Assembly: GCA_005503065.1 (NCBI GenBank)
Contig: SCOE01000005.1
Location: 62,001 to 126,000, forward strand
Length of the DNA: 64,000 bases
Reading direction: 5' to 3'
DNA from: Comamonadaceae bacterium ALPHA2B
GTDB taxonomy: Bacteria; Pseudomonadota; Gammaproteobacteria; Burkholderiales; Burkholderiaceae_C
Position numbers and translations under genes: made by a program. Numbering within the stretch: the first letter of the stretch is position 1; each line of letters starts with the position of its first letter. This document shows positions 1 to 64,000 of this stretch, piece by piece. Below the pieces are notes generated by a model. It was not told where the DNA came from. It saw only the letters and a list, made by a program, of their open reading frames with translations, and did no database searches.

Positions 1-22
1 GCGCCCCGCTTCGGCGGGGCGC
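1..22. terminator. Strong GC hairpin at the window edge
   Basis: A perfect 9-bp stem (positions 1-9 and 14-22) closes on a TTCG tetraloop, a very stable arrangement. No T-run follows on the plus strand, and the other side lies outside the window, so it may be a terminator for a gene to the left or merely a stable intergenic hairpin. Confidence 0.4.
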
Positions 23-254
23 CTTGTCGTGCTCGGCGCGGTCCGCGCGTGAAGGCTTCACTTCGATGAGGCCGCCCGCATCGTCGTATAGCCGGCTTCG
101 CTGAACTGCGCTTCTGCTTTTCTATGGCTTCGCGCTTTGCCGTGAAGGCGTGGAGCCGCTTCTGTGCTTCGTCGGGCTTCAGCAGATGCGCCATGGCGGT
201 TTGGCGATTCCGTGCGTCTGCGGCGATGCCGCACCGCGCTCTTGTGCTGCGCAT
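1..254 (-). pseudogene. Fragmented minus-strand coding remnant (unrecognised)
   Basis: Reading the minus strand down from 254, one frame gives protein-like sequence containing MAHLLKPDEAQKRLHAFTAK. The plausible continuation then moves to a second frame (EAQFSEAGY) and a third (DDAGGLIEVKPSRADRAEHD), which stays open to base 1. No single frame joins the three, so this looks like a small ICE gene broken by two indels, or chance. I do not recognise the family. The rest of positions 255-529 shows no convincing gene: longer frames there are antisense shadows with arginine- and alanine-rich composition. Confidence 0.25.
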
Positions 255-529
255 CGAGCCGCCTGGCGTCTCGACCCGTCGGGCGCCGATCGCTGACGCC
301 TGCGCGCCTGCGGCGCTGCGCGCTTCGCTTGCGAGGCTGCAGGAGATGGCGGAACTGGGCTGGCTTGCTGTGGCCCCATCGTGCCACGGCGTTCTGGCCG
401 TCAAGGTCGGCGCGTGCTGCGCACGCTGGCGGCCTGGCGGCCGTCCTGCGGAACCTGTGACGGCGGCGCGGCGCCGTGCCGCTCCCGGTCCCGGGCAATC
501 CCGCCCGGACACCGTTCAAGGAGGACGAC

Positions 530-880
530 ATGCAAGCACCTCTGATCACCGACGCGCAGCGCGCGCAGCTACTGGCCAACGGCCGACAGTCCCGCGAGAA
601 CCCGGACTTCGATCCGCCGCCCGTGGTCAAGCTGTTCACGCCCGATGCCGGCGCGACCTGGCTGCTGACCGAGATCGATCCCGACGATGAAGCCCGCTGC
701 TTCGGGCTGTGCGATTTGGGCCTGGGCTGTCCGGAGATGGGCTGGGCAGATCCTCCCGAGATCGAAGCGCTGCGCGGGCCGCTCAGGCTGCCGGTGGAGC
801 GCGACCTGTATTTCAGGGCCGGCAAGCCGCTGAGCGGCTATGCGCGCGAAGCGCGGCTGGCCGGGCGGATCGTGACGTAA
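530..880 (+). CDS. DUF2958 domain protein (first copy)
   Basis: A 116-aa protein of the DUF2958 family, which is common in the left part of Tn4371-type elements and has no established biochemical role. The start is fixed by an AAGGAGG-like ribosome site about 6 bases upstream. The typical sequence runs from LITDAQRAQLLANG through PPPVVKLFTPDAGATWLL to the C-terminal region. A second paralogue follows at 1292, with which it shares the VVKL(F/Y)TPDA core, and a convergent XRE regulator lies between them. The family call is good; function is unknown. Confidence 0.75.
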   Translation: MQAPLITDAQRAQLLANGRQSRENPDFDPPPVVKLFTPDAGATWLLTEIDPDDEARCFGLCDLGLGCPEMGWADPPEIEALRGPLRLPVERDLYFRAGKPLSGYAREARLAGRIVT

Positions 881-938
881 TCTACGCGGGCGCCGCCGGC
901 TGCGGTGGCCCCCGCCAGACGGCCGGCGCACAATGCCC

Positions 939-1247
939 TCACTCGGCCCTGGCCCGGGCCCGCAGTTCCTTCTTGTATCGCTTCATGGTGGACTGGATCA
1001 TCTCGTCCGGCTGGATCTCCAGGCCTTCGGCCAGGCGGAAGATCGTCGTGAGCGACGGGCTGGTCTGTCCGAGTTCGAGTTTGGCGACGAAGGTCCGCGT
1101 GACGCCCGAGGCGAAGGCCAATCCTTCCTGGCTGACGCCCGAGGCGGCACGGCGGGCCTTGATTTCGGCCGCGAACGCCTGGAGAAGGGCTGGATCCTGA
1201 TTGGAGCGCACGGCAGCGAATCTCGTTGCCGTGCATCCTTTATGCAC
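939..1247 (-). CDS. XRE-family helix-turn-helix regulator
   Basis: A small DNA-binding protein (about 102 aa with the GTG start at 1247; an ATG at 1298 would add 17 residues but overlap the divergent DUF2958 start). The helix-turn-helix spans most of it, with SQEGLAFASGVTRTFVAKLE followed by LAEGLEIQPDEMI, as in phage-repressor-type XRE proteins. It is divergent from the DUF2958 gene at 1292, and two palindromes lie in the shared intergenic region, so it probably represses itself and its neighbour. The start codon is uncertain: no strong ribosome site precedes either candidate. Confidence 0.75.
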   Translation of the reverse strand: MHKGCTATRFAAVRSNQDPALLQAFAAEIKARRAASGVSQEGLAFASGVTRTFVAKLELGQTSPSLTTIFRLAEGLEIQPDEMIQSTMKRYKKELRARARAE

Positions 1248-1264
1248 CCGCTTGTATGGTACAA
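1231..1264. promoter_or_regulatory. Paired palindromic operators between XRE and DUF2958 genes
   Basis: Two perfect inverted repeats lie in the divergent intergenic space: GTGCAT-N5-ATGCAC at 1231-1247 and TTGTA-N3-TACAA at 1252-1264. The first covers the proposed start of the XRE gene. Short dyads of this size next to a divergent XRE gene are typical operators; binding is inferred. Confidence 0.45.
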
Positions 1265-1291
1265 AACGCGATGGCGCCAGAAGGAGAAGCC

Positions 1292-1633
1292 ATGGCATTC
1301 CTGACCGACGAACAGCGCCGTGCCCTGCTCGCCAACGGCGCGGCCCGCGCCCGCGGCGAGAGCGTCGATCCCTATCCGGTGGTCAAGCTCTACACCCCGG
1401 ACGCGGACGCCTGCTGGGTACTGGCAGCACTCGATGCCGATGGCGACCAGGCCTGGGGCCTGATCGACGCCGGGACCGGTTTCCCGGCGCTGGGCCATGT
1501 CAGCCTGACGATGCTGGCAGGGATCAAGGGGCCGAAGGGCCTGCCCGTGGCCGTGGAGCCGGGCTACCAAGCCCGCAAGACCCTCTCGGCCTACGTGGCC
1601 GACGCCCGGCGCGACGGGATGGTGACCGACTGA
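1292..1633 (+). CDS. DUF2958 domain protein (second copy)
   Basis: A 113-aa DUF2958 paralogue. The start at 1292 is chosen over upstream in-frame starts because AAGGAG sits seven bases before it. It shares with the first copy the opening LTDEQRRALLANG and the core PYPVVKLYTPDADACWVL. It lies under the palindromic operators shared with the divergent XRE gene. Function is unknown; the tandem arrangement suggests an old duplication within the element. Confidence 0.75.
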   Translation: MAFLTDEQRRALLANGAARARGESVDPYPVVKLYTPDADACWVLAALDADGDQAWGLIDAGTGFPALGHVSLTMLAGIKGPKGLPVAVEPGYQARKTLSAYVADARRDGMVTD

Positions 1634-1762
1634 TCCCGCGCAGGCAGGCGCGGTGGCCGTGGCCGACCGTGGCCTTTCATGCAATGGCCTGTCGCCGCTA
1701 AAGCCACCCGCGCCGCTTCGCTTTGTGGCAGCGTGTCCGCTCCGACGAACGGAGCACGCGCC

Positions 1763-2582
1763 ATGACGATCCCTTTCCATAGCGATGCGCCCGCCGCGCC
1801 CTGGTGCGCCGGCGCGGCTTATCTCTACACGCTGGACCTGGACAGCCCGGGGCTCGCGTGGGAGTACCTGCGCCGCCATCCCGGCTACCGCCGGGCCTGG
1901 CATCGCGGCCAACTGCATGGGCGTTCACGGCGAATCCATCGATGGGGGTTGCGAAGTTGCCGCTGATCCAGCGCAGGATGCGTGCGACACGCATCCGCTG
2001 TGGCTCAGCGAGGACGAGGGACTGGTGCATGTGCGTGCGGCGCGCGCGCACCATGCACCAGCCCCTGCGCATTCTCAACACCACTTCGACCTCTGGCGCA
2101 TCCCCGGCCGCAAGCACCTGATCGCCAGCGCTGGCTTCATCCTGAGCGTCTCGATCGGATCGCGCCACGTGCGCATCCTGCTCGACGCCGGCCTGGCTGA
2201 CGGTTCGGCCTATGTCTGCACTGTCCCGCTGACCGCGCACCTTCGCGGCCAGCTTGCCGAGTTCCAGGCCCTCGGCGGGCTGCTCGAAGGCATGCCTCCG
2301 CACGGCGTGCGATCGCACGCCGTCTCCCGCGCCGGCCTGCTGCACCTGCGCGCCCTGCAGGCGCTCGATGCCATGCAGGCCGGCGCTTCGCACCGCGACC
2401 TCGCCGTCGCGCTGTTCGGCCTGGAAGCCGTGCGCGCCGGCTGGCACGCCGATGGCGTTTTGCGCGCGCAGGTGCGGCACCTGGTGGCGCGAGCCGAGGG
2501 TTTCATGCGCCAGGGCTACCTCTGCTTGGCTGGGCTGCGCCAGGAGGACGCTGGCGCCCACGGAGACGAATCGATGCGCTGA
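1763..2582 (+). pseudogene. DUF2285/DUF6499-type regulator, frameshifted
   Basis: The N-terminal part starts at ATG 1763 (MTIPFHSDAPAAPWCAGAAY) and carries the motif LAWEYLRRHPGYRRAW typical of the amino end of ICE DUF2285 regulators. It runs in one frame to a stop near 1966. The C-terminal part, including DLWRIPGRKHLI and the DUF2285-like tail to 2582, is in another frame from about 1950. A one-base change in or near the run GGGGG at 1945-1950 would rejoin them into about 270 aa, the usual length. It is probably an inactivating indel, though a sequencing error or slippage at the G-run is possible. Confidence 0.65.
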
Positions 2583-2674
2583 ATATCTCCCTGCCCAGGC
2601 GCATGTGATTTCCCGAGACTGCCTCCATCGGGCTGCGGATGGATCGCGGCCCCCACCGCGAGATGGAGGCCCTC

Positions 2675-2959
2675 ATGGCAGCAGCAGCTTCGCTTTTCCC
2701 GCACGGCGCACCGACGCCTGCGCCGCAGTCCGCCCCGGCCGCAAAGCCTGAATTCCTGAACACCGACGAGGCCGCCGAGATGCTGCGGCTGTCGGCGCGC
2801 ACGCTGGAGAAGTACCGCGTGCTCGGCGGCGGGCCGCGTTTCCGCAAGTTCGGCGCGCGCGTGGTCTACGCGGCGGCCGACCTGCGAACCTGGGCCGACA
2901 GCCACACCTACGGCATGACCTCGGACCCCGGCCGCACGGTGCGCGGCTCGGCCCGCTGA
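2675..2959 (+). CDS. Helix-turn-helix domain protein (AlpA/excisionase-like)
   Basis: A 94-aa protein with a low-complexity Ala/Pro N-terminus and a C-terminal MerR/AlpA-type HTH: FLNTDEAAEMLRLSARTLEK followed by the wing-like RFRKFGARVVY. The start at 2675 has GGAGG a few bases upstream, better than the in-frame ATGs at 2639 and 2663. It lies immediately upstream of repA, as in Tn4371-family elements, where such proteins are thought to regulate the replication and partition genes or excision. Confidence 0.75.
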   Translation: MAAAASLFPHGAPTPAPQSAPAAKPEFLNTDEAAEMLRLSARTLEKYRVLGGGPRFRKFGARVVYAAADLRTWADSHTYGMTSDPGRTVRGSAR

Positions 2960-2988
2960 ACAGGTCATCGGATCGAACGGGAACGGCC

Positions 2989-3990
2989 ATGTCCAGGCGC
3001 TCCAGCGAACGCGAACAGCTCGACCTGTTCCGCGCGCAGCCGGCCGAGGACATGGCGCTGCGCGATGCGCAGGACCTGATGGCCTATCCCTTCTTCAGCC
3101 TGGCCAAATCGCGGCGCATCGTGCCGATCCGCTTCCAGGCCGGCAGCGTCTCGCTCACGGTCGAAGGCGTGCCCGAGCACGGCATCGCCACCATCTGGGA
3201 CGCCGACGTGCTGATCTGGGCCGCCAGCCAGATCGTGCAGGCGCGCGACGAGGGCCGGCCCACCTCGCGCCTGATGGCGGCCACGCCCTACGAGATCCTG
3301 CGCTACGCGGGGCGGGGCACGGCGCCCAAGGACTACCGCATGCTGCGCGCCAGCCTGGATCGCCTGCAATCCACCACGGTGCTGACCTCGATCCGCCAGG
3401 CCGGCAAGCGCATGCATCGCTTCTCGTGGATCAACGAATGGCAGGAGCACGTGCGGCCCGATGGCCGCTCGGACGGCATCGAGTTGATCCTGCCCGACTG
3501 GTTCTACTCCGGCGTGATGGACGAGGCGCTGGTGCTCACGCTCGATCCCACGTACTTCCGGCTCACTGGCGGTATCGAGCGCTGGCTGTACCGCCTGGTG
3601 CGCAAGCACGGCGGGCGCCAGCGCGGCGGCTGGCGCTTCGATCTGCGCTACCTGCACCTGAAGTCCGGCAGCTTGCAGCGCTACCGCGACTTCGCGCTGC
3701 ACCTGCGCGCGCTGGCGTGGCGCCAGGCGCTGCCGGGCTACCGGCTCGCCATTGAATGGCGTGGTCACACCGAATGGCTGGCCTTCCGGCCGGCCGCGGA
3801 AGCCGGCAGCCCGGCCATCGAGTTTCCCGACTTATTCACAGGCGCTGTTGAGGAACCTGTGGATAGCGCGGGGACGGACTCGGGGAATCACCGGCGCGGC
3901 AGACAGGGAATCGCCGGCGCCCGGCACAGGGAATCACCGGCGAAAAACCGCCCGGAAGCCGCGCCTGGCAACGGTTTGGGCTCTCCGTAA
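2989..3990 (+). CDS. repA: Replication initiator protein A (RepA)
   Basis: A 333-aa protein of the plasmid replication initiator RPA family found in Tn4371-type ICEs. Recognisable stretches are MAYPFFSLAKSRRIVPI near the N-terminus, DVLIWAASQIVQA near residue 75 and WLYRLVRKHGGRQRGGW near 205. Expected activity is binding to repeats at an origin to start replication of the circular form. Its last third overlaps DnaA-box-like sites and three 23-bp direct repeats, so the C-terminal residues after about 285 are low-complexity and probably shaped by the DNA element. It precedes parA directly. Confidence 0.85.
   Translation: MSRRSSEREQLDLFRAQPAEDMALRDAQDLMAYPFFSLAKSRRIVPIRFQAGSVSLTVEGVPEHGIATIWDADVLIWAASQIVQARDEGRPTSRLMAATPYEILRYAGRGTAPKDYRMLRASLDRLQSTTVLTSIRQAGKRMHRFSWINEWQEHVRPDGRSDGIELILPDWFYSGVMDEALVLTLDPTYFRLTGGIERWLYRLVRKHGGRQRGGWRFDLRYLHLKSGSLQRYRDFALHLRALAWRQALPGYRLAIEWRGHTEWLAFRPAAEAGSPAIEFPDLFTGAVEEPVDSAGTDSGNHRRGRQGIAGARHRESPAKNRPEAAPGNGLGSP
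3832..3942. other. Putative oriV: DnaA-box-like sites and three 23-bp iterons
   Basis: Three direct repeats of GGGAATC(A/G)CCGGCG start at 3883, 3906 and 3929, exactly 23 bp apart, about two helical turns, as in iteron origins. Just upstream are TTATTCACA at 3832-3840, a match to the relaxed DnaA box, and an inverted near-match at 3858-3866. An AT-rich stretch follows at about 3987-4026. All lies inside or just after the 3' end of repA and before parA. The spacing is seen directly; origin function is inferred. Confidence 0.6.
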
Positions 3991-4017
3991 CTTTTATCCA
4001 TAACAAGGATTAACTCT

Positions 4018-4761
4018 ATGAATAAAAGATGGGGCGCGAACGCCGCTGCGCAAAAAACAGGCAGCGCGGCCTACGATGCACCGGAAGCCCGGCCATCAGA
4101 AGGGCCATCGGCGCTGGTGGGCAAGGTCATCGCACTGCTGAACCAGAAAGGCGGCGCGGGCAAGACCACGCTCGCCACGCACCTGGCGGGCGAGTTGGCG
4201 ATGCAGGGGCAGCGCGTCACGCTGCTCGATGCAGATCCCCAGGGTTCGGCCCTGGACTGGGCGCAGCGGCGCCTGCAAAGCGGCCAGGGGCGCCTCTACG
4301 GGGTCTTCGGGCTGGCGCGGGACACCCTGCACCGGGAAGTGCCCGAGATAGCCCAGCAGGCCGACTACGTGGTCATCGACGGCCCACCCCGGGTGGCGGC
4401 GCTCGCGCGCTCCGCGCTGCTGGCCGCCGACCTGGTGCTGATCCCCGTGCAGCCCAGCGCGTATGACGTGTGGGCCACGCAGGAGATGGTGGGACTCATC
4501 CAGGAGGCCCAGGTGTTCCGGCCCGGCCTGCGCGCGGCGTTCGTCATCAACCGGCGCGTGGTCGGCACGGTGATCGGCCGCGAAGCGCGTGCCGCGCTGG
4601 CCGACCAGCCGTTCGCGACGCTGCGTGCCGACATCGCGCAGCGCATCGCCTTCGCCGACTGCGTGGCGGCGGGCAAGCTGGTGTGGGAAGTCACGCCCAC
4701 CGGCGCGGCCGCGCGCGAAGTGGCGGCCTTCGCGCAGGCCGTGCGGGAGGCACTGCGATGA
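4018..4761 (+). CDS. parA: ParA-family partition ATPase
   Basis: A 247-aa Walker-type ATPase. The deviant Walker A motif NQKGGAGKTT lies at residues 42-51, Walker A' in LLDADPQGSALDW and the B-type motif YVVIDGPP near 116-125. Family members drive segregation or stabilisation of low-copy replicons, here probably the excised circular ICE. The amino end is about 35 residues longer than minimal ICE ParA proteins, so a downstream start near LVGKVIALL is possible. It overlaps the next gene by ATGA, implying translational coupling. Confidence 0.85.
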   Translation: MNKRWGANAAAQKTGSAAYDAPEARPSEGPSALVGKVIALLNQKGGAGKTTLATHLAGELAMQGQRVTLLDADPQGSALDWAQRRLQSGQGRLYGVFGLARDTLHREVPEIAQQADYVVIDGPPRVAALARSALLAADLVLIPVQPSAYDVWATQEMVGLIQEAQVFRPGLRAAFVINRRVVGTVIGREARAALADQPFATLRADIAQRIAFADCVAAGKLVWEVTPTGAAAREVAAFAQAVREALR

Positions 4762-5018
4762 CGGCCAGCACGCCGAAGCCGCCACGCCGGGCCGCCATCG
4801 GTCACCGGCCCGCGGCCGATCCGGCCAGCGCCTGGGTGCATCGCGAGGACGCCACCGCTACGCCGGCCAAGGCGGCGGTGTTCACCGCGCGCCTGACCAT
4901 CGACGTGACGCCGGCGCTGCGCGGGCGCATCAAGGTGATCGCGTTCCAGCTCGGCGTCACGGCCGCCGACATGCTGCGCGAACTGCTGGAGCGCGAGTAT
5001 CCGGAGGCACGGCCATGA
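4758..5018 (+). CDS. Small ribbon-helix-helix partner of ParA
   Basis: An 86-aa protein overlapping parA and DUF2840 by four bases on each side. The C-terminal half, TARLTIDVTPALRGRIKVIA followed by LGVTAADMLRELLEREY, fits a ribbon-helix-helix DNA-binding fold; the N-terminus is basic and proline-rich. Position and size fit the centromere-binding partner that acts with ParA, as in ParG-like systems. The fold is inferred by eye from residue pattern. Confidence 0.65.
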   Translation: MTASTPKPPRRAAIGHRPAADPASAWVHREDATATPAKAAVFTARLTIDVTPALRGRIKVIAFQLGVTAADMLRELLEREYPEARP

Positions 5019-5548
5019 TGGCGGCCACACTGCCCGCGCAGTTGCTACCGCACGCGCAGGACAGTGCACACGCGGCGCTGCCGCCGGCTTCGCAGCCGAT
5101 GCGCGTCTCGCTCGCCTTTGTCGCGCAGCACGTGAACGTCTACCTGCGCTTCGGCCGGCCCGCGCGCGAGATCGTGCTGGACCGCTGGCGGCGCGTGGCG
5201 GTGTTCATGCCGGGGGCGATCTGCTGCCGCATCAAGTGGCTGGGCGACGATTTCGGCACGGCGCTGTGGCAGCTCATGGTGTTGCAGGCGCCGACGCCGC
5301 TGGGCGGCGTGCAGCGCGTCAGCGGCGTGTCGCCGGGCGCGCGCATCCTGCTGCGCGCCGACGGCGAGCCGCGCGTCAAGACCGTGCTCGCCGCCATCGA
5401 TGCCATTGAGGCGGCCGGGCTCGATCCCTGCGCGGTCGCGCCGGTCTACTGGCGCATGGTCGGCAACCGGCTGGCCGCGCGGCTGCCGCTGCCGGCGTAC
5501 ACGCCCGAGCGGCATGCCGCGCACCTGGCACGCGAGGCGCTGCGGTGA
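5015..5548 (+). CDS. DUF2840 domain protein
   Basis: A 177-aa protein of the DUF2840 family, standard between parA and traF in Tn4371-type ICEs. Characteristic segments are RVSLAFVAQHVNVYLRFG near residue 30 and FMPGAICCRIKWLGDDFGT near 65. No enzymatic motif is visible and the role is unknown; its strict position in the transfer region suggests a link to conjugation or DNA processing. It starts inside the end of the preceding gene and its stop overlaps the GTG start of traF, so the block is one operon. Confidence 0.75.
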   Translation: MMAATLPAQLLPHAQDSAHAALPPASQPMRVSLAFVAQHVNVYLRFGRPAREIVLDRWRRVAVFMPGAICCRIKWLGDDFGTALWQLMVLQAPTPLGGVQRVSGVSPGARILLRADGEPRVKTVLAAIDAIEAAGLDPCAVAPVYWRMVGNRLAARLPLPAYTPERHAAHLAREALR

Positions 5549-6078
5549 CGGCCCTGCACCGCAGCGCGCTGCTGGCCTGCATGGGGCTCGCCTTGGCCGG
5601 GCTTGCCATGCCCGTCGCGCTGCCGCTGTCCGTTCGTGTCGTGTTCAACCCGAGCGACAGCGTGGCGCGCGGCTGGTATCGGGTCGATGCGCTCGACGGT
5701 GCCGGCTCGCTGCACCGCTCCTTGCGGGCCGGCAGCATCGTCCTGGCCCGGCTTCCCGCCGGCGTGGCCGCGTTCGCGGCGCAGCGCGGCTACCTGCCCG
5801 AGGGCGTGCCCATCCTCAAGCGCGTGGGCGCCGTGGCGCCGCAGGCGGTGTGCGTGCTGGATCGCCTGGTCTGGATCGACGGCGTGCCCGTCGCGGCTGT
5901 GCTCGCGCACGATGGCGCGCGCCGGCCCTTGCAGGCCTGGTCGTACTGCCGGTCGCTTGTGGATGGGGAACTGTTCCTGCTCAGCGATACGAATCCGGCG
6001 TCGTTCGACAGCCGCTATTTCGGGCCGATCGATGTCGCTGCGGTGCTCGGCATCGCGCGGCCGGTGTGGACGTGGTGA
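5545..6078 (+). CDS. traF: Conjugation signal peptidase TraF (S26 family)
   Basis: A 177-aa protein of the TraF/S26 peptidase family, which in RP4 processes and cyclises the TrbC pilin. It starts with GTG overlapping the DUF2840 stop. An N-terminal membrane segment (about residues 7-30) is followed by the catalytic serine region DSVARGWY (S39 likely) and the lysine in PILKRVGA (K91), giving the expected Ser/Lys dyad. C-terminal SDTNPASFDSRYFGP is typical of the family. Its substrate is presumably TrbC at 27054. Confidence 0.85.
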   Translation: MTALHRSALLACMGLALAGLAMPVALPLSVRVVFNPSDSVARGWYRVDALDGAGSLHRSLRAGSIVLARLPAGVAAFAAQRGYLPEGVPILKRVGAVAPQAVCVLDRLVWIDGVPVAAVLAHDGARRPLQAWSYCRSLVDGELFLLSDTNPASFDSRYFGPIDVAAVLGIARPVWTW

Positions 6079-6474
6079 TGGCCCCGCGCCTGCTTCGCGG
6101 AATGCATCCAACCATGCGCGCCGCGTGCCGCCGGACTGCGGCCGAAGCTGCGCTTCGCCTGCATTCCAGCGTGCAGGGAGGCCGGCGCCAGCGTGCAGCG
6201 CCTGCTGCACTCGCGCGGCCTTTCGGGCGGCGCTGCGCGCTCGCCGCGCGGCTGGCGGCATGCCGGAGCCGGGAGCGGAAGCGGGAGGCGCAGGCTTCGG
6301 GCCAGATAAAGGGGGCGGCACGCGGCGCCGCTCGAAGCCAGTCTGCACGTGGGCTCGCGGCGGCACCGCGAGGGGTGTCGCGCGTGCCGCGCGAACACCA
6401 GAATCCGCATCGGCGCTGCCGCTGCCGGGTGCCGTTTGCGCTGCATCGCGCCACGCTGCGCCAGGGACTGCGGC
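6079..6474. other. Non-coding gap between traF and relaxase; oriT candidate
   Basis: Nearly 400 bp without a convincing gene; every frame is arginine- and alanine-rich and looks like shadow. It contains an imperfect inverted repeat, with CGCGGAATGCA at about 6096-6106 answered by TGCATTCCAGCG at 6160-6171. A large gap directly before a relaxase gene is the usual place for a transfer origin. No nick-site sequence is recognised, so this rests on position only. Confidence 0.3.
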
Positions 6475-8415
6475 ATGGCATCGCGTGACGATGACCGCTT
6501 CCGCATCCGGCCTTCGCCGCCGAAGTCGCGCGCCGGCCCGCGCCCGCAGCGTTTCATCTCCCAGGTGCTCAAGCAGGCGTCCAAGGCCGGCGCCAGCCGC
6601 TCGGGCAAGACCATCGGGCGGCCCGCCAACACCTTCGGCCGTGGGCGCGTGGCCGCCACACTGGCCGGCCGCGGCCTGGGCGCCAACGCCCGGCGCGTGA
6701 TCGTCAAGGGCCGCTTCGTGGTGCTGCAACGCGCCAGCCCGCATTCGGTGGCCGTCCACCTGCGCTACATCGAGCGCGAAGGCGTCACGCGCGACGGGCA
6801 GAAGGGCCAGGCCTACGGCGCTGACACCGATGCCGCCGACCTGCGGGCGTTTGAGGAACGCGGCAAGGCCGATCGCCACCAGTTCCGCTTCATCGTTTCG
6901 GCAGAGGATGGGCTGGAGATGGAAGACCTCAAGGGCTTCACGCGCCAGCTCATGCGCCGCATGGAGATCGACCTGGAGACGCGGCTGGATTGGGTGGCTG
7001 TGGACCACTGGGACACCGACAACCCGCACACGCACATCGTGCTCACTGGACACACTGCCAGCGGCGAGCACCTGGTCATCGCACCGGACTACATGGCCCA
7101 CGGCATGCGCCAGCGCGCCAGCGAGATCGCCACCGAGTGGCTGGGGCCGCGTACCGAGGCCGAGATGCGCCGCAGCCTGCTGCGCGAGGTGGACCAGCAG
7201 CGCCTGACCGGCCTGGACCGCGCGCTGATCCGACAGGCCGGCGCGAACGGGATCGACTTCACGGAGGGAAACCCGCAGGATCGCCAGCGCCAGAACGTCC
7301 TGCGCGCCCGGTTGCAGCGGCTCGAAGGCTTGGGCTTGGCCGAGCGCGTCAATGCGAACCGGTGGACGCTCAGGCCCGGCCTGGCCGGTGTGCTCAATAC
7401 GCTGGGCGAGCAGCAGGACGCGCTGGACGCGATGCGCCGCGCCCTGAAGGGCGCGCAGCGCGAGCTGGTACTGGACGTGGACGGCAAGCAGCCCGTGCTC
7501 GGCCGAATTGCCGGCAAGGGCCTGGCCGACGAACTGAGCGACCGGGGCTATCTGGTGGTCGATGGCATCGATGGCCGGGCGCACTACGTGAAGCTGCCGG
7601 CCGGGGCCGATCTGGGCGGGTTTCCCATGGAGGCCATCGTGGAAGCCGGGGCGGCGGGCAAAAAGCGGTCCGTAGACCGAAACATCCTGGCTGCGTCGAG
7701 AGACGGGATCTACGCCACGGCGGACCACGCGGCCCAGCTCCGGCAGGCAGGCAATCGAGATCCACAGGCTACGGTCGAGATCCACGTTCGCCGGCTTGAA
7801 GCCCTGCGCCGGGCGGGCGTGGTGAAGCGTGTCGGCGATGGCATCTGGAAGGTGCCGGCGGACCTGCCGCAGCAGGCCCAGCGGCACGACCTGCGCAAGG
7901 TCCAGGGCCTAGCCATCGAACTGCGCTCGCATCTGCCCATCGAGCAGCAGGTGCACACCCTCGGCGCCACTTGGCTGGACCGCCAACTGCTGGACGAGGG
8001 CAAGGCCCTGGCGCCGCAGGGCTTCGGCGCCCGGGCGCGCCGTGCGATGCAGCAGCGCGCCGACTTCCTCGCAGGGCACGGCCTAGCCGAACGCCGGGGC
8101 CAGCGCATCGCCCTGGCCCGCAACCTGCTGCCAACCTTGCGCGACCGCGAACTGGCGCAAGTGGGCAAACAGTTGGAAGCGCAGACCGGCCGTAGCTACC
8201 GCCCACTACAGGACGGCCAGCAGGTCAGCGGCGTCTACCGCCAGTCCATCCAACTTGCCAGCGGCCGCTTCGCCATGCTCGACGACGGGACGGGCTTCAG
8301 CTTGGTGCCTTGGCGGCCGGCAATCGAGTCCCTCCTAGGGCAGCGACTCAATGCCGTGGTTCGAGGGGAGCCAGCTAACCTTGACTTGAGATGGCAACGC
8401 AGCCTCTCTATCTGA
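6475..8415 (+). CDS. DUF3363 relaxase (conjugative nickase)
   Basis: A 646-aa relaxase of the VirD2/DUF3363 type found in Tn4371 ICEs, where it is variously called TraR or TraI. It should nick oriT, stay covalently bound to the 5' end and be delivered through TraG and the Trb channel. The start at 6475 (MASRDDDRFRIRPSPPKSRA) is preferred over a longer frame. The metal-binding motif DNPHTHIVLTG places histidines at 185 and 187; the nucleophile may be the tyrosine in VHLRYIEREG. The DUF3363 C-terminus is present to about the normal length, so the gene looks intact despite mobile debris just downstream. Confidence 0.85.
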   Translation: MASRDDDRFRIRPSPPKSRAGPRPQRFISQVLKQASKAGASRSGKTIGRPANTFGRGRVAATLAGRGLGANARRVIVKGRFVVLQRASPHSVAVHLRYIEREGVTRDGQKGQAYGADTDAADLRAFEERGKADRHQFRFIVSAEDGLEMEDLKGFTRQLMRRMEIDLETRLDWVAVDHWDTDNPHTHIVLTGHTASGEHLVIAPDYMAHGMRQRASEIATEWLGPRTEAEMRRSLLREVDQQRLTGLDRALIRQAGANGIDFTEGNPQDRQRQNVLRARLQRLEGLGLAERVNANRWTLRPGLAGVLNTLGEQQDALDAMRRALKGAQRELVLDVDGKQPVLGRIAGKGLADELSDRGYLVVDGIDGRAHYVKLPAGADLGGFPMEAIVEAGAAGKKRSVDRNILAASRDGIYATADHAAQLRQAGNRDPQATVEIHVRRLEALRRAGVVKRVGDGIWKVPADLPQQAQRHDLRKVQGLAIELRSHLPIEQQVHTLGATWLDRQLLDEGKALAPQGFGARARRAMQQRADFLAGHGLAERRGQRIALARNLLPTLRDRELAQVGKQLEAQTGRSYRPLQDGQQVSGVYRQSIQLASGRFAMLDDGTGFSLVPWRPAIESLLGQRLNAVVRGEPANLDLRWQRSLSI

Positions 8416-8453
8416 CCTTATCGCACTAAAAAAGTAAGCGTCCGGGCAACCTT

Positions 8454-8609
8454 TCAATTACCCACATCTTCTTGAGTGAGCTGTATCCCGAGGACGATGT
8501 CGGTCAATCGGGTCATGCCACGCCACATGACGACGTTGCCTGGCGGCGGGTCGCTTTTGCGCGCGAGGTAGCCTCCGAGCTTAGCCAACTGAGTGGTGTA
8601 GTGCGATAG
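8454..8609 (-). mobile_element. C-terminal fragment of an IS4-family transposase
   Basis: On the minus strand the last 51 codons before the stop at 8454 read LAKLGGYLARKSDPPPGNVV then MWRGMTRLTDI, which matches the C-terminus of IS4/Tn5-type transposases. Nothing upstream in this frame resembles the catalytic core, so only the tail remains. It lies 38 bp past the relaxase stop and marks the start of a scrap zone of broken mobile DNA. Confidence 0.6.
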
Positions 8610-8637
8610 CGTGCGAGGCAGCCTGCTGCCGGGGGCG

Positions 8638-9045
8638 TCGGTGTTGGCGTTGGCGATGGAACAAGGCATCAACGCCAACCTGCTGTTCGCTTGGCGCCGG
8701 GCACACCTGAGGCAGCTGCATCGACGCCACCCGAGCAGCCCGAACGCTCCGGCAACGTTGGTGCCACGTTGCTGGCCGTGGAAGTGGTGTCCCAGGCCAA
8801 GCCCAGCGCGACGGCAATGGCCGCTACACCTTCGCCTCGCCCCAACATGGCGGCGGGCACCACGAGATCGAAAGGGCTGGTGTTCGCGTGCGTGTGCGCG
8901 GCGTGGTCGATGAGGACAGCCTGCGCACCGTGCTGGCGGCGCTGCGGGCCAGCCGGGTGTGGTCGGCCCGCCCGCCAACACCCGCGTGTGGCTGGTGTTC
9001 GGCGTCGGCGACACGGGCGCGGGCCAGTGCCGAAGATGTTGGTGC
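8638..9045 (+). mobile_element. IS66-family remnant (tnpA frameshifted, tnpB truncated)
   Basis: Pieces of the IS66 accessory genes can be followed across frames. The helix-turn-helix ASVLALAMEQGINANLLFAW at about 8638-8697 belongs to tnpA. A tnpA C-terminal motif, VRVRGVVDEDSLRTVLAALR, follows at about 8885-8945 in another frame. PPANTRVWLVFGVGDTG, the start of tnpB, begins at 8959 and degenerates after about 9040. No tnpC transposase is present, so the element cannot move. Confidence 0.65.
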
Positions 9046-9059
9046 ACCTCCAGCCGACG

Positions 9060-9236
9060 AGTGACGCATGGAGCCAGATCGATTGGAAACAGTTCACCGA
9101 AAAGGTCACGCGGCTACAGGCGCGTATTGCGAAGGCCACACAGGCTGGCAGATGGAACAAGGTCTAGGCCTTGCAACGCCTGCTGACCCGCTCGCGCAGC
9201 GGCAAGTTGCTTGCCGTCAAACGAGTGACGGAAAAC
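9060..9236 (+). mobile_element. Group II intron reverse transcriptase fragment
   Basis: The translation WSQIDWKQFTEKVTRLQARI, then KATQAGRWNKV, a TAG stop at 9165, then ALQRLLTRSRSGKLLAVKRV matches the conserved N-terminal region of group II intron-encoded reverse transcriptases. It stops matching soon after VTEN. The catalytic domains are missing and the internal stop shows decay. It abuts the IS66 remnant and ends about 190 bp before the cargo operon. Confidence 0.6.
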
Positions 9237-9304
9237 GAACGCGTTCCGAACGACTTTCGTGATCAGTCGGACACCGCATGCGTCGCCCTTGAATCAATGT
9301 CGGT

Positions 9305-9321
9305 TATCGTAAACACCGATA
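9305..9321. promoter_or_regulatory. LysR-type operator candidate upstream of the cargo operon
   Basis: TATCG-N7-CGATA is a perfect inverted repeat and contains the LysR-class pattern ATC-N9-GAT (also T-N11-A). It lies about 100 bp before the first cargo gene, with a TATAAC-like -10 hexamer at 9331-9336 and no good -35, as expected for an activator-dependent promoter. The cognate regulator is probably the LysR gene at 19381-20397. The palindrome is seen; binding is inferred. Confidence 0.45.
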
Positions 9322-9422
9322 TGAGCTATGTATAACAAGCAAGTACGATTGCATCCCAGCGATAGGTAGCGACCGAGAAACTGCGCTGTCGCGTTGGGAC
9401 GAACAACCACTGAGGAGACTTC

Positions 9423-10166
9423 ATGGCAGCCTTGTTTGCGGACACCAACAAGTACGACGATGGAGAGGGCCCCCCCATCGTTGAGGCGTATCACAGCGCG
9501 ATCAAAGATCTAATCCGACGCCGACTCGACGAGCGCAAGTGCTCCTGGGCCGACTTCGTCTTCGACGCGAGTTATGAGTTGCTCACGGCCGACGACATGC
9601 GCGCGATCGAGGCCCAGGTGCTTGAAAGCGGCTATCGCTTCACCAGCTCCGCCATGATCTCCGCGCTTGAACGGCCTGAGGCCTATCTGCCGATCCCAGG
9701 CAGCGAGGGCAATCCGGACGAATTCTCATTTCAGCATTCGGAGGCCCGCACTGCTGCTGCCGACGCACAGGGCCGTGAGCTCTGCGGTCAAGGCGACAAC
9801 GTCGTGGAGTACGACAGCAACGTGACCGGAACTGCGCGCTACTTTCGCTCAATAAAGGATGTGGCAGACGCGCTTGCAGACGGCGTGGCGCCGAACACCA
9901 TCGCAGTGATTGACGACAGCGGCGGCACGCTGACGGCGCCAATCCTGGAGCAGTTCGCTGGGGTCATCTGCGCGGGTGGCACGGTCCGTTCTCACCTTGG
10001 CATCCTGACCCGTGAGTACGGCATTCCCTGCCTCATGAACTCCAAGGTTGCTGGCATCCGCAACGGTGACCGTGTGGAGCTCGAGGTGAGCGGACACGCG
10101 AAGACGACAGAGGCTTATCAGACCAACACGGAAATGTCCGTGCGTGTCTGGAAGCTGCCCCGTTGA
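9423..10166 (+). CDS. PEP-utilising-enzyme swivel (phosphohistidine) domain protein
   Basis: A 247-aa protein, first gene of the cargo operon, with a GAGGAGA ribosome site. Residues about 130-225 form a mobile phosphohistidine domain as in PEP synthase and phenylphosphate synthase: IAVIDDSGGTL, then CAGGTVRSHLGILTREYGIP, with the likely phospho-acceptor H191 and the usual IPCLMN ending. The first 120 residues are not recognised. Unlike full dikinases it has no ATP-grasp, which is supplied four genes downstream. It may carry phosphate to or from the substrate as a separate swivel subunit. The domain call is firm; the role is inferred. Confidence 0.7.
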   Translation: MAALFADTNKYDDGEGPPIVEAYHSAIKDLIRRRLDERKCSWADFVFDASYELLTADDMRAIEAQVLESGYRFTSSAMISALERPEAYLPIPGSEGNPDEFSFQHSEARTAAADAQGRELCGQGDNVVEYDSNVTGTARYFRSIKDVADALADGVAPNTIAVIDDSGGTLTAPILEQFAGVICAGGTVRSHLGILTREYGIPCLMNSKVAGIRNGDRVELEVSGHAKTTEAYQTNTEMSVRVWKLPR

Positions 10167-10201
10167 TTGTTGGTCGACTACCACCCAAAGCAGGAGAAGT
10201 C

Positions 10202-11764
10202 ATGCCGCGCCCGAACCTCAACTACACCCAGATTCTCGAAACCAACAACATCATGCGAGCTGCAGGGGAAGAGACGTACTTCCTCGGCGTGACGCGCACG
10301 GTGCAGGAGTCCAAGTTCTTCCCCGTGTCCGCGTATGTCATGCTGGGATACCTGAACGCGTTCTATCGCTACCCGGCATTGCTGCGCAAGATCGAAAAGC
10401 ACATGTCGCCGGAAGACATTGCCGATCGCATCCGGAACTGCACCACCAAGCTGGAGTCGATGGGAATCAACTGGTGCATGATCAACTTCTATCTGCTAGG
10501 CCGCGAGATGCTGATCAACATGGGTGTTATCCGGCCTCACGATGCAGCCGAGGATCTCGCTTATGTGCTCAGCTTCTGGCGCCGCTTCCAACTCGCGCGG
10601 CGCCGCGAAGATGGCCACCTGACCTGCAAGGAGGCAGGGCACCGCTCGCAGATCCTTCCTGAGCGACGGATCCAGGTTTATCACGCAGACCTCCATCCCT
10701 GCACCGCAGGTGACGAGTTGCATACCGCCACCGACCAGTTCCTCGCAGCCCTGTCCCAGTACGCCGTCCTCGTGGCCTGCGAAAGCCGCGTTTGCATGAC
10801 CAATCACGGACCCTACAACTTGGGCGAGGGCCGTGAAATGCTTGTGCGAGATTTCTTCGACCTGGCCGAAGGCGACATGCCCTGGCTCGACGGAATCGCC
10901 GCAGATGTGCCGTACTCACGTTTGACGGTAACGACAGCTGTGAAGGATACCCACTTCTACATCGTTGACGACTGGGGTAGCTTCGAGTCCAAGCCGGAGT
11001 ACAAGGCCGACAATCTTTGCGGGGTGGGCCTGTATACCTCCGATGAGCTGTCTGAGACGCAGATTCCGGTGGGCATGGGAAGCAAGGAAGAGCTAACCAA
11101 GACCCTGCAGAACCTGACGGAAATCTTCAAGGACACCACCGCGAAGCTCTGGAAGCGCCTCGCCAGCTATCACCGCGAACAGTTGATGGATGCGGGCGCA
11201 CTGACGTATTACAACATCATCAAGGACTTCGCCCACGTCGCCGGCTGCTATGAGGCCGACGACTGGAACAAGATCGACGAACGCGCTGACCGATTCCGCC
11301 CGCTGCTCAACGACGAGTATGGCAATCAGATCCTCGGCGCACTGTTCGTGCCGCTTTCGTGCCCCAGCCACCAGGTCAGCCCTTACGTGATGATGCAGCA
11401 CTCCAACCTGCCCAAGCGTACGTACTCGCCGATTTCTGCCGCTGCAAGCTTCGACGAGGAGTGCGTGCCCAGCGTGGGCGATCGAATTTACCCGGGTGTG
11501 ACCTACCTTCCTGAGAAGGTCGACAAGTACCGCACGACCCAGGGCGACATGACTCTTGAAGAGCTCAATCAGCGCTGCAAACAGTTCGTGCCAAAGCTGT
11601 GCACAGAGCCTTACCGGCACCTGGACGACACGTGGGTCAAGTATCACTACGACACCCCGCTAGCGGACGAGCTCTACAAGCTAGAGCAGCAAAGTTCGCG
11701 CAAACTGAAAGGAAAGGGCGCTGGCCTCGCGCGCTCAGACATCAACGCACTCGCCGACAGGTAA
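10202..11764 (+). CDS. Unrecognised 520-aa protein of the carboxylation cluster
   Basis: Start at 10202 chosen for the AGGAGA site seven bases upstream; a TTG at 10163 would overlap the previous gene. I do not recognise the family. It appears soluble, with no signal peptide or membrane segment, is cysteine-rich, and has His/Asp-dense stretches such as QVYHADLHPCTAGDELHTAT near residue 160-180 and PLSCPSHQVSPYVMMQHSN near 395. It sits between two phosphohistidine proteins that both lack a dikinase substrate domain, so it may be the separate substrate-binding or catalytic subunit. That placement is the only functional evidence. Confidence 0.6.
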   Translation: MPRPNLNYTQILETNNIMRAAGEETYFLGVTRTVQESKFFPVSAYVMLGYLNAFYRYPALLRKIEKHMSPEDIADRIRNCTTKLESMGINWCMINFYLLGREMLINMGVIRPHDAAEDLAYVLSFWRRFQLARRREDGHLTCKEAGHRSQILPERRIQVYHADLHPCTAGDELHTATDQFLAALSQYAVLVACESRVCMTNHGPYNLGEGREMLVRDFFDLAEGDMPWLDGIAADVPYSRLTVTTAVKDTHFYIVDDWGSFESKPEYKADNLCGVGLYTSDELSETQIPVGMGSKEELTKTLQNLTEIFKDTTAKLWKRLASYHREQLMDAGALTYYNIIKDFAHVAGCYEADDWNKIDERADRFRPLLNDEYGNQILGALFVPLSCPSHQVSPYVMMQHSNLPKRTYSPISAAASFDEECVPSVGDRIYPGVTYLPEKVDKYRTTQGDMTLEELNQRCKQFVPKLCTEPYRHLDDTWVKYHYDTPLADELYKLEQQSSRKLKGKGAGLARSDINALADR

Positions 11765-11768
11765 GTAC

Positions 11769-12374
11769 ATGAACGCAGAACAGCATCTGGTCCTTCACGG
11801 ACTAGCCATTAAGAAGTACGCCTTGCCCGACGCGATCGCATCGCTGCTTGGTCTGCCTGAAGAGCGTGTGAAGGCGATCCTGGAGGAGGGGGCGGCGAAG
11901 GGAACCGTGATGGATGTTGGCGGCAAATATGCCGTCTCACCTACCGCACGCGTATCGCTTCGCTCGAACTACGGCCGCTTCTACTCATCGCTGAGAAGCA
12001 GCCAGGAGTTCAGGGAAGCCCACCTGGCTTTCGAAAAAGTGAACATCGATCTGAAGGCGCTCATCACCGATTGGCAGACCCTCAAGGTCGGCGGGAAGCT
12101 GGTGCCAAACGACCACAGTGATGAGGGGTACGACGAGCAGATCCTCAAGCGTCTGGCCAAGCTACACGTCAACGCGGAAAAGGCGCTGAACGCGCTTACT
12201 GCGGTACTTCCTCGAATGGGGATTTACCTGCAGAAGCTAGAGGAGGCGCTGGACAAGGCTGAAGACGGTGATATCGCGTGGGTCAGCGATGCGAAGACCG
12301 AGAGTTATCACACTGTCTGGTTCGAACTGCACGAAGACCTGCTCTGCCTGCTGGGTGAACAGCGTAAGGAATAG
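11769..12374 (+). CDS. Conserved helical protein of the dikinase/carboxylase cluster
   Basis: A 201-aa protein four bases after the previous stop and three bases before the dikinase gene. Residues about 8-60 resemble a small winged-helix domain (LPDAIASLLGLPEERVKAIL and KYAVSPTARVSLRSN). The rest is helical and ends with YHTVWFELHEDLLCLLGEQR, a block I associate with uncharacterised proteins beside PPDK-like genes in other bacteria, from memory. No catalytic motif is visible. It could be a structural or regulatory subunit of the phosphotransferase; function unknown. Confidence 0.6.
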   Translation: MNAEQHLVLHGLAIKKYALPDAIASLLGLPEERVKAILEEGAAKGTVMDVGGKYAVSPTARVSLRSNYGRFYSSLRSSQEFREAHLAFEKVNIDLKALITDWQTLKVGGKLVPNDHSDEGYDEQILKRLAKLHVNAEKALNALTAVLPRMGIYLQKLEEALDKAEDGDIAWVSDAKTESYHTVWFELHEDLLCLLGEQRKE

Positions 12375-12377
12375 GCA

Positions 12378-14135
12378 ATGCTTAGTTCGAAGGAAACGAC
12401 CTCCACGCTTCTCTTGACTGGTGAGTGCGTGCCGGACCGGTCACTGATAGGTGGCAAGGCTTGGTCCATTGCCAACATGATGAGTCTGGGCTTGCGGGTG
12501 CCACCGGCTTTTGTGATCACGACGATTTCGAATGCGCGCTATGAGAAAGAGGGGGAACTTTGGCCGTCGCTCCTTGGAGACATTGAATCGGGAGTTCGCC
12601 ATCTGGAGGCACAGAGCCGGCGCACATTTGGCGGCGGCAATAGGCCCTTGTTGCTTTCCGTACGCTCCGGCGCCGCTGTCTCGATGCCGGGAATGATGGA
12701 TACCGTCCTTAACCTGGGCATCAACGACGAGACCAAAGCTGCCCTGGCGCTGGAGTGTGGTGATGCAGAGTTCGCGGAAGACACGCATCGGCGTTTTCTT
12801 CAGCTCTTTGCGAGCATCGTGCTGAAGGTGGACGTTGATGAGGAAGCTGCATCAACCGCTGACACGATCCGAGCAGCCTTGGCGCGCGACGGTCATCCGA
12901 TGCCAACCGATCCGTACGAACAGCTCCACGCCGCAGTGGAAGCCGTTTTTCAGTCGTGGAACTCGCGCCGTGCCAAGCGTTACCGAGAGCATCATGGCAT
13001 TCCGCACGACCTGGGGACGGCAGTCACCGTCCAGGCCATGGTGTTCGGAAATCTCAATGAAAGGTCCGGCACCGGGGTGCTCTTCAGCCGCAACCCGTTG
13101 TCAGGCTCCCCGGAGCCTTTCGGTGAGTTCTTGCTGAAGGCGCAGGGTGAAGACGTGGTTTCGGGCCGCTTCACGCCCCAACCGCTGGACGCGATGCGCC
13201 AGTCCCTACCTGAGGCACATCAAGGGCTTCTTCAAGCGTCCCGCGCACTTGAGGACGCCGGCGCCGAGGTTCAAGACATCGAGTTCACAGTGGAAGATGG
13301 CCAACTCTTCATCCTGCAGTCACGCTCGGCCAAACTGGCTCCGCTGGCAGCTGCGCGCACCAGTGTGGACCTAGTGGATGAAGGGCGCATCTCTCCGGAA
13401 GCGGCGCTGAAGAGGATCTCGTCTGATCGCCTTCGTCAGCTGCTCGCTCCTACTCTGAGTGAAAGTGTCACTGCTGAGCTGGCTCCGGTGGCCCGTGGTG
13501 AAGGCGCGTGCCCAGGCGTAGGCATCGGCTTGGTTGTCACAGATTCTGATGAGGCTGAAGCGCGGATTCGTCGGGGCGAGCGCGTGGTTCTTGCCCGGCC
13601 GAACACCAGCCCCAATGATCTCCATGGAATGATCGGTGCGGCAGCCGTCATCACTGAAGAGGGAGGTAGCACTTCTCATGCCGCGGTGGTCAGCCGGGCA
13701 TTGGGCGTTCCCTGTGTCGTGGGTTGCGGCGCGGGTGCACTCTCAGCGCTGGCTGGGTCCACGGTGACCGTGGACGGCCAAGGCGGGTTTGTCTTCGATC
13801 GCGAGTTGCCGGTCGAGCGGCCCGATGAGTCTCGTGATCCTGTTCTTGGGCGCCTGTTGTCCTGGGCAAAGGAACGTGCTGCGCTGCGTGTGGTGCGGCC
13901 GGCCGAGGTGGCGCAGTTGTCGGTCCTGGATTTGGGCGTCGACGAAGAAGGCTGTGATGCGGCCACGATCGACCGTGCGCTCGCACGAATTCTGCCGACA
14001 GGGACCTTCAAAGGGGCCAAGGGTGGCGCGATTGCTACCGACGCTGGTGTCCAGGCCGCCTTGCGGCATGGACTCGAGTTCATCGTCGCGGACCCCGTGC
14101 TACCGCCACTGCTCGCTGCCGCCAACGCGCGGTGA
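12378..14135 (+). CDS. Truncated pyruvate phosphate dikinase-like enzyme
   Basis: A 585-aa protein with the first two domains of a dikinase. The N-terminal ATP-grasp contains SLIGGKAWSIANMMSLGLRV near residues 22-41 and the PPDK hallmark SVRSGAAVSMPGMMDTVLNL from residue 94. A swivel domain follows with EEGGSTSHAAVVSRALGVPC, where H434 should be phosphorylated. PPDK (about 870 aa) and PEP synthase have a C-terminal PEP-binding barrel; here only about 110 unrelated residues follow. It therefore should take phosphate from ATP but needs another protein for the acceptor, as in multi-subunit phenylphosphate synthase. Neighbours supply a second swivel domain and a carboxylase. Confidence 0.75.
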   Translation: MLSSKETTSTLLLTGECVPDRSLIGGKAWSIANMMSLGLRVPPAFVITTISNARYEKEGELWPSLLGDIESGVRHLEAQSRRTFGGGNRPLLLSVRSGAAVSMPGMMDTVLNLGINDETKAALALECGDAEFAEDTHRRFLQLFASIVLKVDVDEEAASTADTIRAALARDGHPMPTDPYEQLHAAVEAVFQSWNSRRAKRYREHHGIPHDLGTAVTVQAMVFGNLNERSGTGVLFSRNPLSGSPEPFGEFLLKAQGEDVVSGRFTPQPLDAMRQSLPEAHQGLLQASRALEDAGAEVQDIEFTVEDGQLFILQSRSAKLAPLAAARTSVDLVDEGRISPEAALKRISSDRLRQLLAPTLSESVTAELAPVARGEGACPGVGIGLVVTDSDEAEARIRRGERVVLARPNTSPNDLHGMIGAAAVITEEGGSTSHAAVVSRALGVPCVVGCGAGALSALAGSTVTVDGQGGFVFDRELPVERPDESRDPVLGRLLSWAKERAALRVVRPAEVAQLSVLDLGVDEEGCDAATIDRALARILPTGTFKGAKGGAIATDAGVQAALRHGLEFIVADPVLPPLLAAANAR

Positions 14136-14217
14136 GCTCGCTTCAAACCAGGCTGGCTATCCGCCCTTGACGGCGCGGAAGGACAGCTGTTCTCTTCACC
14201 ATTATCAAGGAATATCT

Positions 14218-14760
14218 GTGTTAACCATCAAGCCCCAAGACGTCGCAGCACTCGTAGAGGCGTTCGAGCGAAGCTCCGCGCAAGATATGCGCATCGCAGC
14301 GGGAAGTTTCGAGCTGCAATTGTCCAAGAACGCCACAGGTGCACAGTCGTGGGCTCGCCGCTCGGGTGCGCACGAAGCAAGCGCGGCAGTCGTCGTTGCT
14401 CCACCTTCTGCTCCTGTCTCATCGCAGCTCGCGCCTGCTCCTGCCACTGTGCCCAAGGGCGAAAAGGCGGAAGCAGCAGGCAAACAACTTGCGGTGAGTT
14501 CGCAGCCTCCGGCCGGTCATGTGTTCGTGCGCGCCGCCAACCTCGGCACCTTCTACAGGTCACCGAAACCAGGTGCTCCCAGCTACGTCGAAGTCGGCGG
14601 CCGGGTATCCGGTGATACCGAAGTCTGTCTGATCGAGGTGATGAAGCTCTTCACGCCTTTGATCGCCGGCGTGCAAGGCGTCGTGCGCGAGGTCTATGTG
14701 ACAGACGGGGCACTGGTCGAGTTCGACCAGCCGCTGTTCTTGATTGAAGTCGATGCCTGA
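14218..14760 (+). CDS. Biotin carboxyl carrier protein
   Basis: A 180-aa AccB-type carrier. GTG at 14218 is preceded by AAGGA; the frame is open further upstream but that overlaps the dikinase gene. The N-terminal helix (IKPQDVAALVEAFERSS) and FELQLSK resemble AccB, an Ala/Pro-rich linker spans about residues 55-95, and the biotinyl domain ends the protein with EVMKLFTPL, biotin acceptor K143, where AccB usually has EAMKM. It would shuttle carboxybiotin between the biotin carboxylase and carboxyltransferase encoded next. The chromosome presumably has its own accB; this copy looks pathway-specific. Confidence 0.85.
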   Translation: MLTIKPQDVAALVEAFERSSAQDMRIAAGSFELQLSKNATGAQSWARRSGAHEASAAVVVAPPSAPVSSQLAPAPATVPKGEKAEAAGKQLAVSSQPPAGHVFVRAANLGTFYRSPKPGAPSYVEVGGRVSGDTEVCLIEVMKLFTPLIAGVQGVVREVYVTDGALVEFDQPLFLIEVDA

Positions 14761-14774
14761 CAGGCTGACCAGCT

Positions 14775-16139
14775 GTGATCCATCGACTATTCATTGCCAA
14801 TCGCGGCGAGATCGCTTTGCGTGCGGTGCGCGCTGCTCGCTCGCTGGGAGTCGAGTCCGTACTCGCGGTTTCCGCGGCAGATCGCGAGAGTCTGGCAGCT
14901 GAAGAGGCCGACATGGTCGTCGTTGTGGGCCCAGCGCCTGCCCGCCAGTCCTACCTCAACAGTGCAGGTCTCGTTCACGCTGCGAAGGCCAGTGGCTGCG
15001 ACGCCCTCCACCCCGGCTACGGCTTCCTTTCGGAGCGGGCATCCTTTGCCAAGCTCTGTGAAGAAGAAGGAATCATCTTCGTGGGTCCTCGCTCAGAGAC
15101 CATCGAGGCAGTGGGCGACAAGCTTGCGGCAAGGCGGCTAGCTTCCGCTGCGGGCATTCCGATGGTCACTGGGACCGGAAAGGTTTCCTCAACCGACGAG
15201 GCGCTCGCCATCGCTGCGCAGATTGGCTACCCGGTCATCACCAAGGCGTCTGCCGGAGGTGGCGGACGCGGCATGCGCGTGGCGCGAAGCGCCGCAGACC
15301 TGCAGGAATCGTTCGACCGGTCGTCCCAGGAGGCACTCGAAGCTTTCGGCGACGGGACGCTATACCTTGAGCGGTTTGTGGAGCGAGCCCGACACGTCGA
15401 GGTGCAGGTCATGGGCGATGGCTCAGGAGAAATTCTCCACTTCGGGGAGCGAGACTGCACTTTGCAGCGGCGCTACCAGAAGATGATGGAGGAGGCACCG
15501 GCCATTGCTCTTTCCGATGCGACGCGCAAGCGAGTGCACCAAGCGGCGATCGATCTGTTGAAGCCGCTGAACTATCGCAACGCCGGTACTGTCGAGTTTC
15601 TTTTCGACCCGGATCGCGATGAGTTCTATTTCATGGAAGTCAATGCACGAATTCAAGTGGAGCATCCGGTCTCGGAAATGCTTTGCGGTGTCGATCTGGT
15701 GCAGTTGCAGCTTCGCGTGGCTTCCGAGGGGAAGCTGCCGCTCAAGCAGTCTGACATCCAATTCAACGGACACGCCATCGAGCTGCGAATTCTCGCCGAG
15801 GACCCGAAGCGCGACTTCCTCCCATGCCCGGGGCGCCTGAGCGAATGGCAGTTCGATCTCGGCGATGCGGGTGTGCGACTGGACAGCGCCATGCGAGTGG
15901 GCACGCTGATTCCTCCTTACTACGACAGCATGATCGGAAAGCTGCTGGTTCACGGTTCAGACCGTGGAGCGGCACTGAACAAGATTAACTCCGTGCTCAA
16001 TGCAGCCAAGGTCGCAGGCATTCGTAGCAATCTCGACTTGCTTTGCTTCCTGTCTGCCCATGGGGACGTGCTTTCGAACGACTTCGACACCCGCTGGGCC
16101 GAGCGGGTCCTGATGCCTCAATTTCTTCAAGCGAACTGA
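14775..16139 (+). CDS. Biotin carboxylase (AccC-like)
   Basis: A 454-aa biotin carboxylase, GTG start (IHRLFIANRGEIALRAVRAA), full family length. ATP-grasp motifs are present: KASAGGGGRGMR at about residues 157-168, HVEVQVMGDGSGEILHFGER near 205 and EVNARIQVEHPVSE near 288. It carboxylates the biotin on the preceding carrier with bicarbonate and ATP. It is 14 bp behind the carrier gene and 10 bp ahead of a carboxyltransferase-like gene, so the three probably form one enzyme distinct from acetyl-CoA carboxylase. Confidence 0.88.
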   Translation: MIHRLFIANRGEIALRAVRAARSLGVESVLAVSAADRESLAAEEADMVVVVGPAPARQSYLNSAGLVHAAKASGCDALHPGYGFLSERASFAKLCEEEGIIFVGPRSETIEAVGDKLAARRLASAAGIPMVTGTGKVSSTDEALAIAAQIGYPVITKASAGGGGRGMRVARSAADLQESFDRSSQEALEAFGDGTLYLERFVERARHVEVQVMGDGSGEILHFGERDCTLQRRYQKMMEEAPAIALSDATRKRVHQAAIDLLKPLNYRNAGTVEFLFDPDRDEFYFMEVNARIQVEHPVSEMLCGVDLVQLQLRVASEGKLPLKQSDIQFNGHAIELRILAEDPKRDFLPCPGRLSEWQFDLGDAGVRLDSAMRVGTLIPPYYDSMIGKLLVHGSDRGAALNKINSVLNAAKVAGIRSNLDLLCFLSAHGDVLSNDFDTRWAERVLMPQFLQAN

Positions 16140-16149
16140 TCTACTAGCC

Positions 16150-17613
16150 ATGGCACACATTCAAATTCTCGACACCACTATCCGTGACGGCCAGCAAGCT
16201 CTCTGGGGTATGCGAATGAAGGCGGGGATGGCCTTGCCCGTCGCGCCGATCATCGACAAGACAGGCTATTGCGTGATTGACACGACCGCTTCGTCTCTGT
16301 TCGAAGTGCTCGTTCGCAGTTGCCAAGAGAATCCTTGGGAGGGCCTGGATGCGCTGGTGGAAGCGATGCCGCGCACCCCCAAGCGCGCAGGCATGCGCTC
16401 TAACGCCGCCGTGACCTTCTCCATCACGCCTGACGCTCTGATGGATGCGTGGATGCGTCAGTTAAATGCCCATGGCCTTCGCAGCTTCTGGGTCTATGAC
16501 GTGCTTTTCAACATCGACAAGATGCTGAGGCTCGCGAAGGTGGCCAAGGAGTTCGGGTCCACGTGCGCAGGCGCTTTGATGTTCACGCTGTCACCCGTGC
16601 ACACCGATGCCTACTACGCCGACAAGGCGCAGAAGCTTGCCGCTTCCGACGACATTGATTCGATCCTGATCTACGATACGGCCGGTGTACTGGAGAAGGA
16701 ACGGCTCAGTACGCTGATTCCTGCGATTTTGGCTGTGTCGCGCGGCAAGCCCATCGAACTGCATGCAAACAACATCCTTGGCCAGTCCGGCAAGGCCTAT
16801 CTCGACGCCGTGGATCTCGGCGTAACTATTCTCCATACGTCCTCGCGGCCTCTGGCGAACGGTCCAGCCGTGCCCTCCGTGCAGATGTTTGCGCACAACC
16901 TAGAAGTCATGGGCCACACCCATGACTTGAACCTGGACCTGCTTGACCCTGTGGCGAAGCACTTCGAACGCGTGGGACGCGCCGCAGGGTATTTGATCAA
17001 CCAGAACAACGAGTACGACGTGCTTGCCGTCAAGCACCAGATCCCGGGTGGGATGGTTGGCACGTTGAAGGCCAACCTGGCCACTCACCGCATGGAGCAC
17101 CGGCTGGACGAAGTGCTCCGCGAGACCGCTATTGTGCGCCGTGAGCTGGCCTACCCAGGCATGGCCACACCGTTCAGCCAGATCGTGGGCATCCAGGCAG
17201 TGCTGAACATCGTGACCGGTAAGCGCTATTCGATCGTTTCGGATGAGGTCATTGCGTATGCCGCGGGGCATTACGGGGAGATGGTTGCACCTATCGAGCC
17301 CAACGTCCTCGACATGATCATGTCCAACGCGCGTGCCAAACACGTGGTGGCGAATCCGCCGGAGCAGCCCACGATTCAAGAGCTGCGCAAGCGGCATGGC
17401 ACAGAGGACGACGACGAACTGCTACTGCGGGCACTGGTTCCGGAGGCCGATCTCGAGCGGATGCGTGCAGCGGGTCCGCTGCGTCGGGACTACCCAATGT
17501 TCTCCAGTCCGGAGCTGGAGGAAGTGGCGCGTCTCATCCGGACCACGAAGCTGCCCAGCGCCCAAATTCGCATGGGTGAGGTCGAGCTCGAACTTTTCGG
17601 AGCAAAAGCATGA
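16150..17613 (+). CDS. Carboxyltransferase, pyruvate carboxylase/OadA-like, variant metal site
   Basis: A 487-aa DRE-TIM barrel protein with a PC/OadA-type C-terminal extension. DTTIRDGQQALWGMRM at residues 8-23 corresponds to the DTTxRDAHQSL region of pyruvate and oxaloacetate carboxyltransferases and supplies the metal aspartate (D13). Two usual metal ligands differ. In ILIYDTAGV, Y175 stands where the carbamylated lysine of IKDMAGL normally lies. In IELHANNILG the HxH pair reads H205-A-N207. The fold is kept, so the acceptor is probably not pyruvate. It overlaps surE by four bases. The alignment is by eye. Confidence 0.75.
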   Translation: MAHIQILDTTIRDGQQALWGMRMKAGMALPVAPIIDKTGYCVIDTTASSLFEVLVRSCQENPWEGLDALVEAMPRTPKRAGMRSNAAVTFSITPDALMDAWMRQLNAHGLRSFWVYDVLFNIDKMLRLAKVAKEFGSTCAGALMFTLSPVHTDAYYADKAQKLAASDDIDSILIYDTAGVLEKERLSTLIPAILAVSRGKPIELHANNILGQSGKAYLDAVDLGVTILHTSSRPLANGPAVPSVQMFAHNLEVMGHTHDLNLDLLDPVAKHFERVGRAAGYLINQNNEYDVLAVKHQIPGGMVGTLKANLATHRMEHRLDEVLRETAIVRRELAYPGMATPFSQIVGIQAVLNIVTGKRYSIVSDEVIAYAAGHYGEMVAPIEPNVLDMIMSNARAKHVVANPPEQPTIQELRKRHGTEDDDELLLRALVPEADLERMRAAGPLRRDYPMFSSPELEEVARLIRTTKLPSAQIRMGEVELELFGAKA

Positions 17614-18401
17614 GCGCCGATCAACTGACTGCGCTGACGCGACGCATCCTGATCGTCAACGACGATGGAGTGCAATCTCGAGGGATTGCCTTGCTTGAAC
17701 GTGCGGCGCGTACTTTCGGTGGCGAAGTCATCGTCATCGCGCCCGACGAAGAGCGCTCGGGCGCAGGCCAGTCGATTTCGCTGTCGGTCCCGTTGCGTGT
17801 TCGTCAGATCGAACCCAATCGATTCGCAGTGAAAGGCTCGCCCGCGGACTGCGTCATGCTCGCAATTCGCGAGTTGCTCAAGGACGGGCCACCCACGCTG
17901 GTGTTGTCCGGTGTCAACCACGGCGAGAACTTGGCTGACGATCTGGCCTATTCGGGCACCTCTGGTGCGGCCATGGAGGCGTCCCAATTCGGCATTCCCG
18001 CGATTGCGTTCAGTCAGGTGCGCGAGCTAGGCCAGATGCCCAGTTTTGACGTGGCAGAAAAGCACATTGAGGAGGTTCTCACCAAGTTGCTGGCAGCGCC
18101 ATGGCGAGAGGGCTTGGTGTTCAACGTGAACTTTCCAGCCGTTCCCGGTGGAGAGATCACGGGCATTGAAATGGTGCCCGTCGGACGCCGAGTTCGGCGC
18201 CCGTTCTTTCCGATCGCGGGCAAGGATGGGCGCAACATCCCTTACTACTGGGTGGGTGTGGACTATGCCCACGAAGTCGAGGCCACGCCAGGCACAGACC
18301 TCGCGTCTGTGCGAAAACGCGCGATCTCGGTAACTCCTCTGCGCAGAGACCCGACCGACGATTACATGTTGGACCAACTCGAGCATTTCTTTAAATCATG
18401 A
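17610..18401 (+). CDS. SurE-family 5'-nucleotidase/phosphatase
   Basis: A 263-aa SurE protein of normal length. Metal and active-site motifs are intact: ILIVNDDG (D18, D19), the serine in EERSGAGQS, SGVNHGENLADD with N103, and YSGTSGAA. SurE enzymes remove phosphate from nucleoside monophosphates and some other phosphomonoesters. ATGA overlaps on both sides couple it to the carboxyltransferase and the beta-keto acid cleavage enzyme, unlike housekeeping surE, which usually lies near pcm, nlpD and rpoS. It may hydrolyse a phosphorylated intermediate, or AMP released by the dikinase-like step; both are inferences. Confidence 0.85.
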   Translation: MSADQLTALTRRILIVNDDGVQSRGIALLERAARTFGGEVIVIAPDEERSGAGQSISLSVPLRVRQIEPNRFAVKGSPADCVMLAIRELLKDGPPTLVLSGVNHGENLADDLAYSGTSGAAMEASQFGIPAIAFSQVRELGQMPSFDVAEKHIEEVLTKLLAAPWREGLVFNVNFPAVPGGEITGIEMVPVGRRVRRPFFPIAGKDGRNIPYYWVGVDYAHEVEATPGTDLASVRKRAISVTPLRRDPTDDYMLDQLEHFFKS

Positions 18402-19339
18402 GCAAGCCATCTCGGCCCAAGGCCATCATCACCTGCGCCGTGACGGGCGCCGTGCATACCCCGTCAATGTCAGCGGCTCTGCCTGTCACCCCGCAGGAAA
18501 TTGTGGCGTCCAGTCTGGAAGCCGCCGAAGCGGGTGCCGCAGTCATCCATTTGCATGCCCGCAATCCGGTCGACGGTCGGCCGACCCCTGACCCGGATGT
18601 ATTCATGCAGTTTCTGCCCGAAATTCACGCTCGTTCAGACGCTGTGATCAATATCACGACCGGCGGCAGTACGCGCATGACTTTGGAAGACCGACTCGCA
18701 GCACCGTTGCGCGTGAAGCCGGAACTGTGCTCACTCAACCTTGGGTCCATGAATTTCGTGTTCTCGCAGATGGCGCAGAAGTACGACTCATGGAAGCATG
18801 GCTGGGAAAAAGATTACGTCGAGGGGAGCGACGACGTGATCTTCTGCAACACGTTCAGGGACATCGAGAAGATCATTCGTTTGCTGGGACATCAGCATGG
18901 GGCTCGGTTCGAATTCGAATGCTACGACGTCGGGCATCTCTACGCGCTGGCGGACTTTGCGCAGCGACAGATCGCGAAACCCCCGTTCTTCGTGCAAATG
19001 ATCTTCGGTGTCAGAGGCGGTATCGGCGCCGACGCATCGCACCTCACTCACATGAAAGACACTGCTGACAAGCTGTTCGGCAGCGACTATGTATTCTCAG
19101 TGATGGCGGCGGGGCGACATCAGATTCCCTTCGCGACCCAAAGTGCCACCATGGGCGGCAGCGTCCGAGTCGGCCTTGAAGATAGTCTATTCATTGCACG
19201 GCGTACCTTGGCGGAGTCCAACGCGCAGCAGGTGAGAAAGATCAAGCACCTGCTGGACGAGCTTGGTGTAGAGGTCGCCACACCAGCAGATGTCCGCAAG
19301 ATGCTTCAGCTCAAAGGACGAAGCAATGTGGGCTTTTGA
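18398..19339 (+). CDS. Beta-keto acid cleavage enzyme (BKACE, DUF849)
   Basis: A 313-aa member of the family of 3-keto-5-aminohexanoate cleavage enzyme. The opening ITCAVTGAVHTPSMSAALPV, zinc motif HLHAR (H51, H53) and ECYDVGHLYALADF are typical. Family enzymes condense a beta-keto acid with acetyl-CoA, giving acetoacetate and a new acyl-CoA. Last gene of the operon, overlapping surE by ATGA. As a ketone carboxylated at its methyl carbon is a beta-keto acid, this is the natural next step after the carboxylase genes. The specific substrate cannot be read from sequence. Confidence 0.85.
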   Translation: MSKPSRPKAIITCAVTGAVHTPSMSAALPVTPQEIVASSLEAAEAGAAVIHLHARNPVDGRPTPDPDVFMQFLPEIHARSDAVINITTGGSTRMTLEDRLAAPLRVKPELCSLNLGSMNFVFSQMAQKYDSWKHGWEKDYVEGSDDVIFCNTFRDIEKIIRLLGHQHGARFEFECYDVGHLYALADFAQRQIAKPPFFVQMIFGVRGGIGADASHLTHMKDTADKLFGSDYVFSVMAAGRHQIPFATQSATMGGSVRVGLEDSLFIARRTLAESNAQQVRKIKHLLDELGVEVATPADVRKMLQLKGRSNVGF

Positions 19340-19380
19340 ACGAGGTGCCAGACGCTTGGTTGCTCGTAGCCGCAAATTGT

Positions 19381-20397
19381 CTAGTCGTCTTGGGTCTCCC
19401 ATTCAGCGCCTGTGTCAGTCTCGACGGCGCGAACGATTTCGTCCTCCATGGCCTTCGCTTCCGGCGTCTGATTCCTTTCCCTTAGCCGCGCAAGGTAGAG
19501 CGTGCGACTCAACGCTGGCTTAAGCGGCTTTGCGACGAACTCTCCCGAGTCGAGTTGTCTCGTGCAAGCCATGTTTGGCAGGATCGCGCAACCCAGCCCC
19601 TGAGAGATCATCGTCCTCATCAGAGACACACTGTCCATCCTAATCATGGGTTCAATTTCAATGTTGCCGTCTTGCAGGTATCTCTCAATGACGAACCGAG
19701 TGCCATGCACTGCAGCAGGAAGCAGAAGATCAGAAATAGCTTGCAGTCGCCCGCGTTCGATCAACGCTTCGCCAGCAAGCGCATGATCATGACGCATCGT
19801 GAGATAGAGGTGCTCAGTAACGATTTTTCGCGTCGCGATCTTCTGCGAGTTCGGGTTGTGCAGCACCACCGCAAGATCTACGGCTGCGTCGGCCAGATAC
19901 TGATGCACATGTCCACTCGAAGCCTCAAGCACAGTGAGCTTTGTGTTGGGGTACTTCTGCGAGAACTGCTGGATCACCTTTGGGAAGTAGCGGCTGGAGA
20001 ACGGGCGCGGAGCGGCGATCGTGACTCGGCCACGCACACCGCCCCGGGCCATGGTGATCTGTTCACGCGCGCTTTCCATCTCCCGAATGATCCGTTCAGC
20101 TTGCGCGAGCAGAAGTTCGCCTGCGTGGGTAAGCGTGACGCCACGGCTTTCCCTAAGCAGCAAGGGGGCGCCCAGCTCCTCCTCGAGCAACTGAATCTGA
20201 CGGCTCAATGTGGACTGCGCAAGATCCAGGGCAGCTTCAGCCGCAGTGAAGCTGCCCATCTTCGCCACTTGAGAAAAGTAGAACAGCCGCCGGCTGTCGA
20301 TGAGGTGTTGAGCAACTCGTTCGCCGAGGGCACTGCGTTTGCTGCGCGTGCTGGAGCCGCGCTCTTTAGGGGGGGGATCGCTTTCTCCAGAATTCAT
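19381..20397 (-). CDS. LysR-type transcriptional regulator of the cargo operon
   Basis: A 338-aa LysR protein, convergent with the operon. After a 33-residue basic extension, the winged helix reads LFYFSQVAKMGSFTAAEAAL, then LDLAQSTLSRQIQLLEEELG; the rest is the ligand-binding domain, with RGRVTIAAPRPFSSRYFPKV at its start and DSVSLMRTMISQGLGCAILP near residue 270. It probably activates the operon from the palindrome at 9305-9321 and may act on the divergent substrate-binding gene at 20505. Base composition matches the operon rather than the ICE backbone, so it likely travelled with it. Confidence 0.85.
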   Translation of the reverse strand: MNSGESDPPPKERGSSTRSKRSALGERVAQHLIDSRRLFYFSQVAKMGSFTAAEAALDLAQSTLSRQIQLLEEELGAPLLLRESRGVTLTHAGELLLAQAERIIREMESAREQITMARGGVRGRVTIAAPRPFSSRYFPKVIQQFSQKYPNTKLTVLEASSGHVHQYLADAAVDLAVVLHNPNSQKIATRKIVTEHLYLTMRHDHALAGEALIERGRLQAISDLLLPAAVHGTRFVIERYLQDGNIEIEPMIRMDSVSLMRTMISQGLGCAILPNMACTRQLDSGEFVAKPLKPALSRTLYLARLRERNQTPEAKAMEDEIVRAVETDTGAEWETQDD

Positions 20398-20504
20398 TTC
20401 TTTGAGCTGGCACGTAAGTGGAAGCCGGCTAAGAGATGCTCGTCGGAGAGATCAGCTCAGCGCCTGTACGGCCGCAGTTTATCGAACAGTTTGGAAGGTC
20501 ATCT

Positions 20505-21824
20505 ATGCAGGCTAGTCCCAGTTTGAATACGCCTTCCGCGCCGGAGCCGCCAGTGGCTGTGCAGCGCCGAAGTGTACTGTGGGCCGCCGGAGCGCTTCTT
20601 TGTGGCCGTTCTGCCCTGGCGCTTTCTGCACAAGCGAATGATCCCATCCGTCTAGCGCTGGTCGAAAGCCTCAGCGGCCCGTTCGCCAACACGGGCGAGG
20701 CGGTCTTCCGCAACCTGCTGTGGGCGGTGGAGCGCGTCAATGCGCGCGGCGGCATTGCCCTGCCCGGCGGCGCGCGGCCGCTGCAACTGGAGCGCTACGA
20801 CAGCAAGGGCCAGAACGACGAGGCGCTGTCGGCCATGCGCGCGGCGCTGGACGGCGGCGCGCTGGCCGTACTGCAGGGCAATTCCTCGGCCACGGCCGCG
20901 GCCCTGCTCGATGGCCTGGCCAAGCACAACGAGCGCAACGGCTCGCGCCAGGCGCTGTACCTCAACTACTCGGCCGTGGATCCGGTGCTGACCAATGAGC
21001 GCTGCAGCTTCTGGCACTTCCGCTTCGATGCCCATGCCGACATGCGCGTGACGGCGCTGATGGATGTGCTCAGGGACGACCGAGAGGTGCAGGCGGCCTA
21101 CCTGATCGGCCAGGACTACAGCTTCGGCCAGGCCGTGCTGCGCGAAACGAAGCGGCAGTTGGGCCTGCGGCGGCCCGACGTGCGCATCGTGGGGGAGGAA
21201 CTACACCCCATGGGCCGCGTGAAGGACTTCGCGCCCTATGCGGTGAAGATCAAGGCCAGCGGCGCGCAGGCCGTGATCACGGGCAACTGGGGCAACGACC
21301 TCACGCTGTTGGTGAAGGCCGCGCGCGAGGTCGGCTTCGACGGTAAATTTTATACCTTCTACGGCAATGCGCTGGGCGCTCCTGCGGCGCTGGGCGAGGC
21401 GGGCGTCGGCAAGGTGATTGCCGTGGCCGACTGGTTGCCCAACGTGCCCACGCCGGAGTCCGCCGAGTTCTACCGCGCCTTTCGCGCACGCTTCCCGAAC
21501 CCGGCTGAAGACTATGTGCACATGCGCATGCAACTGCTGATCGAGGCGCTGGCCCGGGCGGTGGCCGAAGCACGCAGCACCGAGGCTGTGGCGGTGGCCC
21601 GCAAACTGGAGCAGGCGCGCGTGAGCCTGGCGGGCCGCAGCGGCCACATGCGGGCCGCCGACCACCAGTTCCAACAGTCGCTGGTGGTGGGCGTGATGGA
21701 CCGCCAGGGCACGCCCGGCGTGCCTTTCGACGTCGAAGGCTCGGGCTATGGCTTTCGCGTGATCAAGGACATCGCGCCGGCGCTGGCGGAGATGCCGCAC
21801 TACTGTCGGATGGCAAGGCCTTAA
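20505..21824 (+). CDS. ABC transporter substrate-binding protein (LivJ-type), orphan
   Basis: A 439-aa periplasmic-binding protein of the branched-chain amino acid type. ATG 20505 follows GGAAGG. The N-terminus carries RRSVLWAAGALL and then ALSAQA, which fits a twin-arginine-type signal peptide; the mature part starts near DPIRLALVESLSGPFANTGE. Members bind amino acids, amides, aromatic acids or related compounds. No permease or ATPase genes accompany it, so it must share another transporter or act as a sensor. It is divergent from the LysR gene. GC rises steadily from the 5' end into the body of the gene. Confidence 0.8.
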   Translation: MQASPSLNTPSAPEPPVAVQRRSVLWAAGALLCGRSALALSAQANDPIRLALVESLSGPFANTGEAVFRNLLWAVERVNARGGIALPGGARPLQLERYDSKGQNDEALSAMRAALDGGALAVLQGNSSATAAALLDGLAKHNERNGSRQALYLNYSAVDPVLTNERCSFWHFRFDAHADMRVTALMDVLRDDREVQAAYLIGQDYSFGQAVLRETKRQLGLRRPDVRIVGEELHPMGRVKDFAPYAVKIKASGAQAVITGNWGNDLTLLVKAAREVGFDGKFYTFYGNALGAPAALGEAGVGKVIAVADWLPNVPTPESAEFYRAFRARFPNPAEDYVHMRMQLLIEALARAVAEARSTEAVAVARKLEQARVSLAGRSGHMRAADHQFQQSLVVGVMDRQGTPGVPFDVEGSGYGFRVIKDIAPALAEMPHYCRMARP

Positions 21825-22139
21825 ACGAGCAGTGACAGCCGCTGGCGGTCCGAACACCCACCGCTCGGAAATGGTCGACTTCAGGGGGTGGTTAGACCTG
21901 GCTGCGCTTGAGCGGGAAGGTCGTGTGAGATTCAGAACATTGCAGAAACAGTAGCCAGCCGGAGACCGCATAGAGCGCAGCCAATGATCGCAGAACTCAT
22001 TGCCTCGCGAAGTTGCTTGGTCCAACGGAAGGCGGCCTTTGCTGACCCAGAACTTAACGGTGACTTTTGGCCAGAAAGACAAGAATGTGGGGAGTACACG
22101 GCTTCTGAGCCACTCACTGATTGGAGTCATTCGAGCACG
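21825..22139. other. Intergenic stretch, no gene recognised
   Basis: About 315 bp of lower GC between the orphan binding protein and the ICE lysR gene. Short open frames on both strands are not recognised. It may hold remnants of the DNA that brought in the cargo, but no insertion-sequence motif could be identified. Confidence 0.3.
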
Positions 22140-23111
22140 ATGGATCAACCACCGCCACAGCGACGACGCGATCCGATCTCTCCATTCCTTGGCGGCTTGA
22201 AGCTGGCCCATACCATCACGCTGCGCGACCTGTCGCACTTCCGCGCCGTGGCTGCCACGCAGAACGTGCACCGCGCAGCGGACGAACTGGGCATCGACCC
22301 TTCGGCGCTGGCGCGCTCCATCCGCGAATTCGAGGAGAAGCTGGACGTGGCGCTGTTCGAGCGCACGCCCAGCGGCATGCGACTGACGCCGGCCGGCGAG
22401 GCGCTGAGCGAGCACAGCGACGAGCTGCTGCTGAACTTCGAGCATGCGCTGCGCATCGCGCAGGAAACAGATGAGCGGCAGAGCCTGCCGCTGCGCGTGG
22501 GCATCGCCGACGGACTGGTGCAGCCGCTGCTATCGCAGCGCCTGGCGCAGTGGCGTGCGATGGAGCCCCGCACGGGCCTGGTGATCAGCGAGGTGCGCGC
22601 CAGCGAGCTGGCGGCCGGCCTGCGCCGGTGGGAACTGGACGTGGGCTTTTCCTTCGGCGTGGACCAGGAGCGCGGTCTGGCGCAGGAGTCCGTGTGGTCT
22701 TATCCGCTGGTGGTGCTGGTGCCGACCGGGCATGCGCTGGCGGTCCATTCGGAGTTGACGCTGCCCCAGGTGATCGAGCATCCGCTGGTGGTCTGCGACC
22801 CGTACTACAAGCCGGGCGTGCACCGGCAGATCGACGCGCTGGTCCGCCGTGACGGCGCGAAACCTGCCATCGCCTGCCAGGCCGCCAGCCTGGCGGGCTT
22901 CATCACCCGCATCGGCAGCGGGGATGGCATTGGCCTGGCCGACGAAGGCCACATGCTCACCGTGAGCCGGCCGGACATCGTGTCCATCCCGCTGCGCGAC
23001 GAGTCGGCTTCGCTGACGACCTTCGTGCTGTACCGACGGGCGAAGAAGCCTCTGCCGTTGGCACTTCGGCGGTTCATCGCGCACGTGAAGGCAGGGCAAA
23101 ACCCGGCATAG
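22140..23111 (+). CDS. LysR-family regulator of the ICE transfer region
   Basis: A LysR protein of about 323 aa from ATG 22140; a TTG at 22197 would give the more usual start, just before ITLRDLSHFRAVAATQNVHR. The winged helix continues with AADELGIDPSALARSIREFE. The ligand-binding domain includes LRVGIADGLVQPLLSQRLAQ and a C-terminal GDGIGLADEGHM. A LysR gene of this type regularly precedes traG in Tn4371-family ICEs and is thought to control transfer genes. High GC separates it from the cargo LysR gene. Confidence 0.8.
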   Translation: MDQPPPQRRRDPISPFLGGLKLAHTITLRDLSHFRAVAATQNVHRAADELGIDPSALARSIREFEEKLDVALFERTPSGMRLTPAGEALSEHSDELLLNFEHALRIAQETDERQSLPLRVGIADGLVQPLLSQRLAQWRAMEPRTGLVISEVRASELAAGLRRWELDVGFSFGVDQERGLAQESVWSYPLVVLVPTGHALAVHSELTLPQVIEHPLVVCDPYYKPGVHRQIDALVRRDGAKPAIACQAASLAGFITRIGSGDGIGLADEGHMLTVSRPDIVSIPLRDESASLTTFVLYRRAKKPLPLALRRFIAHVKAGQNPA

Positions 23112-23450
23112 CCTCAGCCGGCGACACGCTGGCATGGCCCGCAGCACGCGGGCCTGCGCCACAGCCTGCGGCAGATACGGCCATGGACATCGTGGGCGCT
23201 GCTGTTGATCCTTGCCGCAGAGACAAGCCCGCGGAATGCAGTGGCCAGCGGGAGCATCACAACAACATGAACTGACGCCACGCCGTTCGCGGCTCTGGCC
23301 TCGCCCTTCGGTGGCGACTTCCGAACAGCGTGCGCTGCGCTGCGCCCCGATGGGTGGGTCGCGCGGGCGCTTGATTCCAGACTCGTGCGATGCGTGCCAC
23401 GGGGGCACGCCTGCGCAGAACGAGCGCTGGATGCGTCGGAAGGAGCGTGC
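23112..23450. other. Non-coding leader before traG
   Basis: About 340 bp without a supported gene. A short inverted repeat, GCGTGCC with GGCACGC, lies near 23394-23412 about 40 bp before the traG start and could be an operator. Nothing else is recognised. Confidence 0.3.
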
Positions 23451-25508
23451 ATGCCGCAACCCGGAAACCATGCCGAAGGCAACGCGAGAACAGGTACCCA
23501 CACGGGCATCCTGTTCGGCCAGATCGCGACGGTCACGGCCGTAGCCCTCGGCGGTGTGTGGGGAGCCACCCAGTGGACGGCGCAGACGCTGGGCCACCAG
23601 ACGCGCTTGGGGCCAGCATGGTTCGACTTGTCGGGCAGGCCGGTGTATGCGCCCTGGAAGCTGTTCGAGTGGTGGTTCCTGTACGACGCCTATGCACCGC
23701 AGGTTTTCGCGCATGGCGGCGCCATCGCGGCGGGGAGCGGGCTGCTGGCCACTGGCGTGGCGATCGGCATGGCGGTGTGGCGTTCTCGTCTTGCTCGGCG
23801 CGTCACCACCTATGGTTCCGCGCGTTGGGCCGAGCGCGCAGAGATCGACAAGGCCGGGCTGACCAAGGCAGCGGGTGTCTTCCTCGGCCGCCTGGTGTCC
23901 AGTGGCGGTGCCTACCTGCGTCACGAAGGACCGGAGCACGTGATGGCCTTCGCGCCCACGCGTTCCGGTAAAGGCGTGGGTCTGGTGGTGCCCACGCTGC
24001 TGACCTGGCCGGGCTCGGCCGTGATCCACGACATCAAGGGTGAGAACTGGCACCTGACCGCCGGATGGCGTGCACGCTTCTCGCACTGCCTGCTGTTCAA
24101 CCCGACCGATGCGCGCTCGGCCGCCTACAACCCGCTGCTTGAGGTGCGCCGGGGCGAGCACGAAGTGCGCGACGTGCAGAACATCGCCGACATCCTGGTG
24201 GACCCCGAGGGCGCGCTGGAGAGGCGCAACCATTGGGAGAAGACCAGCCACGCGCTGCTGGTCGGCGCCATCCTGCACGTGCTCTACGCGGGCGAGGACA
24301 AGACCCTCCGGGGCGTCGCGAACTTCCTCTCCGACCCGGCTTGCCCCTTCGAGGTGACGCTGCACCGGATGATGAGCACGCTGCACATCGGCGATGGCCC
24401 ACATCCTGTCGTTGCGTCCGCCGCCCGCGAAGTCCTGGACAAAAGCGACAACGAGCGCTCGGGCGTGCTGTCCACGGCCATGAGCTTCCTGGGCCTGTAC
24501 CGCGACCCCACGGTGGCCGAAGTCACTTCGCGCTGCGACTGGCGCATCGCGGACCTGATCTCGGCCGAGCATCCGGTGTCGCTGTATCTGGTCGTTCCCC
24601 CATCGGACATTTCGCGGACGAAACCGCTCATCCGCCTGATCCTCAATCAGATCGGCCGTCGCCTCACTGAATCACTGGATGGCAGCGACGGCATCGAACG
24701 CAGGCACAAGCTGCTGCTGATGCTCGACGAGTTCCCGGCCCTGGGCCGGCTGGACTTCTTCGAGTCGGCGCTGGCCTTCATGGCGGGCTATGGCCTGCGG
24801 GCCTTTCTGATCGCGCAGTCTCTGAACCAGATCGACAAGGCCTATGGCCCGAACCACTCGATCCTGGACAACTGCCACGTGCGCATCGCCTTCGCCACCA
24901 ACGACGAGCGCACGGCCAAGCGCATCTCCGATTCGCTGGGCACCGCCACCGAACTGCGCGCCCAGCGCAACTATGCGGGGCATCGGCTGGCGCCGTGGCT
25001 GGGCCACCTGATGGTCTCGCGCCAGGAGACAGCCCGGCCGCTGCTCACGCCCGGCGAGGTGATGCAACTGCCACCCGACGACGCCGTGGTGATGGTCTCG
25101 GGCCATCCGCCGATCCGCGCGAAGAAGCTGCGCTACTACCAGGACCGCAACTTCACCGGGCGCGTGTTGGCGCCGCCTGTCCTTGCCGCCGGCACCTATG
25201 CCGACAAACCCACTGGCCGTGCGGACGACTGGAGCGGTCTCACTATTCCAGCCCCTGCATTCAGCACGGCAACAGGCGACGCCGCCGGCCTCGCCGATGA
25301 AGGCGGCCACCAGCTCAAGCCGGAACTGGATGTCGCGGAGCAGTCCAGACAGGAGCCCGAAGCCGGCGACCTGATCCTGCTGGACGACGAGCGCGACGAC
25401 GACGGCACCCCGCTGCTGCCGCGCGACTTGGACCAGCAGATGGATCGCCAGCTCATGCGAAACGCCCGGCTGGCCGCGCTGGACCCTGACGACGGGATCG
25501 CGCTATGA
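23451..25508 (+). CDS. traG: Type IV coupling protein TraG (VirD4 family)
   Basis: A 685-aa coupling ATPase that links the relaxosome to the mating channel at the inner membrane. Two N-terminal membrane segments (about residues 20-40 and 88-110) precede the Walker A motif APTRSGKGVG at 168-177, with LLLMLDEFPALGRLDF as Walker B and the RISDSLGTATELRAQR region after it. The ATG at 23451 follows AAGGAG, better than the upstream in-frame start at 23385. The C-terminal 100 residues are acidic and variable. It overlaps the CopG-like gene by ATGA. Confidence 0.9.
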   Translation: MPQPGNHAEGNARTGTHTGILFGQIATVTAVALGGVWGATQWTAQTLGHQTRLGPAWFDLSGRPVYAPWKLFEWWFLYDAYAPQVFAHGGAIAAGSGLLATGVAIGMAVWRSRLARRVTTYGSARWAERAEIDKAGLTKAAGVFLGRLVSSGGAYLRHEGPEHVMAFAPTRSGKGVGLVVPTLLTWPGSAVIHDIKGENWHLTAGWRARFSHCLLFNPTDARSAAYNPLLEVRRGEHEVRDVQNIADILVDPEGALERRNHWEKTSHALLVGAILHVLYAGEDKTLRGVANFLSDPACPFEVTLHRMMSTLHIGDGPHPVVASAAREVLDKSDNERSGVLSTAMSFLGLYRDPTVAEVTSRCDWRIADLISAEHPVSLYLVVPPSDISRTKPLIRLILNQIGRRLTESLDGSDGIERRHKLLLMLDEFPALGRLDFFESALAFMAGYGLRAFLIAQSLNQIDKAYGPNHSILDNCHVRIAFATNDERTAKRISDSLGTATELRAQRNYAGHRLAPWLGHLMVSRQETARPLLTPGEVMQLPPDDAVVMVSGHPPIRAKKLRYYQDRNFTGRVLAPPVLAAGTYADKPTGRADDWSGLTIPAPAFSTATGDAAGLADEGGHQLKPELDVAEQSRQEPEAGDLILLDDERDDDGTPLLPRDLDQQMDRQLMRNARLAALDPDDGIAL

Positions 25509-26014
25509 GCCGGGCACGCCTGAACATCTTCATCGAACCCAAGCACGCGAAGCGGCTGGAGGACTTCGCCATCCACCGCGGCGTCTCGAAGTCCTCGGTG
25601 ATCGCGGCGGCGCTGGCCTCGTTCCTGTCGCCCGACGCGATGGATCAGCGCGAGGCGGCCATCGCCAGGCGCCTGGACCGCCTCTCACGCCAGTTCGACC
25701 GGCTGGAGCGGGACCAGTCCATCCTGATCGAAACCGTGGCCCTGTTCGTACGGCACTACCTCACGCTGGCGCTGCCGGTGCCCGAGCAGCAGCAGGAGGC
25801 CGTGCGCGCACAGGGGCGTGCGCGCTACGCGCAGTTCATCGAACAGCTTGCCCGCCATATCCAGCGCGGGCGCAGCCTAGTCCGGGAGATCCATCAGGAG
25901 ATCGGCCCGGACTTCACGGCACTGCATGAAGGCCATGGCGACCCGATGTCAGCCGCGACCAGCGTTGTGCCGGGAGAAGACGCACCGGCCTACCAAGAAG
26001 GAGACAAGCCATGA
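25505..26014 (+). CDS. CopG-like ribbon-helix-helix protein
   Basis: A 169-aa protein located between traG and trbB, as usual in this ICE family. The N-terminus, RARLNIFIEPKHAKRLEDFA then HRGVSKSSVIAAALASFL, fits a ribbon-helix-helix DNA-binding domain; residues about 50-130 are helical and may multimerise. It probably regulates the transfer operon or contributes to the relaxosome. It overlaps both neighbours by four bases. Confidence 0.75.
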   Translation: MSRARLNIFIEPKHAKRLEDFAIHRGVSKSSVIAAALASFLSPDAMDQREAAIARRLDRLSRQFDRLERDQSILIETVALFVRHYLTLALPVPEQQQEAVRAQGRARYAQFIEQLARHIQRGRSLVREIHQEIGPDFTALHEGHGDPMSAATSVVPGEDAPAYQEGDKP

Positions 26015-27057
26015 AGCGCACCGACCCACCGGACAACGATGCCGGAGGCGATGGCCGAAGGCATGCCGAGTCCGCCGAGCGCCGTATCCGCATGCTGCGC
26101 ACCGCGATGGGGTCGGAGATCGCCGCCGCCCTGGAAGACCCCGACATCGTGGAGGTGCTGCTGAACCCGGACGGTACGCTGTGGGTGGACCGCCTGGGCA
26201 CCGGCCGCGCGCCCACTGGGCACAAGCTGCCCGCGCCCGTGGCAGAGCGGATCATCCGGCTGGTGGCGGCGCACGTGCGCGCCGAGGTTCATCCCGGGGC
26301 GCCGCTGCTCTCGGCCGAACTGCCCGAGACGGGCGAGCGCTTCATGGGCGTGCTGCCGCCCATCACGCGGGCGCCGTCCTTCGCCATCCGCAAGTGCGCG
26401 CTGCACATCATGACGCTGGCCGACTACGTGGCCGATGGCGTGATGACCGAGGCGCAGGCCGCCTTCCTGCGCACGGCCGTGCGCGAGCGGCAGAACATCG
26501 TGGTGGCCGGCGGCACCAGCACGGGCAAGACCACGCTCGCCAACGCGCTGCTCGATGAGATCGCGGCCACCGGCGACCGCGTGCTGATCCTCGAAGACAC
26601 CGTGGAATTGCAGTGCCGAAGCGACGACCACATCGCCATGCGCACCGAGCCGGGCGTCAGCACGATGGCCGACTTGGTGCGCGCCACGCTGCGGCTGCGC
26701 CCGGACCGCATCGTGGTCGGCGAGGTGCGCGGGTCGGAGGCCCTGGATCTGCTCAAGGCGTGGGGCACCGGCCATCCCGGAGGCATCGCCACGGTCCACG
26801 CCGGCTCCGCCCAGGGTGCGCTGGTGCGCCTCGAACAACTCGTGCAGGAGGTCAGCGTCACGGTGCCGCGGGCGCTGATCGCCGAGGCCGTGAACGTGAT
26901 CGTCCACATCGCCGGGCGCGGCCATGCGCGCCGCGTGCGCGAGATCGCACGGGTCACCGGGCATGACCACCACGGCTACCAGCTCGACGCCTCGCTGGGG
27001 TTGCCGTTTCCCGAGATTTTTAACCCTCCGTCAGCCACCACAGGAGATGCGCCATGA
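26011..27057 (+). CDS. trbB: Conjugal transfer ATPase TrbB (VirB11 family)
   Basis: A 348-aa hexameric traffic ATPase that powers assembly of the mating channel from the cytoplasmic side. Walker A is GGTSTGKTT at residues 167-175, followed by ILEDTVELQ (Asp box), a RPDRIVVGEVRGSEALDLL Walker B region and GHPGGIATVHAGSA (His box). Length is normal for the family. It opens the trb operon and overlaps trbC by ATGA. Confidence 0.92.
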   Translation: MKRTDPPDNDAGGDGRRHAESAERRIRMLRTAMGSEIAAALEDPDIVEVLLNPDGTLWVDRLGTGRAPTGHKLPAPVAERIIRLVAAHVRAEVHPGAPLLSAELPETGERFMGVLPPITRAPSFAIRKCALHIMTLADYVADGVMTEAQAAFLRTAVRERQNIVVAGGTSTGKTTLANALLDEIAATGDRVLILEDTVELQCRSDDHIAMRTEPGVSTMADLVRATLRLRPDRIVVGEVRGSEALDLLKAWGTGHPGGIATVHAGSAQGALVRLEQLVQEVSVTVPRALIAEAVNVIVHIAGRGHARRVREIARVTGHDHHGYQLDASLGLPFPEIFNPPSATTGDAP

Positions 27058-27386
27058 AGACTTTCCGTAAAACCGCTTCGCCGTACCTGCCAGCGGCCAC
27101 GCTTACCTTGCTGCTGTTCACAACGGCACTGCCCGCGCGCGCAGCCGGCTCCAGCATGCCCTGGGAAGCGCCGCTGCAGTCGATCCTGGATTCGGTCCAG
27201 GGGCCGGTGGCCAAGATCATCGCGGTGATCATCATCATCGCCACCGGGCTGGCGCTGGCCTTCGGCGACACCTCGGGCGGTTTCCGCAAGCTCATTCAGA
27301 TCGTCTTCGGGCTGTCGATCGCGTTCGCGGCATCCTCGTTCTTCCTGACTTTCTTCAGCTTCTCAGGCGGAGCAGTGCTGGCATGA
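27054..27386 (+). CDS. trbC: Conjugal pilin TrbC (VirB2-like)
   Basis: A 110-aa pilin precursor with a long signal sequence ending near ALPARAAGSS. Two hydrophobic helices follow, the first around KIIAVIIIIATGLALAFG and the second around GLSIAFAASSFFLTFF. The mature subunit is expected to be trimmed and possibly cyclised by TraF, then polymerised into the mating pilus. It overlaps trbB and trbD by four bases. Confidence 0.88.
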   Translation: MKTFRKTASPYLPAATLTLLLFTTALPARAAGSSMPWEAPLQSILDSVQGPVAKIIAVIIIIATGLALAFGDTSGGFRKLIQIVFGLSIAFAASSFFLTFFSFSGGAVLA

Positions 27387-27664
27387 CCGCAGCTTCCGAT
27401 AGTCCGAGCTTCGCTGCCGGTTTCGAGGTTCCCTTGCATCGGTCACTGACGGAACCAATTCTGCTCGGCGGTGCGCCGCGCACCGTGGCGATCGCCAACG
27501 GCACGCTGGCCGCCGCCGTGGGGCTGGGCATGCAACTGTGGATTGCGGGCGTCGTGGTCTGGATCGTCGGCCACACGCTGGCGGTCTGGGGTGCGCGCGT
27601 TGATCCGCAGTTCATGCAGGTCTTCGCCCGGCACATCAAGCACAAGCCGCTGCTGGACGTGTGA
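27383..27664 (+). CDS. trbD: Conjugal transfer protein TrbD (VirB3-like)
   Basis: A 93-aa inner membrane protein. EVPLHRSLTEPILLGGAPR is the conserved VirB3/TrbD N-terminal block, followed by two hydrophobic segments (about residues 35-70) and a short tail ending RHIKHKPLLDV. It helps anchor the TrbE ATPase to the channel. It is followed nine bases later by trbE. Confidence 0.88.
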   Translation: MTAASDSPSFAAGFEVPLHRSLTEPILLGGAPRTVAIANGTLAAAVGLGMQLWIAGVVVWIVGHTLAVWGARVDPQFMQVFARHIKHKPLLDV

Positions 27665-27673
27665 GGGGATCCC

Positions 27674-30133
27674 ATGCTGAACCTCGCCGAGTACCGCCAG
27701 CGGCCCGCGCCGCTGGCCGACTGGCTGCCCTGGGCCGGTCTGGTGGCGCCGGGTGTGGTGCTGAACAAGGATGGTTCATTTCAGCGCACGGCGCGCTTCC
27801 GTGGACCCGACTTGGACAGCGCCACCCAGGGCGAGCTGATCGCCACCACGGCGCGGCTGAACAACGCGCTGCGCCGGCTGGGGTCGGGCTGGGCCTTGTT
27901 CATCGAGGCCGAGCGCCGGCTGGCGGCGGACTATCCGCACTCGGAGTTTCCCGAGCCGCTGTCCTGGTTGGTCGATGAAGAACGGCGGGCCACCTTCGAG
28001 GACTCGGGCAATCACTTCGAGAGCGGCTACCACCTGACGTTGGTGTACCTGCCGCCCGAGGAGTCGCGTGCCCGCGCAGCCGGGCTGCTGTACGAAAACC
28101 GGCCCACCGAAGGCGTGGACTGGCGCGAGCGGCTGACCGCCTTTGTCGCGGAGACGGATCGCATCTTCGACCTGCTCAACGGCGTGATGCCCGAGATCGC
28201 CTGGCTCGGCGATGCGGCGACGCTGACCTACCTGCATGCAAGCATCTCGACGCGGCGCTACCGAGTCGGCGTGCCGGAAGTGCCGTTCCACATCGACGCG
28301 CTGCTGACCGATTCCCCGCTGGTCGGCGGCCTGGCGCCCATGCTGGGCGACCAGCACCTGCGGGTGGTCACCGTTCGGGGCTTCCCGACCTCGACCTGGC
28401 CGGGGATGCTGGATGACCTGAACCGTCTCGGCCTTGGCTACCGCTGGTCAACCCGCTTCCTCTGCATGGACAAGGCCGAGGCCGAGAAGGAACTGATGCG
28501 GCTGCGCCGCCAGTGGTTCGCCAAGCGCAAGAACGTCATTGCGCTGCTGCGCGAAACCATCTTCCAGCAGGAAAGCCCGCTGGTCGATACCGACGCCAAC
28601 AACAAGGCCGCCGACGCAGACGCCGCCTTGCAGGAGTTGGGGGGCGATCAGGTGGCCTTCGGCTATCTCACCGCGACAGTGACGGTACTCGATGCCGATC
28701 CGGCCACAGCCGACGAGAAGCTGCGCATGGTGGAGCGGGCCATCCAGGGCCGAGGCTTCGTCACCATCCCCGAGACTCTGAATGCCGTCGATGCCTGGCT
28801 GTCGTCCATTCCGGGCAATGCTTACGCGAACGTGCGCCAGTCCATCGTGTCCACGCTGAACCTGGCCCACATGATGCCGGTGTCGGCGGTGTGGGCCGGC
28901 CAGGAGCGCAATCGCCACCTTGATGGCCCGCCGCTGATCGTCACGCGCACCGATGGCGCCACGCCATTCCGGTTGGTGACGCACATCGGCGACGTCGGCA
29001 ACACGTTGGTGGTCGGTCCCATCGGCATGGGCAAGTCGGTGTTGCTGGCGACGATGGCGATGCAGTTCCGGCGCTATCCGGGCTCGCGCATCTTCGCCTT
29101 CGACATGGGCCGTTCGATCCGGGCCACCATTCTGGGCCTGGGTGGCGAGCACTACGACCTGAGGCCGGATGGAGGGGTGGCATTCCAGCCGCTCGCGCGC
29201 ATCGACCGCGAAGGCTGGCGCACCTGGGCCGCCGAGTGGATCGAGGGGCGGCTGGTGCAAGAGGGCGTGGCGGTCGGGCCGCCGGAGCGCGAGGCCGTCT
29301 GGACGGCCCTGGGGAGCCTCGCCGGTGCGCCGCTGGAGCAGCGCACGATGACGGGCCTGTCGGTACTGCTGCAATCGAATGCGCTGCGCCAGGCGCTCGC
29401 GCCGTACGTGCTCGGGGGCGCGCACGGCAAGCTGCTGGATGCCGACCACGACCGGCTGGGCAGCGCGGATGTTCAGGCCTTCGAGATGGAAGAGTTGATG
29501 ACGAGCAAGGCCGCCGTCATGGCCGTGCTGCGCTATCTCTTCGCGCGCTTCGAAGAGCGGCTCGACGGTGCGCCGACGCTGCTGATTCTGGACGAGTCCT
29601 GGCTGTTCCTGGACACCCCGCTCTTTGCGGCGCGCATCCGCCAGTGGCTCAAGACCCTGCGCAAGAAGAACGCTTCGATCGTCTTCGCCACGCAGTCGCT
29701 CGCGGACGTGAAGGAGTCGGCCATCGCGCCGGCCATCATCGAGAGCTGCGCCAGCCGCATCTTCCTGCCCAACCCGCAAGCGGCCGAGCCGCAGATCCGC
29801 TCGATCTACGAGGGTTTCGGATTGAACCGGCGGCAGATCGAGATCGTCGCCACGGCCGAGCCCAAGCGCGACTACTACTACCAGTCCCGCCTCGGCAACC
29901 GGGTGTTCGACCTCGACCTGGGGCCGGCCACGCTCGCCTTCGCGGGCGCTTCCACGCCGCAGGACCAGCAAGACATCGACCGCGTGCTTCAAGCCTCCGG
30001 CGTGCCCGGCTTCGCCGGCGCCTGGCTGCGCCATCGCGGCCTCGACTGGGCCGCGGATCTGCTGCCCTCGTTCCCTGGCGTTTCGCCGGCTTCCCTTCGT
30101 TTCGTTGACTCGCCCAAGGAGACCTTGCCATGA
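27674..30133 (+). CDS. trbE: Conjugal transfer ATPase TrbE (VirB4 family)
   Basis: An 819-aa VirB4-type ATPase, the largest motor of the mating system. The N-terminal half is the CagE/TrbE domain. Walker A, GPIGMGKSVL, lies near residues 447-456 and Walker B, LLILDESWLFLDTP, near 636-649, with the FATQSLADVKESAIA block after it. Length and motif order are complete. It overlaps trbJ by four bases. Confidence 0.92.
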   Translation: MLNLAEYRQRPAPLADWLPWAGLVAPGVVLNKDGSFQRTARFRGPDLDSATQGELIATTARLNNALRRLGSGWALFIEAERRLAADYPHSEFPEPLSWLVDEERRATFEDSGNHFESGYHLTLVYLPPEESRARAAGLLYENRPTEGVDWRERLTAFVAETDRIFDLLNGVMPEIAWLGDAATLTYLHASISTRRYRVGVPEVPFHIDALLTDSPLVGGLAPMLGDQHLRVVTVRGFPTSTWPGMLDDLNRLGLGYRWSTRFLCMDKAEAEKELMRLRRQWFAKRKNVIALLRETIFQQESPLVDTDANNKAADADAALQELGGDQVAFGYLTATVTVLDADPATADEKLRMVERAIQGRGFVTIPETLNAVDAWLSSIPGNAYANVRQSIVSTLNLAHMMPVSAVWAGQERNRHLDGPPLIVTRTDGATPFRLVTHIGDVGNTLVVGPIGMGKSVLLATMAMQFRRYPGSRIFAFDMGRSIRATILGLGGEHYDLRPDGGVAFQPLARIDREGWRTWAAEWIEGRLVQEGVAVGPPEREAVWTALGSLAGAPLEQRTMTGLSVLLQSNALRQALAPYVLGGAHGKLLDADHDRLGSADVQAFEMEELMTSKAAVMAVLRYLFARFEERLDGAPTLLILDESWLFLDTPLFAARIRQWLKTLRKKNASIVFATQSLADVKESAIAPAIIESCASRIFLPNPQAAEPQIRSIYEGFGLNRRQIEIVATAEPKRDYYYQSRLGNRVFDLDLGPATLAFAGASTPQDQQDIDRVLQASGVPGFAGAWLRHRGLDWAADLLPSFPGVSPASLRFVDSPKETLP

Positions 30134-30888
30134 AGTCCCGCACCCCCAAGCTCGCCGCCCTGGCCGTGGCCTGCACGCTCGCCTTCGGCGCGGTGCAGCC
30201 CGCACACGCCATCTTCGGCATTGGCGACACCGTGTTCGACGCCTCCAACTTCATGCAGAACATGCTGACGGCGGCCAACACCCTGGAGCAGATCAGCAAC
30301 CAGGTCAAGCAACTGCAGAACGAGGCGCAGATGTTGATCAACCAGGCACGCAATCTGGCCAATCTTCCGTCGAGCGTGGTGGGTCAGCTGCGAGCGAACC
30401 TGGCGACCACGCAGCGGCTGATCGCCCAGGCCAAGGGGCTGGCCTACGACCTGGCGAAGATGGACCAGGACTTCGCGCGCTTGTACCCCGAGCAGTACGC
30501 CGCCACCGTCAGCGGCGACCAGATGCTGCGCGATGCGCAGGAGCGCTGGAAGAACACGCTCAATGGCTTGCAGACCACCCTGCGCATGCAGGCGCAGGTG
30601 TCGCAGAACCTGGGCGAGGACGAAAGCACGCTGGCCGACCTGGTGGGCCAGAGCCAGTCGGCCTCCGGTGCGCTGCAGGCGATGCAGGCCACCAATCAGC
30701 TTCTGGCCTTGCAGGCCAAGCAGACGATCCAGGCACAGCGCCTGCAGATCACGCAGGACCGCGCCGTGGCGCTGGAGCAGGCGCGGCAGGCGGCGGTGCA
30801 GGAGCGGGCGCGGGAGGTACGCCGGCGCTTCATGGGCAGCGGCACGCCGTACACGCCGCAGACGGTGAACTTCTACAGCGGGCAGTGA
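30130..30888 (+). CDS. trbJ: Conjugal transfer protein TrbJ (VirB5-like)
   Basis: A 252-aa exported minor pilus protein. A signal peptide ends near QPAHAIFG; the mature part begins with FGIGDTVFDASNFMQNMLTA and is a long coiled-coil-rich helical chain (NQVKQLQNEAQMLINQARNL). VirB5-like proteins sit at the pilus tip and aid contact. Its place between trbE and the small lipoprotein is standard. Confidence 0.88.
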   Translation: MKSRTPKLAALAVACTLAFGAVQPAHAIFGIGDTVFDASNFMQNMLTAANTLEQISNQVKQLQNEAQMLINQARNLANLPSSVVGQLRANLATTQRLIAQAKGLAYDLAKMDQDFARLYPEQYAATVSGDQMLRDAQERWKNTLNGLQTTLRMQAQVSQNLGEDESTLADLVGQSQSASGALQAMQATNQLLALQAKQTIQAQRLQITQDRAVALEQARQAAVQERAREVRRRFMGSGTPYTPQTVNFYSGQ

Positions 30889-30895
30889 GGCAGCC

Positions 30896-31162
30896 ATGAA
30901 CAGGCTGTTCATCATGGCTGCGGCGACGCTGATGCTTGCTGCCTGCGGCAAGCCGGCGCCGTTTGAATCGGTGGAATCGCTGGTGGGGAACCTCGAGCGG
31001 CTGAAGGAACTGCGCGCCGCCTGCAAGGCCGACCACGCCAAGATCGGTGACGCGCAATGCAACGCGGTGGCCGAGGCCACGCGGCGGCGCTTCATGCGTC
31101 CCACGCCGTCACCCTACGCAAACGATCCTGTGAGGCCGCCGGCCAGGGACGGGGCACCATGA
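30896..31162 (+). CDS. trbK: TrbK-like small lipoprotein (entry exclusion candidate)
   Basis: An 88-aa lipoprotein with lipobox LAAC (lipidated C17) after a short hydrophobic signal. The mature part carries VESLVGNLERLKELRAACKA and a proline-rich tail. TrbK of RP4, at the same place between trbJ and trbL, confers entry exclusion; sequence likeness is weak in such short proteins, so the symbol rests mostly on position and lipobox. It overlaps trbL by ATGA. Confidence 0.65.
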   Translation: MNRLFIMAAATLMLAACGKPAPFESVESLVGNLERLKELRAACKADHAKIGDAQCNAVAEATRRRFMRPTPSPYANDPVRPPARDGAP

Positions 31163-32523
31163 ACGACGTCGGCATCATCGACCGATTCCTCGACGTCTTC
31201 TCGCGCTACATCGACTCGGGCTTCGGGCTGCTTCAAGGCGAGGTAGGGTTCCTCACAGCCACCCTGGTGGCGATCGACATGACGCTGGCGGGCCTGTTCT
31301 GGGCCATGAGCCATGCGTCGGGCCAGGGCGACGACGTGATCGCCCGGCTCGTCAAGAAGGTGCTCTACGTAGGTGCCTTCGCCTACATCCTGGGCAACTT
31401 CAACCGGCTGGCGGCCATCGTCTTCAACTCGTTCGCTGGCTTGGGGCTGAAGGCGTCCGGCTCCACGCTGTCCCAGGGCCAACTGTTGCAGCCAGGGCGC
31501 CTGGCGCAGGTCGGCATCGACGCCGGCCGCCCGATCATGGAGCAGATCGGGAGCATGGCGGGCTTCCCCGAGGTGTTCGCTCATCTGGACACCATCGGGG
31601 TGCTGTTCCTGGCTTGGCTGGTGCTGATCGTGTGCTTCTTCGTGCTGGCGGTGCAGCTCTTTGTCACGCTGATCGAGTTCAAGCTGACCACGCTGGCCGG
31701 CTTCGTGCTGGTGCCCTTTGCCCTCTGGAACAAGACCAGCTTCCTCGCCGAGAAGGTGCTGGGCAACGTGGTGTCCTCGGGCATCAAGGTGCTCGTGCTG
31801 GCGGTGATCGTGGGCATCGGATCGACGCTGTTCTCGGAATTCACCGTGGCACCCGGTGCCGATCCCTTGATCGACCATGCGCTGGTGGTCATGCTGGCGT
31901 CCCTGGCCATGCTGGGGCTGGGTATCTTCGGCCCCGGCATTGCTACTGGGCTGGTGTCCGGGGCGCCGCAACTTGGGGCGGGCGCGGCAGCGGGCACGGC
32001 CATCGGTGCGGCCGGCTTGGCCGTCGCCGGTGGCGCGGCCGTCGCAGGCGCGGGTTCAGCCGCAGCAGCCGGTGCGCGCATGGCCCCCGGCACCGCGCGT
32101 GCCGCCATTGGCGGCGGGGCGGCCGCAGCCCGCTCGGCCTCGACCCTGGCCGCGGGTGCGAAGCAGGCCTACCAGGCTGGGGCGGCTGCTTCGGCCGGTG
32201 GCTCGGTCCGCGCAGCGGGCGCCGGCATCGCCAATGTGGCCAAGACCGGCGCCAGTGCGGCCGGGCAGCGCGTGGCCGCTGGCGCCAGGGCAGTCAGGGA
32301 CCGAGTGGCGGGCTTTGTGGCCGAAGCGGCCGCGCCCGCTGCCGCTTCGGCCTCTGCCTCCGAGTCAGTGGCGCAGCCCGCCACCTCGGAGCCCGCCTGG
32401 GCGCAGCGCATGCGCAGGCGCCAGCACGTCGCGCACGCGGCCACCACCACCGCGCACGTGCTGCGCTCGGGCGATCACGGCGGCGGCGGCTCAGGCCCCA
32501 GCCTGCGCGATCCCTCGTCCTGA
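31159..32523 (+). CDS. trbL: Conjugal transfer membrane protein TrbL (VirB6-like)
   Basis: A 454-aa polytopic inner membrane protein. ATG 31159 overlaps the trbK-like stop. Several membrane segments span about residues 30-270 (for example VLIVCFFVLAVQLFVTLIEF). The last 180 residues are a low-complexity Ala/Gly-rich tail, common in TrbL. It forms part of the DNA path through the inner membrane. The downstream neighbour trbF follows after 15 bp. Confidence 0.88.
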   Translation: MNDVGIIDRFLDVFSRYIDSGFGLLQGEVGFLTATLVAIDMTLAGLFWAMSHASGQGDDVIARLVKKVLYVGAFAYILGNFNRLAAIVFNSFAGLGLKASGSTLSQGQLLQPGRLAQVGIDAGRPIMEQIGSMAGFPEVFAHLDTIGVLFLAWLVLIVCFFVLAVQLFVTLIEFKLTTLAGFVLVPFALWNKTSFLAEKVLGNVVSSGIKVLVLAVIVGIGSTLFSEFTVAPGADPLIDHALVVMLASLAMLGLGIFGPGIATGLVSGAPQLGAGAAAGTAIGAAGLAVAGGAAVAGAGSAAAAGARMAPGTARAAIGGGAAAARSASTLAAGAKQAYQAGAAASAGGSVRAAGAGIANVAKTGASAAGQRVAAGARAVRDRVAGFVAEAAAPAAASASASESVAQPATSEPAWAQRMRRRQHVAHAATTTAHVLRSGDHGGGGSGPSLRDPSS

Positions 32524-32538
32524 TCTCAAGGAGACCTC

Positions 32539-33240
32539 ATGCGATTCAAACGTCCTCTGGTGCGCTACGGCGACACGCCGCAGCCTGCCACGCCGTACCA
32601 GTCCGCCGCACAGGTGTGGGACGAGCGCATCGGCTCGGCCCGCGTGCAGGCACGCAATTGGCGCTTCATGGCCTTCGGCTGCCTGGGGCTGGCGCTGCTG
32701 ATGGCGGGTGGCCTGGCGTGGCGCTCGGCGCAGTCCATCGTCACGCCCTACGTCATCGAGGTCGACCAGGCCGGTCAGGTGCGCACGGTGGGCGAAGCGG
32801 CCGCGCCGTACCGGCCTGGCGACGCGCAGATCGCCCACCACCTGGCGCGCTTTGTCTCGCTGGTGCGGTCCCTGTCCATCGACCCGATCGTGGTCCGTCA
32901 GAACTGGCTCGATGCCTACGACTACACCACCGACAAGGGTGCCGTGGTGCTGAACGACTACGCGCGGGTCAACGACCCGTTCACCCGCATCGGCAAGGAG
33001 TCGGTGACGGTACAGATCACCAGCGTCGTGCGCGCCAGCGACACGTCCTTCAACGTGCGCTGGACGGAGCGCCGCTACGTCAGCGGCGCAGCTGCCGGCC
33101 TGGAGCGGTGGACGGCCGTGGTGTCCATCGTGCTGCAGACCCCGCGCACCGAGGAACGGCTGCGCCGCAATCCCCTGGGCATCTACGTCAATGGACTCGC
33201 GTGGAGCCGTGAGCTGGACTCCGAAGGAGCGAAACCATGA
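32539..33240 (+). CDS. trbF: Conjugal transfer protein TrbF (VirB8-like)
   Basis: A 233-aa bitopic protein of VirB8 type. The N-terminal cytoplasmic part ends at a single membrane helix (about residues 38-58), and the periplasmic domain has IVTPYVIEVDQAGQVRTVGE and FVSLVRSLSIDPIVVRQNWL. It acts as an assembly factor of the channel. AGGAGA precedes the start and the stop overlaps trbG by four bases. Confidence 0.9.
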   Translation: MRFKRPLVRYGDTPQPATPYQSAAQVWDERIGSARVQARNWRFMAFGCLGLALLMAGGLAWRSAQSIVTPYVIEVDQAGQVRTVGEAAAPYRPGDAQIAHHLARFVSLVRSLSIDPIVVRQNWLDAYDYTTDKGAVVLNDYARVNDPFTRIGKESVTVQITSVVRASDTSFNVRWTERRYVSGAAAGLERWTAVVSIVLQTPRTEERLRRNPLGIYVNGLAWSRELDSEGAKP

Positions 33241-34235
33241 GATTGTCTTTGCGTTTCTACGCTCTTGTGCTGACCGTGGTGGCCCTCTCGGGCTGCGCTT
33301 CGCAAGGCAAGCCGCCGCCGGTCATCTCGCTCGATGAGCCGGCGCAGGCGCAGCCGCTGCCGCTGCCGGACCCGCCCAAGCCCGTGGAGGTGGTCACGGT
33401 GCCGGAACCGCTGGCGCTGCCGGCGCAGTTGAAACCGCTGCCCGAGGCGGATGCCGCCCCGGCTGCGCCGGAGCCAGCTGACGAGAAGGTGCGTGTCTCG
33501 CGCGCCAATGCCGAGGCGCGCGTCGCGCCCACCCGCGAGGGCTACGTCAATGCGATCCAGGTCTGGCCGTACAGCGACGGCGCGCTGTACCAGGTTTATG
33601 CGGCCGTGGGTCGCGTGACCGTGATCGCCTTGCAGCCGGGCGAGGAGTTGGTGACGGTGGCCGCTGGCGACACGGTGCGCTGGATCGTGGGGGACACGTC
33701 CAGCGGCGCAGGGGCCGACCTGCGCGTGAGCGTGCTGGTCAAGCCGATCCGCTCGGGCCTCAAGACCAATCTGGTGATCACCAGCAACCGGCGCACCTAC
33801 CTCCTGGAATTGACTTCGACCGAGAAGGCATGGATGGCATCGGTGTCCTGGGAGTACCCGAAGGACAGGATGCTGGCCTTGCAGCGACAGGCGCAGGCGG
33901 CCAGCGCCGCCGCGCCGGTGGAGTCCGGGCTGTCGCTGGAGAAGATCCGCTTCCGCTATGCCATCAGCGGCAGCAATCCGCCCTGGAAGCCGCTGCGCGC
34001 TTTCGATGACGGCGAGAAGGTCTATGTGCAGTTCCCGCCTGGCATCGCCCAGGGCGAACTGCCACCGCTGTTCGTGATCGGCGCGCAGGGCGACGGACAG
34101 TTGGTCAACTACCGCTTCCGCTCGCCATACCTGATCGTGGACCGGCTGTTCGGCGCGGCCGAGCTGCGCCTGGGCGGAGACAAGGGCGATGTGGTGCGCA
34201 TCGAGCGCACGGACGGCCTCGCCAAAGGGAACTGA
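33237..34235 (+). CDS. trbG: Conjugal transfer protein TrbG (VirB9-like)
   Basis: A 332-aa outer-membrane-complex protein. The N-terminus carries a lipobox-like LSGC after the signal, a proline-rich linker, then the VirB9 domain with VTVIALQPGEELVTVAAGDT and a C-terminal beta-rich domain with IRFRYAISGSNPPWKPLRAF. It forms the outer ring with TrbI. It is followed two bases later by trbI. Confidence 0.9.
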   Translation: MRLSLRFYALVLTVVALSGCASQGKPPPVISLDEPAQAQPLPLPDPPKPVEVVTVPEPLALPAQLKPLPEADAAPAAPEPADEKVRVSRANAEARVAPTREGYVNAIQVWPYSDGALYQVYAAVGRVTVIALQPGEELVTVAAGDTVRWIVGDTSSGAGADLRVSVLVKPIRSGLKTNLVITSNRRTYLLELTSTEKAWMASVSWEYPKDRMLALQRQAQAASAAAPVESGLSLEKIRFRYAISGSNPPWKPLRAFDDGEKVYVQFPPGIAQGELPPLFVIGAQGDGQLVNYRFRSPYLIVDRLFGAAELRLGGDKGDVVRIERTDGLAKGN

Positions 34236-34237
34236 CC

Positions 34238-35521
34238 ATGAGCCAGGACGATTCTCCCGATCTTGCCGCGCCTTCGGCTGGCAAGGTCGCGCCCGAGGCG
34301 GTGGCGCTGCGCGCGCAGCCGCGTCCGGTGACACGCCTGAACCGGCGCACGCTGGCGATGCTGATGGGTGGCCTGGCCGTCGCCGTGCTGGGCGCCGCCA
34401 TCTGGTCCTTGCAGCCACATCGGCGCGGCGCGGGCCAGCAGAACGAGCTTTACAACGTCGATCGCGTGTCGAAGACGGCGGGGCTGGATGGCCTGCCGGC
34501 GGACTACTCGAAGCTGCCGGCCAAGGTGCCCGAGAAAGTGCCTGAGCTGGGGCCACCGTTGCCGGGCGATCTCGGGCCGGCCATCGCGAAGTCTCAGCAG
34601 CCGGTGGTGCCGGCCTATGCACCGCCTGGACACGATCCTGCGGACGCATTGCGCAAGGAGGCCGAGGCGGCGGCGGCCTCGTCGGTGTTCTTCCGCACGG
34701 GGAACCAGGGCAAGGGTACGGCGACAGCCGCCCAGGCAGCGCCTGCGGCGCCGGGTGCTGCCAGTGCCCTGGCGGGCTTCAATCCGCTGGCGGCCGGACC
34801 GGCCTCGACAGCGGCGCAGGCCGACTCGACTGCCGCGCAGAACCGCCAAGACCAGAAGGAGGCGTTCCTGAAAGCCGGCTCTACTGAAACCCGCAACGCC
34901 GGCAGCTTGACGCTGCCGACATCGCCGTACCAGGTCATGGCCGGGACGGTGATCGCCGGGGCACTGGTGACGGGGATCAAGTCGGACTTGCCGGGCGACG
35001 TGATCGCCACGGTGACGGAGCCGGTCTACGACACGGCCACGGGCAAGTTCCTGCTGATCCCTCAAGGATCCCGCATCCTCGGCAAGTACAACAGCCAGGT
35101 CAGCTACGGGCAGAGCCGCGTGCAGGTGGTGTGGAACCGGATCATCCTGCCTGACACGTCCTCGCTGACGCTGGACAGCCTCGTGGGCACCGATCCGGCG
35201 GGTTATGCGGGCCTGGAGGACGATGTGGACTACCACTGGGGCCGGATCTTCGCTGGGGCGGCGCTGACGACGCTGCTGGGTGTCGGCGCCGAGTTGGCCT
35301 CGCCGGAGAACCGGCAGGACGGCAACCGCATCGTGATTGCCGGGCGCGACAGCCTGCAGGACAGCGTAAACCAAGTGGGGCAGGAGATGACCCGGCGAAA
35401 CCTCAACATCCAGCCGACGCTGAGCGCGCGGCCCGGTTTGCCAGTGCGGCTGGTCGTTTCACGAGATCTCGTGTTGCGCCCTTACCAGCCCTTGTTCGTC
35501 CAGCGCGGGGGGGGCCGATGA
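34238..35521 (+). CDS. trbI: Conjugal transfer protein TrbI (VirB10-like)
   Basis: A 427-aa VirB10-type protein spanning the envelope. One inner membrane helix lies near residues 40-62, followed by a long Pro/Ala linker and the conserved C-terminal domain: YQVMAGTVIAGALVTGIKSD, ATGKFLLIPQGSRILGKYNS and SLVGTDPAGYAGLEDDVDYH. Full family length. It overlaps the DUF2274 gene by four bases. Confidence 0.92.
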   Translation: MSQDDSPDLAAPSAGKVAPEAVALRAQPRPVTRLNRRTLAMLMGGLAVAVLGAAIWSLQPHRRGAGQQNELYNVDRVSKTAGLDGLPADYSKLPAKVPEKVPELGPPLPGDLGPAIAKSQQPVVPAYAPPGHDPADALRKEAEAAAASSVFFRTGNQGKGTATAAQAAPAAPGAASALAGFNPLAAGPASTAAQADSTAAQNRQDQKEAFLKAGSTETRNAGSLTLPTSPYQVMAGTVIAGALVTGIKSDLPGDVIATVTEPVYDTATGKFLLIPQGSRILGKYNSQVSYGQSRVQVVWNRIILPDTSSLTLDSLVGTDPAGYAGLEDDVDYHWGRIFAGAALTTLLGVGAELASPENRQDGNRIVIAGRDSLQDSVNQVGQEMTRRNLNIQPTLSARPGLPVRLVVSRDLVLRPYQPLFVQRGGGR

Positions 35522-35763
35522 GCAAGGCAGGTCATCGCCTGAGCCTGGGGCCGATCCCGAAGCCTGATGCGGTCAAGCTCACGATCGCGCTGTCGGCCGA
35601 GTTGAAGGCACAACTCGACGCCTATGCGCAGGTACATGCGGGCATGCACCAGGCGCCCGTGGATGCGGCCACGCTGATCCCGCACATGCTGGCGGCATTC
35701 ATCGCGCGGGACCGAGGTTTCAGGGTGGCATGCAGGAAAGCCACGGCGCCCGAACCAGATTGA
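35518..35763 (+). CDS. DUF2274 domain protein
   Basis: An 81-aa protein of the DUF2274 family, which habitually closes the trb operon in Tn4371-type ICEs. The core is LTIALSAELKAQLDAYAQVH then AATLIPHMLAAFIARDRGF, with the look of a ribbon-helix-helix fold. Role unknown, perhaps regulation of the operon. It is the last gene that belongs clearly to the ICE backbone. Confidence 0.75.
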   Translation: MSKAGHRLSLGPIPKPDAVKLTIALSAELKAQLDAYAQVHAGMHQAPVDAATLIPHMLAAFIARDRGFRVACRKATAPEPD

Positions 35764-35883
35764 GGCAGCTCGGGACTGCATGACTCGCGGCGGTATCGCT
35801 GCCGTTCGCTAGGCCACGCTGGGATGGGTGGGTTATTGCATGCGCTGGCGGCACTCTGAGGGCCTGTCCATCAGGAGTTCGCC

Positions 35884-36138
35884 ATGCCTCTTCGAGAATC
35901 ATCAACAGTCCGCCAGCCCACGCGCAGAGAAGGCGCCGTCGCTCCCGCGTTCTACCGCATGGCCGACGTGTTGCGAATTACCGCGCTGAGTCGCGCCACC
36001 TTGTACCGCCGCATCGCGGATGGGAAGTTTCCGGCGCCCGTGCATTTGGGGGGGAGGGCGTGCGGCTGGAGCCCGGATGCGCTGCAGACCTGGATCGACG
36101 ACCCGCAGGGATACGTCGCCCCAAGGCTTCATGTGTAG
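35884..36138 (+). CDS. AlpA-like regulator/excisionase at the element edge
   Basis: An 84-aa AlpA-family protein: FYRMADVLRITALSRATLYR followed by FPAPVHLGGRACGWSPDALQ, the standard AlpA HTH. AGGAG precedes the ATG. AlpA-like proteins activate integrase genes or act as excision factors of islands in tRNA genes. It lies about 150 bp from tRNA-Lys, but no integrase accompanies it. It may belong to the ICE end or be the relic of another island at the tRNA. Confidence 0.75.
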   Translation: MPLRESSTVRQPTRREGAVAPAFYRMADVLRITALSRATLYRRIADGKFPAPVHLGGRACGWSPDALQTWIDDPQGYVAPRLHV

Positions 36139-36195
36139 TACCGTGTGGGGCCGGAACGACGTCAGGGTGTACCGCGTGCGGTATAGACTCAAATT

Positions 36196-36215
36196 TCGGA
36201 CACGACTCGGACACG
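36196..36215. repeat. Tandem 9-bp repeat near tRNA-Lys (attachment-site candidate)
   Basis: TCGGACACG occurs at 36196-36204 and again at 36207-36215, an 11-bp period, about one helical turn. It lies between the AlpA-like gene and the tRNA-Lys terminator. Such spacing suits arm-type integrase or Xis sites beside an attachment site. Function is inferred from position only. Confidence 0.35.
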
Positions 36216-36238
36216 GAGAGCAACGAGGTGCGCGAAAG

Positions 36239-36269
36239 AAAAAAACACCTAGATCTCTCGATCTAAGTG
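36239..36269 (-). terminator. Rho-independent terminator of tRNA-Lys
   Basis: On the minus strand a 10-bp stem with one mismatch (positions 36246-36255 and 36260-36269) and a 4-base loop is followed by seven Ts. It lies just downstream of tRNA-Lys, so the host transcription unit is intact up to here and the element boundary is probably to its left. Confidence 0.75.
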
Positions 36270-36289
36270 CTTGATTCTTTTCGGTATTT

Positions 36290-36365
36290 TGGTGGGCCCT
36301 GAGTGACTCGAACACTCGACCTACGGATTAAGAGTCCGCTGCTCTACCAACTGAGCTAAGAGCCC
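36290..36365 (-). tRNA. tRNA-Lys (CTT)
   Basis: A complete 76-nt cloverleaf including encoded CCA. The seven-base acceptor stem pairs GGGCTCT with AGGGCCC (one G-T pair), the anticodon stem GCGGA pairs with TCCGT, and the loop CTCTTAA gives anticodon CTT. T arm and D arm are normal. Its 3' end faces the mobile element side, the usual geometry for integration into a tRNA gene. Confidence 0.96.
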
Positions 36366-36516
36366 TTGCTTGACTGCGCTGCGTTGTGCGCTGCGTTTTC
36401 AGGCAAGACCGCGAGTATAGCGCATTTTTTCGGCCGGATGCACGGCGCTGCGTGTGGCGAAGTGCGCGGGGGTAGGATGGCGCCATCGCGCGCCGCGCAA
36501 CCCCTCGCGTCTTCCC

Positions 36517-37233
36517 ATGATCTCGCCCGTCTCTCCCGCGCTTCCCCTGCATGTGGTCATCACCGGCGCGGCCGGTGCGCTCGGCCGTGCCGTCACGCAG
36601 CATTACCTGGACGCTGGCGCGCGGCTTGCGCTGCTCGAGCGCCATCCCGAACACCTGACGCAGGCCTTCCCCGGCCTCGACAACTCGCAGCACCTGCTGC
36701 TGGCCGCCGACGTCACCTCGGCCGACTCCGTGAAGGCGGCCGGCGAGCAGATCCTGCGCGCCTTCGGGCATGTCGATGCCGTCATCCACATCGCGGGCGG
36801 CTTCGAGATGGGGCCGGCCGTGCACGAGCTCGACCGCGCGGCGTGGGACCGCATGCTGAACCTCAACGCCTGGTCCTTCGTCGCCGTGTCGCAGGCCTTC
36901 GTGCCGGCCATGGTCGCGCGCGGCGCCGGCGCGCTGGTGGCCGTGACGGCCAAGTCGGCGAGCCGCGGCGTGGCGCACATGGCGGCGTATTGCGCATCGA
37001 AGAGCGCGCTGCAGCGCCTGGTCGAGAGCCTGGCGGCCGAAGTCGCGCCGCACGGCGTGCAGGTCAACAGCATCGCGCCCAGCGTGCTCGACACGCCGGC
37101 CAACCGCCAGGCCATGCCCGATGCCGATCCGAAGGAATGGGTGTCCACCGTCGTGGCGGCCAAATCCATCGCATATCTTGCGAGCGAGGGCGCGGCGGCG
37201 TTGCATGGCCAGCACCTGGTGCTGGACGCCTGA
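36517..37233 (+). CDS. SDR-family oxidoreductase
   Basis: A 238-aa short-chain dehydrogenase. The cofactor motif VVITGAAGALGRAV (TGxxxGxG) lies at about residues 12-25, ADVTSADS follows, and the catalytic YxxxK is in MAAYCASKSALQRL. The C-terminal GQHLVLDA is typical. The start at 36517 is the first ATG before the Rossmann strand, though no strong ribosome site is seen. Substrate unknown. Confidence 0.8.
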   Translation: MISPVSPALPLHVVITGAAGALGRAVTQHYLDAGARLALLERHPEHLTQAFPGLDNSQHLLLAADVTSADSVKAAGEQILRAFGHVDAVIHIAGGFEMGPAVHELDRAAWDRMLNLNAWSFVAVSQAFVPAMVARGAGALVAVTAKSASRGVAHMAAYCASKSALQRLVESLAAEVAPHGVQVNSIAPSVLDTPANRQAMPDADPKEWVSTVVAAKSIAYLASEGAAALHGQHLVLDA

Positions 37234-37241
37234 GCCGCCCC

Positions 37242-37277
37242 AAAGAAAAAGGCCCCGGTGCGATGCACAGGGGCCTT
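37242..37277 (-). terminator. Terminator of tRNA-Ala
   Basis: AAGGCCCC at 37249-37256 pairs perfectly with GGGGCCTT at 37270-37277. Read on the minus strand, the stem is followed by a T-rich run. It lies just downstream of tRNA-Ala and after the convergent SDR gene. Confidence 0.75.
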
Positions 37278-37289
37278 CTGGAGATTCGT

Positions 37290-37365
<76 letters not shown>

Positions 37366-37408
37366 AACGCAGGGCGCGATTCTAGTACCGCCGGCCGGCG
37401 CGTGTCAC

Positions 37409-38386
37409 TCACATCAGCAGGTGCTCGCCGGCGTTGTCGCCGCCCAGGATCACGTAGTTGACCTTGCGCACGTCCATCAGCTTGCGGCCGCCGGCGTAGC
37501 TGATGGAGCTCTGCACGTCTTCCTGCATCTCGCGCAGCACGTCTTCCAGCGTGCCTTTGACGGGCTCGAGGATGCGCTTGCCCTCGACGTGCTTGTACTC
37601 GCCCTTGTTGAAGTCCGAGGCCGAGCCGTAGTACTCCTTGAAGCGCTTGCCGTCGACGACGACGGTCTCGCCGGGGCTTTCTTCCAGGCCGGCCAGCAGC
37701 GAGCCGATCATGACCATGGTCGCGCCGAAGCGGATGCTCTTGGCAATGTCGCCATGCTCGCGGATGCCCCCGTCGGCAATGATGGGCTTGGTGGCCACGC
37801 GCGCGCACCACTTGAGCGCCGACAGCTGCCAGCCGCCGGTGCCGAAGCCGGTCTTGAGCTTGGTGATGCACACCTTTCCCGGCCCGATGCCGACCTTGGT
37901 CGCGTCGGCGCCCCAGTTCTCCAGGTCGATCACGGCCTCGGGCGTGCCCACGTTGCCGGCGATGACGAAGGCCTTGGGCAGCTTCTCCTTGAGGTAGCCG
38001 ATCATGTTCTTCACGCTGTCGGCGTGGCCGTGCGCGATGTCGATCGTGATGTAGTCGGGCACGAGGCCCTTGGCCACGAGCTGGTCGACGGTGTCGTAGT
38101 CGGGCTTCTTCACGCCCAGCGAGATGGAGGCGAACACGCCTTGGGCCTGCATGTGCTCGACGAATTTCACGTTGTCGAGGTCGAAGCGGTGCATCACGTA
38201 GAAGTAGCCGTTCTTGGCCAGCCAGAGGCAGATCTTCTCGTCGACCACCGTCTTCATGTTGGCGGGCACGACGGGGATGCGGAAGCTGCGGCCACCCAGC
38301 TCGACGCTGGTGTCGCATTCGGAGCGGCTTTCCACGCGGCACTTGCGCGGCAGCAGCAGGACGTTGTCGTAGTCGAAGATTTCCAT
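37409..38386 (-). CDS. guaC: GMP reductase
   Basis: A 325-aa IMPDH/GMPR-family TIM barrel converting GMP to IMP with NADPH. The start [15 protein letters not shown] at 38386 follows GGAGAGC; a longer frame upstream is not conserved. It contains the catalytic loop [11 protein letters not shown], the phosphate-binding [15 protein letters not shown] and [19 protein letters not shown]. The lack of CBS domains and the length favour GMP reductase over IMP dehydrogenase (about 490 aa). Confidence 0.9.
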
Positions 38387-38562
38387 GACCCAAGCTCTCC
38401 TTGATGAAGGTCGTTGACGGCGAACGATGGAGCGCTTGGCCTGGCCGGTTCCGCGGCCCGTCCGGCAGTGCGGCGGCCACGAAAAACCGGGCGCAAGAAA
38501 CTTGGGCCCGGTGACCGAGTGTAGGGCAGGGGGCTTTGGCCCCGCCTGTATGGTGGTCATAC

Positions 38563-38584
38563 GGCCGCCGCTATGGCGGCGGCC
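38563..38584. terminator. Perfect GC hairpin between ompW-like gene and guaC
   Basis: A perfect 9-bp stem, GGCCGCCGC against GCGGCGGCC, with loop TATG, lies 10 bp past the ompW-like stop and upstream of guaC on the minus strand. No T-run follows, so it is either a terminator without U-tract or an mRNA-stabilising hairpin. Confidence 0.4.
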
Positions 38585-38594
38585 GCGGCGCGGC

Positions 38595-39263
38595 CTAGAA
38601 GCGGTAGCCCACGCCCACGCCGAACAGCCAGGGATCGACCTTCACCTGCGACACCTTCTGCGTGCCCAGCTTGACGTCGGAGCGGATCTGCACCTTCTTG
38701 ACGTCGAGGTTCAGGAACCAGTTCTTCGCGATGGCGATGTCGACGCCGCCGCCCACGGCCAGGCCCCAGCTGTTGCGGTCGAGGTCCAGCCGGCCGACGG
38801 TCGGCACGTAGAGGTTCACGCCGCTCAGGCGGGTGTAGTTGATGCCGGCGCCGACGTAGGGCCGCACCGTGGCATCGGGCCGGAAGTGGTACTGCAGCAT
38901 CAGCGTGGGCGGCAGGTGCTTGAAGCTGCCGATGTCGGTCGGGCCGCCCAGGGCGCTCTGCTGCACCGTCACGCGCTGCTTCTGGGGCACCGTGAGCACG
39001 AGCTCGGCCGCGATGTTCGGCGTGAAGAAGTAGCTCACGTCCACTTCGGGGATGGTCTTGTCGTTCACCGTGATGGCGTTCTGCGGCACGGCCAGCGAGG
39101 GGATGGCGTCGGACTTGTTGGCCATGTCCAGCCGCACGGCACGCAGGCGGACGAGCCACGGGCCCTGGGTGTCGGCGGTCTGTGCCTGGGCGGAAGGAGC
39201 GAGCAGGGCGGCGGCGAGCGCGACCGGTGTGGCAAGGCGAGTGAACTGGGAAAGCAGTGTCAT
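38595..39263 (-). CDS. OmpW-family outer membrane protein
   Basis: A 222-aa outer membrane protein starting [20 protein letters not shown] at 39263, with a signal peptide cut near APSAQAQ. The eight-stranded barrel pattern is visible, including [29 protein letters not shown] and the terminal aromatic [11 protein letters not shown]. OmpW forms a narrow hydrophobic channel. It is divergent from azurin with a shared 215-bp control region. Confidence 0.85.
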
Positions 39264-39372
39264 GGCATCGAGTGCTGTGGTTGATGTGCCGGGCCAGTGT
39301 GGAACGCGCGTTGCGCGCCGTCCTTGAGGGCGCGCAAGCTGCATCGGTGCCGCGCCGGTGCGGCGCCTGCCC

Positions 39373-39386
39373 TTGACCCAGGTCAT
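39373..39386. promoter_or_regulatory. FNR/CRP-type dyad between ompW-like gene and azurin
   Basis: TTGAC-N4-GTCAT resembles the FNR-class consensus TTGAT-N4-ATCAA with changes at the inner positions. Azurin and OmpW genes are known targets of oxygen-responsive FNR/ANR regulators in other proteobacteria. The match is partial, so binding is uncertain. Confidence 0.35.
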
Positions 39387-39478
39387 GAACACGTGGCCGG
39401 GCCCCACCCAGAATCGCCGCGGCGCCATCGCTGCCCGAGGGGCGGCTGGCACCCCACGTCATCAAGGAACACCGCACC

Positions 39479-39925
39479 ATGAAGTCCCCGCTCATCGCCG
39501 CCTGCCTCGCCCTGGCCTGCGTCGCCGCCCAGGCCGCCGACTGCGCCATCACCGTGGAAGGCAACGACGCCATGCAGTTCGACAAGAAGGAAATCGTCGT
39601 GCCCAAGGATTGCAAGAGCTTCAGCGTGCAGATCAGGCACGCCGGCAAGCTGCCGATCCAGGCCATGGGCCACAACTGGGTGCTGGCGAAGACGGGCGAT
39701 GTCCAGGCCGTGGCCGCCGATGGGGTGGCAGCCGGCCTGGCCAACCAGTACGTCAGGGCGGGCGACGCGCGCGTGCTGGCCCACACCAAGGTCGTCGGCC
39801 CGGGACAGAGCGACACCGTGGCGGTCGATGTCGCCAAGCTCAGGGCTGGCGAGTCCTACACCTTCTTCTGCTCCTTTCCGGGGCACGCCGCCGTGATGAA
39901 GGGCGCCTTCAAGCTCGGCACCTGA
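39479..39925 (+). CDS. azu: Azurin (type 1 copper protein)
   Basis: A 148-aa periplasmic electron carrier with a signal peptide ending near VAAQAADC. Copper ligands are visible: the His in [10 protein letters not shown] and the Cys, His and Met in [18 protein letters not shown]. The disulfide cysteines in AADCAI and PKDCKSF are present. It carries electrons to nitrite reductase or oxidases. It is preceded by AAGGAA and divergent from the ompW-like gene. Confidence 0.95.
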
Positions 39926-39986
39926 GCCCCTGCGGGCTTCGGCTGTGCAGTAGGCGGCGGCGACCCCGCGTTCCTACAATGCCGGG

Positions 39987-42380
39987 ATGTCCTTCCCTGG
40001 CCACGACGCCGGGCCCGCCGCGGCCGTTTCCCCCCTTCTTGCCACCCTGAACGACGAGCAGCGCGCGGCCGTCACCCTGCCCGAGGGCAATGCCCTCATC
40101 CTGGCGGGGGCCGGGTCGGGCAAGACGCGCGTGCTCACCACCCGCATCGCCTGGCTGCTGTCGACCGGGCAGGTCTCGCCGGGCGGGGTGCTGGCCGTGA
40201 CCTTCACCAACAAGGCGGCCAAGGAAATGATGACGCGCCTGTCGGCGCTGCTGCCGGTGAACGTGCGCGGCATGTGGATCGGCACCTTCCACGGCCTGTG
40301 CAACCGCTTCCTGCGTGCGCACTGGAAGCTGGCCGGCCTGCCGCAGAGCTTCCAGATCCTGGACACGCAGGACCAGCTCTCGGCCATCAAGCGGCTGATG
40401 AAGCAGTTCAACGTCGACGACGAGCGCTTCCCGGCCAAGCAGACGCAGTGGTTCATCGCCGGCGCCAAGGAAGACGGCCTGCGCCCGCGCGACATCGAGG
40501 CCAGGAGCGAGGACGACCGCAAGAAGATCGAGCTCTACCAGCTCTACGAGGAGCAGTGCCAGCGCGAGGGCGTGGTCGACTTCGGCGAGCTGATGCTGCG
40601 CAGCTACGAGCTGCTGCGCGACAACGACCCGGTGCGCGAGCACTACCAGCGGCGCTTCCGCCACATCCTCATCGACGAGTTCCAGGACACCAACCGCCTG
40701 CAGTACGCGTGGATCAAGATGCTGGCCGGCCACACGGTCGACGGCCGCTTCGTGCCCGGTCCCAACAGCGTGCTGGCCGTGGGCGACGACGACCAGAGCA
40801 TCTACGCCTTTCGCGGCGCGCGCGTGGGCAACATGAGCGACTTCGTGCGCGAGTTCGACGTGCACCACCAGATCAAGCTGGAGCAGAACTACCGCAGCTT
40901 CAGCAACATCCTCGACTCGGCCAACGAACTCATCAGCCGCAACACGAAGCGCCTGGGCAAGAACCTGCGCACGGACCAGGGTCCCGGTGAGCCGGTGCGC
41001 GTGTACGAGTCGACCAGCGACTTCGCCGAGGCGCAGTGGATGGTCGAGGAGATGCGCCAGCTGGTGCGCGACGGCATCGACCGCAAGGAGATCGCCGTGC
41101 TCTACCGCAGCAATGCGCAGAGCCGCGTGATCGAGACCGCGCTCTTCAATGCCGCCGTGCCGTACCGCGTCTACGGCGGCCTGCGCTTCTTCGAGCGTGC
41201 CGAGATCAAGCATGCGCTGGCCTACCTGCGCCTGCTGGAGAACCCGGACGACGACACCAGCTTCCTGCGCGTGGTCAACTTCCCGCCGCGCGGCATCGGC
41301 GCGCGCAGCATCGAGGTGCTGCAGGACACGGCCCGCGCGCGCGGCGCCTCGCTCTACAAGGCGGTGGAGGGCATGAGCGGCAAGGCCGGCGCCAACCTGG
41401 CCGCCTTCGTCGCGAAGATCGACGTGCTGCGCGAGCAGACGCAGGGCCTGTCGCTCAAGGAGATCATCGAACTGGTGCTCGACGCCAGCGGCCTGATCGA
41501 GCACTACAAGGCCGACCGCGAAGGCGCCGACCGGCTGGAGAACCTGGAGGAACTGGTCAACGCGGCCGAGAGCTTCGTCACGCAGGAAGGCTTTGGCCGC
41601 GATGCCGTGGCGCTTCCGGTGGACGAGCTGCGCCAGTCGCCCGTGAGCCAGGGCCTCGATCCGTCGCAGCCCGTGCTCGACGAACCCTTGGCGCCCGACG
41701 CGGAGACGGGTGAAACGCTCAGCCCGCTCGCCGCCTTCCTCACGCACGCCGCGCTCGAATCCGGCGACAACCAGGCCCAGGCCGGGCAGGACGCGGTGCA
41801 GCTCATGACCGTGCACGCCGCCAAGGGCCTGGAGTTCGACGTGGTGTTCATCACCGGGCTGGAAGAGGGCCTGTTCCCGCACGAGAACTCCATGAGCGAC
41901 CACGAGAGCCTGGAGGAGGAGCGCCGCCTGATGTACGTGGCGATCACGCGCGCGCGCCAGCGCCTGTACCTGAGCCACTCGCAGACGCGGATGCTGCACG
42001 GCCAGACCCGCTACAACCTCAGGAGCCGCTTCTTCGACGAACTGCCCGAGGGCGCGCTCAAGTGGCTCACGCCGAAGAACCCGGGTTTCGGTCAGTTCGC
42101 CGGCGGTGCTATGAATTCGATAGCTGGTCGCGCAGGCGGGGCGGGCGCTGGAGGCGGATTTGGCTCCTATTACAGCGGCGCGGCGGCGGCGCCCGTGCCG
42201 CAGAAGTCGGCCCCGTCGCACGGCCTGCGCATCGGCATGCAGGTCTTCCACAACAAGTTCGGCGAGGGCGCGGTGCTGGCGCTCGAAGGCGCGGGCGACG
42301 ATGCGCGTGCGCAGGTCAAGTTTAGCCGCCACGGCATCAAGTGGCTGGCGCTGAGCGTGGCCAAGCTCACGCCCGTCTGA
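39987..42380 (+). CDS. uvrD: UvrD/Rep-family ATP-dependent DNA helicase
   Basis: A 797-aa superfamily 1A helicase unwinding DNA 3' to 5' in repair and recombination. Motif I LAGAGSGKTRVLTTRIAWLL (residues about 39-58), GTFHGLCNRFLRAHW, motif II LIDEFQDTN, motif III GDDDQSIYAFRGA and motif VI MYVAITRARQRLYL are all present. The C-terminal part contains a 17-bp palindromic repeat read through as AMNSIAG. Length and the tail ending VKFSRHGIKWLALSVAKLTP suit UvrD/PcrA. Confidence 0.9.
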   Translation: MSFPGHDAGPAAAVSPLLATLNDEQRAAVTLPEGNALILAGAGSGKTRVLTTRIAWLLSTGQVSPGGVLAVTFTNKAAKEMMTRLSALLPVNVRGMWIGTFHGLCNRFLRAHWKLAGLPQSFQILDTQDQLSAIKRLMKQFNVDDERFPAKQTQWFIAGAKEDGLRPRDIEARSEDDRKKIELYQLYEEQCQREGVVDFGELMLRSYELLRDNDPVREHYQRRFRHILIDEFQDTNRLQYAWIKMLAGHTVDGRFVPGPNSVLAVGDDDQSIYAFRGARVGNMSDFVREFDVHHQIKLEQNYRSFSNILDSANELISRNTKRLGKNLRTDQGPGEPVRVYESTSDFAEAQWMVEEMRQLVRDGIDRKEIAVLYRSNAQSRVIETALFNAAVPYRVYGGLRFFERAEIKHALAYLRLLENPDDDTSFLRVVNFPPRGIGARSIEVLQDTARARGASLYKAVEGMSGKAGANLAAFVAKIDVLREQTQGLSLKEIIELVLDASGLIEHYKADREGADRLENLEELVNAAESFVTQEGFGRDAVALPVDELRQSPVSQGLDPSQPVLDEPLAPDAETGETLSPLAAFLTHAALESGDNQAQAGQDAVQLMTVHAAKGLEFDVVFITGLEEGLFPHENSMSDHESLEEERRLMYVAITRARQRLYLSHSQTRMLHGQTRYNLRSRFFDELPEGALKWLTPKNPGFGQFAGGAMNSIAGRAGGAGAGGGFGSYYSGAAAAPVPQKSAPSHGLRIGMQVFHNKFGEGAVLALEGAGDDARAQVKFSRHGIKWLALSVAKLTPV
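42108..42124. repeat. GCTAT-N7-ATAGC palindrome inside uvrD
   Basis: GCTATGAATTCGATAGC, identical to the core of the copy at 61703-61719. It is read in frame within the glycine-rich linker of the helicase. One of four perfect copies of this palindrome in the chromosomal half. Confidence 0.7.
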
Positions 42381-42394
42381 GGCGGAGCCGGCGC

Positions 42395-43192
42395 TCAGTC
42401 GGCCTGGAAGCAGTCGCGGAAGCTGAACCAGGTCGAGGTCAGGAACATCGCCGTGAGGACGAAGGAACCGCCGACCAGCACCGCCACCCCCACGCTGCCC
42501 GCGGCCGCCATCGCGACGCTGGCCACGAGCGACAGCACGATGCTGCCGGCCAGCACCACGGCGAACCACACCAGTCCGTAGACCGCCATGGCGCCGAAGT
42601 TGCGCACGCAGGTCACGAGGCTGAAGAACAGGCTCTTGACCGGCGGCACCGCGTGCCAATGGACCAGCGCCGGCGCATGCCAGAAGGCGAGCGCAACCGG
42701 CAGGTACAGCGCCATGCGCAGCAGCATGGCGAACTGGAAGGCGCCGCTCTGGATCACCTCGGGCTTGGGCGCGCCCTGCGCATCGAAGGCGCCGGCCATC
42801 GGGTCGCCCGCGATCGCGCTGGCGAGCAGGCCGGCGAGCGTGACGGCAACGCCGTAGAGCGCGCCCAGCGCCACCAGCGGCCGCACCTGGCTGCGCACGG
42901 CGCCCAGCGCCGACATGAAAAGCACTGCCGTCACGGGCCGGCCGTCGGGCGTGACGCGCCCCGGCGGCAGCCGGCTGGCCTGCTCGGCGGCGGCCATCAT
43001 GGCCAGCGTGCTGGCTGGCGCCAGCGCCACGGCCAGGGCGCCGCCCAGCACCGGCACGCGCGACAGCAGCGCGATGGCCGACATGAACAGCATGAACAGC
43101 GAGAAGAAGGCCATCGGTGCGCGGCGGAAGGTTTGCAGGCCTTCGCGCACCCATTGGGCGCCGGTGCGCGGCGCGACGAGCAGCAGCTTCAT
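42395..43192 (-). CDS. BPSS1780-family membrane protein
   Basis: A 265-aa integral membrane protein starting MKLLLVAPRTGAQWVREGLQ, the typical opening of the family. About six hydrophobic segments are seen, for example FFSLFMLFMSAIALLSRV and VYGLVWFAVVLAGSIVLSLV. Function unknown. It starts just inside or next to the end of thrB, as is common in Burkholderiales. Confidence 0.85.
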   Translation of the reverse strand: MKLLLVAPRTGAQWVREGLQTFRRAPMAFFSLFMLFMSAIALLSRVPVLGGALAVALAPASTLAMMAAAEQASRLPPGRVTPDGRPVTAVLFMSALGAVRSQVRPLVALGALYGVAVTLAGLLASAIAGDPMAGAFDAQGAPKPEVIQSGAFQFAMLLRMALYLPVALAFWHAPALVHWHAVPPVKSLFFSLVTCVRNFGAMAVYGLVWFAVVLAGSIVLSLVASVAMAAAGSVGVAVLVGGSFVLTAMFLTSTWFSFRDCFQAD

Positions 43193-43196
43193 GGCG

Positions 43197-44270
43197 TCAG
43201 GCCGGCACCGCTTCCTCGGCGCCCTCGGCCGCCTCGGCGGTGGCGACGCGCGCCGGGGCATGCGCGCGCTGGCGCAGCACGCGCTCGAAATGCGCCGGGT
43301 CGTGGGGCTTGAGCATGCTGGCCTCGCGCGGCAGGTGGAAATCCCACAGGCGCGAGATCCAGAAGCGCAGGGCCGCCGCGCGCAGCATGCCGGGCAGCAG
43401 TTCGCGCTCGGCCCGGGTCAGCGGGCGCACCGTCTCGTAGGCCGCGAGCAGCGCTGCACTGCGTTCGGCATCGGGCACACCGGTCGGCAGGTCGATCGCC
43501 CAGTCGTTCAGGCACACGGCCAGGTCGAAGAGCCAGGTGTCGGTGCCGGCGAAGTAGAAGTCGAACACGCCCGTGAGGCGCGGCGGTGCGTCGGCGTCGC
43601 CGTCGGTGGCGAACATGGCGTTGTCGCGGAACAGGTCGGCGTGCACCGGCCCGCGCGGCAGCGCGGCGTAGGCGGCCGAGGCGGCCAGGTGGTTCTGGTA
43701 GGCCAGCTCGCCCGCGAGCAAGGCGGCCTGCGCGGTGTCGAGGTAGGGCATGACCACCGGCGCGGTGTCGTTCCACCACGGCAGCCCGCGCAGGTTGGGC
43801 TGGATGCGCGGGAAGTCGCGCGCCGCCAGATGCATGCGGGCGAGCAGGGCGCCGAGTTCGCGGCAGTGCGCTGCGCCGGGCGCCAGCTCGCTGCGGCCCG
43901 AGAGGCGCTGCACCACCGCAGCCGGTTTGCCCGCCACCGTGTGCAGCAGCGCGCAGGGCGCATCGGCCGGCACTTCGAGGGGGTGGGTCCCATCGGCCAC
44001 GATCGGCGCCTGGGCCGGGTCGGCAGCCGGGGCCGGCACCGGCAGGCCGGCGTCGGCCAGGTGCTTCATCAGGCACAGGTAGTACGGCAGCTGGGCGAAG
44101 CTCAGTCGCTCGAACAGCGTCAAGACGTACTCGCCCTGGTCGGTGCTGGCGAAGTAGTTGGTGTTCTCGATGCCGCCCTCGATGCCGCGCAGGCTGTGCA
44201 GCTCGCCCAGCCCGAGGCGTCGCAGCAGGGCGCCGGCCTCGTCGGGCCCGACTTCGGTAAAGACCGCCAC
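43197..44270 (-). CDS. thrB: Homoserine kinase (APH-like type)
   Basis: A 357-aa kinase of the aminoglycoside-phosphotransferase fold that phosphorylates homoserine in threonine synthesis. MAVFTEVGPDEAGALLRRLG opens the protein; GIEGGIENTNYFAS and the catalytic GPVHADLFRDNAMF and VFDFYFAGTDTWLFDLAV loops are typical. The C-terminal 20 residues are alanine/glutamate-rich and variable. It is followed by the BPSS1780 gene and preceded by a small DUF2782-like gene. Confidence 0.9.
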   Translation of the reverse strand: MAVFTEVGPDEAGALLRRLGLGELHSLRGIEGGIENTNYFASTDQGEYVLTLFERLSFAQLPYYLCLMKHLADAGLPVPAPAADPAQAPIVADGTHPLEVPADAPCALLHTVAGKPAAVVQRLSGRSELAPGAAHCRELGALLARMHLAARDFPRIQPNLRGLPWWNDTAPVVMPYLDTAQAALLAGELAYQNHLAASAAYAALPRGPVHADLFRDNAMFATDGDADAPPRLTGVFDFYFAGTDTWLFDLAVCLNDWAIDLPTGVPDAERSAALLAAYETVRPLTRAERELLPGMLRAAALRFWISRLWDFHLPREASMLKPHDPAHFERVLRQRAHAPARVATAEAAEGAEEAVPA

Positions 44271-44279
44271 CGCGGACCG

Positions 44280-44654
44280 TCAGAACTTGAGGACGTTCCA
44301 GACGCGCGGGCCGTTGCCGCTGGGTCCGGATTCCGACTGGTTGCGCCCCTGGCGCTGGCCGTCGTTGGGCAGCACCTCGTAGGCGGCGGCGCCGTTCTTG
44401 GGCGTCACGGTGATCTGCTGCGTGCGGCCGCCGTAGCGCGTCTCGTCGACTCGCGCGCCCGAATCCTCGGTGCGCAGGTGCTCGATCTTCTGGTTGCGGC
44501 GGCCTTCGAGCGCCTCCTGGTCGCCTGCCGGTGCTGCCGGCTGCGCCGCCGGGGCGGGCTGCGCGGCCGCCTGGGCGTGGACGGAAGCCAGGGGCAGGAG
44601 ACAGCCCAGCGCCAGCAGGGCCGTGCGCAGGGGGGCGAATCGGTTGGAGCTCAT
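44280..44654 (-). CDS. Small exported protein, DUF2782-like
   Basis: A 124-aa protein with a signal peptide ending near SVHAQA and an Ala/Pro-rich linker. The C-terminal half (KIEHLRTEDSGARVDETRYG, QITVTPKNGAAAYEVLPNDG) resembles the DUF2782 family often found between thrB and polA in betaproteobacteria. Function unknown; probably periplasmic. It is nine bases upstream of thrB and may share its operon. Confidence 0.65.
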   Translation of the reverse strand: MSSNRFAPLRTALLALGCLLPLASVHAQAAAQPAPAAQPAAPAGDQEALEGRRNQKIEHLRTEDSGARVDETRYGGRTQQITVTPKNGAAAYEVLPNDGQRQGRNQSESGPSGNGPRVWNVLKF

Positions 44655-44762
44655 GCGCGGGATTGTAGGTGCCGGCCGATGCCCACGCTGTCAGCCTGTG
44701 CGCTTCGGCCCTGTCTGCCGAATACGCCGAAGCCACCTTGGCGGAGGCGGCAAAATGCCCCG

Positions 44763-47555
44763 ATGACCGACAAGAAAACGCTGCTGCTCGTCGACGGATC
44801 GAGCTACCTGTACCGCGCGTTCCATGCCATGCCCGACCTGCGCGCGGTGCCCGGCGACAGCAAGAGCCCGGCGACCGGCGCCATCCGCGGAATGATCAAC
44901 ATGATGCAGGCCCTGCGCCGCGAGGTGCGTGCCGACTACGTGGCCTGCATCTTCGATGCCCCCGGCAAGACCTTCCGCGACGACTGGTACCCCGCCTACA
45001 AGGCCAACCGCTCGCCGATGCCGGACGACCTGCGCGCGCAGATCGAGCCCATCCACCAGGTGGTGCAGCTGCTGGGCTGGCCGGTGCTCAGCGTGCCCGA
45101 CGTCGAGGCCGACGACGTGATCGGCACCCTGGCGCGCACCGGCGCTGCGCAGGGTGTGGAGGTGATCGTGTCCAGCGGCGACAAGGACCTGTCGCAGCTC
45201 GTGGACGAGCACATCACGATCATCGACACCATGAACGGCAAGCGCCGCGACGTGGCCGGCGTGACGGCCGAATTCGGCGTGCCGCCCTCGCTCATGGTCG
45301 ACTATCAGACGCTGGTCGGCGACGCGGTCGACAACGTGCCCGGCGTCGAGAAGGTCGGCCCCAAGACGGCCGCCAAGTGGCTCGCGCAATACGGCTCGCT
45401 CGACGCGCTGATCGCCGCCGCCGGCGAGATCAAGGGCCAGGCCGGCGAGAACCTGCGCAAGGCGCTCGACCAGCTGCCCCTGTCGCGCCGCCTGGTCACC
45501 ATCCGCACCGATTGCGACCTCGACGGCCACGTGCCCGGCCTGCCGTCGCTCGACGCCCTGGCCATCCGCGAGCAGGACACCGATGCGCTCAAGACCTTCT
45601 ACGAGCAGTACGGCTTCAAGAGCCTGGTGAAGACGCTGCAGGCGCACGAGGTGCCGCCCGAGCTCGTGGAGGAGAACAGGGCGCGGGGTGGGCCGGAAGG
45701 CGGCACCGGGCTGCTCGAAGGCTTCGAGGTGGCGGCGGCAGCACGCGCGACCAACCTGGCCTACGACACGATCTTCACCTGGGAGCAGTTCGACACTTGG
45801 CTGGCCCGGTTGGCGTCGGCCGAGCTGGCTGCGATCGACACCGAGACCACCTCGCTGGACGAGATGCGTGCCGAGATCGTGGGCATCAGCTTCAGCGTGC
45901 AGCCCGGCGAGGCCGCGTATATCCCGCTCACGCACGACTACCCCGATGCGCCGGAGCAGCTGCCTCGCGACGAAGTCCTGGCACGCCTGAAGCCCTGGCT
46001 GGAAAACGGCGACAGGAAGAAGCTCGGCCAGCACGTCAAGTACGACCGCCACGTGTTCGCCAACCACGGCATCGAGGTGCAGGGCTATGCCCACGACACG
46101 ATGCTGCAGAGCTACGTGCTCGAGGTGCACAAGCCGCACGGCCTGGCCAGCCTGGCCGAGCGCCACCTGGGCCGCAGCGGCATCGACTACGAGGACCTGT
46201 GCGGCAAGGGCGCGCACCAGATCCCGTTCAGCCAGGTCGCGATCGAAAAGGCGGCCGAGTATTCCTGCGAGGACAGCGACCAGACGCTGGACGTGCATCG
46301 CGTCCTGTGGCCGCAGCTGCAGGCCGAAGAGAAGCTGCGCTTCGTCTATGAGCTCGAGATGGAGAGCAGCGAGTCGCTCTACCGCATCGAGCGCAACGGC
46401 GTGCTGATCGACGCGCCCACGCTCGCCGCGCAGAGCAACGACCTGGGCAAGCGCATCATGGCGCTGGAGCAGGAGGCGTACGACATCGCGGGCCAGCCCT
46501 TCAACCTCGGCAGCCCCAAGCAGATCGGCGACATCTTCTTCAACAAGCTGGGCCTGCCGGTGGTGAAGAAGACGCCCAGCGGCGCGCCCAGCACCGATGA
46601 GGAGGTGCTCGAGAAGCTGGCCGAGGACTACCCGCTGCCGGCCAAGATCCTGGAGCACCGCGGCCTGTCGAAGCTCAAGGGCACCTACACCGACAAGCTG
46701 GCGCAGATGGCGCTGCCGCGCACGGGGCGCGTCCACACGCACTACGCACAGGCCGTGGCCGTCACCGGCCGCCTGTCGAGCAACGATCCGAACCTGCAGA
46801 ACATCCCGATCCGCACGGCCGAGGGCCGGCGCGTGCGCGAGGCCTTCGTCGCGCCGCCGGGCCATGTGATCGCCAGCGCCGACTATTCGCAGATCGAGCT
46901 GCGCATCATGGCCCACATCAGCGGCGACGAGGCGCTGCTGCGCGCCTTCACCGAGGGCATGGACGTGCACCGCGCCACCGCCGCCGAGGTGTTCGGCCTG
47001 CCGCCCGATCAGGTGAGCAGCGAGCAGCGGCGCTACGCCAAGGTCATCAACTTCGGTCTCATCTACGGCATGAGCAGCTTCGGGCTGGCGCGCAACCTGG
47101 GCATCGACAACACGGCCGCCAAGAGCTACATCGACCGCTACTTCGCGCGCTACCCCGGCGTGAAGCACTACATGGACGAGACCCGTGCCAGCGCCAAGGA
47201 GCGCGGCTACGTCGAGACCGTGTTCGGCCGGCGCCTGTACCTGCCCGAGATCAACTCGCCCAACGGCCCGCGCCGCGGCGGCGCCGAGCGCGCGGCCATC
47301 AACGCACCCATGCAGGGCACCGCGGCGGACCTCATCAAGCTCAGCATGAACAAGGTGCAGGCGGTGCTCGACGCCGAGCAACGCGGCACGAAGATGATCA
47401 TGCAGGTGCACGACGAACTGGTGTTCGAGGTGCCGGAGGCGGAAGTCGACTGGGTGCGCGCCGAGATCCCGCGCCTGATGGCCGGCGTGGCCGACCTGAA
47501 GGTGCCGCTGCTGGCCGAGATCGGCGTCGGGCCGAACTGGGACCAGGCCCATTGA
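44763..47555 (+). CDS. polA: DNA polymerase I
   Basis: A 930-aa polymerase with all three domains. The 5' nuclease domain has LLLVDGSSYLYRAFHAMPD at the N-terminus. The proofreading domain keeps its acidic motif (AIDTETTSLDEM near residue 358). The polymerase domain has DYSQIELRIMAHIS (motif A), KVINFGLIYGMSSFGLARNL (O helix) and VHDELVFEV (motif C). ATG 44763 is chosen over the long in-frame extension, which is antisense to thrB. Confidence 0.96.
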   Translation: MTDKKTLLLVDGSSYLYRAFHAMPDLRAVPGDSKSPATGAIRGMINMMQALRREVRADYVACIFDAPGKTFRDDWYPAYKANRSPMPDDLRAQIEPIHQVVQLLGWPVLSVPDVEADDVIGTLARTGAAQGVEVIVSSGDKDLSQLVDEHITIIDTMNGKRRDVAGVTAEFGVPPSLMVDYQTLVGDAVDNVPGVEKVGPKTAAKWLAQYGSLDALIAAAGEIKGQAGENLRKALDQLPLSRRLVTIRTDCDLDGHVPGLPSLDALAIREQDTDALKTFYEQYGFKSLVKTLQAHEVPPELVEENRARGGPEGGTGLLEGFEVAAAARATNLAYDTIFTWEQFDTWLARLASAELAAIDTETTSLDEMRAEIVGISFSVQPGEAAYIPLTHDYPDAPEQLPRDEVLARLKPWLENGDRKKLGQHVKYDRHVFANHGIEVQGYAHDTMLQSYVLEVHKPHGLASLAERHLGRSGIDYEDLCGKGAHQIPFSQVAIEKAAEYSCEDSDQTLDVHRVLWPQLQAEEKLRFVYELEMESSESLYRIERNGVLIDAPTLAAQSNDLGKRIMALEQEAYDIAGQPFNLGSPKQIGDIFFNKLGLPVVKKTPSGAPSTDEEVLEKLAEDYPLPAKILEHRGLSKLKGTYTDKLAQMALPRTGRVHTHYAQAVAVTGRLSSNDPNLQNIPIRTAEGRRVREAFVAPPGHVIASADYSQIELRIMAHISGDEALLRAFTEGMDVHRATAAEVFGLPPDQVSSEQRRYAKVINFGLIYGMSSFGLARNLGIDNTAAKSYIDRYFARYPGVKHYMDETRASAKERGYVETVFGRRLYLPEINSPNGPRRGGAERAAINAPMQGTAADLIKLSMNKVQAVLDAEQRGTKMIMQVHDELVFEVPEAEVDWVRAEIPRLMAGVADLKVPLLAEIGVGPNWDQAH

Positions 47556-47590
47556 ATGCTCTTCCACTCACCACAAGGAATCCCTCTCCG

Positions 47591-48895
47591 ATGAATCGAC
47601 TCCGAACCACCCTCCGCGTCCTGGCACTGGCCTGCGCCCTGGGAGCGACCGCCGGCGCCGCGCTGGCCGCCCCCGATGCCCGCATCGCCGCGCTCGCGGC
47701 CGAGCAGAAGCAGCCCCTGCTCGACTCCCTGTCGCAGCTGGTCGGCATCGAATCGGGCAGCCGCGACCTGGAAGGGTTGGACAGGATCGCCAACCTCATC
47801 GCAGACCGGCTGAAGGCGCTGGGCGGGCAGGTGGAATTGATCGAGCCCGGCAGTGCGGCCTCCCCAGAGGTCTACCGCATGGAGGACACGCCCGAGAAGA
47901 TCGGCAAGATGGTCAAGGCCACCTTCACCGGCACCGGCACGAAGAAGATCATGCTCATCGCCCACATGGACACCGTGTACCAGGTGGGCATGGGCGCGAA
48001 GCAGCACTTCCGCATCGATGGCGACAAGGCCTACGGTCTGGGCATCGCGGACGACAAGCAGGGCATCGCCGTCATCCTGCATGCGGTCGCCATGCTGCAG
48101 AAGCTGGGCTTCAAGGACTATGGCCAGCTCACGGTGCTGATCAACGGCGACGAGGAGATCAGCTCGCCGGGCTCGCGCGCGCTCATCACCAGGCTGGCGA
48201 GCGAGCACGATGCGGTGCTGTCGCACGAAGGCGCCTCGGCGGCGGAGGACAAGCTGTCGCTGGCCACGGCCGGCATCGGCGCGGTGTCGCTCAAGGTGCA
48301 GGGCAAGGCCTCGCACGCCGGTTCGGCGCCCGAGCGCGGCGTGAACGCCTTCTACGAGATGGCGCACCAGGTGCTGCAGATGCGCGACCTGTCCGATCCG
48401 GCCACGGGCCTGAAGATGAACTGGACCGTCGGCCAGGCCGGCAACAACCGCAACGTCATCCCCGCGACGGCCAACGCCATGGCCGACGTGCGCGTGACCA
48501 AGGTGGCCGACTACGACCGCGTCGAACGCGCCATCGCAGAGCGGGTGAAGAAGCAGCTCATCCCCGAAGCCAAGGTCGAGGCGAAGTTCGAGCGCCGCCG
48601 CCCGCCGCTCGAATCCAACCCCGCGTCGCTGGCGATGGCGAAGCACGCCCAATCGATCTACGAGGAGATGGGCCGCAAGCTCGGCGCCGACGACAAGGTG
48701 GCCGGCGGCGGCACCGACGCGGCATTCGCGGGCCTGTCCGGCAAGGCGGCCGTGGTCGAGCGCTTCGGCCTGCAGGGCTTCGGCGCGCACTCGGCCGATG
48801 CGGAGTACGTCCTCATCGACTCGATCGAGCCGCGCCTCTACCTCGTGACGCGGATGGTGATGGACATCGCCCAGGGCAAGGTGGCGGCGCGCTAG
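47591..48895 (+). CDS. M20 metallopeptidase, glutamate carboxypeptidase (CPG2-like)
   Basis: A 434-aa exported M20 peptidase close in layout to carboxypeptidase G2, which removes C-terminal glutamate from folates. The signal peptide ends near AGAALAAP. Zinc and catalytic motifs are present: IAHMDTVY, GIADDKQG, NGDEEISSPGS and the late GAHSADAEY. The start at 47591 precedes the signal; an in-frame ATG at 47552 lacks support. Specificity beyond the family is uncertain. Confidence 0.85.
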   Translation: MNRLRTTLRVLALACALGATAGAALAAPDARIAALAAEQKQPLLDSLSQLVGIESGSRDLEGLDRIANLIADRLKALGGQVELIEPGSAASPEVYRMEDTPEKIGKMVKATFTGTGTKKIMLIAHMDTVYQVGMGAKQHFRIDGDKAYGLGIADDKQGIAVILHAVAMLQKLGFKDYGQLTVLINGDEEISSPGSRALITRLASEHDAVLSHEGASAAEDKLSLATAGIGAVSLKVQGKASHAGSAPERGVNAFYEMAHQVLQMRDLSDPATGLKMNWTVGQAGNNRNVIPATANAMADVRVTKVADYDRVERAIAERVKKQLIPEAKVEAKFERRRPPLESNPASLAMAKHAQSIYEEMGRKLGADDKVAGGGTDAAFAGLSGKAAVVERFGLQGFGAHSADAEYVLIDSIEPRLYLVTRMVMDIAQGKVAAR

Positions 48896-49021
48896 CGCTT
48901 ACCGGCGCGCGATGCACGCATGCCCACCGGCAACGCAGTGGCATCGCGGGCGTGCGCGGTGGGCGCGTGTGCCGTCGATAGACTGCCGGCTCCTTCCAAA
49001 CCCCCCAAGGAGCTTGCCCTC

Positions 49022-49918
49022 ATGCGCGACGACGACCTGAAACGCGACTTCGACTCCCTGCGACCCGGCGACAGCACCGAAGCCGGTGCCACGCGCCGCA
49101 CCGCCCTCAAGGCGGCCCTGGGGGTGGGGTACGCCGCGGCCACCTTGCCGATCGCTGCGCAGACGGCCATCAAGACCTCGGACGAGGGCCTCAAGGCCGG
49201 CCCGATCAAGTACGCCGTCAACGGCTTCGACGTGCCGGCCTACGCGGCGGCGCCGGCGGGCAAGACCGGGCTGCCGGTGATCCTGGTCATCCAGGAGATC
49301 TTCGGCGTGCACGAGTACATCGCCGACACCTGCCGCCGCTTCGCCAAGCTGGGCTATCTGGCCATCGCGCCCGAGCTGTATGCGCGCCAGGGCGATCCGA
49401 AGGGCTACACCGACATCCCGAAGCTGCAGGCCGAACTGGTGTCCAAGGTGCCGGACGCACAGGTCATGGGCGACCTGGACGGCGCGCTGGCCTGGGCCAG
49501 GGCCAACGGCGGCGACACGGCCCGGGCCGGCATCACCGGCTTCTGCTGGGGCGGGCGCATCGTCTGGCTGTACGCCGCCACCGGCAAGGTGAAGGCCGGC
49601 GTGGCCTGGTACGGCCGGCTGGTCGGCCAGGCGAGCGAGAACACGCCCAAGCACCCGGTCGACGTCGCCGCGAGCCTGCAGGCGCCGGTGCTGGGCCTGT
49701 ACGGCGGCAAGGACCAGGGCATCCCCCTTGACACGGTCGATAAGATGAAAGCGGCACTGGCCACCGGCACCCCGGCGGCCAAGGCTTCCCAGTTCGTCGT
49801 GTACCCCGAAGCGGGCCACGCCTTCCATGCCGACTACCGGCCGAGCTACCTCCAGAGCGCGGCCGAGGACGGCTGGAAGCGCGCCCTGGCCTGGTTCAAG
49901 CAGCACGGCGTGGCCTGA
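49022..49918 (+). CDS. Dienelactone hydrolase family protein, exported
   Basis: A 298-aa alpha/beta hydrolase. The N-terminus has [20 protein letters not shown], consistent with a Tat signal. The catalytic triad is visible: Cys in GFCWGGR, Asp in YGGKDQG and His in [31 protein letters not shown] is typical. Dienelactone hydrolases open lactone rings in aromatic degradation; a secreted version may act on other esters. An independent terminator follows. Confidence 0.85.
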
Positions 49919-49959
49919 GGTTCCGGCACCAGCGCAACGGGAAGCCAGCCGTCAGAATG

Positions 49960-49990
49960 CAGCCGTCCTTCGGGGCGGCTGTTCTTTTTT
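49960..49990 (+). terminator. Rho-independent terminator after dienelactone hydrolase
   Basis: CAGCCGTCC pairs with GGGCGGCTG (one G-T) around a TTCG loop and is followed by TTCTTTTTT. It ends the upstream transcript about 45 bp before the ZIP transporter gene. Confidence 0.8.
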
Positions 49991-49996
49991 GTAGAG

Positions 49997-50052
49997 AAAT
50001 CGGGCTCCAGCGCCCGTCCTGATTGCGCAAACAGCTATGACTTTGATAGCAA
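49997..50052 (+). repeat. Dispersed 56-bp repeat with GCTAT-N7-ATAGC core (copy B)
   Basis: Same unit as at 61666-61721: both begin AAATCGG, share CGCCCGTCC, GCGCAA and CAGCTATGA, and end GATAGCAA. The core palindrome is 50034-50050. The ZIP gene start codon at 50037 lies inside the repeat, so the repeat supplies its first codons. Confidence 0.7.
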
Positions 50053-50951
50053 TTCTCGCCGCGACCCTGCTCGCGGGCATCGGCAGTGTGTGGGTGGCGG
50101 CGGCCTTGCTGCGCCTGGGTGTGCGCGGCGCGCCCGGCGATGCCGGCCACGGTCCCCAATACCTCCTGAGCCTGGCGGCCGGTGCGCTGTTGGCCACGGC
50201 CTTCATGCACCTGCTGCCGGAGGCCTTCGAGAGCCGGATCGAGCCGGGTGTCCTGTTCGCCGTGCTGCTCTTCGGGCTGGTGTTCTTCTTCCTGCTCGAC
50301 AAGGCGGAGCTCTGGCACCACGGGCATGAGCACAACCACGACGCGCACGGCCACGTGCACGACCACGCTTCGCACGACCATGGCCACGGCCACGCACACG
50401 GTCATGCCCATGAGCAGCCAGGACGCCCGCGCGCCGCGGGCGGCTGGAGCGTGCTGACCGGCGACAGCGTGCATTGCTTCGGCGACGGCGTGCTGATCGC
50501 CTCGGCCTTCATCGCCGACCTGCGGCTGGGCGTGCTGGCCGCGGTGGCGGTGCTGGCCCACGAGGTGCCGCACCACATCGGCGACCTGGTGGTGCTGCGG
50601 CAGACCTCGGCCAATTCGCGCGCCGCGCTGGTCAAGGTCTCGCTCGCCGGCACCATGACGGCGCTCGGCGGCCTGGTGGGCTGGTGGCTGGTGGAGCGGC
50701 TCGCGGCATTCCTGCCGTACTTCCTCGTGGTGGCGGGCAGCAGCTTCGTCTACGTGGCGCTGGCCGACCTGATTCCGCAACTCCAGCGCCGGCTCTCGGC
50801 GCGACAGACCCTGACGCAGATCGCCTGGCTGGTGGCGGGCATCGTGCTGGTGACGGTGGTGAGCCGGCTCGCCCACGAAGGCGAAGGACACGACCATGCC
50901 CACGGGCATGACCACGAGCAGGCCGAACAGCACGAGGGCCACAAGCACTGA
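50037..50951 (+). CDS. ZIP-family metal transporter
   Basis: A 304-aa membrane protein of the ZIP family, importing zinc or other divalent metals. Eight hydrophobic segments are seen. A long His/Asp-rich cytoplasmic loop (about residues 98-128) separates TM3 and TM4. TM4-TM5 motifs HCFGDGVLIASAF and HEVPHHIGDLVVL carry the metal ligands. A second His-rich tail ends the protein. The start lies in a palindromic repeat and no clear ribosome site is seen. Confidence 0.88.
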   Translation: MTLIAILAATLLAGIGSVWVAAALLRLGVRGAPGDAGHGPQYLLSLAAGALLATAFMHLLPEAFESRIEPGVLFAVLLFGLVFFFLLDKAELWHHGHEHNHDAHGHVHDHASHDHGHGHAHGHAHEQPGRPRAAGGWSVLTGDSVHCFGDGVLIASAFIADLRLGVLAAVAVLAHEVPHHIGDLVVLRQTSANSRAALVKVSLAGTMTALGGLVGWWLVERLAAFLPYFLVVAGSSFVYVALADLIPQLQRRLSARQTLTQIAWLVAGIVLVTVVSRLAHEGEGHDHAHGHDHEQAEQHEGHKH

Positions 50952-51095
50952 CAAACCGGCCGCCCGTCAAGGGCCGCCGACATGTCCCCCACGGGTCGGT
51001 GGATTCCCGTGGCGGGCCGGGCACGACGGGTTCACCATCGGGCCTGCGTCGGGCCACCGCGCCCCGGCGGCGTTCCGATCGTTCAGGAGTTCCTC

Positions 51096-51311
51096 ATGCC
51101 CGTCCAGCCCAGCGCCCGCGTTCCCGATCCGGCCATCGACGACGAGGTCGACGACCTGCCTGTCGACGAGGCCGCCGCCGTCGACGATGACGAAACCCCC
51201 GAGGAAGAGCTCGCCGAGTCCGGCCTGGACCTCAGCGAAGCGAGCGAACTGGACGCCGACAACGTGCTCGCCGACGAGGAAAGCGCCCGCGTCGTCCAGG
51301 CCCCCGACTGA
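51096..51311 (+). CDS. Small acidic protein of unknown function
   Basis: A 71-aa very acidic protein (IDDEVDDLPVDEAAAVDDDE and ASELDADNVLADEESARV), probably disordered. CAGGAG lies a few bases before ATG 51096. Similar small acidic proteins are scattered in Comamonadaceae; no function can be assigned. Confidence 0.55.
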   Translation: MPVQPSARVPDPAIDDEVDDLPVDEAAAVDDDETPEEELAESGLDLSEASELDADNVLADEESARVVQAPD

Positions 51312-51344
51312 TCGGGTCGCCGCACCCGGTCGGGTGCCGGCCGC

Positions 51345-51551
51345 TCACTCGAGCGTGAAGCCCACCTTCAGCGTGACCTGCCAATGGGCGACCTTGCCGT
51401 CGCTCACGTGCCCGCGCGTTTCCACCACCTCGAACCACTGGATGTTGCGCACCGTCTCGCTGGCCTTGGCGATGGCCCGCTGCACCGCGTCGTCGCTGCC
51501 GGTGGGCGAGGAGCCCGTGAGTTCGAGGATCTTGTAGACATGGTGGCTCAT
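51345..51551 (-). CDS. Dodecin family protein
   Basis: A 68-aa protein matching dodecins, small flavin-storing dodecamers. [20 protein letters not shown], the core [20 protein letters not shown] and [20 protein letters not shown] are typical, including the tryptophan that stacks on flavin. AGGAG precedes the start. Confidence 0.9.
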
Positions 51552-51666
51552 GGGTGTGCTCCTGGATCGAAAGGGATGGACCCATCCTAGACACCCGGAC
51601 CGTCCCATGCATCGGGGCGCACCCCGCGCCCTCGTCGTCCATCGCCGCTTGCGCAGCCGCGCAAGT

Positions 51667-51683
51667 GCTATCAATGACATAGC
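51667..51683 (-). repeat. GCTAT-N7-ATAGC palindrome (copy C, reversed)
   Basis: GCTATCAATGACATAGC. Read on the minus strand, its flank CGCCCG then TGC and CAGCTATG resembles the longer repeats at 49997 and 61666, so this is a diverged reverse copy in the gap before the dodecin gene. Confidence 0.6.
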
Positions 51684-51752
51684 TGCATGTGCACGGCCCG
51701 CGGGCGTCGCGAGCCGATTCGATACAGGGGCGCGATGTGCCCGCGCGGCTGG

Positions 51753-53681
51753 CTACCGGCGCGGCTCGCGTGGCGGGCGCGCCTTCGCCCTCTTGCGCAG
51801 GGTCTTCGGCAGGTGTTCCGGTCCGTGGCCGTCCATGTCTGCCAGTTCCCACACGCCGCCCACGGCCAGCGTGATGGCATGCGCACTGTTGATGAGGCCG
51901 ATGTGCGAGAAGGCCTGCGGGAAGTTGCCCAGCTGCCGGCCGCTGGCGGGGTCGTATTCCTCGGCGAAGAGACCCAGGTCGTTGCCCAGTGCCAGCAGTC
52001 GCTTGAACAGGGCCCGGGCCTTGCGCAGCCGGCCCATGGCCGCGTAGACGTTCACCAGCCAGAAGCTGCAGGCCAGGAAGGCACCTTCGCCGCCCGCCAG
52101 GCCGTCCACGCCCAGTTCGGTGCGGTAGCGGTACACCAGGCCGCCGGAGATCAGTTCGCGCTCGATGCGCGCGATCGTGCCCTGCACCCGCGCGTCGTGG
52201 ATCGGCAGGAAGCCGATCAGCGGGATGAGCAGCAGCGCCGCATCGACCGCGTCGGCACCGTAGTACTGTACGAAGGAATTGCTGGCCGCGTCATAGCCCT
52301 TCGCGAGCACGTCGGCGCGGATGGCATCGCGTGTCTTGCGCCAGTCGTCGACCGGACCGTCGAGGCCGAAGTTCTCCGCGCTCGAGATCATGCGGTCGAA
52401 GGCGAGCCAGCACATGATCTTCGAATGCACGAAGTGGCGCGGCTCGCCGCGCACCTCCCAGAGGCTGCTGTCGGGCTCGCGCCAGAGCGTGGTGAGCTGG
52501 CGCGCGATCGCGCGTTCCAGCGGCCAGACCTTGTCCATGTTCGCCAGGCCTGCCTTGCGCGAGGCGTGGAAGGCGGCGATCACCGAACCGTACACGTCGA
52601 GCTGGCGCTGCACGTGTGCGCCGTTGCCCACGCGCACCGGCCGGCTGCCTTCGAAGCCGGCCAGCCAGTCGAGCTCGAACTCGTTGAGCACGCGCTCGCC
52701 GTGCAGGCCGTACATGATCTGCAGGTCCTCGGGGGAGCCGCCCACCGAGCGCATCAGCCACCAGCGCCATTCGCTGGCCTCGTCGAGGTAGCCCGAGCCG
52801 ATCAGCGCATAGAGCGTGAGCGCGGCATCGCGCAGCCAGCAGAAGCGGTAGTCCCAGTTGCGCGCGCCGCCGGGCTGCTCGGGCAGCGAGGTGGTGGGCG
52901 CCGCCACGATGCCGCCGGTGGGCGCATAGGTCAGGGCCTTGAGCGTGAGCAGCGAGCGCTCCACCGCCTCGCGGTACTCGCCGCGGTAACCGCAGTGCTC
53001 GCTCCAGGCGCGCCAGCGGCGCGTGGTGTGTTCGAGCAGCGAGTAGGCGTCGCGCGTGATCGGCGGCCGTTCGTGCGAGGGGAACCACTCCAGCGCGAAG
53101 GCCATCGACTGGCCTGCGGTGACCGAGAACTCGGCGCAACTGGCGAAGTCCTCGTTCACCAGCGGCACACCCGCCGTGATGCGCACCGCGTCCGGGCCGG
53201 CCACGGCATGGATCGCGCCGTCGACCCGCTGCACCCACGGCACCCATTCGCCGTAGTTGAAGCGGATGCGCAGTTCGGTGCGCAGATCCACCGTGCCCCG
53301 CACGCCGCGCACGATGCGCACCACCTCGTGCGTGCCCTCGCGAGAGGGCTGCGGCATGAAGTCGGTCACCGTCGCCATGCCCCGTGGCGTGTGCCAGGTG
53401 GTTTCCAGCACCATCGTGCCCGGCAGGTAGCGCCGCGTGACACGTGCCTTCGCGTGGCGGGCGCGCAGGCTCCAGTGGCCGTTGCGCTCGTCGCCCAGGA
53501 GGCTGGCGAACATGGCAGCGGCGTCGAATCGGGGCAGGCACAGCCAGTCGATGCTGCCTTCTCGGTGAACGAGCGCGGCACTGTGGGTGGAACTGATGAG
53601 GGCGTAGTCCTCGATGCGGCGGGCCGGTGCCGGCCGGGAGGCAGGGGTTCTGGGTGTGGCGCGCGGCGGTCTGGGGTTCAA
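51753..53681 (-). CDS. Glycoside hydrolase family 15 protein (glucoamylase/trehalase-like)
   Basis: About 642 aa from TTG 53681, which has GGAG ten bases upstream; ATG 53768 is an alternative. IEDYALISSTHSAALVHREG, SIDWLCLPRFDAAAMFASLL and GGARNWDYRFCWLRDAALTL are hallmark GH15 segments, and ELISGGLVYRYRTELGVDGL with GGEGAFLACSFWLVNVYA lies near the C-terminus. Bacterial members hydrolyse trehalose or short alpha-glucans. No signal peptide is seen, so it is probably cytoplasmic. Confidence 0.88.
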   Translation of the reverse strand: MNPRPPRATPRTPASRPAPARRIEDYALISSTHSAALVHREGSIDWLCLPRFDAAAMFASLLGDERNGHWSLRARHAKARVTRRYLPGTMVLETTWHTPRGMATVTDFMPQPSREGTHEVVRIVRGVRGTVDLRTELRIRFNYGEWVPWVQRVDGAIHAVAGPDAVRITAGVPLVNEDFASCAEFSVTAGQSMAFALEWFPSHERPPITRDAYSLLEHTTRRWRAWSEHCGYRGEYREAVERSLLTLKALTYAPTGGIVAAPTTSLPEQPGGARNWDYRFCWLRDAALTLYALIGSGYLDEASEWRWWLMRSVGGSPEDLQIMYGLHGERVLNEFELDWLAGFEGSRPVRVGNGAHVQRQLDVYGSVIAAFHASRKAGLANMDKVWPLERAIARQLTTLWREPDSSLWEVRGEPRHFVHSKIMCWLAFDRMISSAENFGLDGPVDDWRKTRDAIRADVLAKGYDAASNSFVQYYGADAVDAALLLIPLIGFLPIHDARVQGTIARIERELISGGLVYRYRTELGVDGLAGGEGAFLACSFWLVNVYAAMGRLRKARALFKRLLALGNDLGLFAEEYDPASGRQLGNFPQAFSHIGLINSAHAITLAVGGVWELADMDGHGPEHLPKTLRKRAKARPPREPRR

Positions 53682-53774
53682 CGCGGGATGTCTCCGTGCA
53701 GTCGCGCGTCCGGGGCCCGCGCCATGCGGCGTCGAAGGCGCGAGGTGGGTTCGACGCCAGCCTACCATGGCGCC

Positions 53775-54362
53775 ATGCGCCCTGTGACCCCCTGTGCCGT
53801 GGCCGTGGCCGAGGCCCTGCTGCCCGATCCCTTCTACCTCGCCGTCACGGCCGACCATGCCGAAGACCCGGTGCGCCGTCTGGCGGTGCTGGGTGCGTAC
53901 GTCGACCAGGCCATCGACGAGGCACCGACGGTGGGCTTCTGTACGCATGCCGAGCCCGACGACGCGGGCGCCGCGATCTGGCATCTGCCGCAGCCGCCCG
54001 AGGTGGCTGAGCGCGCCGATGCCGCCAAGCGGGCGCAGCTCGCAAAGCTGCTCGGCCCCCGCGGCCTGGCGAATTACCGGGCCATCGTGGATTTCATGGC
54101 ACCGCATGCGATGCATGCCGTGCCGCCGCAGGCGTGGTATCTCTCGATCGTCGGCATTGCACCGGCGCGGCAGGGGCGCGGCCTGGGAGCCCGATTGCTG
54201 GCGCCGGCGCTCGCCCGCGCCGCGGCGCACGGCCGTCCCTGCTACCTCGAGACCTTCACGCCGCGCAACCTGCCGTTCTACGAGCGGTTGGGATTTCGGC
54301 CGCTGGCGAGGCACCGCGAGCCGGTGACGGGCGCCGACTACTGGATCCTGCTGCGTTCCTGA
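53775..54362 (+). CDS. GNAT-family N-acetyltransferase
   Basis: A 195-aa acetyltransferase. The coenzyme-A motif IAPARQGRGLGARLLAPALA lies near residues 135-154 and is followed by LETFTPRNLPFYERLGFRPL, the usual C-terminal GNAT strand and helix. Substrate unknown. It is divergent from the GH15 gene with starts close together. Confidence 0.82.
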   Translation: MRPVTPCAVAVAEALLPDPFYLAVTADHAEDPVRRLAVLGAYVDQAIDEAPTVGFCTHAEPDDAGAAIWHLPQPPEVAERADAAKRAQLAKLLGPRGLANYRAIVDFMAPHAMHAVPPQAWYLSIVGIAPARQGRGLGARLLAPALARAAAHGRPCYLETFTPRNLPFYERLGFRPLARHREPVTGADYWILLRS

Positions 54363-54388
54363 GCGGCGGCGCAGGACGCGCCATGCGA

Positions 54389-55891
54389 TCACTGCGGCGG
54401 GTTGTCGCCGCGCTGGCGCCGTTGCGCCTGCTGCTGCATCTGCTGCATGCGGGCCTGTGCGGCCTGCTGCTGCTGTTGCTGCTGCTGGTGCATCTGGGCC
54501 TGCTGCGCCTGCTGCTGGGCGCGCTGCTGCATCTGCTGCATCTGCTGTTGCTGCTGTTGTTGATGGCGCATGGCCTGCATCTGCTGCTCACGCATCTGTT
54601 GCTGCATCTGCTGGGCGCGCTGGGCCTCCTGCTGCTGTTGCGCCTGAAGCTGCTGCATCCGGCCTTGCTGCTGCTGCTGGGCCATCTGCGCCTGGCGCGC
54701 CTGCTGGGCTTGTTGGGCCTGGAGCATCTGGGCCTGCTGCTGCCGCGCTGCCTGCGCCTGCTGCTGCGCCAGTTGCTGTTGCTGCGCCTGCTGCTGCATC
54801 TGCTGAGCCTGCAGCAGCGCCTGCGGGTTGCCGCCGGGGCCGAAGCGCGGGCCGCGTTCCATGCGCGGTGGGGGCATCCAGACGTTGTTGTTGAAGACCA
54901 CGGTGGGGCGGTCCCAGCCCGGTGGCCGTCGGTCCGGCCCGCGGTCGCGATCACGCCAACCCGGCCGGCCCCAGTACATGTCCCAGTTGCGCCAGCCCCA
55001 GTCGTGGCGCTGCAGCGCCGAGCTGACGACGATTCCCGTGCCGAAGGCCAGCGCACCGACCACCACCGGGTTCACGCGCTGCGGCTCGGCCCAGTACACC
55101 GGCGGGCTGTATTCGTAGCCGGCGTAATAGGGCACCGGCTCGCCGTAGGCAGCACGCGGGTCGTAGGCGGGAACGTAGACCACGTCGGGCTGCGCCGGTT
55201 CGATGGTGATGTACGTGGGCGGCGGTTCCACGATGACCGGGCCGCCATAGCTCGGCGGCGGCGCGCTGCTCGGGTACATCGGCGGCGCGCTGCTGGCCTG
55301 GGCCACGCGCAACTGCTTGCTGCTCTTGAGTTCGCCGGCCTTCTGCGCGCGCAGGCGCATGACCTGGATGGCGTTCATGACGTCGTTCGGGTCGTTGTAG
55401 TAGGCCTGGCCCAGTGCGGTGGTCCACGGGATGTTGTTGGCCAACTGGTCGAGCGCAGGGCGGAAGGCGGTGAGCGCCTTCACGCTCGGGTCCCAGGGCT
55501 GCTGGTTGGCGGCGTCGGCCAGCGGCCCGCCCTTGAGGCCGGCGTTCTGCTTGAGCCAGCCCTGTGCGGCCGTCACCTGGTCGGGAAAGGTCGACGCGGC
55601 GAGCACCTGGGCGATCAGCTTGTCGGGGTAGAGCGCGATCGGCGCGACCATCTGGTACAGCGCCTCGGCCGTGGGCGGCGTGTAGGCTGCCTGCACCGGC
55701 GCGGCTGCGGGTGCGACGGGCGCCGGCGCAGCCGCTGGTGCAAGGGCGGGTGTGGGTGCCGGCGCGGCGGCCTGGGGCGGGGGCGCCTCGTTGCGGTTGC
55801 ATCCGGCCAGCACCAGGCCGGCCAGTGCGAGGGCGCTGGTGAGCGCAGCACCGCGCGGGGTGCGAAGCGGGGCGTGGGAGGAGCGTTGCAT
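54389..55891 (-). CDS. DUF3300 lipoprotein with long Gln-rich tail
   Basis: A 500-aa lipoprotein (lipobox LAGC after a signal). The DUF3300 domain covers about residues 75-240: LYQMVAPIALYPDKLIAQVL, QGWLKQNAGLKGGPLADAAN and PNDVMNAIQVMRLRAQKAGE. A Pro/Tyr-rich middle follows, then about 150 residues composed mostly of Gln, Met and Ala. The ATG at 55891 has AAGGAA upstream. Function is unknown; the tail may be a coiled-coil or sticky surface segment. Confidence 0.82.
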   Translation of the reverse strand: MQRSSHAPLRTPRGAALTSALALAGLVLAGCNRNEAPPPQAAAPAPTPALAPAAAPAPVAPAAAPVQAAYTPPTAEALYQMVAPIALYPDKLIAQVLAASTFPDQVTAAQGWLKQNAGLKGGPLADAANQQPWDPSVKALTAFRPALDQLANNIPWTTALGQAYYNDPNDVMNAIQVMRLRAQKAGELKSSKQLRVAQASSAPPMYPSSAPPPSYGGPVIVEPPPTYITIEPAQPDVVYVPAYDPRAAYGEPVPYYAGYEYSPPVYWAEPQRVNPVVVGALAFGTGIVVSSALQRHDWGWRNWDMYWGRPGWRDRDRGPDRRPPGWDRPTVVFNNNVWMPPPRMERGPRFGPGGNPQALLQAQQMQQQAQQQQLAQQQAQAARQQQAQMLQAQQAQQARQAQMAQQQQQGRMQQLQAQQQQEAQRAQQMQQQMREQQMQAMRHQQQQQQQMQQMQQRAQQQAQQAQMHQQQQQQQQAAQARMQQMQQQAQRRQRGDNPPQ

Positions 55892-56065
55892 GGCGCGTTC
55901 CTTGTATCGGTCGTCCTTCAACGCCCTGGCCCGCGGGGCCGAGGACCGTCGTGCGGGCGATCCTGTGACGGTTTGCGTCGCAAGACTGCGCCTCGGCCGG
56001 CCCGGCGGATGCCGTCCGCGGACGACAGCCGCTGTAGTCGCCGCAGGCGACCACGCGCCGTGAAT

Positions 56066-56082
56066 GCTATGAATTCAGGAGC
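56066..56082. repeat. Degenerate GCTAT palindrome copy
   Basis: GCTATGAATTCAGGAGC keeps the left arm and centre of the chromosomal palindrome family but has a decayed right arm. It lies between the DUF3300 and DUF3299 genes. Confidence 0.4.
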
Positions 56083-56131
56083 GCCCTGTGCTGGCGGGGC
56101 GGGCGCTTTGGGCCGATTCGGCCTGCGAAAG

Positions 56132-56731
56132 CTACTTCGCGCCGCCGGTGTACTTGGTCACCGTGTCGGCCGTCATGGTGTAGCCGCTGGTGCCCATCAT
56201 CGAGTCGTTGCGCTGCGCCACCAGCTTGCCCGTGACCCACACCGTGTCCATGGCACGGAACTTCGCCGGCGTCTTGGGCCGCACGTGAAGGATCTGGTTG
56301 GCGGGCGGCGGCGGGGTGTGGATGCAGGCGCCGAAGTAGGGCACGAGCAGGAACTCGCTCACCTCGCCCTTGTTCTCCTCCAGCGGCACGATGAAGCCCG
56401 GCAGCTTCACGTTCTGCCCATTCATCTCGGGATTGGTGGGTGCGTTGTTCGACACCTCCTGCATCTTCAGCAGCAACTCGTTGGCGCGCGGGTCGGCGTC
56501 GTCGAGCTTCGAGAGGTCGATGTCCTTGAAGGCCTTGGCCGGGTCCCAGTCCTTGGGCACGAGTTCTTCCCAGGTGATCTGGCGCGGCCCGGTGCTCGGC
56601 TTGGCCGAAGCGCCCTTGCCGCCCAGCGGGTTGGTCGCGGTCGTGGCCTCCGGGGCGGGGCCGGCGGCCAGCGCGGCGGCGGCCACGGCGGTGCCGAGCA
56701 GGGCGAAAAAGGTGGAGCGCAGGGTGTTCAT
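56132..56731 (-). CDS. DUF3299 protein of Zrg-like zinc transport cluster
   Basis: A 199-aa exported protein with a signal peptide ending near AAALAAGPA. The DUF3299 core is visible in ITWEELVPKDWDPAKAFKDI and VKLPGFIVPLEENKGEVSEF, followed by LLVPYFGACIHTPPPPANQI. It lies two bases after the permease gene, so it shares the operon with permease, ATPase and DUF2796 genes. This set resembles the Vibrio zrgABCDE zinc import genes; the exact role of DUF3299 is not established. Confidence 0.78.
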   Translation of the reverse strand: MNTLRSTFFALLGTAVAAAALAAGPAPEATTATNPLGGKGASAKPSTGPRQITWEELVPKDWDPAKAFKDIDLSKLDDADPRANELLLKMQEVSNNAPTNPEMNGQNVKLPGFIVPLEENKGEVSEFLLVPYFGACIHTPPPPANQILHVRPKTPAKFRAMDTVWVTGKLVAQRNDSMMGTSGYTMTADTVTKYTGGAK

Positions 56732-56733
56732 CG

Positions 56734-58065
56734 TCAGATCCTCGGAGACAGGCCGTCGGCCAGCGACAGGCGATAAGCCCGGATGCCGGGCAGCAGGCTG
56801 GCCAGCCAGCCGGCGGCAAGCAGCGCGCCCAGCAGCAGCCATTCGTTCAGTGTAGGGGCCGACAGCTGCAGCGCGAGGCCGTACTGCGCCTGCAACCACG
56901 GCCCCAGCGCGGCGATGCCCAGGGCCGCCAGCAGCGCGCCCAGCAGGACGCCCAGCACGGTGACGATGGCGCCTTCGAGCGCCAGCAGGGCCAGCACATG
57001 GCGCAGGCTCGCGCCGACGGCACGCAGCACGGCCAGTTCGCGCCGCCGCTCGTTGAGCCCGGCCATCACCACCGACACGAGGCCGGCCAGGCTCACGATG
57101 CCCACCAGGCCCGACATCGCGAGCAGCGTCTTCTCGCCCACGCCGATCACCTGCCACAGCTCGTCGAGCGCCACGCCGGGCAGGATGCCCATCAGCGGCT
57201 CCTCGGGGTAGGTCGACACCCAGCGCTGCACCGCGAACACGGCCGCGCGGTTCTTCAGGCCGACCAGCGCGGCCGTGACGTTCTTGGGCGTGAGGTCGAA
57301 CTTGCGCACCTGCTCGGCGCTGATCTTCACGCCGGGCATCGGCGCGCCGCCGACCCATTCGAGGTGGATGGCTTCCATCGCCTCCAGCCCGATGTGCACG
57401 GTGCGGTCGATGGGCGTGCCGGTGCGCTTGAGGATCCCGACCACCGTGAAGGGCTTGTCGGCATGTTCGGGCGTGAGCTCGCCGCTGCCGTGCGCCAGCG
57501 TGATCTGCTTGCCGACGTGGTAGCCCAACTGCTCGGCCACGTCCGCACCCACCACCGCATCGAACAAACCTGTTGGCCCCGAGGATTGGGCTGAGCCCAA
57601 TCCGCCCCCCGAGGGGGGCAAAAAAGCTTGGGGCGGCCCGGCGCTTTTATGGGAGAACACCTTGCCCTCGGCCAGCAACTGCTCGCCGCGCCGCACATGG
57701 TCGAAGTAGGCCGGCGTGGTGGCCACCACCGGAAAGCCGCGGTGCGAATCGCCCAGCGACAGCGGCACCACCCAGGCCACGCCCTTGTGCGCTTCCAGTG
57801 CCTGCACGCTCTTCCAGCTGATGTTGTTGGTCGCGCTGCCGATGTGGAACACCGAGTACAGCAGCAGCTGCGTGCTGCCCGTGCGCGCACCCACGATCAG
57901 GTCGGTGCCCGACACGGCCGAGGCGAAGTTCTCGCGCAGCTCGGTGCGGATGCGCTCCACGCCCAGCAGCAGCAATGTGGCCAGCGCGATCGACAGCACC
58001 GTCAGCGACAGCGTGAAGCGCCGGTTCCAGGCGCTCTTCCAGGCAATGGCGAGGAGGGCGTTCAT
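56734..58065 (-). CDS. FtsX-like ABC permease (Zrg-like)
   Basis: A 443-aa MacB/FtsX-type permease. One N-terminal membrane helix (RFTLSLTVLSIALATLLLLG), a large periplasmic domain and three C-terminal helices, with NERRRELAVLRAVGASLRHV before the second. Residues about 140-165 (SAGPPQAFLPPSGGGLGSAQ) come from a palindromic repeat inserted in frame. With the ATPase upstream it forms an ABC system, probably for zinc by cluster similarity. Confidence 0.82.
   Translation of the reverse strand: MNALLAIAWKSAWNRRFTLSLTVLSIALATLLLLGVERIRTELRENFASAVSGTDLIVGARTGSTQLLLYSVFHIGSATNNISWKSVQALEAHKGVAWVVPLSLGDSHRGFPVVATTPAYFDHVRRGEQLLAEGKVFSHKSAGPPQAFLPPSGGGLGSAQSSGPTGLFDAVVGADVAEQLGYHVGKQITLAHGSGELTPEHADKPFTVVGILKRTGTPIDRTVHIGLEAMEAIHLEWVGGAPMPGVKISAEQVRKFDLTPKNVTAALVGLKNRAAVFAVQRWVSTYPEEPLMGILPGVALDELWQVIGVGEKTLLAMSGLVGIVSLAGLVSVVMAGLNERRRELAVLRAVGASLRHVLALLALEGAIVTVLGVLLGALLAALGIAALGPWLQAQYGLALQLSAPTLNEWLLLGALLAAGWLASLLPGIRAYRLSLADGLSPRI
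57572..57648. repeat. Palindromic element inserted in frame in the permease gene
   Basis: Contains a perfect 10-bp palindrome, GGATTGGGCT against AGCCCAATCC (57583-57603, one central base), and a second stem of seven pairs at 57604-57619 followed by AAAAAA. It adds about 25 residues rich in Gly, Pro and Ser without breaking the frame. Confidence 0.6.
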
Positions 58066-58082
58066 GCGATGCGGAATGCGGA

Positions 58083-58199
58083 CAGCCGAACGCAGAGGGC
58101 GCAAAGATCACGCAGAGGGCGCAGAACAGACAGCCAAATTATTCTCATGGTTTTCTTTTGCGCCCTTCGCGAATCCTCTGCGGCCTCTGCGTTCGGCTG
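58083..58199. repeat. Long inverted repeat between permease and ATPase genes
   Basis: CAGCCGAACGCAGAGG at 58083-58098 is answered perfectly at 58184-58199. CGCAGAGGGCGCA occurs twice at a 20-bp period (58091 and 58111). The unit separates two genes expected to be co-transcribed and could form a large hairpin in the mRNA. Confidence 0.65.
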
Positions 58200-58216
58200 C
58201 CCGATCCCGTATTGAT

Positions 58217-58909
58217 TCACACCAGCACCGAAACCGCCGCCCGGTTGATCTCGGGCAAGAGCACATGGCGCGCGAAGCGGTCGGCGATGCGGCGGTCGTG
58301 GCTGACGAAGACGAGGGCGCTGCCGTTGGCTTCGCAGGCTGCCAGCAGCACGTCGAGGAAGGCCTCGCGCCGGTCCTCGTCGAGGGCGGAGGTGGGCTCG
58401 TCGGCGATGACCAGCTCGGGCCGGCCGATGAGCGCACGCGCAGCGGCCACGCGCTGCTGCTGGCCCACCGACAGCTGCAGGGCGGTGCGCTGCCACAGCT
58501 CGGCGGGCAGGCCCATGCGGGCGAGCAGTTCCTCGGCCTGCGCGCGCGATCCCTGCGCCCGACGGCGCGCCGAGAAGCGGCAGGGCAGCAGCACGTTGTC
58601 CATCACGCTCAGGTAGGGCAGCAGGTTGAACTGCTGGAAGATGTAACCCACGTGCGCCACGCGGCAGCGGTCGCGCGCGCTGCCGCCCATGGCGGCCCAG
58701 TCGTGGCCCAGCAGGCACACGCGCCCGCTGCCGGCCACCAGCACGCCGGCCAGCAGCGACAGCAGCGTGCTCTTGCCGCAGCCGCTGGGGCCGTGCAGGA
58801 ACACGGCCTCGCCGGCGTGCACCTCGAAGCGCTCGATGTCGATGCACGGCGCGGCGGCGCCGGGCCAGGCGAAGCGAAGCTCCTGCGCCTGCAGGACCAC
58901 GGACGTCAT
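58217..58909 (-). CDS. ABC transporter ATP-binding protein (Zrg-like)
   Basis: A 230-aa ATPase of the LolD/MacB group. Walker A GPSGCGKSTLLSLLAG at about residues 40-55, Q-loop VGYIFQQFNLLPYLSVMDN, signature LSVGQQQR and Walker B ELVIADEPTSALDE are intact. It partners the FtsX-like permease downstream, although a 150-bp repeat-bearing gap lies between them. Confidence 0.88.
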   Translation of the reverse strand: MTSVVLQAQELRFAWPGAAAPCIDIERFEVHAGEAVFLHGPSGCGKSTLLSLLAGVLVAGSGRVCLLGHDWAAMGGSARDRCRVAHVGYIFQQFNLLPYLSVMDNVLLPCRFSARRRAQGSRAQAEELLARMGLPAELWQRTALQLSVGQQQRVAAARALIGRPELVIADEPTSALDEDRREAFLDVLLAACEANGSALVFVSHDRRIADRFARHVLLPEINRAAVSVLV

Positions 58910-58981
58910 TGGATAAGCTCCGCGCTATGCGCTGCGGTGCGAGCGCCCTTCGGAGCGGCCGGGCGGAGGCTCATGCGCGCG

Positions 58982-59548
58982 TCACTTGCCCCAGCCGATG
59001 CGCGCGCTGCCCGAGGCGGGGCGCTTCAGGCTGCGCTTGAACTGCCCGTCGGGCGCGGCGATCTCGGCCTCGATCTGGCGCGTGGCGGGAAAGGCCTCGA
59101 ACAGCTGCGTGTCGACGAAGCGCGCCTTGGCCGCATTGGTGCAGTTGAAGGCGAAGGTGGCCTCCAGCTCGGCGTGGCCGTCCTTGTCGGGCTCGGCCTT
59201 GCCCAGGCCGAGCGCGGCCGACTCGAGCTGCACCGGGCCGAGCTTGCAGCCCGCGGCCGGATCGATCTGGAACAGATGGTCGGCCGCACGCAGGCGCGCG
59301 ACCATCTGCTCGACCGCGTTCTTCTCGACGTCGGTGCGCGGCGCGCGCTCGAAGCCCAGCAGGTTGTCCAGCGGCGATTCCATCTCGATCGTGACCGAGG
59401 GACCGTCGACGGCGATGCCGAGTTCGACCTTGCCGTGCACGTGCGCATGCTGGGCGCGCTGCGCCAGGGCCGGGAAGGACAGCAGCAGGGCGCCGGCCGC
59501 GAGCAGCGGGAGGGTGAGGGTGCGGAAGAAGGATCGTGTCATTCGCAT
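58982..59548 (-). CDS. DUF2796 exported metal-binding protein (ZrgA-like)
   Basis: A 188-aa periplasmic protein with a signal peptide ending near PALAQR. HAHVHGKVELGIAVDGPSVT opens the mature part, with a His cluster suited to zinc; CKLGPVQLESAALG and FVDTQLFEAFPATRQIEAEI follow. In zinc-import clusters of the Zrg type a His-rich periplasmic protein delivers the metal. It begins six bases after the sulfurtransferase gene. Confidence 0.78.
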   Translation of the reverse strand: MRMTRSFFRTLTLPLLAAGALLLSFPALAQRAQHAHVHGKVELGIAVDGPSVTIEMESPLDNLLGFERAPRTDVEKNAVEQMVARLRAADHLFQIDPAAGCKLGPVQLESAALGLGKAEPDKDGHAELEATFAFNCTNAAKARFVDTQLFEAFPATRQIEAEIAAPDGQFKRSLKRPASGSARIGWGK

Positions 59549-59554
59549 CAGAGG

Positions 59555-60466
59555 TTAGGGCTGCGGCCCCTGGCGGGTCGGCAGGCCCGGCGTGTTGCTC
59601 CATTCGCTCCAGCTGCCGGCGTACAGGGCGGGGGTGCCCAGGCCGGCGATCTGCATCGCCAGCACGTTGGGCACGGCGCTCACGCCGCTGCCGCAGTGGT
59701 GCACCACGGTGGCGGGATCGCGCCCGGCCAGCAGCGCCTCGAATTCGGCGCGCAGCTGCTCGGCAGGCTTGAAGCGGCCATCGGCCGCCAGGTTGTCGGC
59801 GAAGGGGCGGTTCAGCGCCCCGGGGATGTGACCGGCGATCGGGTCCAGAGGTTCCACCTCGCCGCGGTAACGAGGTGCTGCGCGGGCATCGATGAGGGTC
59901 TGCGCAGGGTCGTCGAGCCCGGCCGCGACCGTCTTCGTGTCGACCAGCCGGACCAGCGGGGCACCGGGCACGAAGTTGGTCTGGAAATGGGCCGGCTCCT
60001 CGCCCGCGTTCACCGGCAGGCCGGCGGCCTGCCAGGCCTGCAGCCCGCCGTCGAGCACGGCCACCGCGTCGTGGCCCATCCACTTGAGCATCCACCACAG
60101 GCGCCCGCAGTAGTTGGCGCCGTTGCGGTCGTAGACCACCGCCTGCATGTCGTTGGACAGGCCCACCGAAGACAGCCAGGCCGCGAACTTCTCGCGGCTG
60201 GGCAGGGGGTGGCGCCCGCCCGAGGCGGGCTTGTCGGCCTCCTGCGCCACCAGCACCTGGCCGTGCGGGCCGGGGTGGCCGTGCCTGGCACTGAGGTCGG
60301 TGTCGAGGTTGGCGTACACCGCGCCCGGGATGTGGGCGTCGAGGTACTGCGCAGGGCCGGCCTCGGGCTTCACGAGGTCGAAGGTGCAGTCGAAGATGCG
60401 CAGCGGCGCCTTGGCATCGGTCAATGCCTGCAGTTGCGAAACGGAGATGAGCGTCGAATGGGTCAT
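59555..60466 (-). CDS. Thiosulfate/3-mercaptopyruvate sulfurtransferase
   Basis: A 303-aa two-domain rhodanese. The active-site loop HHCGSGVSA holds the catalytic cysteine in the second domain; the CGSGV form favours 3-mercaptopyruvate over thiosulfate as sulfur donor. DAHIPGAVYANLDTDLSARH and AGHIPGALNRPFADNLAADG are the domain signatures. It probably heads the transcript that continues into the DUF2796 and ABC genes. Confidence 0.88.
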   Translation of the reverse strand: MTHSTLISVSQLQALTDAKAPLRIFDCTFDLVKPEAGPAQYLDAHIPGAVYANLDTDLSARHGHPGPHGQVLVAQEADKPASGGRHPLPSREKFAAWLSSVGLSNDMQAVVYDRNGANYCGRLWWMLKWMGHDAVAVLDGGLQAWQAAGLPVNAGEEPAHFQTNFVPGAPLVRLVDTKTVAAGLDDPAQTLIDARAAPRYRGEVEPLDPIAGHIPGALNRPFADNLAADGRFKPAEQLRAEFEALLAGRDPATVVHHCGSGVSAVPNVLAMQIAGLGTPALYAGSWSEWSNTPGLPTRQGPQP

Positions 60467-60617
60467 GGCAGGGGGGCTGTGGCAGCGCGCGGCCGGCGCG
60501 CGGCAACCATTGTGCGGGCACCCGCTGTCATTCTGGACAGCGGGGCTTTGGCCGACCTGACTCTCGGAACAACGCCGGACCGCGCCAAGTTCCCTTGGCC
60601 CGGGCGACTCGGGGCGT

Positions 60618-61541
60618 TCAGTGCTCTTCGGCCGGCGCCTTGGGCACCGCGCGCTGCCGCAGCACCGTGGCCAGGATGCCGCTGCCGATGATCAGCGCGA
60701 TGCCGGCCCAGCCGGCCAGGTCGATGCGGTCGCCGAACAGCAGCACGCTGTAGAGCGCGCCGAAGACGATGCCGGAGTACTGCAGGTTGGCGACCACCAG
60801 CGTCGCCGCCTGCGTCTTCGCGCTGGCGTAGGCCCGCGTCAGGCACAGCTGGCCCAGGGCCGCCAGCACGCCCACCGGCAGCAGCCACAGCGCGTGCGTC
60901 CACGACCAGGCCGAAACGCCGGTGAACAGCATCCACAGCGCGCCGGTCACGGTGGCGCCGACCGCAAAGTAGAAGACGGTGCGCGTCTCGGGCTCGCCGA
61001 TGCGCGACAGGGCGATCACCTGCATGTAGGCGAAGGCGGCGGCCATGCCCGAGAGCAGCCCCACCAGGCCGGCGAAGGCCTCGGTGCCCTCGGTGCTGGG
61101 CTTGAGCAGCAGGATCACCCCCACGAAGCCGGCCACCACCGTGAGCGTGAGTGGTCCCTGCATGGGCGGCAGCGGTACGCGGCCGTTGCGCCCCGGCACC
61201 GGCGCCCAGGCCAGCAGCGCGCCGCCGACGAGGAAGGCCGCGATCCAGATGCTGCTCATGTAGTTGAGCGTCATGGCCGTGGCCAGCGGCATGTGGGCGA
61301 TGGCGTAGAACCAGGCGCCCAGCGAGGCGGTGCCGATGATGCTGCGCCAGGCGTGCATGCCGGGGTACTGCGTCTTCAGCGTCACGCCCTGGCGCCGGGC
61401 CAGCGCCGCCAGCACGACCATGCCGATCACGCCGCGCCAGAACACGAGCTCGGCGCTGGTGAACCAGGCCGAGGCCACCTTCACGCACACGCCCATGCTC
61501 GCGAAGAGCAGGGCCGACAACAGCATCCACAGGCTTTGCAT
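60618..61541 (-). CDS. EamA/DMT-family transporter
   Basis: A 307-aa membrane protein with ten hydrophobic segments in two EamA repeats. MQSLWMLLSALLFASMGVCV starts the first helix; VLAALGQLCLTRAYASAKTQ and GDRIDLAGWAGIALIIGSGI are typical of the second repeat. Likely an exporter of metabolites or amino acids; substrate unknown. Confidence 0.85.
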   Translation of the reverse strand: MQSLWMLLSALLFASMGVCVKVASAWFTSAELVFWRGVIGMVVLAALARRQGVTLKTQYPGMHAWRSIIGTASLGAWFYAIAHMPLATAMTLNYMSSIWIAAFLVGGALLAWAPVPGRNGRVPLPPMQGPLTLTVVAGFVGVILLLKPSTEGTEAFAGLVGLLSGMAAAFAYMQVIALSRIGEPETRTVFYFAVGATVTGALWMLFTGVSAWSWTHALWLLPVGVLAALGQLCLTRAYASAKTQAATLVVANLQYSGIVFGALYSVLLFGDRIDLAGWAGIALIIGSGILATVLRQRAVPKAPAEEH

Positions 61542-61665
61542 GGTGCGCTCAGTGCCGGCCCGAAACAGGCCCCCACGCTCCCCGCTGCCGCGTGGTTCGC
61601 TGCCCCCCGAGTCGGTGCTTATTGTCGTCGGGCGGCCCGGCGACAAAACAAAGGCGTTGCAAGCC

Positions 61666-61721
61666 AAATCGGCCCGCAACGCCCGTCCGTCGTGCGCAAG
61701 CAGCTATGAATTCGATAGCAA
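61666..61721 (+). repeat. Dispersed 56-bp repeat with GCTAT-N7-ATAGC core (copy D)
   Basis: Aligns without gaps to 49997-50052, with the palindromic core at 61703-61719 identical to the copy in uvrD at 42108. It lies between the Rieske oxygenase 3' end and the EamA gene start. Confidence 0.7.
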
Positions 61722-61727
61722 ACAGCC

Positions 61728-62891
61728 TCACCGCCGCACCGCTGCCAGCCGCGCCAGCGCGTCGGGCGAGGCCTGCAGCTCGCGCCGGTACCACTCGTGG
61801 AAGTGCTGCATGCCGTCTTCCATCGGGCTCTGGTAGGGGCCGACCTCGTTGTCGCCACGCTGCAGCAGCGCCTTGCGGCCGGCGTCCATGCGCTCGGCGA
61901 TCTCGTCGTCCTCGATGCAGGTCTCCATGTAGGCGGCCTGCTGCGCCTCGACGAACTCGCGCTCGAAGGCGACGATCTCCTCGGGGTAGTAGAACTCGAC
62001 CATGTTCATGGTCTTGTCCGGCCCCATCGGGTGCAGCGTCGAGACGGTGAGCACGTGCGGATACCACTCGACCATGATGTGCGGGTAGTAGGTCAGCCAG
62101 ATGGCGCCGTACTCCGGCGGCTTGCCCTCGCGGTACTTCAGCAGCTGCTCGTGCCAGCGCTGGTAGACCGGGCTGCCTGCGCGGCCCAGGCGGTTGGCCA
62201 CGCCCACGGTCTGCACCGAATAGCGCGGCTTGAACTCCCAGCGCAGGTCGTCGCAGGTCACGAAGTTGCCCAGCCCCGGGTGGAACGGGCCGACGTGGTA
62301 GTCCTCGAGGTAGACCTCGATGAAGGTCTTCCAGTTGTAGTTGCACTCGTGCATCTCGACCCGGTCGAGCTGGTAGCCGCTGAAGTCGAGCGTGCTGCGC
62401 GGGCCCATGTGGGCGAGGTCGGCGGCCACGTCGCGGCCGTTCTTCTCGAACAGCAGGCCGTTCCATTCCTGCAGCTCCCAGGTGCGCAGGTTCAGGCACG
62501 GGTCTTCGGCGAAATGGGGCGCACCCAGCAGCGTGCCCGTGGGCTGGGGGCCGGCGGCGTTGTAGGTCCAGCGGTGCAGGGGGCAGACGATGTGGCCGCT
62601 GCCCTGCGCATCGAGTGCGCCACGGCCCTTCATGATCACGGCCTGCCGGTGGCGGCACACGTTGGACACGAGCTCCACCCCGCGCGGCGTGTGCAGCAGC
62701 GCGCGGCCCTCGTGCTCCTGGGGCAGGGCGTAGAAGTCGCCCGGTTCGGGCACGGCCAGGCGATGGCCGACGTAGCGGGGACCCTTGGCGAAGAAGGTTT
62801 CCATCTCGAGCGCATACAGCGCCGGATCGAAATACGCGGAAACCGGAAGTTGGCTCGAGGCCTGCTGCAGTTGAAGACTTAAATCAGACAT
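61728..62891 (-). CDS. Rieske-type aromatic-ring-hydroxylating oxygenase, alpha subunit
   Basis: A 387-aa oxygenase. The Rieske 2Fe-2S ligands are C79 and H81 (NVCRHRQ) and C103 and H106 (VCPLHRW). The mononuclear iron site is in VYLEDYHVGPFHPG (H199, H204). Length and layout fit the group containing choline/carnitine monooxygenases and demethylases as much as true dioxygenases. No beta subunit or reductase is adjacent, so redox partners must lie elsewhere. Start MSDLSLQLQQ at 62891. Confidence 0.87.
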   Translation of the reverse strand: MSDLSLQLQQASSQLPVSAYFDPALYALEMETFFAKGPRYVGHRLAVPEPGDFYALPQEHEGRALLHTPRGVELVSNVCRHRQAVIMKGRGALDAQGSGHIVCPLHRWTYNAAGPQPTGTLLGAPHFAEDPCLNLRTWELQEWNGLLFEKNGRDVAADLAHMGPRSTLDFSGYQLDRVEMHECNYNWKTFIEVYLEDYHVGPFHPGLGNFVTCDDLRWEFKPRYSVQTVGVANRLGRAGSPVYQRWHEQLLKYREGKPPEYGAIWLTYYPHIMVEWYPHVLTVSTLHPMGPDKTMNMVEFYYPEEIVAFEREFVEAQQAAYMETCIEDDEIAERMDAGRKALLQRGDNEVGPYQSPMEDGMQHFHEWYRRELQASPDALARLAAVRR

Positions 62892-63125
62892 GGGTGACCT
62901 GACCAAGCCCCCCCACAGGGAGGGAAAAACCAAAATGCCCCGCCTCACTCCTGCGACTGAGCCGGCAAAAAACCACGTTCCTGGGGCGAACGTTGCCGGC
63001 ATCTCCGCGGAAAAAGTTGCGCCGGCGGGCGCCGGCGCGGGGATGAGTCGGGATTGTACCCCGGAGATATCCATCGGCCCCCGCTCCGCCTTCTAGAATG
63101 GCCGGTTTTCACCCACGGTCTTTGC

Positions 63126-63377
63126 ATGCCCAAGGCGCCTTCCTCGTCCCCTGCTTCCGATGCCGCGGCGCTGCCCGCCAGCTACGAGGCGGGCCTGCAG
63201 GAACTCGAACAGCTCGTCGCCGCACTCGAGTCCGGCCAGCTCCCGCTGGACCAGTTGCTGGTGAGCTACCAGCGTGGCGCGGCGCTGCTCGCCTTCTGCC
63301 GCGACAAGCTCCAGGCCGTGGAAGACCAGATCAAGGTGCTGGACGCCGGCAGCCTCAAGACATGGTCGGCGCAGTGA
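63126..63377 (+). CDS. xseB: Exodeoxyribonuclease VII small subunit
   Basis: An 83-aa helical protein: [39 protein letters not shown] and [13 protein letters not shown] are the family pattern. It joins XseA to degrade single-stranded DNA. Its stop overlaps the ispA start, the arrangement usual in proteobacteria. Confidence 0.93.
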
Positions 63378-64000
63378 TGGGCGCGCCGCAGCGCTGGAGC
63401 GAGCGCCAGCTCGCCGACTGGGCCGAGCCGCAGCTCGCCCGCGTCGAGGAGGCGCTGTCGCGCTGGGTGGGCATCGATGCCCCGGTGCTGCTCGGCGAGG
63501 CCATGCGCTACGCGGTGCTCGATGGCGGCAAGCGCCTGCGGCCGCTGCTGGTGCTGGCCGCGAGCGAGGCGGTGGCGCCGCTGGCGCCGGCCCGCACCGC
63601 CATCGGCGAAGCGGCGCTGCGCGCGGCCTGTGCCGTCGAACTGATCCATGCCTATTCGCTCGTGCACGACGACCTGCCGTGCATGGACAACGACGTGCTG
63701 CGCCGTGGCAAGCCCACCGTGCATGTGAAGTTCGGCGAGGCCGATGCGCTGCTGGCCGGCGATGCGTTGCAGGCGCTGGCCTTCGAGTTGCTGGTGCCCG
63801 ACGAGGCCGACATCCCCGCCGCCGTGCAAGCGCGGCTGGTGCGCCTGCTGACGCGGGCGGCCGGCAGCCAGGGCATGGCCGGCGGACAGGCCATCGACCT
63901 GGCCAGCGTCGGCCGGCGCCTGAGCGAGTCCGAGCTGCGCGAGATGCATCGCCTCAAGACCGGCGCGCTGCTGCAGGGCAGCGTCGAGATGGGCGCGGCC
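63377..64000 (+). CDS. ispA: Farnesyl (polyprenyl) diphosphate synthase, 5' part
   Basis: The first 208 codons of an isoprenyl synthase run off the window edge. [20 protein letters not shown] opens it; LDGGKRLRPLLVLAA and the aspartate-rich motif SLVHDDLPCMDND, followed by RRGKPTVHVKFGEADALLAG, identify the family. It condenses IPP with DMAPP and GPP. It overlaps the xseB stop by one base. Confidence 0.93.
   Translation, partial: MGAPQRWSERQLADWAEPQLARVEEALSRWVGIDAPVLLGEAMRYAVLDGGKRLRPLLVLAASEAVAPLAPARTAIGEAALRAACAVELIHAYSLVHDDLPCMDNDVLRRGKPTVHVKFGEADALLAGDALQALAFELLVPDEADIPAAVQARLVRLLTRAAGSQGMAGGQAIDLASVGRRLSESELREMHRLKTGALLQGSVEMGAA

Follow-up and report, generated by a model that had tools for sequence, protein, structure and literature searches.

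A conserved kinase-carboxylase operon as a candidate for phosphate-assisted ketone carboxylation in Comamonadaceae bacterium ALPHA2B

A 64,000-nucleotide stretch of contig SCOE01000005.1 from Comamonadaceae bacterium ALPHA2B (GCA_005503065.1), here called the window, carries nine genes for a phosphotransferase, a biotin carboxylase, a phosphatase, and a beta-keto acid cleavage enzyme (BKACE). Which reactions could such a combination carry out, and how far are they already known? We consider it probable, with moderate confidence, that these genes specify a ketone carboxylation that depends on biotin, is assisted by phosphate, and resembles the Hpe/Acv pathway but uses a different kinase and an altered carboxyltransferase active site. 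The Hpe/Acv genes are hpeHICBADEF of Rhodococcus rhodochrous GD02 and acvABCDEF of Sphingobium SYK-6. According to PMC9618137, the pathway acts on 4-hydroxyacetophenone and acetovanillone in lignin breakdown, HpeCBA carboxylated phosphorylated ketones only, and the phosphate was removed by HpeD. The logic of phosphorylation followed by carboxylation is therefore already known from that work, and what differs here is the build of the kinase, the phosphatase and cleavage enzyme families, and the carboxyltransferase residues. The initial annotation, which compared the operon with acetone and acetophenone carboxylases alone, had missed this prior art.

Layout, conservation, and genomic setting

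Genes g1 to g9 occupy positions 9423..19339 of the forward strand of the window, and their order was confirmed from the open reading frame (ORF) list. The successive spacings are 35, 4, 3, ~82, 14, 10, -4, and -4 nt, in keeping with the earlier description of nine co-directional genes with overlaps or short spacing. The gene identities proposed at that stage also agreed with Pfam and NCBIfam, in which g2 and g3 have no family above the cut-off. The nine-gene order recurs in Acidovorax, Nocardioides, and Actinomycetospora (loci L003, L008, and L009), three further genomes that span two phyla. Relative to L003, dN/dS was 0.018 to 0.217 for the seven computable genes, values that are rough because dS exceeds 1 in all seven; dS was saturated for g3 and g9. 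The order kept across these genomes, together with the low dN/dS, indicates that the operon is more than a chance assembly, an explanation that the conserved order rules out.

The gene set was rare in searches for homologous loci. Homologous genes were placed by ORF list and tblastn; L024 and L044 (genome G524) were treated as the same record as L003 and counted once, and L041 was likewise equated with the Methylibium plasmid of L014. The co-occurrence of g2 with pyruvate phosphate dikinase (PPDK)-like and biotin carboxylase genes, which had been proposed as a check, was seen in 10 of the 12 loci with a close g2, where the kinase genes g1 to g4 and the biotin genes g5 and g6 lie within a single locus. 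These close homologues are not always found beside unrelated pathways; had they been, the proposal would have been refuted. The gene set is rearranged in L011, the sequence of L005 stops 35 bp past g2, and L004 has g1 and g2 but none of g3 to g9 in the final 1.2 kb of its sequence. L002, L004, and L005, in whose sequence g7 is not shown, were excluded from the counts of carboxyltransferases, phosphatases, and cleavage enzymes, which refer to the nine loci that reach g7.

The GC content of the operon is 0.599, against 0.705 in the stretch to its left, 0.683 in the stretch to its right, and 0.697 at window positions 36517-64000. It is flanked by a DUF3363 protein with a relaxase match marginally below the cut-off (24.2 versus 24.6), a TraG-like coupling protein, and TrbB/TrbE-like ATPases, so that relaxase-like, coupling, and mating-pair genes are all represented and a conjugative element is likely. 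The operon had been placed on an ICE; the conjugative part of that claim is sustained by these flanking genes, the element being recognized here from transfer-type genes only. A divergent LysR gene (19381..20397, reverse strand; ORF list and Pfam) encodes the putative regulator. Its relatives (49-80% identity) occur in all three other BKACE-type loci and, in the fetched stretches, in none of the five remaining g7-reaching loci. Beyond it, a periplasmic substrate-binding protein (20436..21824, forward strand, the first of several possible starts; Peripla_BP_6) may be an uptake component, and a relative in the same position in L003 is 75% identical over residues 71-375, where it is cut by the end of the stretch. 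BioB or BioY genes are present in the stretches of three of the nine loci (L006, L009, and L011), and the L013 stretch carries a 4-hydroxyphenylacetate 3-hydroxylase-like gene.

The kinase module

The first gene, g1 (9423..10166, forward strand), encodes a stand-alone phosphohistidine swivel protein of 247 amino acids (PF00391, E value 1.9e-7). Its His191, in the motif TVRSHLG, is invariant in all 10 aligned sequences, and its profile matches the HpeH swivel with a probability of 93.5%. The 520-residue product of g2 (10202..11764, forward strand; ATG at 10202 with AGGAG upstream) is the putative substrate-binding component. At E<=1 it had no match among Pfam and NCBIfam families, no PDB entry was matched significantly (best E value, 0.054), and an AlphaFold model built from a nine-row alignment was unusable (mean pLDDT, 43.6). 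Comparison with the HpeH profile gave a nonsignificant probability of 0.9%, and no relation to the HpeH substrate domain was detected. The 201-residue g3 protein (11769..12374, forward strand), a further candidate kinase component, has a single Pfam match, which is below threshold, and 42 invariant columns across 10 aligned sequences; its relative in L014 is annotated as a MarR family protein.

The g4 protein (585 amino acids; 12378..14135, forward strand) is a PPDK-type dikinase with an ATP-grasp domain and a second swivel. PPDK_N and PEP-utilizers were its sole above-cut-off Pfam matches, with one further match below threshold, and none corresponded to the PEP/pyruvate-binding barrel. The earlier reading of a dikinase lacking the PEP barrel thus holds, and g4 shares with PPDK the ATP-grasp and swivel but not the barrel. 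Among NCBIfam models, g4 scored 664 bits against NF004531 and 484 bits against PPDK TIGR01828, compared with 110 bits against PEP synthase TIGR01418, and it aligned with maize PPDK (PDB 1vbg) at an E value of 3.5e-109. PPDK-like genes also lie beside distant g1-g3 modules in stretches without a carboxylase (L039 and L040), and g4 could serve a purpose other than this kinase.

Assignment of g1 to g3 to one kinase is suggested by gene order and by L012 of Rhodococcus opacus, where a single 793-residue protein fuses a swivel-like N-terminal part, a g2-like middle part, and a g3-like C-terminal part (24-31% identity). From these two observations, g2 is the putative substrate component. The combination of ATP-grasp, phosphohistidine swivel, and separate substrate part is also that of HpeHI, CreHI, PpsAB, and rifampin phosphotransferase. 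Unlike in those enzymes, however, the swivel, 520-residue, and 201-residue parts are separate genes here. The swivel is N-terminal in the L012 fusion but C-terminal in HpeH, and the ATP-grasp domain is PPDK type in g4 but PEP-synthase type in all four HpeI/PpsB/CreI-like proteins tested. Thus, g1 to g4 stand in the place of HpeHI, and no two-component kinase of the HpeHI type was found in the cluster. In nine genomes with a close g2, swivel-only matches to HpeH were found throughout; three near-full-length HpeH-like matches, confined to genome G792, were on contigs other than that of g2 or were not linked to g2. In Rhodococcus oxybenzonivorans, a kinase of the present type shares pRB98 with an HpeH-like kinase, which is encoded at a different site beside a P450 gene.

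The carboxylase, phosphatase, and cleavage enzyme

The biotin carboxyl carrier protein g5 (14218..14760, forward strand; ~180 amino acids, presumably from a GTG start) contains an EVMKL motif and matches PF00364 (E value 5.5e-14, run from 14155). It is followed by the biotin carboxylase g6 (14775..16139, forward strand; 454 amino acids, GTG start), with Biotin_carb_N, Biotin_carb_C, and CPSase_L_D2 domains, and by the variant carboxyltransferase g7 (16150..17613, forward strand; PYC_OADA, E value 1.3e-21). The last also has a subthreshold HMGL-like match (22.7 versus 29 bits) and, in PDB alignments, distantly resembles pyruvate carboxylase subunit B. The three proteins match those of the Hpe-type loci L019 and L032. 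In a midpoint-rooted tree, the g7 clade and the Hpe-type clade are separate but fall into one group of 16 of the 21 rows (91/90), apart from the oxaloacetate decarboxylases.

In the oxaloacetate decarboxylase and pyruvate carboxylase carboxyltransferases, an Asp, a Lys, and a His-x-His pair form what we take to be the metal site. According to the PDB alignments, g7 keeps Asp13 and His205, but Tyr175 takes the place of the Lys and Asn207 that of the second His, so that two of the four aligned residues are replaced. Both substitutions, relative to the Lys and His of oxaloacetate decarboxylase, were present in all seven members of the g7 clade. Both residues, Lys and His, were kept in all 11 carboxyltransferases compared outside the wider split-kinase clade, and the g7 residues differ from those of all five Hpe-type clade rows (L016, L017, L019, L032, and L057). 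Judged from these residues, g7 could be doing something other than ordinary ketone enolization.

Gene g8 (17610..18401, forward strand) encodes a SurE-family phosphatase (PF01975, E value 3.9e-55), in contrast to the HAD-family HpeD of Hpe; the Hpe-type locus L019 has an HAD protein. A phosphatase is present in all nine g7-reaching loci, belonging to the SurE family in seven and to the tyrosine-phosphatase family in two. Gene g9 (18398..19339, forward strand) encodes BKACE, where Hpe has the CoA synthetase HpeE and the hydrolase HpeF. As the sole PF05853 match in the genome (E value 1.5e-98; 329.9 versus 24.8 bits), it also exceeds the cut-off of NF053538, "3,5-dioxohexanoate:acetyl-CoA acetone transferase" (494 versus 430 bits), a sequence match from which activity is predicted. 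It thus passes both curated cut-offs of the family of triacetate acetoacetate-lyase and relatives, but it is linked to a carboxylase operon. Cleavage enzymes in the nine loci were BKACE in four and a CoA ligase with a thiolase in four, with neither in L006; in the BKACE-type locus L009, a CoA-ligase-like gene begins at the end of the stretch. BKACE-family enzymes act on 3,5-dioxohexanoate (PMC10470551), and tests within the family recorded activity on 4-hydroxybenzoylacetate in two cases in group G1 and one each in groups G2 and G6 (PMC4922564). Both SurE and BKACE are broad families that do not fix the substrate.

Predicted pathway and its alternatives

Every reaction and substrate in the following scheme is predicted from the observed gene identities, synteny, fusion of kinase parts, exchange of phosphatases and cleavage enzymes, and active-site substitutions. 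With ATP, g4 would form phosphohistidine on its own swivel, that of g1, or both, and the phosphate would pass to the hydroxyl of a hydroxyketone or enolized diketone bound by g2, with g3 as an accessory. Carboxylation of biotin on g5 by g6 would allow g7 to transfer CO2 to the carbon adjoining the ketone, giving a phospho-beta-keto acid. SurE (g8) would then take off the phosphate, and BKACE (g9) would exchange the product with acetyl-CoA to yield an acyl-CoA and acetoacetate. Two CoA-transferase (PF01144) genes immediately follow BKACE in L008 and fit acetoacetate as a product. A small-molecule kinase, a homologous three-part biotin carboxylase, a phosphatase, and beta-keto acid cleavage are common to this operon and Hpe/Acv, and the order of steps is presumably the same. 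The initial annotation's order of phosphorylation, carboxylation, dephosphorylation, and cleavage is therefore probably right in outline, given the Hpe precedent for the first three steps, although it is not new in principle.

Acetone and acetophenone carboxylases have hydantoinase-type subunits. They likewise appear to perform ATP-dependent ketone carboxylation, but none of their families was among the Pfam matches of the nine genes, and the statement that the gene set differs from theirs is upheld. A search of the open-licence PMC literature found neither an earlier account of this precise combination of genes nor experiments on these proteins; of the work found there, only that on Hpe/Acv shares the logic.

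It is possible, but on balance doubtful, that the operon is an Hpe pathway with replaced parts, in which the phenol of 4-hydroxyacetophenone or acetovanillone is phosphorylated and BKACE converts 4-hydroxybenzoylacetate to 4-hydroxybenzoyl-CoA and acetoacetate. The homology of the carboxylases, the 4-hydroxybenzoylacetate activities within groups G1, G2, and G6 (PMC4922564), the BKACE-family gene in the carboxylase locus of Sphingomonas bisphenolicum pBAR1, and the hydroxylase-like gene near L013 agree with this. A kinase unrelated to HpeH beyond the swivel, its PPDK-type ATP-grasp, the g7 residues, and the presence of both kinases on pRB98 do not. Six loci also have genes for an acyl-CoA dehydrogenase or an enoyl-CoA hydratase nearby (L003, L007, L008, L010, and L013 by Pfam or annotation and L011 by eye), which would rather be expected where the acyl-CoA products are aliphatic; such flanking genes are suggestive and may be unrelated to the pathway.

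The phosphorylation of a ketone or enol that was originally proposed appears unlikely. Here the ketone's own enol would be phosphorylated and the enol phosphate carboxylated, a special case being the carboxylation of acetylacetone to 3,5-dioxohexanoate, the substrate after which the matched BKACE model is named. Acetylacetone has a stable enol that is a vinylogous acid, and loss of metal-site residues would be tolerable with a preactivated or unusually acidic substrate. NF053538 is passed in all four BKACE-type loci (492-511 bits), while the pBAR1 relative scores 140 bits against the cut-off of 430; however, the label is a family name that may cover more than 3,5-dioxohexanoate, and nothing was found that ties the operon directly to acetylacetone. 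Moreover, a dedicated phosphatase would be needless if carboxylation expelled the phosphate and needed only in the diketone case, in which the second carbonyl is masked. Because a phosphatase occurs in all nine g7-reaching loci, phosphorylation of a separate hydroxyl seems the likelier course. It is highly improbable that kinase and carboxylase serve separate reactions (e.g., g4 supplying PEP or pyruvate, with the carboxylase being of the oxaloacetate or pyruvate type) loosely assembled on a mobile element, as the closeness of g4 to PPDK, the distant likeness of g7 to pyruvate carboxylase subunit B, and the probable conjugative element might suggest, given the missing barrel match, the replaced metal-site residues, the gene order kept across two phyla, and the fused kinase parts.

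Within the favored reading of phosphate-assisted ketone carboxylation, we tentatively suggest a second, differently built system, in which a four-protein dikinase with two swivels and a 520-residue substrate protein may activate a nonphenolic ketone, such as an acetylacetone-type diketone or an aliphatic hydroxyketone, for carboxylation without the usual metal-assisted enolization by a carboxyltransferase lacking two metal-site residues. With such an enzyme, the activation of ketones by biotin enzymes could be tested directly. If this is right, the g2 family would gain a role in a small-molecule kinase, and phosphorylation before biotin-dependent carboxylation would be a broader ketone-opening route, not peculiar to lignin-derived phenols.

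The operon and its kinase module

As the initial annotation had proposed, nine ORFs lie together on the forward strand according to the ORF listing, and their predicted domains match the Pfam and NCBIfam profile results. The 520-aa protein gene (g2) starts at ATG 10202, with AGGAG upstream, and the biotin carrier (g5) probably starts at GTG 14218 (180 aa). A divergent LysR gene follows the operon, whose GC content (0.599) is lower than that of the conjugation-gene stretches on either side (0.705 and 0.683), which fits the expectation for acquired cargo.

The first gene (g1) encodes a lone swivel protein in which His191 is invariant in all 10 aligned sequences. It matches the swivel profile of HpeH, part of the kinase HpeHI of the Hpe pathway for 4-hydroxyacetophenone and acetovanillone, but the remainder of HpeH showed no significant profile match to g2. 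No significant match to g2 was obtained in any Pfam or NCBIfam family or PDB sequence. A single 793-aa protein of Rhodococcus opacus B4 begins with a swivel-like part, continues with a g2-like one, and ends with a g3-like one (24 to 31% identity), tying g1, g2, and the 201-aa protein g3 together. Against the pyruvate phosphate dikinase (PPDK) and PEP synthase models, the dikinase g4 scored 484 and 110 bits, respectively, and its counterpart in Rhodococcus plasmid L010 similarly scored 494 and 147 bits, whereas for all four HpeI/PpsB/CreI-like proteins tested the PEP synthase model gave 305 to 402 bits and the PPDK model no match at E 1e-20. These profile scores indicate that the g1-g4 kinase is of a different lineage from HpeHI, the second swivel being on g4.

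In Rhodococcus plasmids L010 (8905 to 13275) and L013 (5311 to 10105), the main cluster has a second swivel and g2-like module (27 to 29% identity) immediately upstream of it. Distant g1-g2-g3 modules were also identified near aldehyde dehydrogenase-like genes in L039 (G441 C29), L040 (G579 C2), and L042 (G586 C1). The L039 and L040 modules are accompanied by a PPDK-like gene, and bacterial microcompartment shell genes also lie nearby, Pfam confirmed in L039 and L042; a kinase-dependent microcompartment is possible. In L014 (Methylibium petroleiphilum plasmid RPME01) and L043, a distant g1/g2/g3 module lies a few kilobases from B12-binding, AMP-binding, and MeaB genes, which we take to resemble a 2-hydroxyisobutyryl-CoA mutase set.

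Substitutions in the carboxyltransferase

Alignments of the carboxyltransferase (g7) with several PDB chains, among them the oxaloacetate decarboxylase of Vibrio type (2nx9), are gap-free around both motifs and pair its Tyr175 with a Lys and its Asn207 with the latter His of an H-x-H motif; in such enzymes, both are presumably metal-site residues. Among 21 carboxyltransferases compared, Tyr and Asn occur in all seven of the window clade, Glu and His in L010, L013, and plasmid L020, and Lys and His in the other 11, namely five sequences from the Hpe-type clade, four with no kinase gene seen nearby, and two oxaloacetate decarboxylases. The ten Tyr or Glu sequences form one clade (100/99), separate from the five Hpe-type sequences (100/100). 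The two clades, not necessarily strict sisters, fall with the long-branched L060 into a 16-member group (91/90, midpoint root). L020 had no g2 match in the plasmid search and no kinase gene seen in its stretch, so loss of the Lys is not strictly tied to a g1-g4-type kinase. Relative to L003 (Acidovorax sp. MR-S7), g7 had the lowest dN/dS (0.018) of the seven genes computed, a rough value as dS exceeds 1.

Related carboxyltransferase, carrier, and carboxylase sets in L059 (Cnuibacter), L058 (Arthrobacter), L018 (Caballeronia), and L060 (Sulfitobacter) have no annotated kinase gene within their stretches and are perhaps kinase-free ketone carboxylases; that of L059 adjoins BioY, 3-oxoacid CoA-transferase, and thiolase genes. 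In L016 (Sphingomonas bisphenolicum pBAR1) and L017 (a Pseudomonas putida YC-AE1 plasmid), an Hpe-type carboxylase is accompanied by a UPF0261/Tm-1-like ATP-binding protein (assigned by Pfam and by annotation, respectively) in place of HpeHI; this protein may be a third type of kinase acting on ketones of this kind. pBAR1 additionally carries a BKACE-family gene.

Distribution and exchange of enzymes

Matches to g2 were rare: 1 of 398 genomes sampled from the phylum (the window's own), 9 of 399 genomes of the family (its own, G524 at 90% identity, and seven others at 25 to 28% over part of the protein), and 9 of 72,556 plasmid records, three of which span 80% or more of the query. Among 293 genomes from the order of Nocardioides genome G791, one had a close g7 (E<=1e-150): the already known Nocardioides. 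Close g2 proteins (at least 47% identity) define 12 loci: the window, L002 to L009, L010, L011, and L013. All nine genes are in identical order in L003, L008 (Nocardioides sp. Soil797), and L009 (Actinomycetospora sp. NBRC 106375). L006 (Tsuneonella litorea) and L007 (a Rhodocyclaceae MAG) have g1-g8, as does L011 (Novosphingobium resinovorum pSA1) in rearranged order, and L010 and L013 have g1-g7. Three loci are incomplete: L002 stops within g6, L005 stops 35 bp past g2, and only g1-g2 are visible in L004.

Nine loci reach g7. Seven of them have SurE as the phosphatase and the other two a protein of the tyrosine-phosphatase family; for the cleavage step, four carry BKACE and four a CoA ligase plus thiolase. 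Neither was found in the stretch of L006, which is surrounded by genes recognized by eye as transposase-like. This pattern is as expected if the steps are conserved while the enzymes are swapped. A LysR relative (49 to 80% identity) is present in the stretches of all three other BKACE loci and absent from the fetched stretches of the remaining five. Biotin synthase or BioY genes occur within the stretches of L006, L009, and L011.

Relation to the Hpe pathway

The initial annotation had outlined phosphorylation, biotin-dependent carboxylation, SurE dephosphorylation, and BKACE exchange with acetyl-CoA as a candidate undescribed pathway. The outline is largely right; the novelty of the principle is not upheld, as the Hpe pathway is already published. 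Dexter et al. 2022 (PMC9618137) showed HpeHI to be the kinase for 4-hydroxyacetophenone and acetovanillone; the biotin enzyme HpeCBA then carboxylates only the phosphorylated ketones with about one ATP each, HpeD dephosphorylates the product, and HpeE and HpeF are the proposed route to the corresponding benzoate. HpeHI is a dikinase with parts resembling rifampin phosphotransferase (Dexter et al. 2025, PMC12167813), and three Hpe variants were compared by Lalande et al. 2026 (PMC13101465). By word search, neither "SurE" nor "BKACE" appears in the searched text of PMC9618137, nor does "BKACE" in that of PMC13101465.

Most likely, a hydroxyl on the substrate would be phosphorylated, the carbon next to the ketone carboxylated, the phosphate removed from the carboxylated intermediate, and acyl transfer would follow dephosphorylation. 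Masking of an acidic or electron-donating hydroxyl may ease deprotonation of the carbon beside the ketone, a possible chemical reason for such a route. The BKACE protein g9 and its three counterparts exceeded the NF053538 cut-off. The BKACE family is broad; a group for hydrophobic or uncharged substrates is described as active on sixteen substrates, including 4-hydroxybenzoylacetate (PMC4922564), and a relative as cleaving 3,5-dioxohexanoate (PMC10470551). Two CoA-transferase genes continue the L008 locus, which fits acetoacetate. An aliphatic product is weakly favoured by genes for acyl-CoA dehydrogenase and enoyl-CoA hydratase that lie close to several of the loci, whereas a 4-hydroxyphenylacetate hydroxylase-like gene in the L013 stretch leans against one.

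What is new here is a different kinase and an altered carboxyltransferase on a known principle, and these two differences make the operon worth experimental work.
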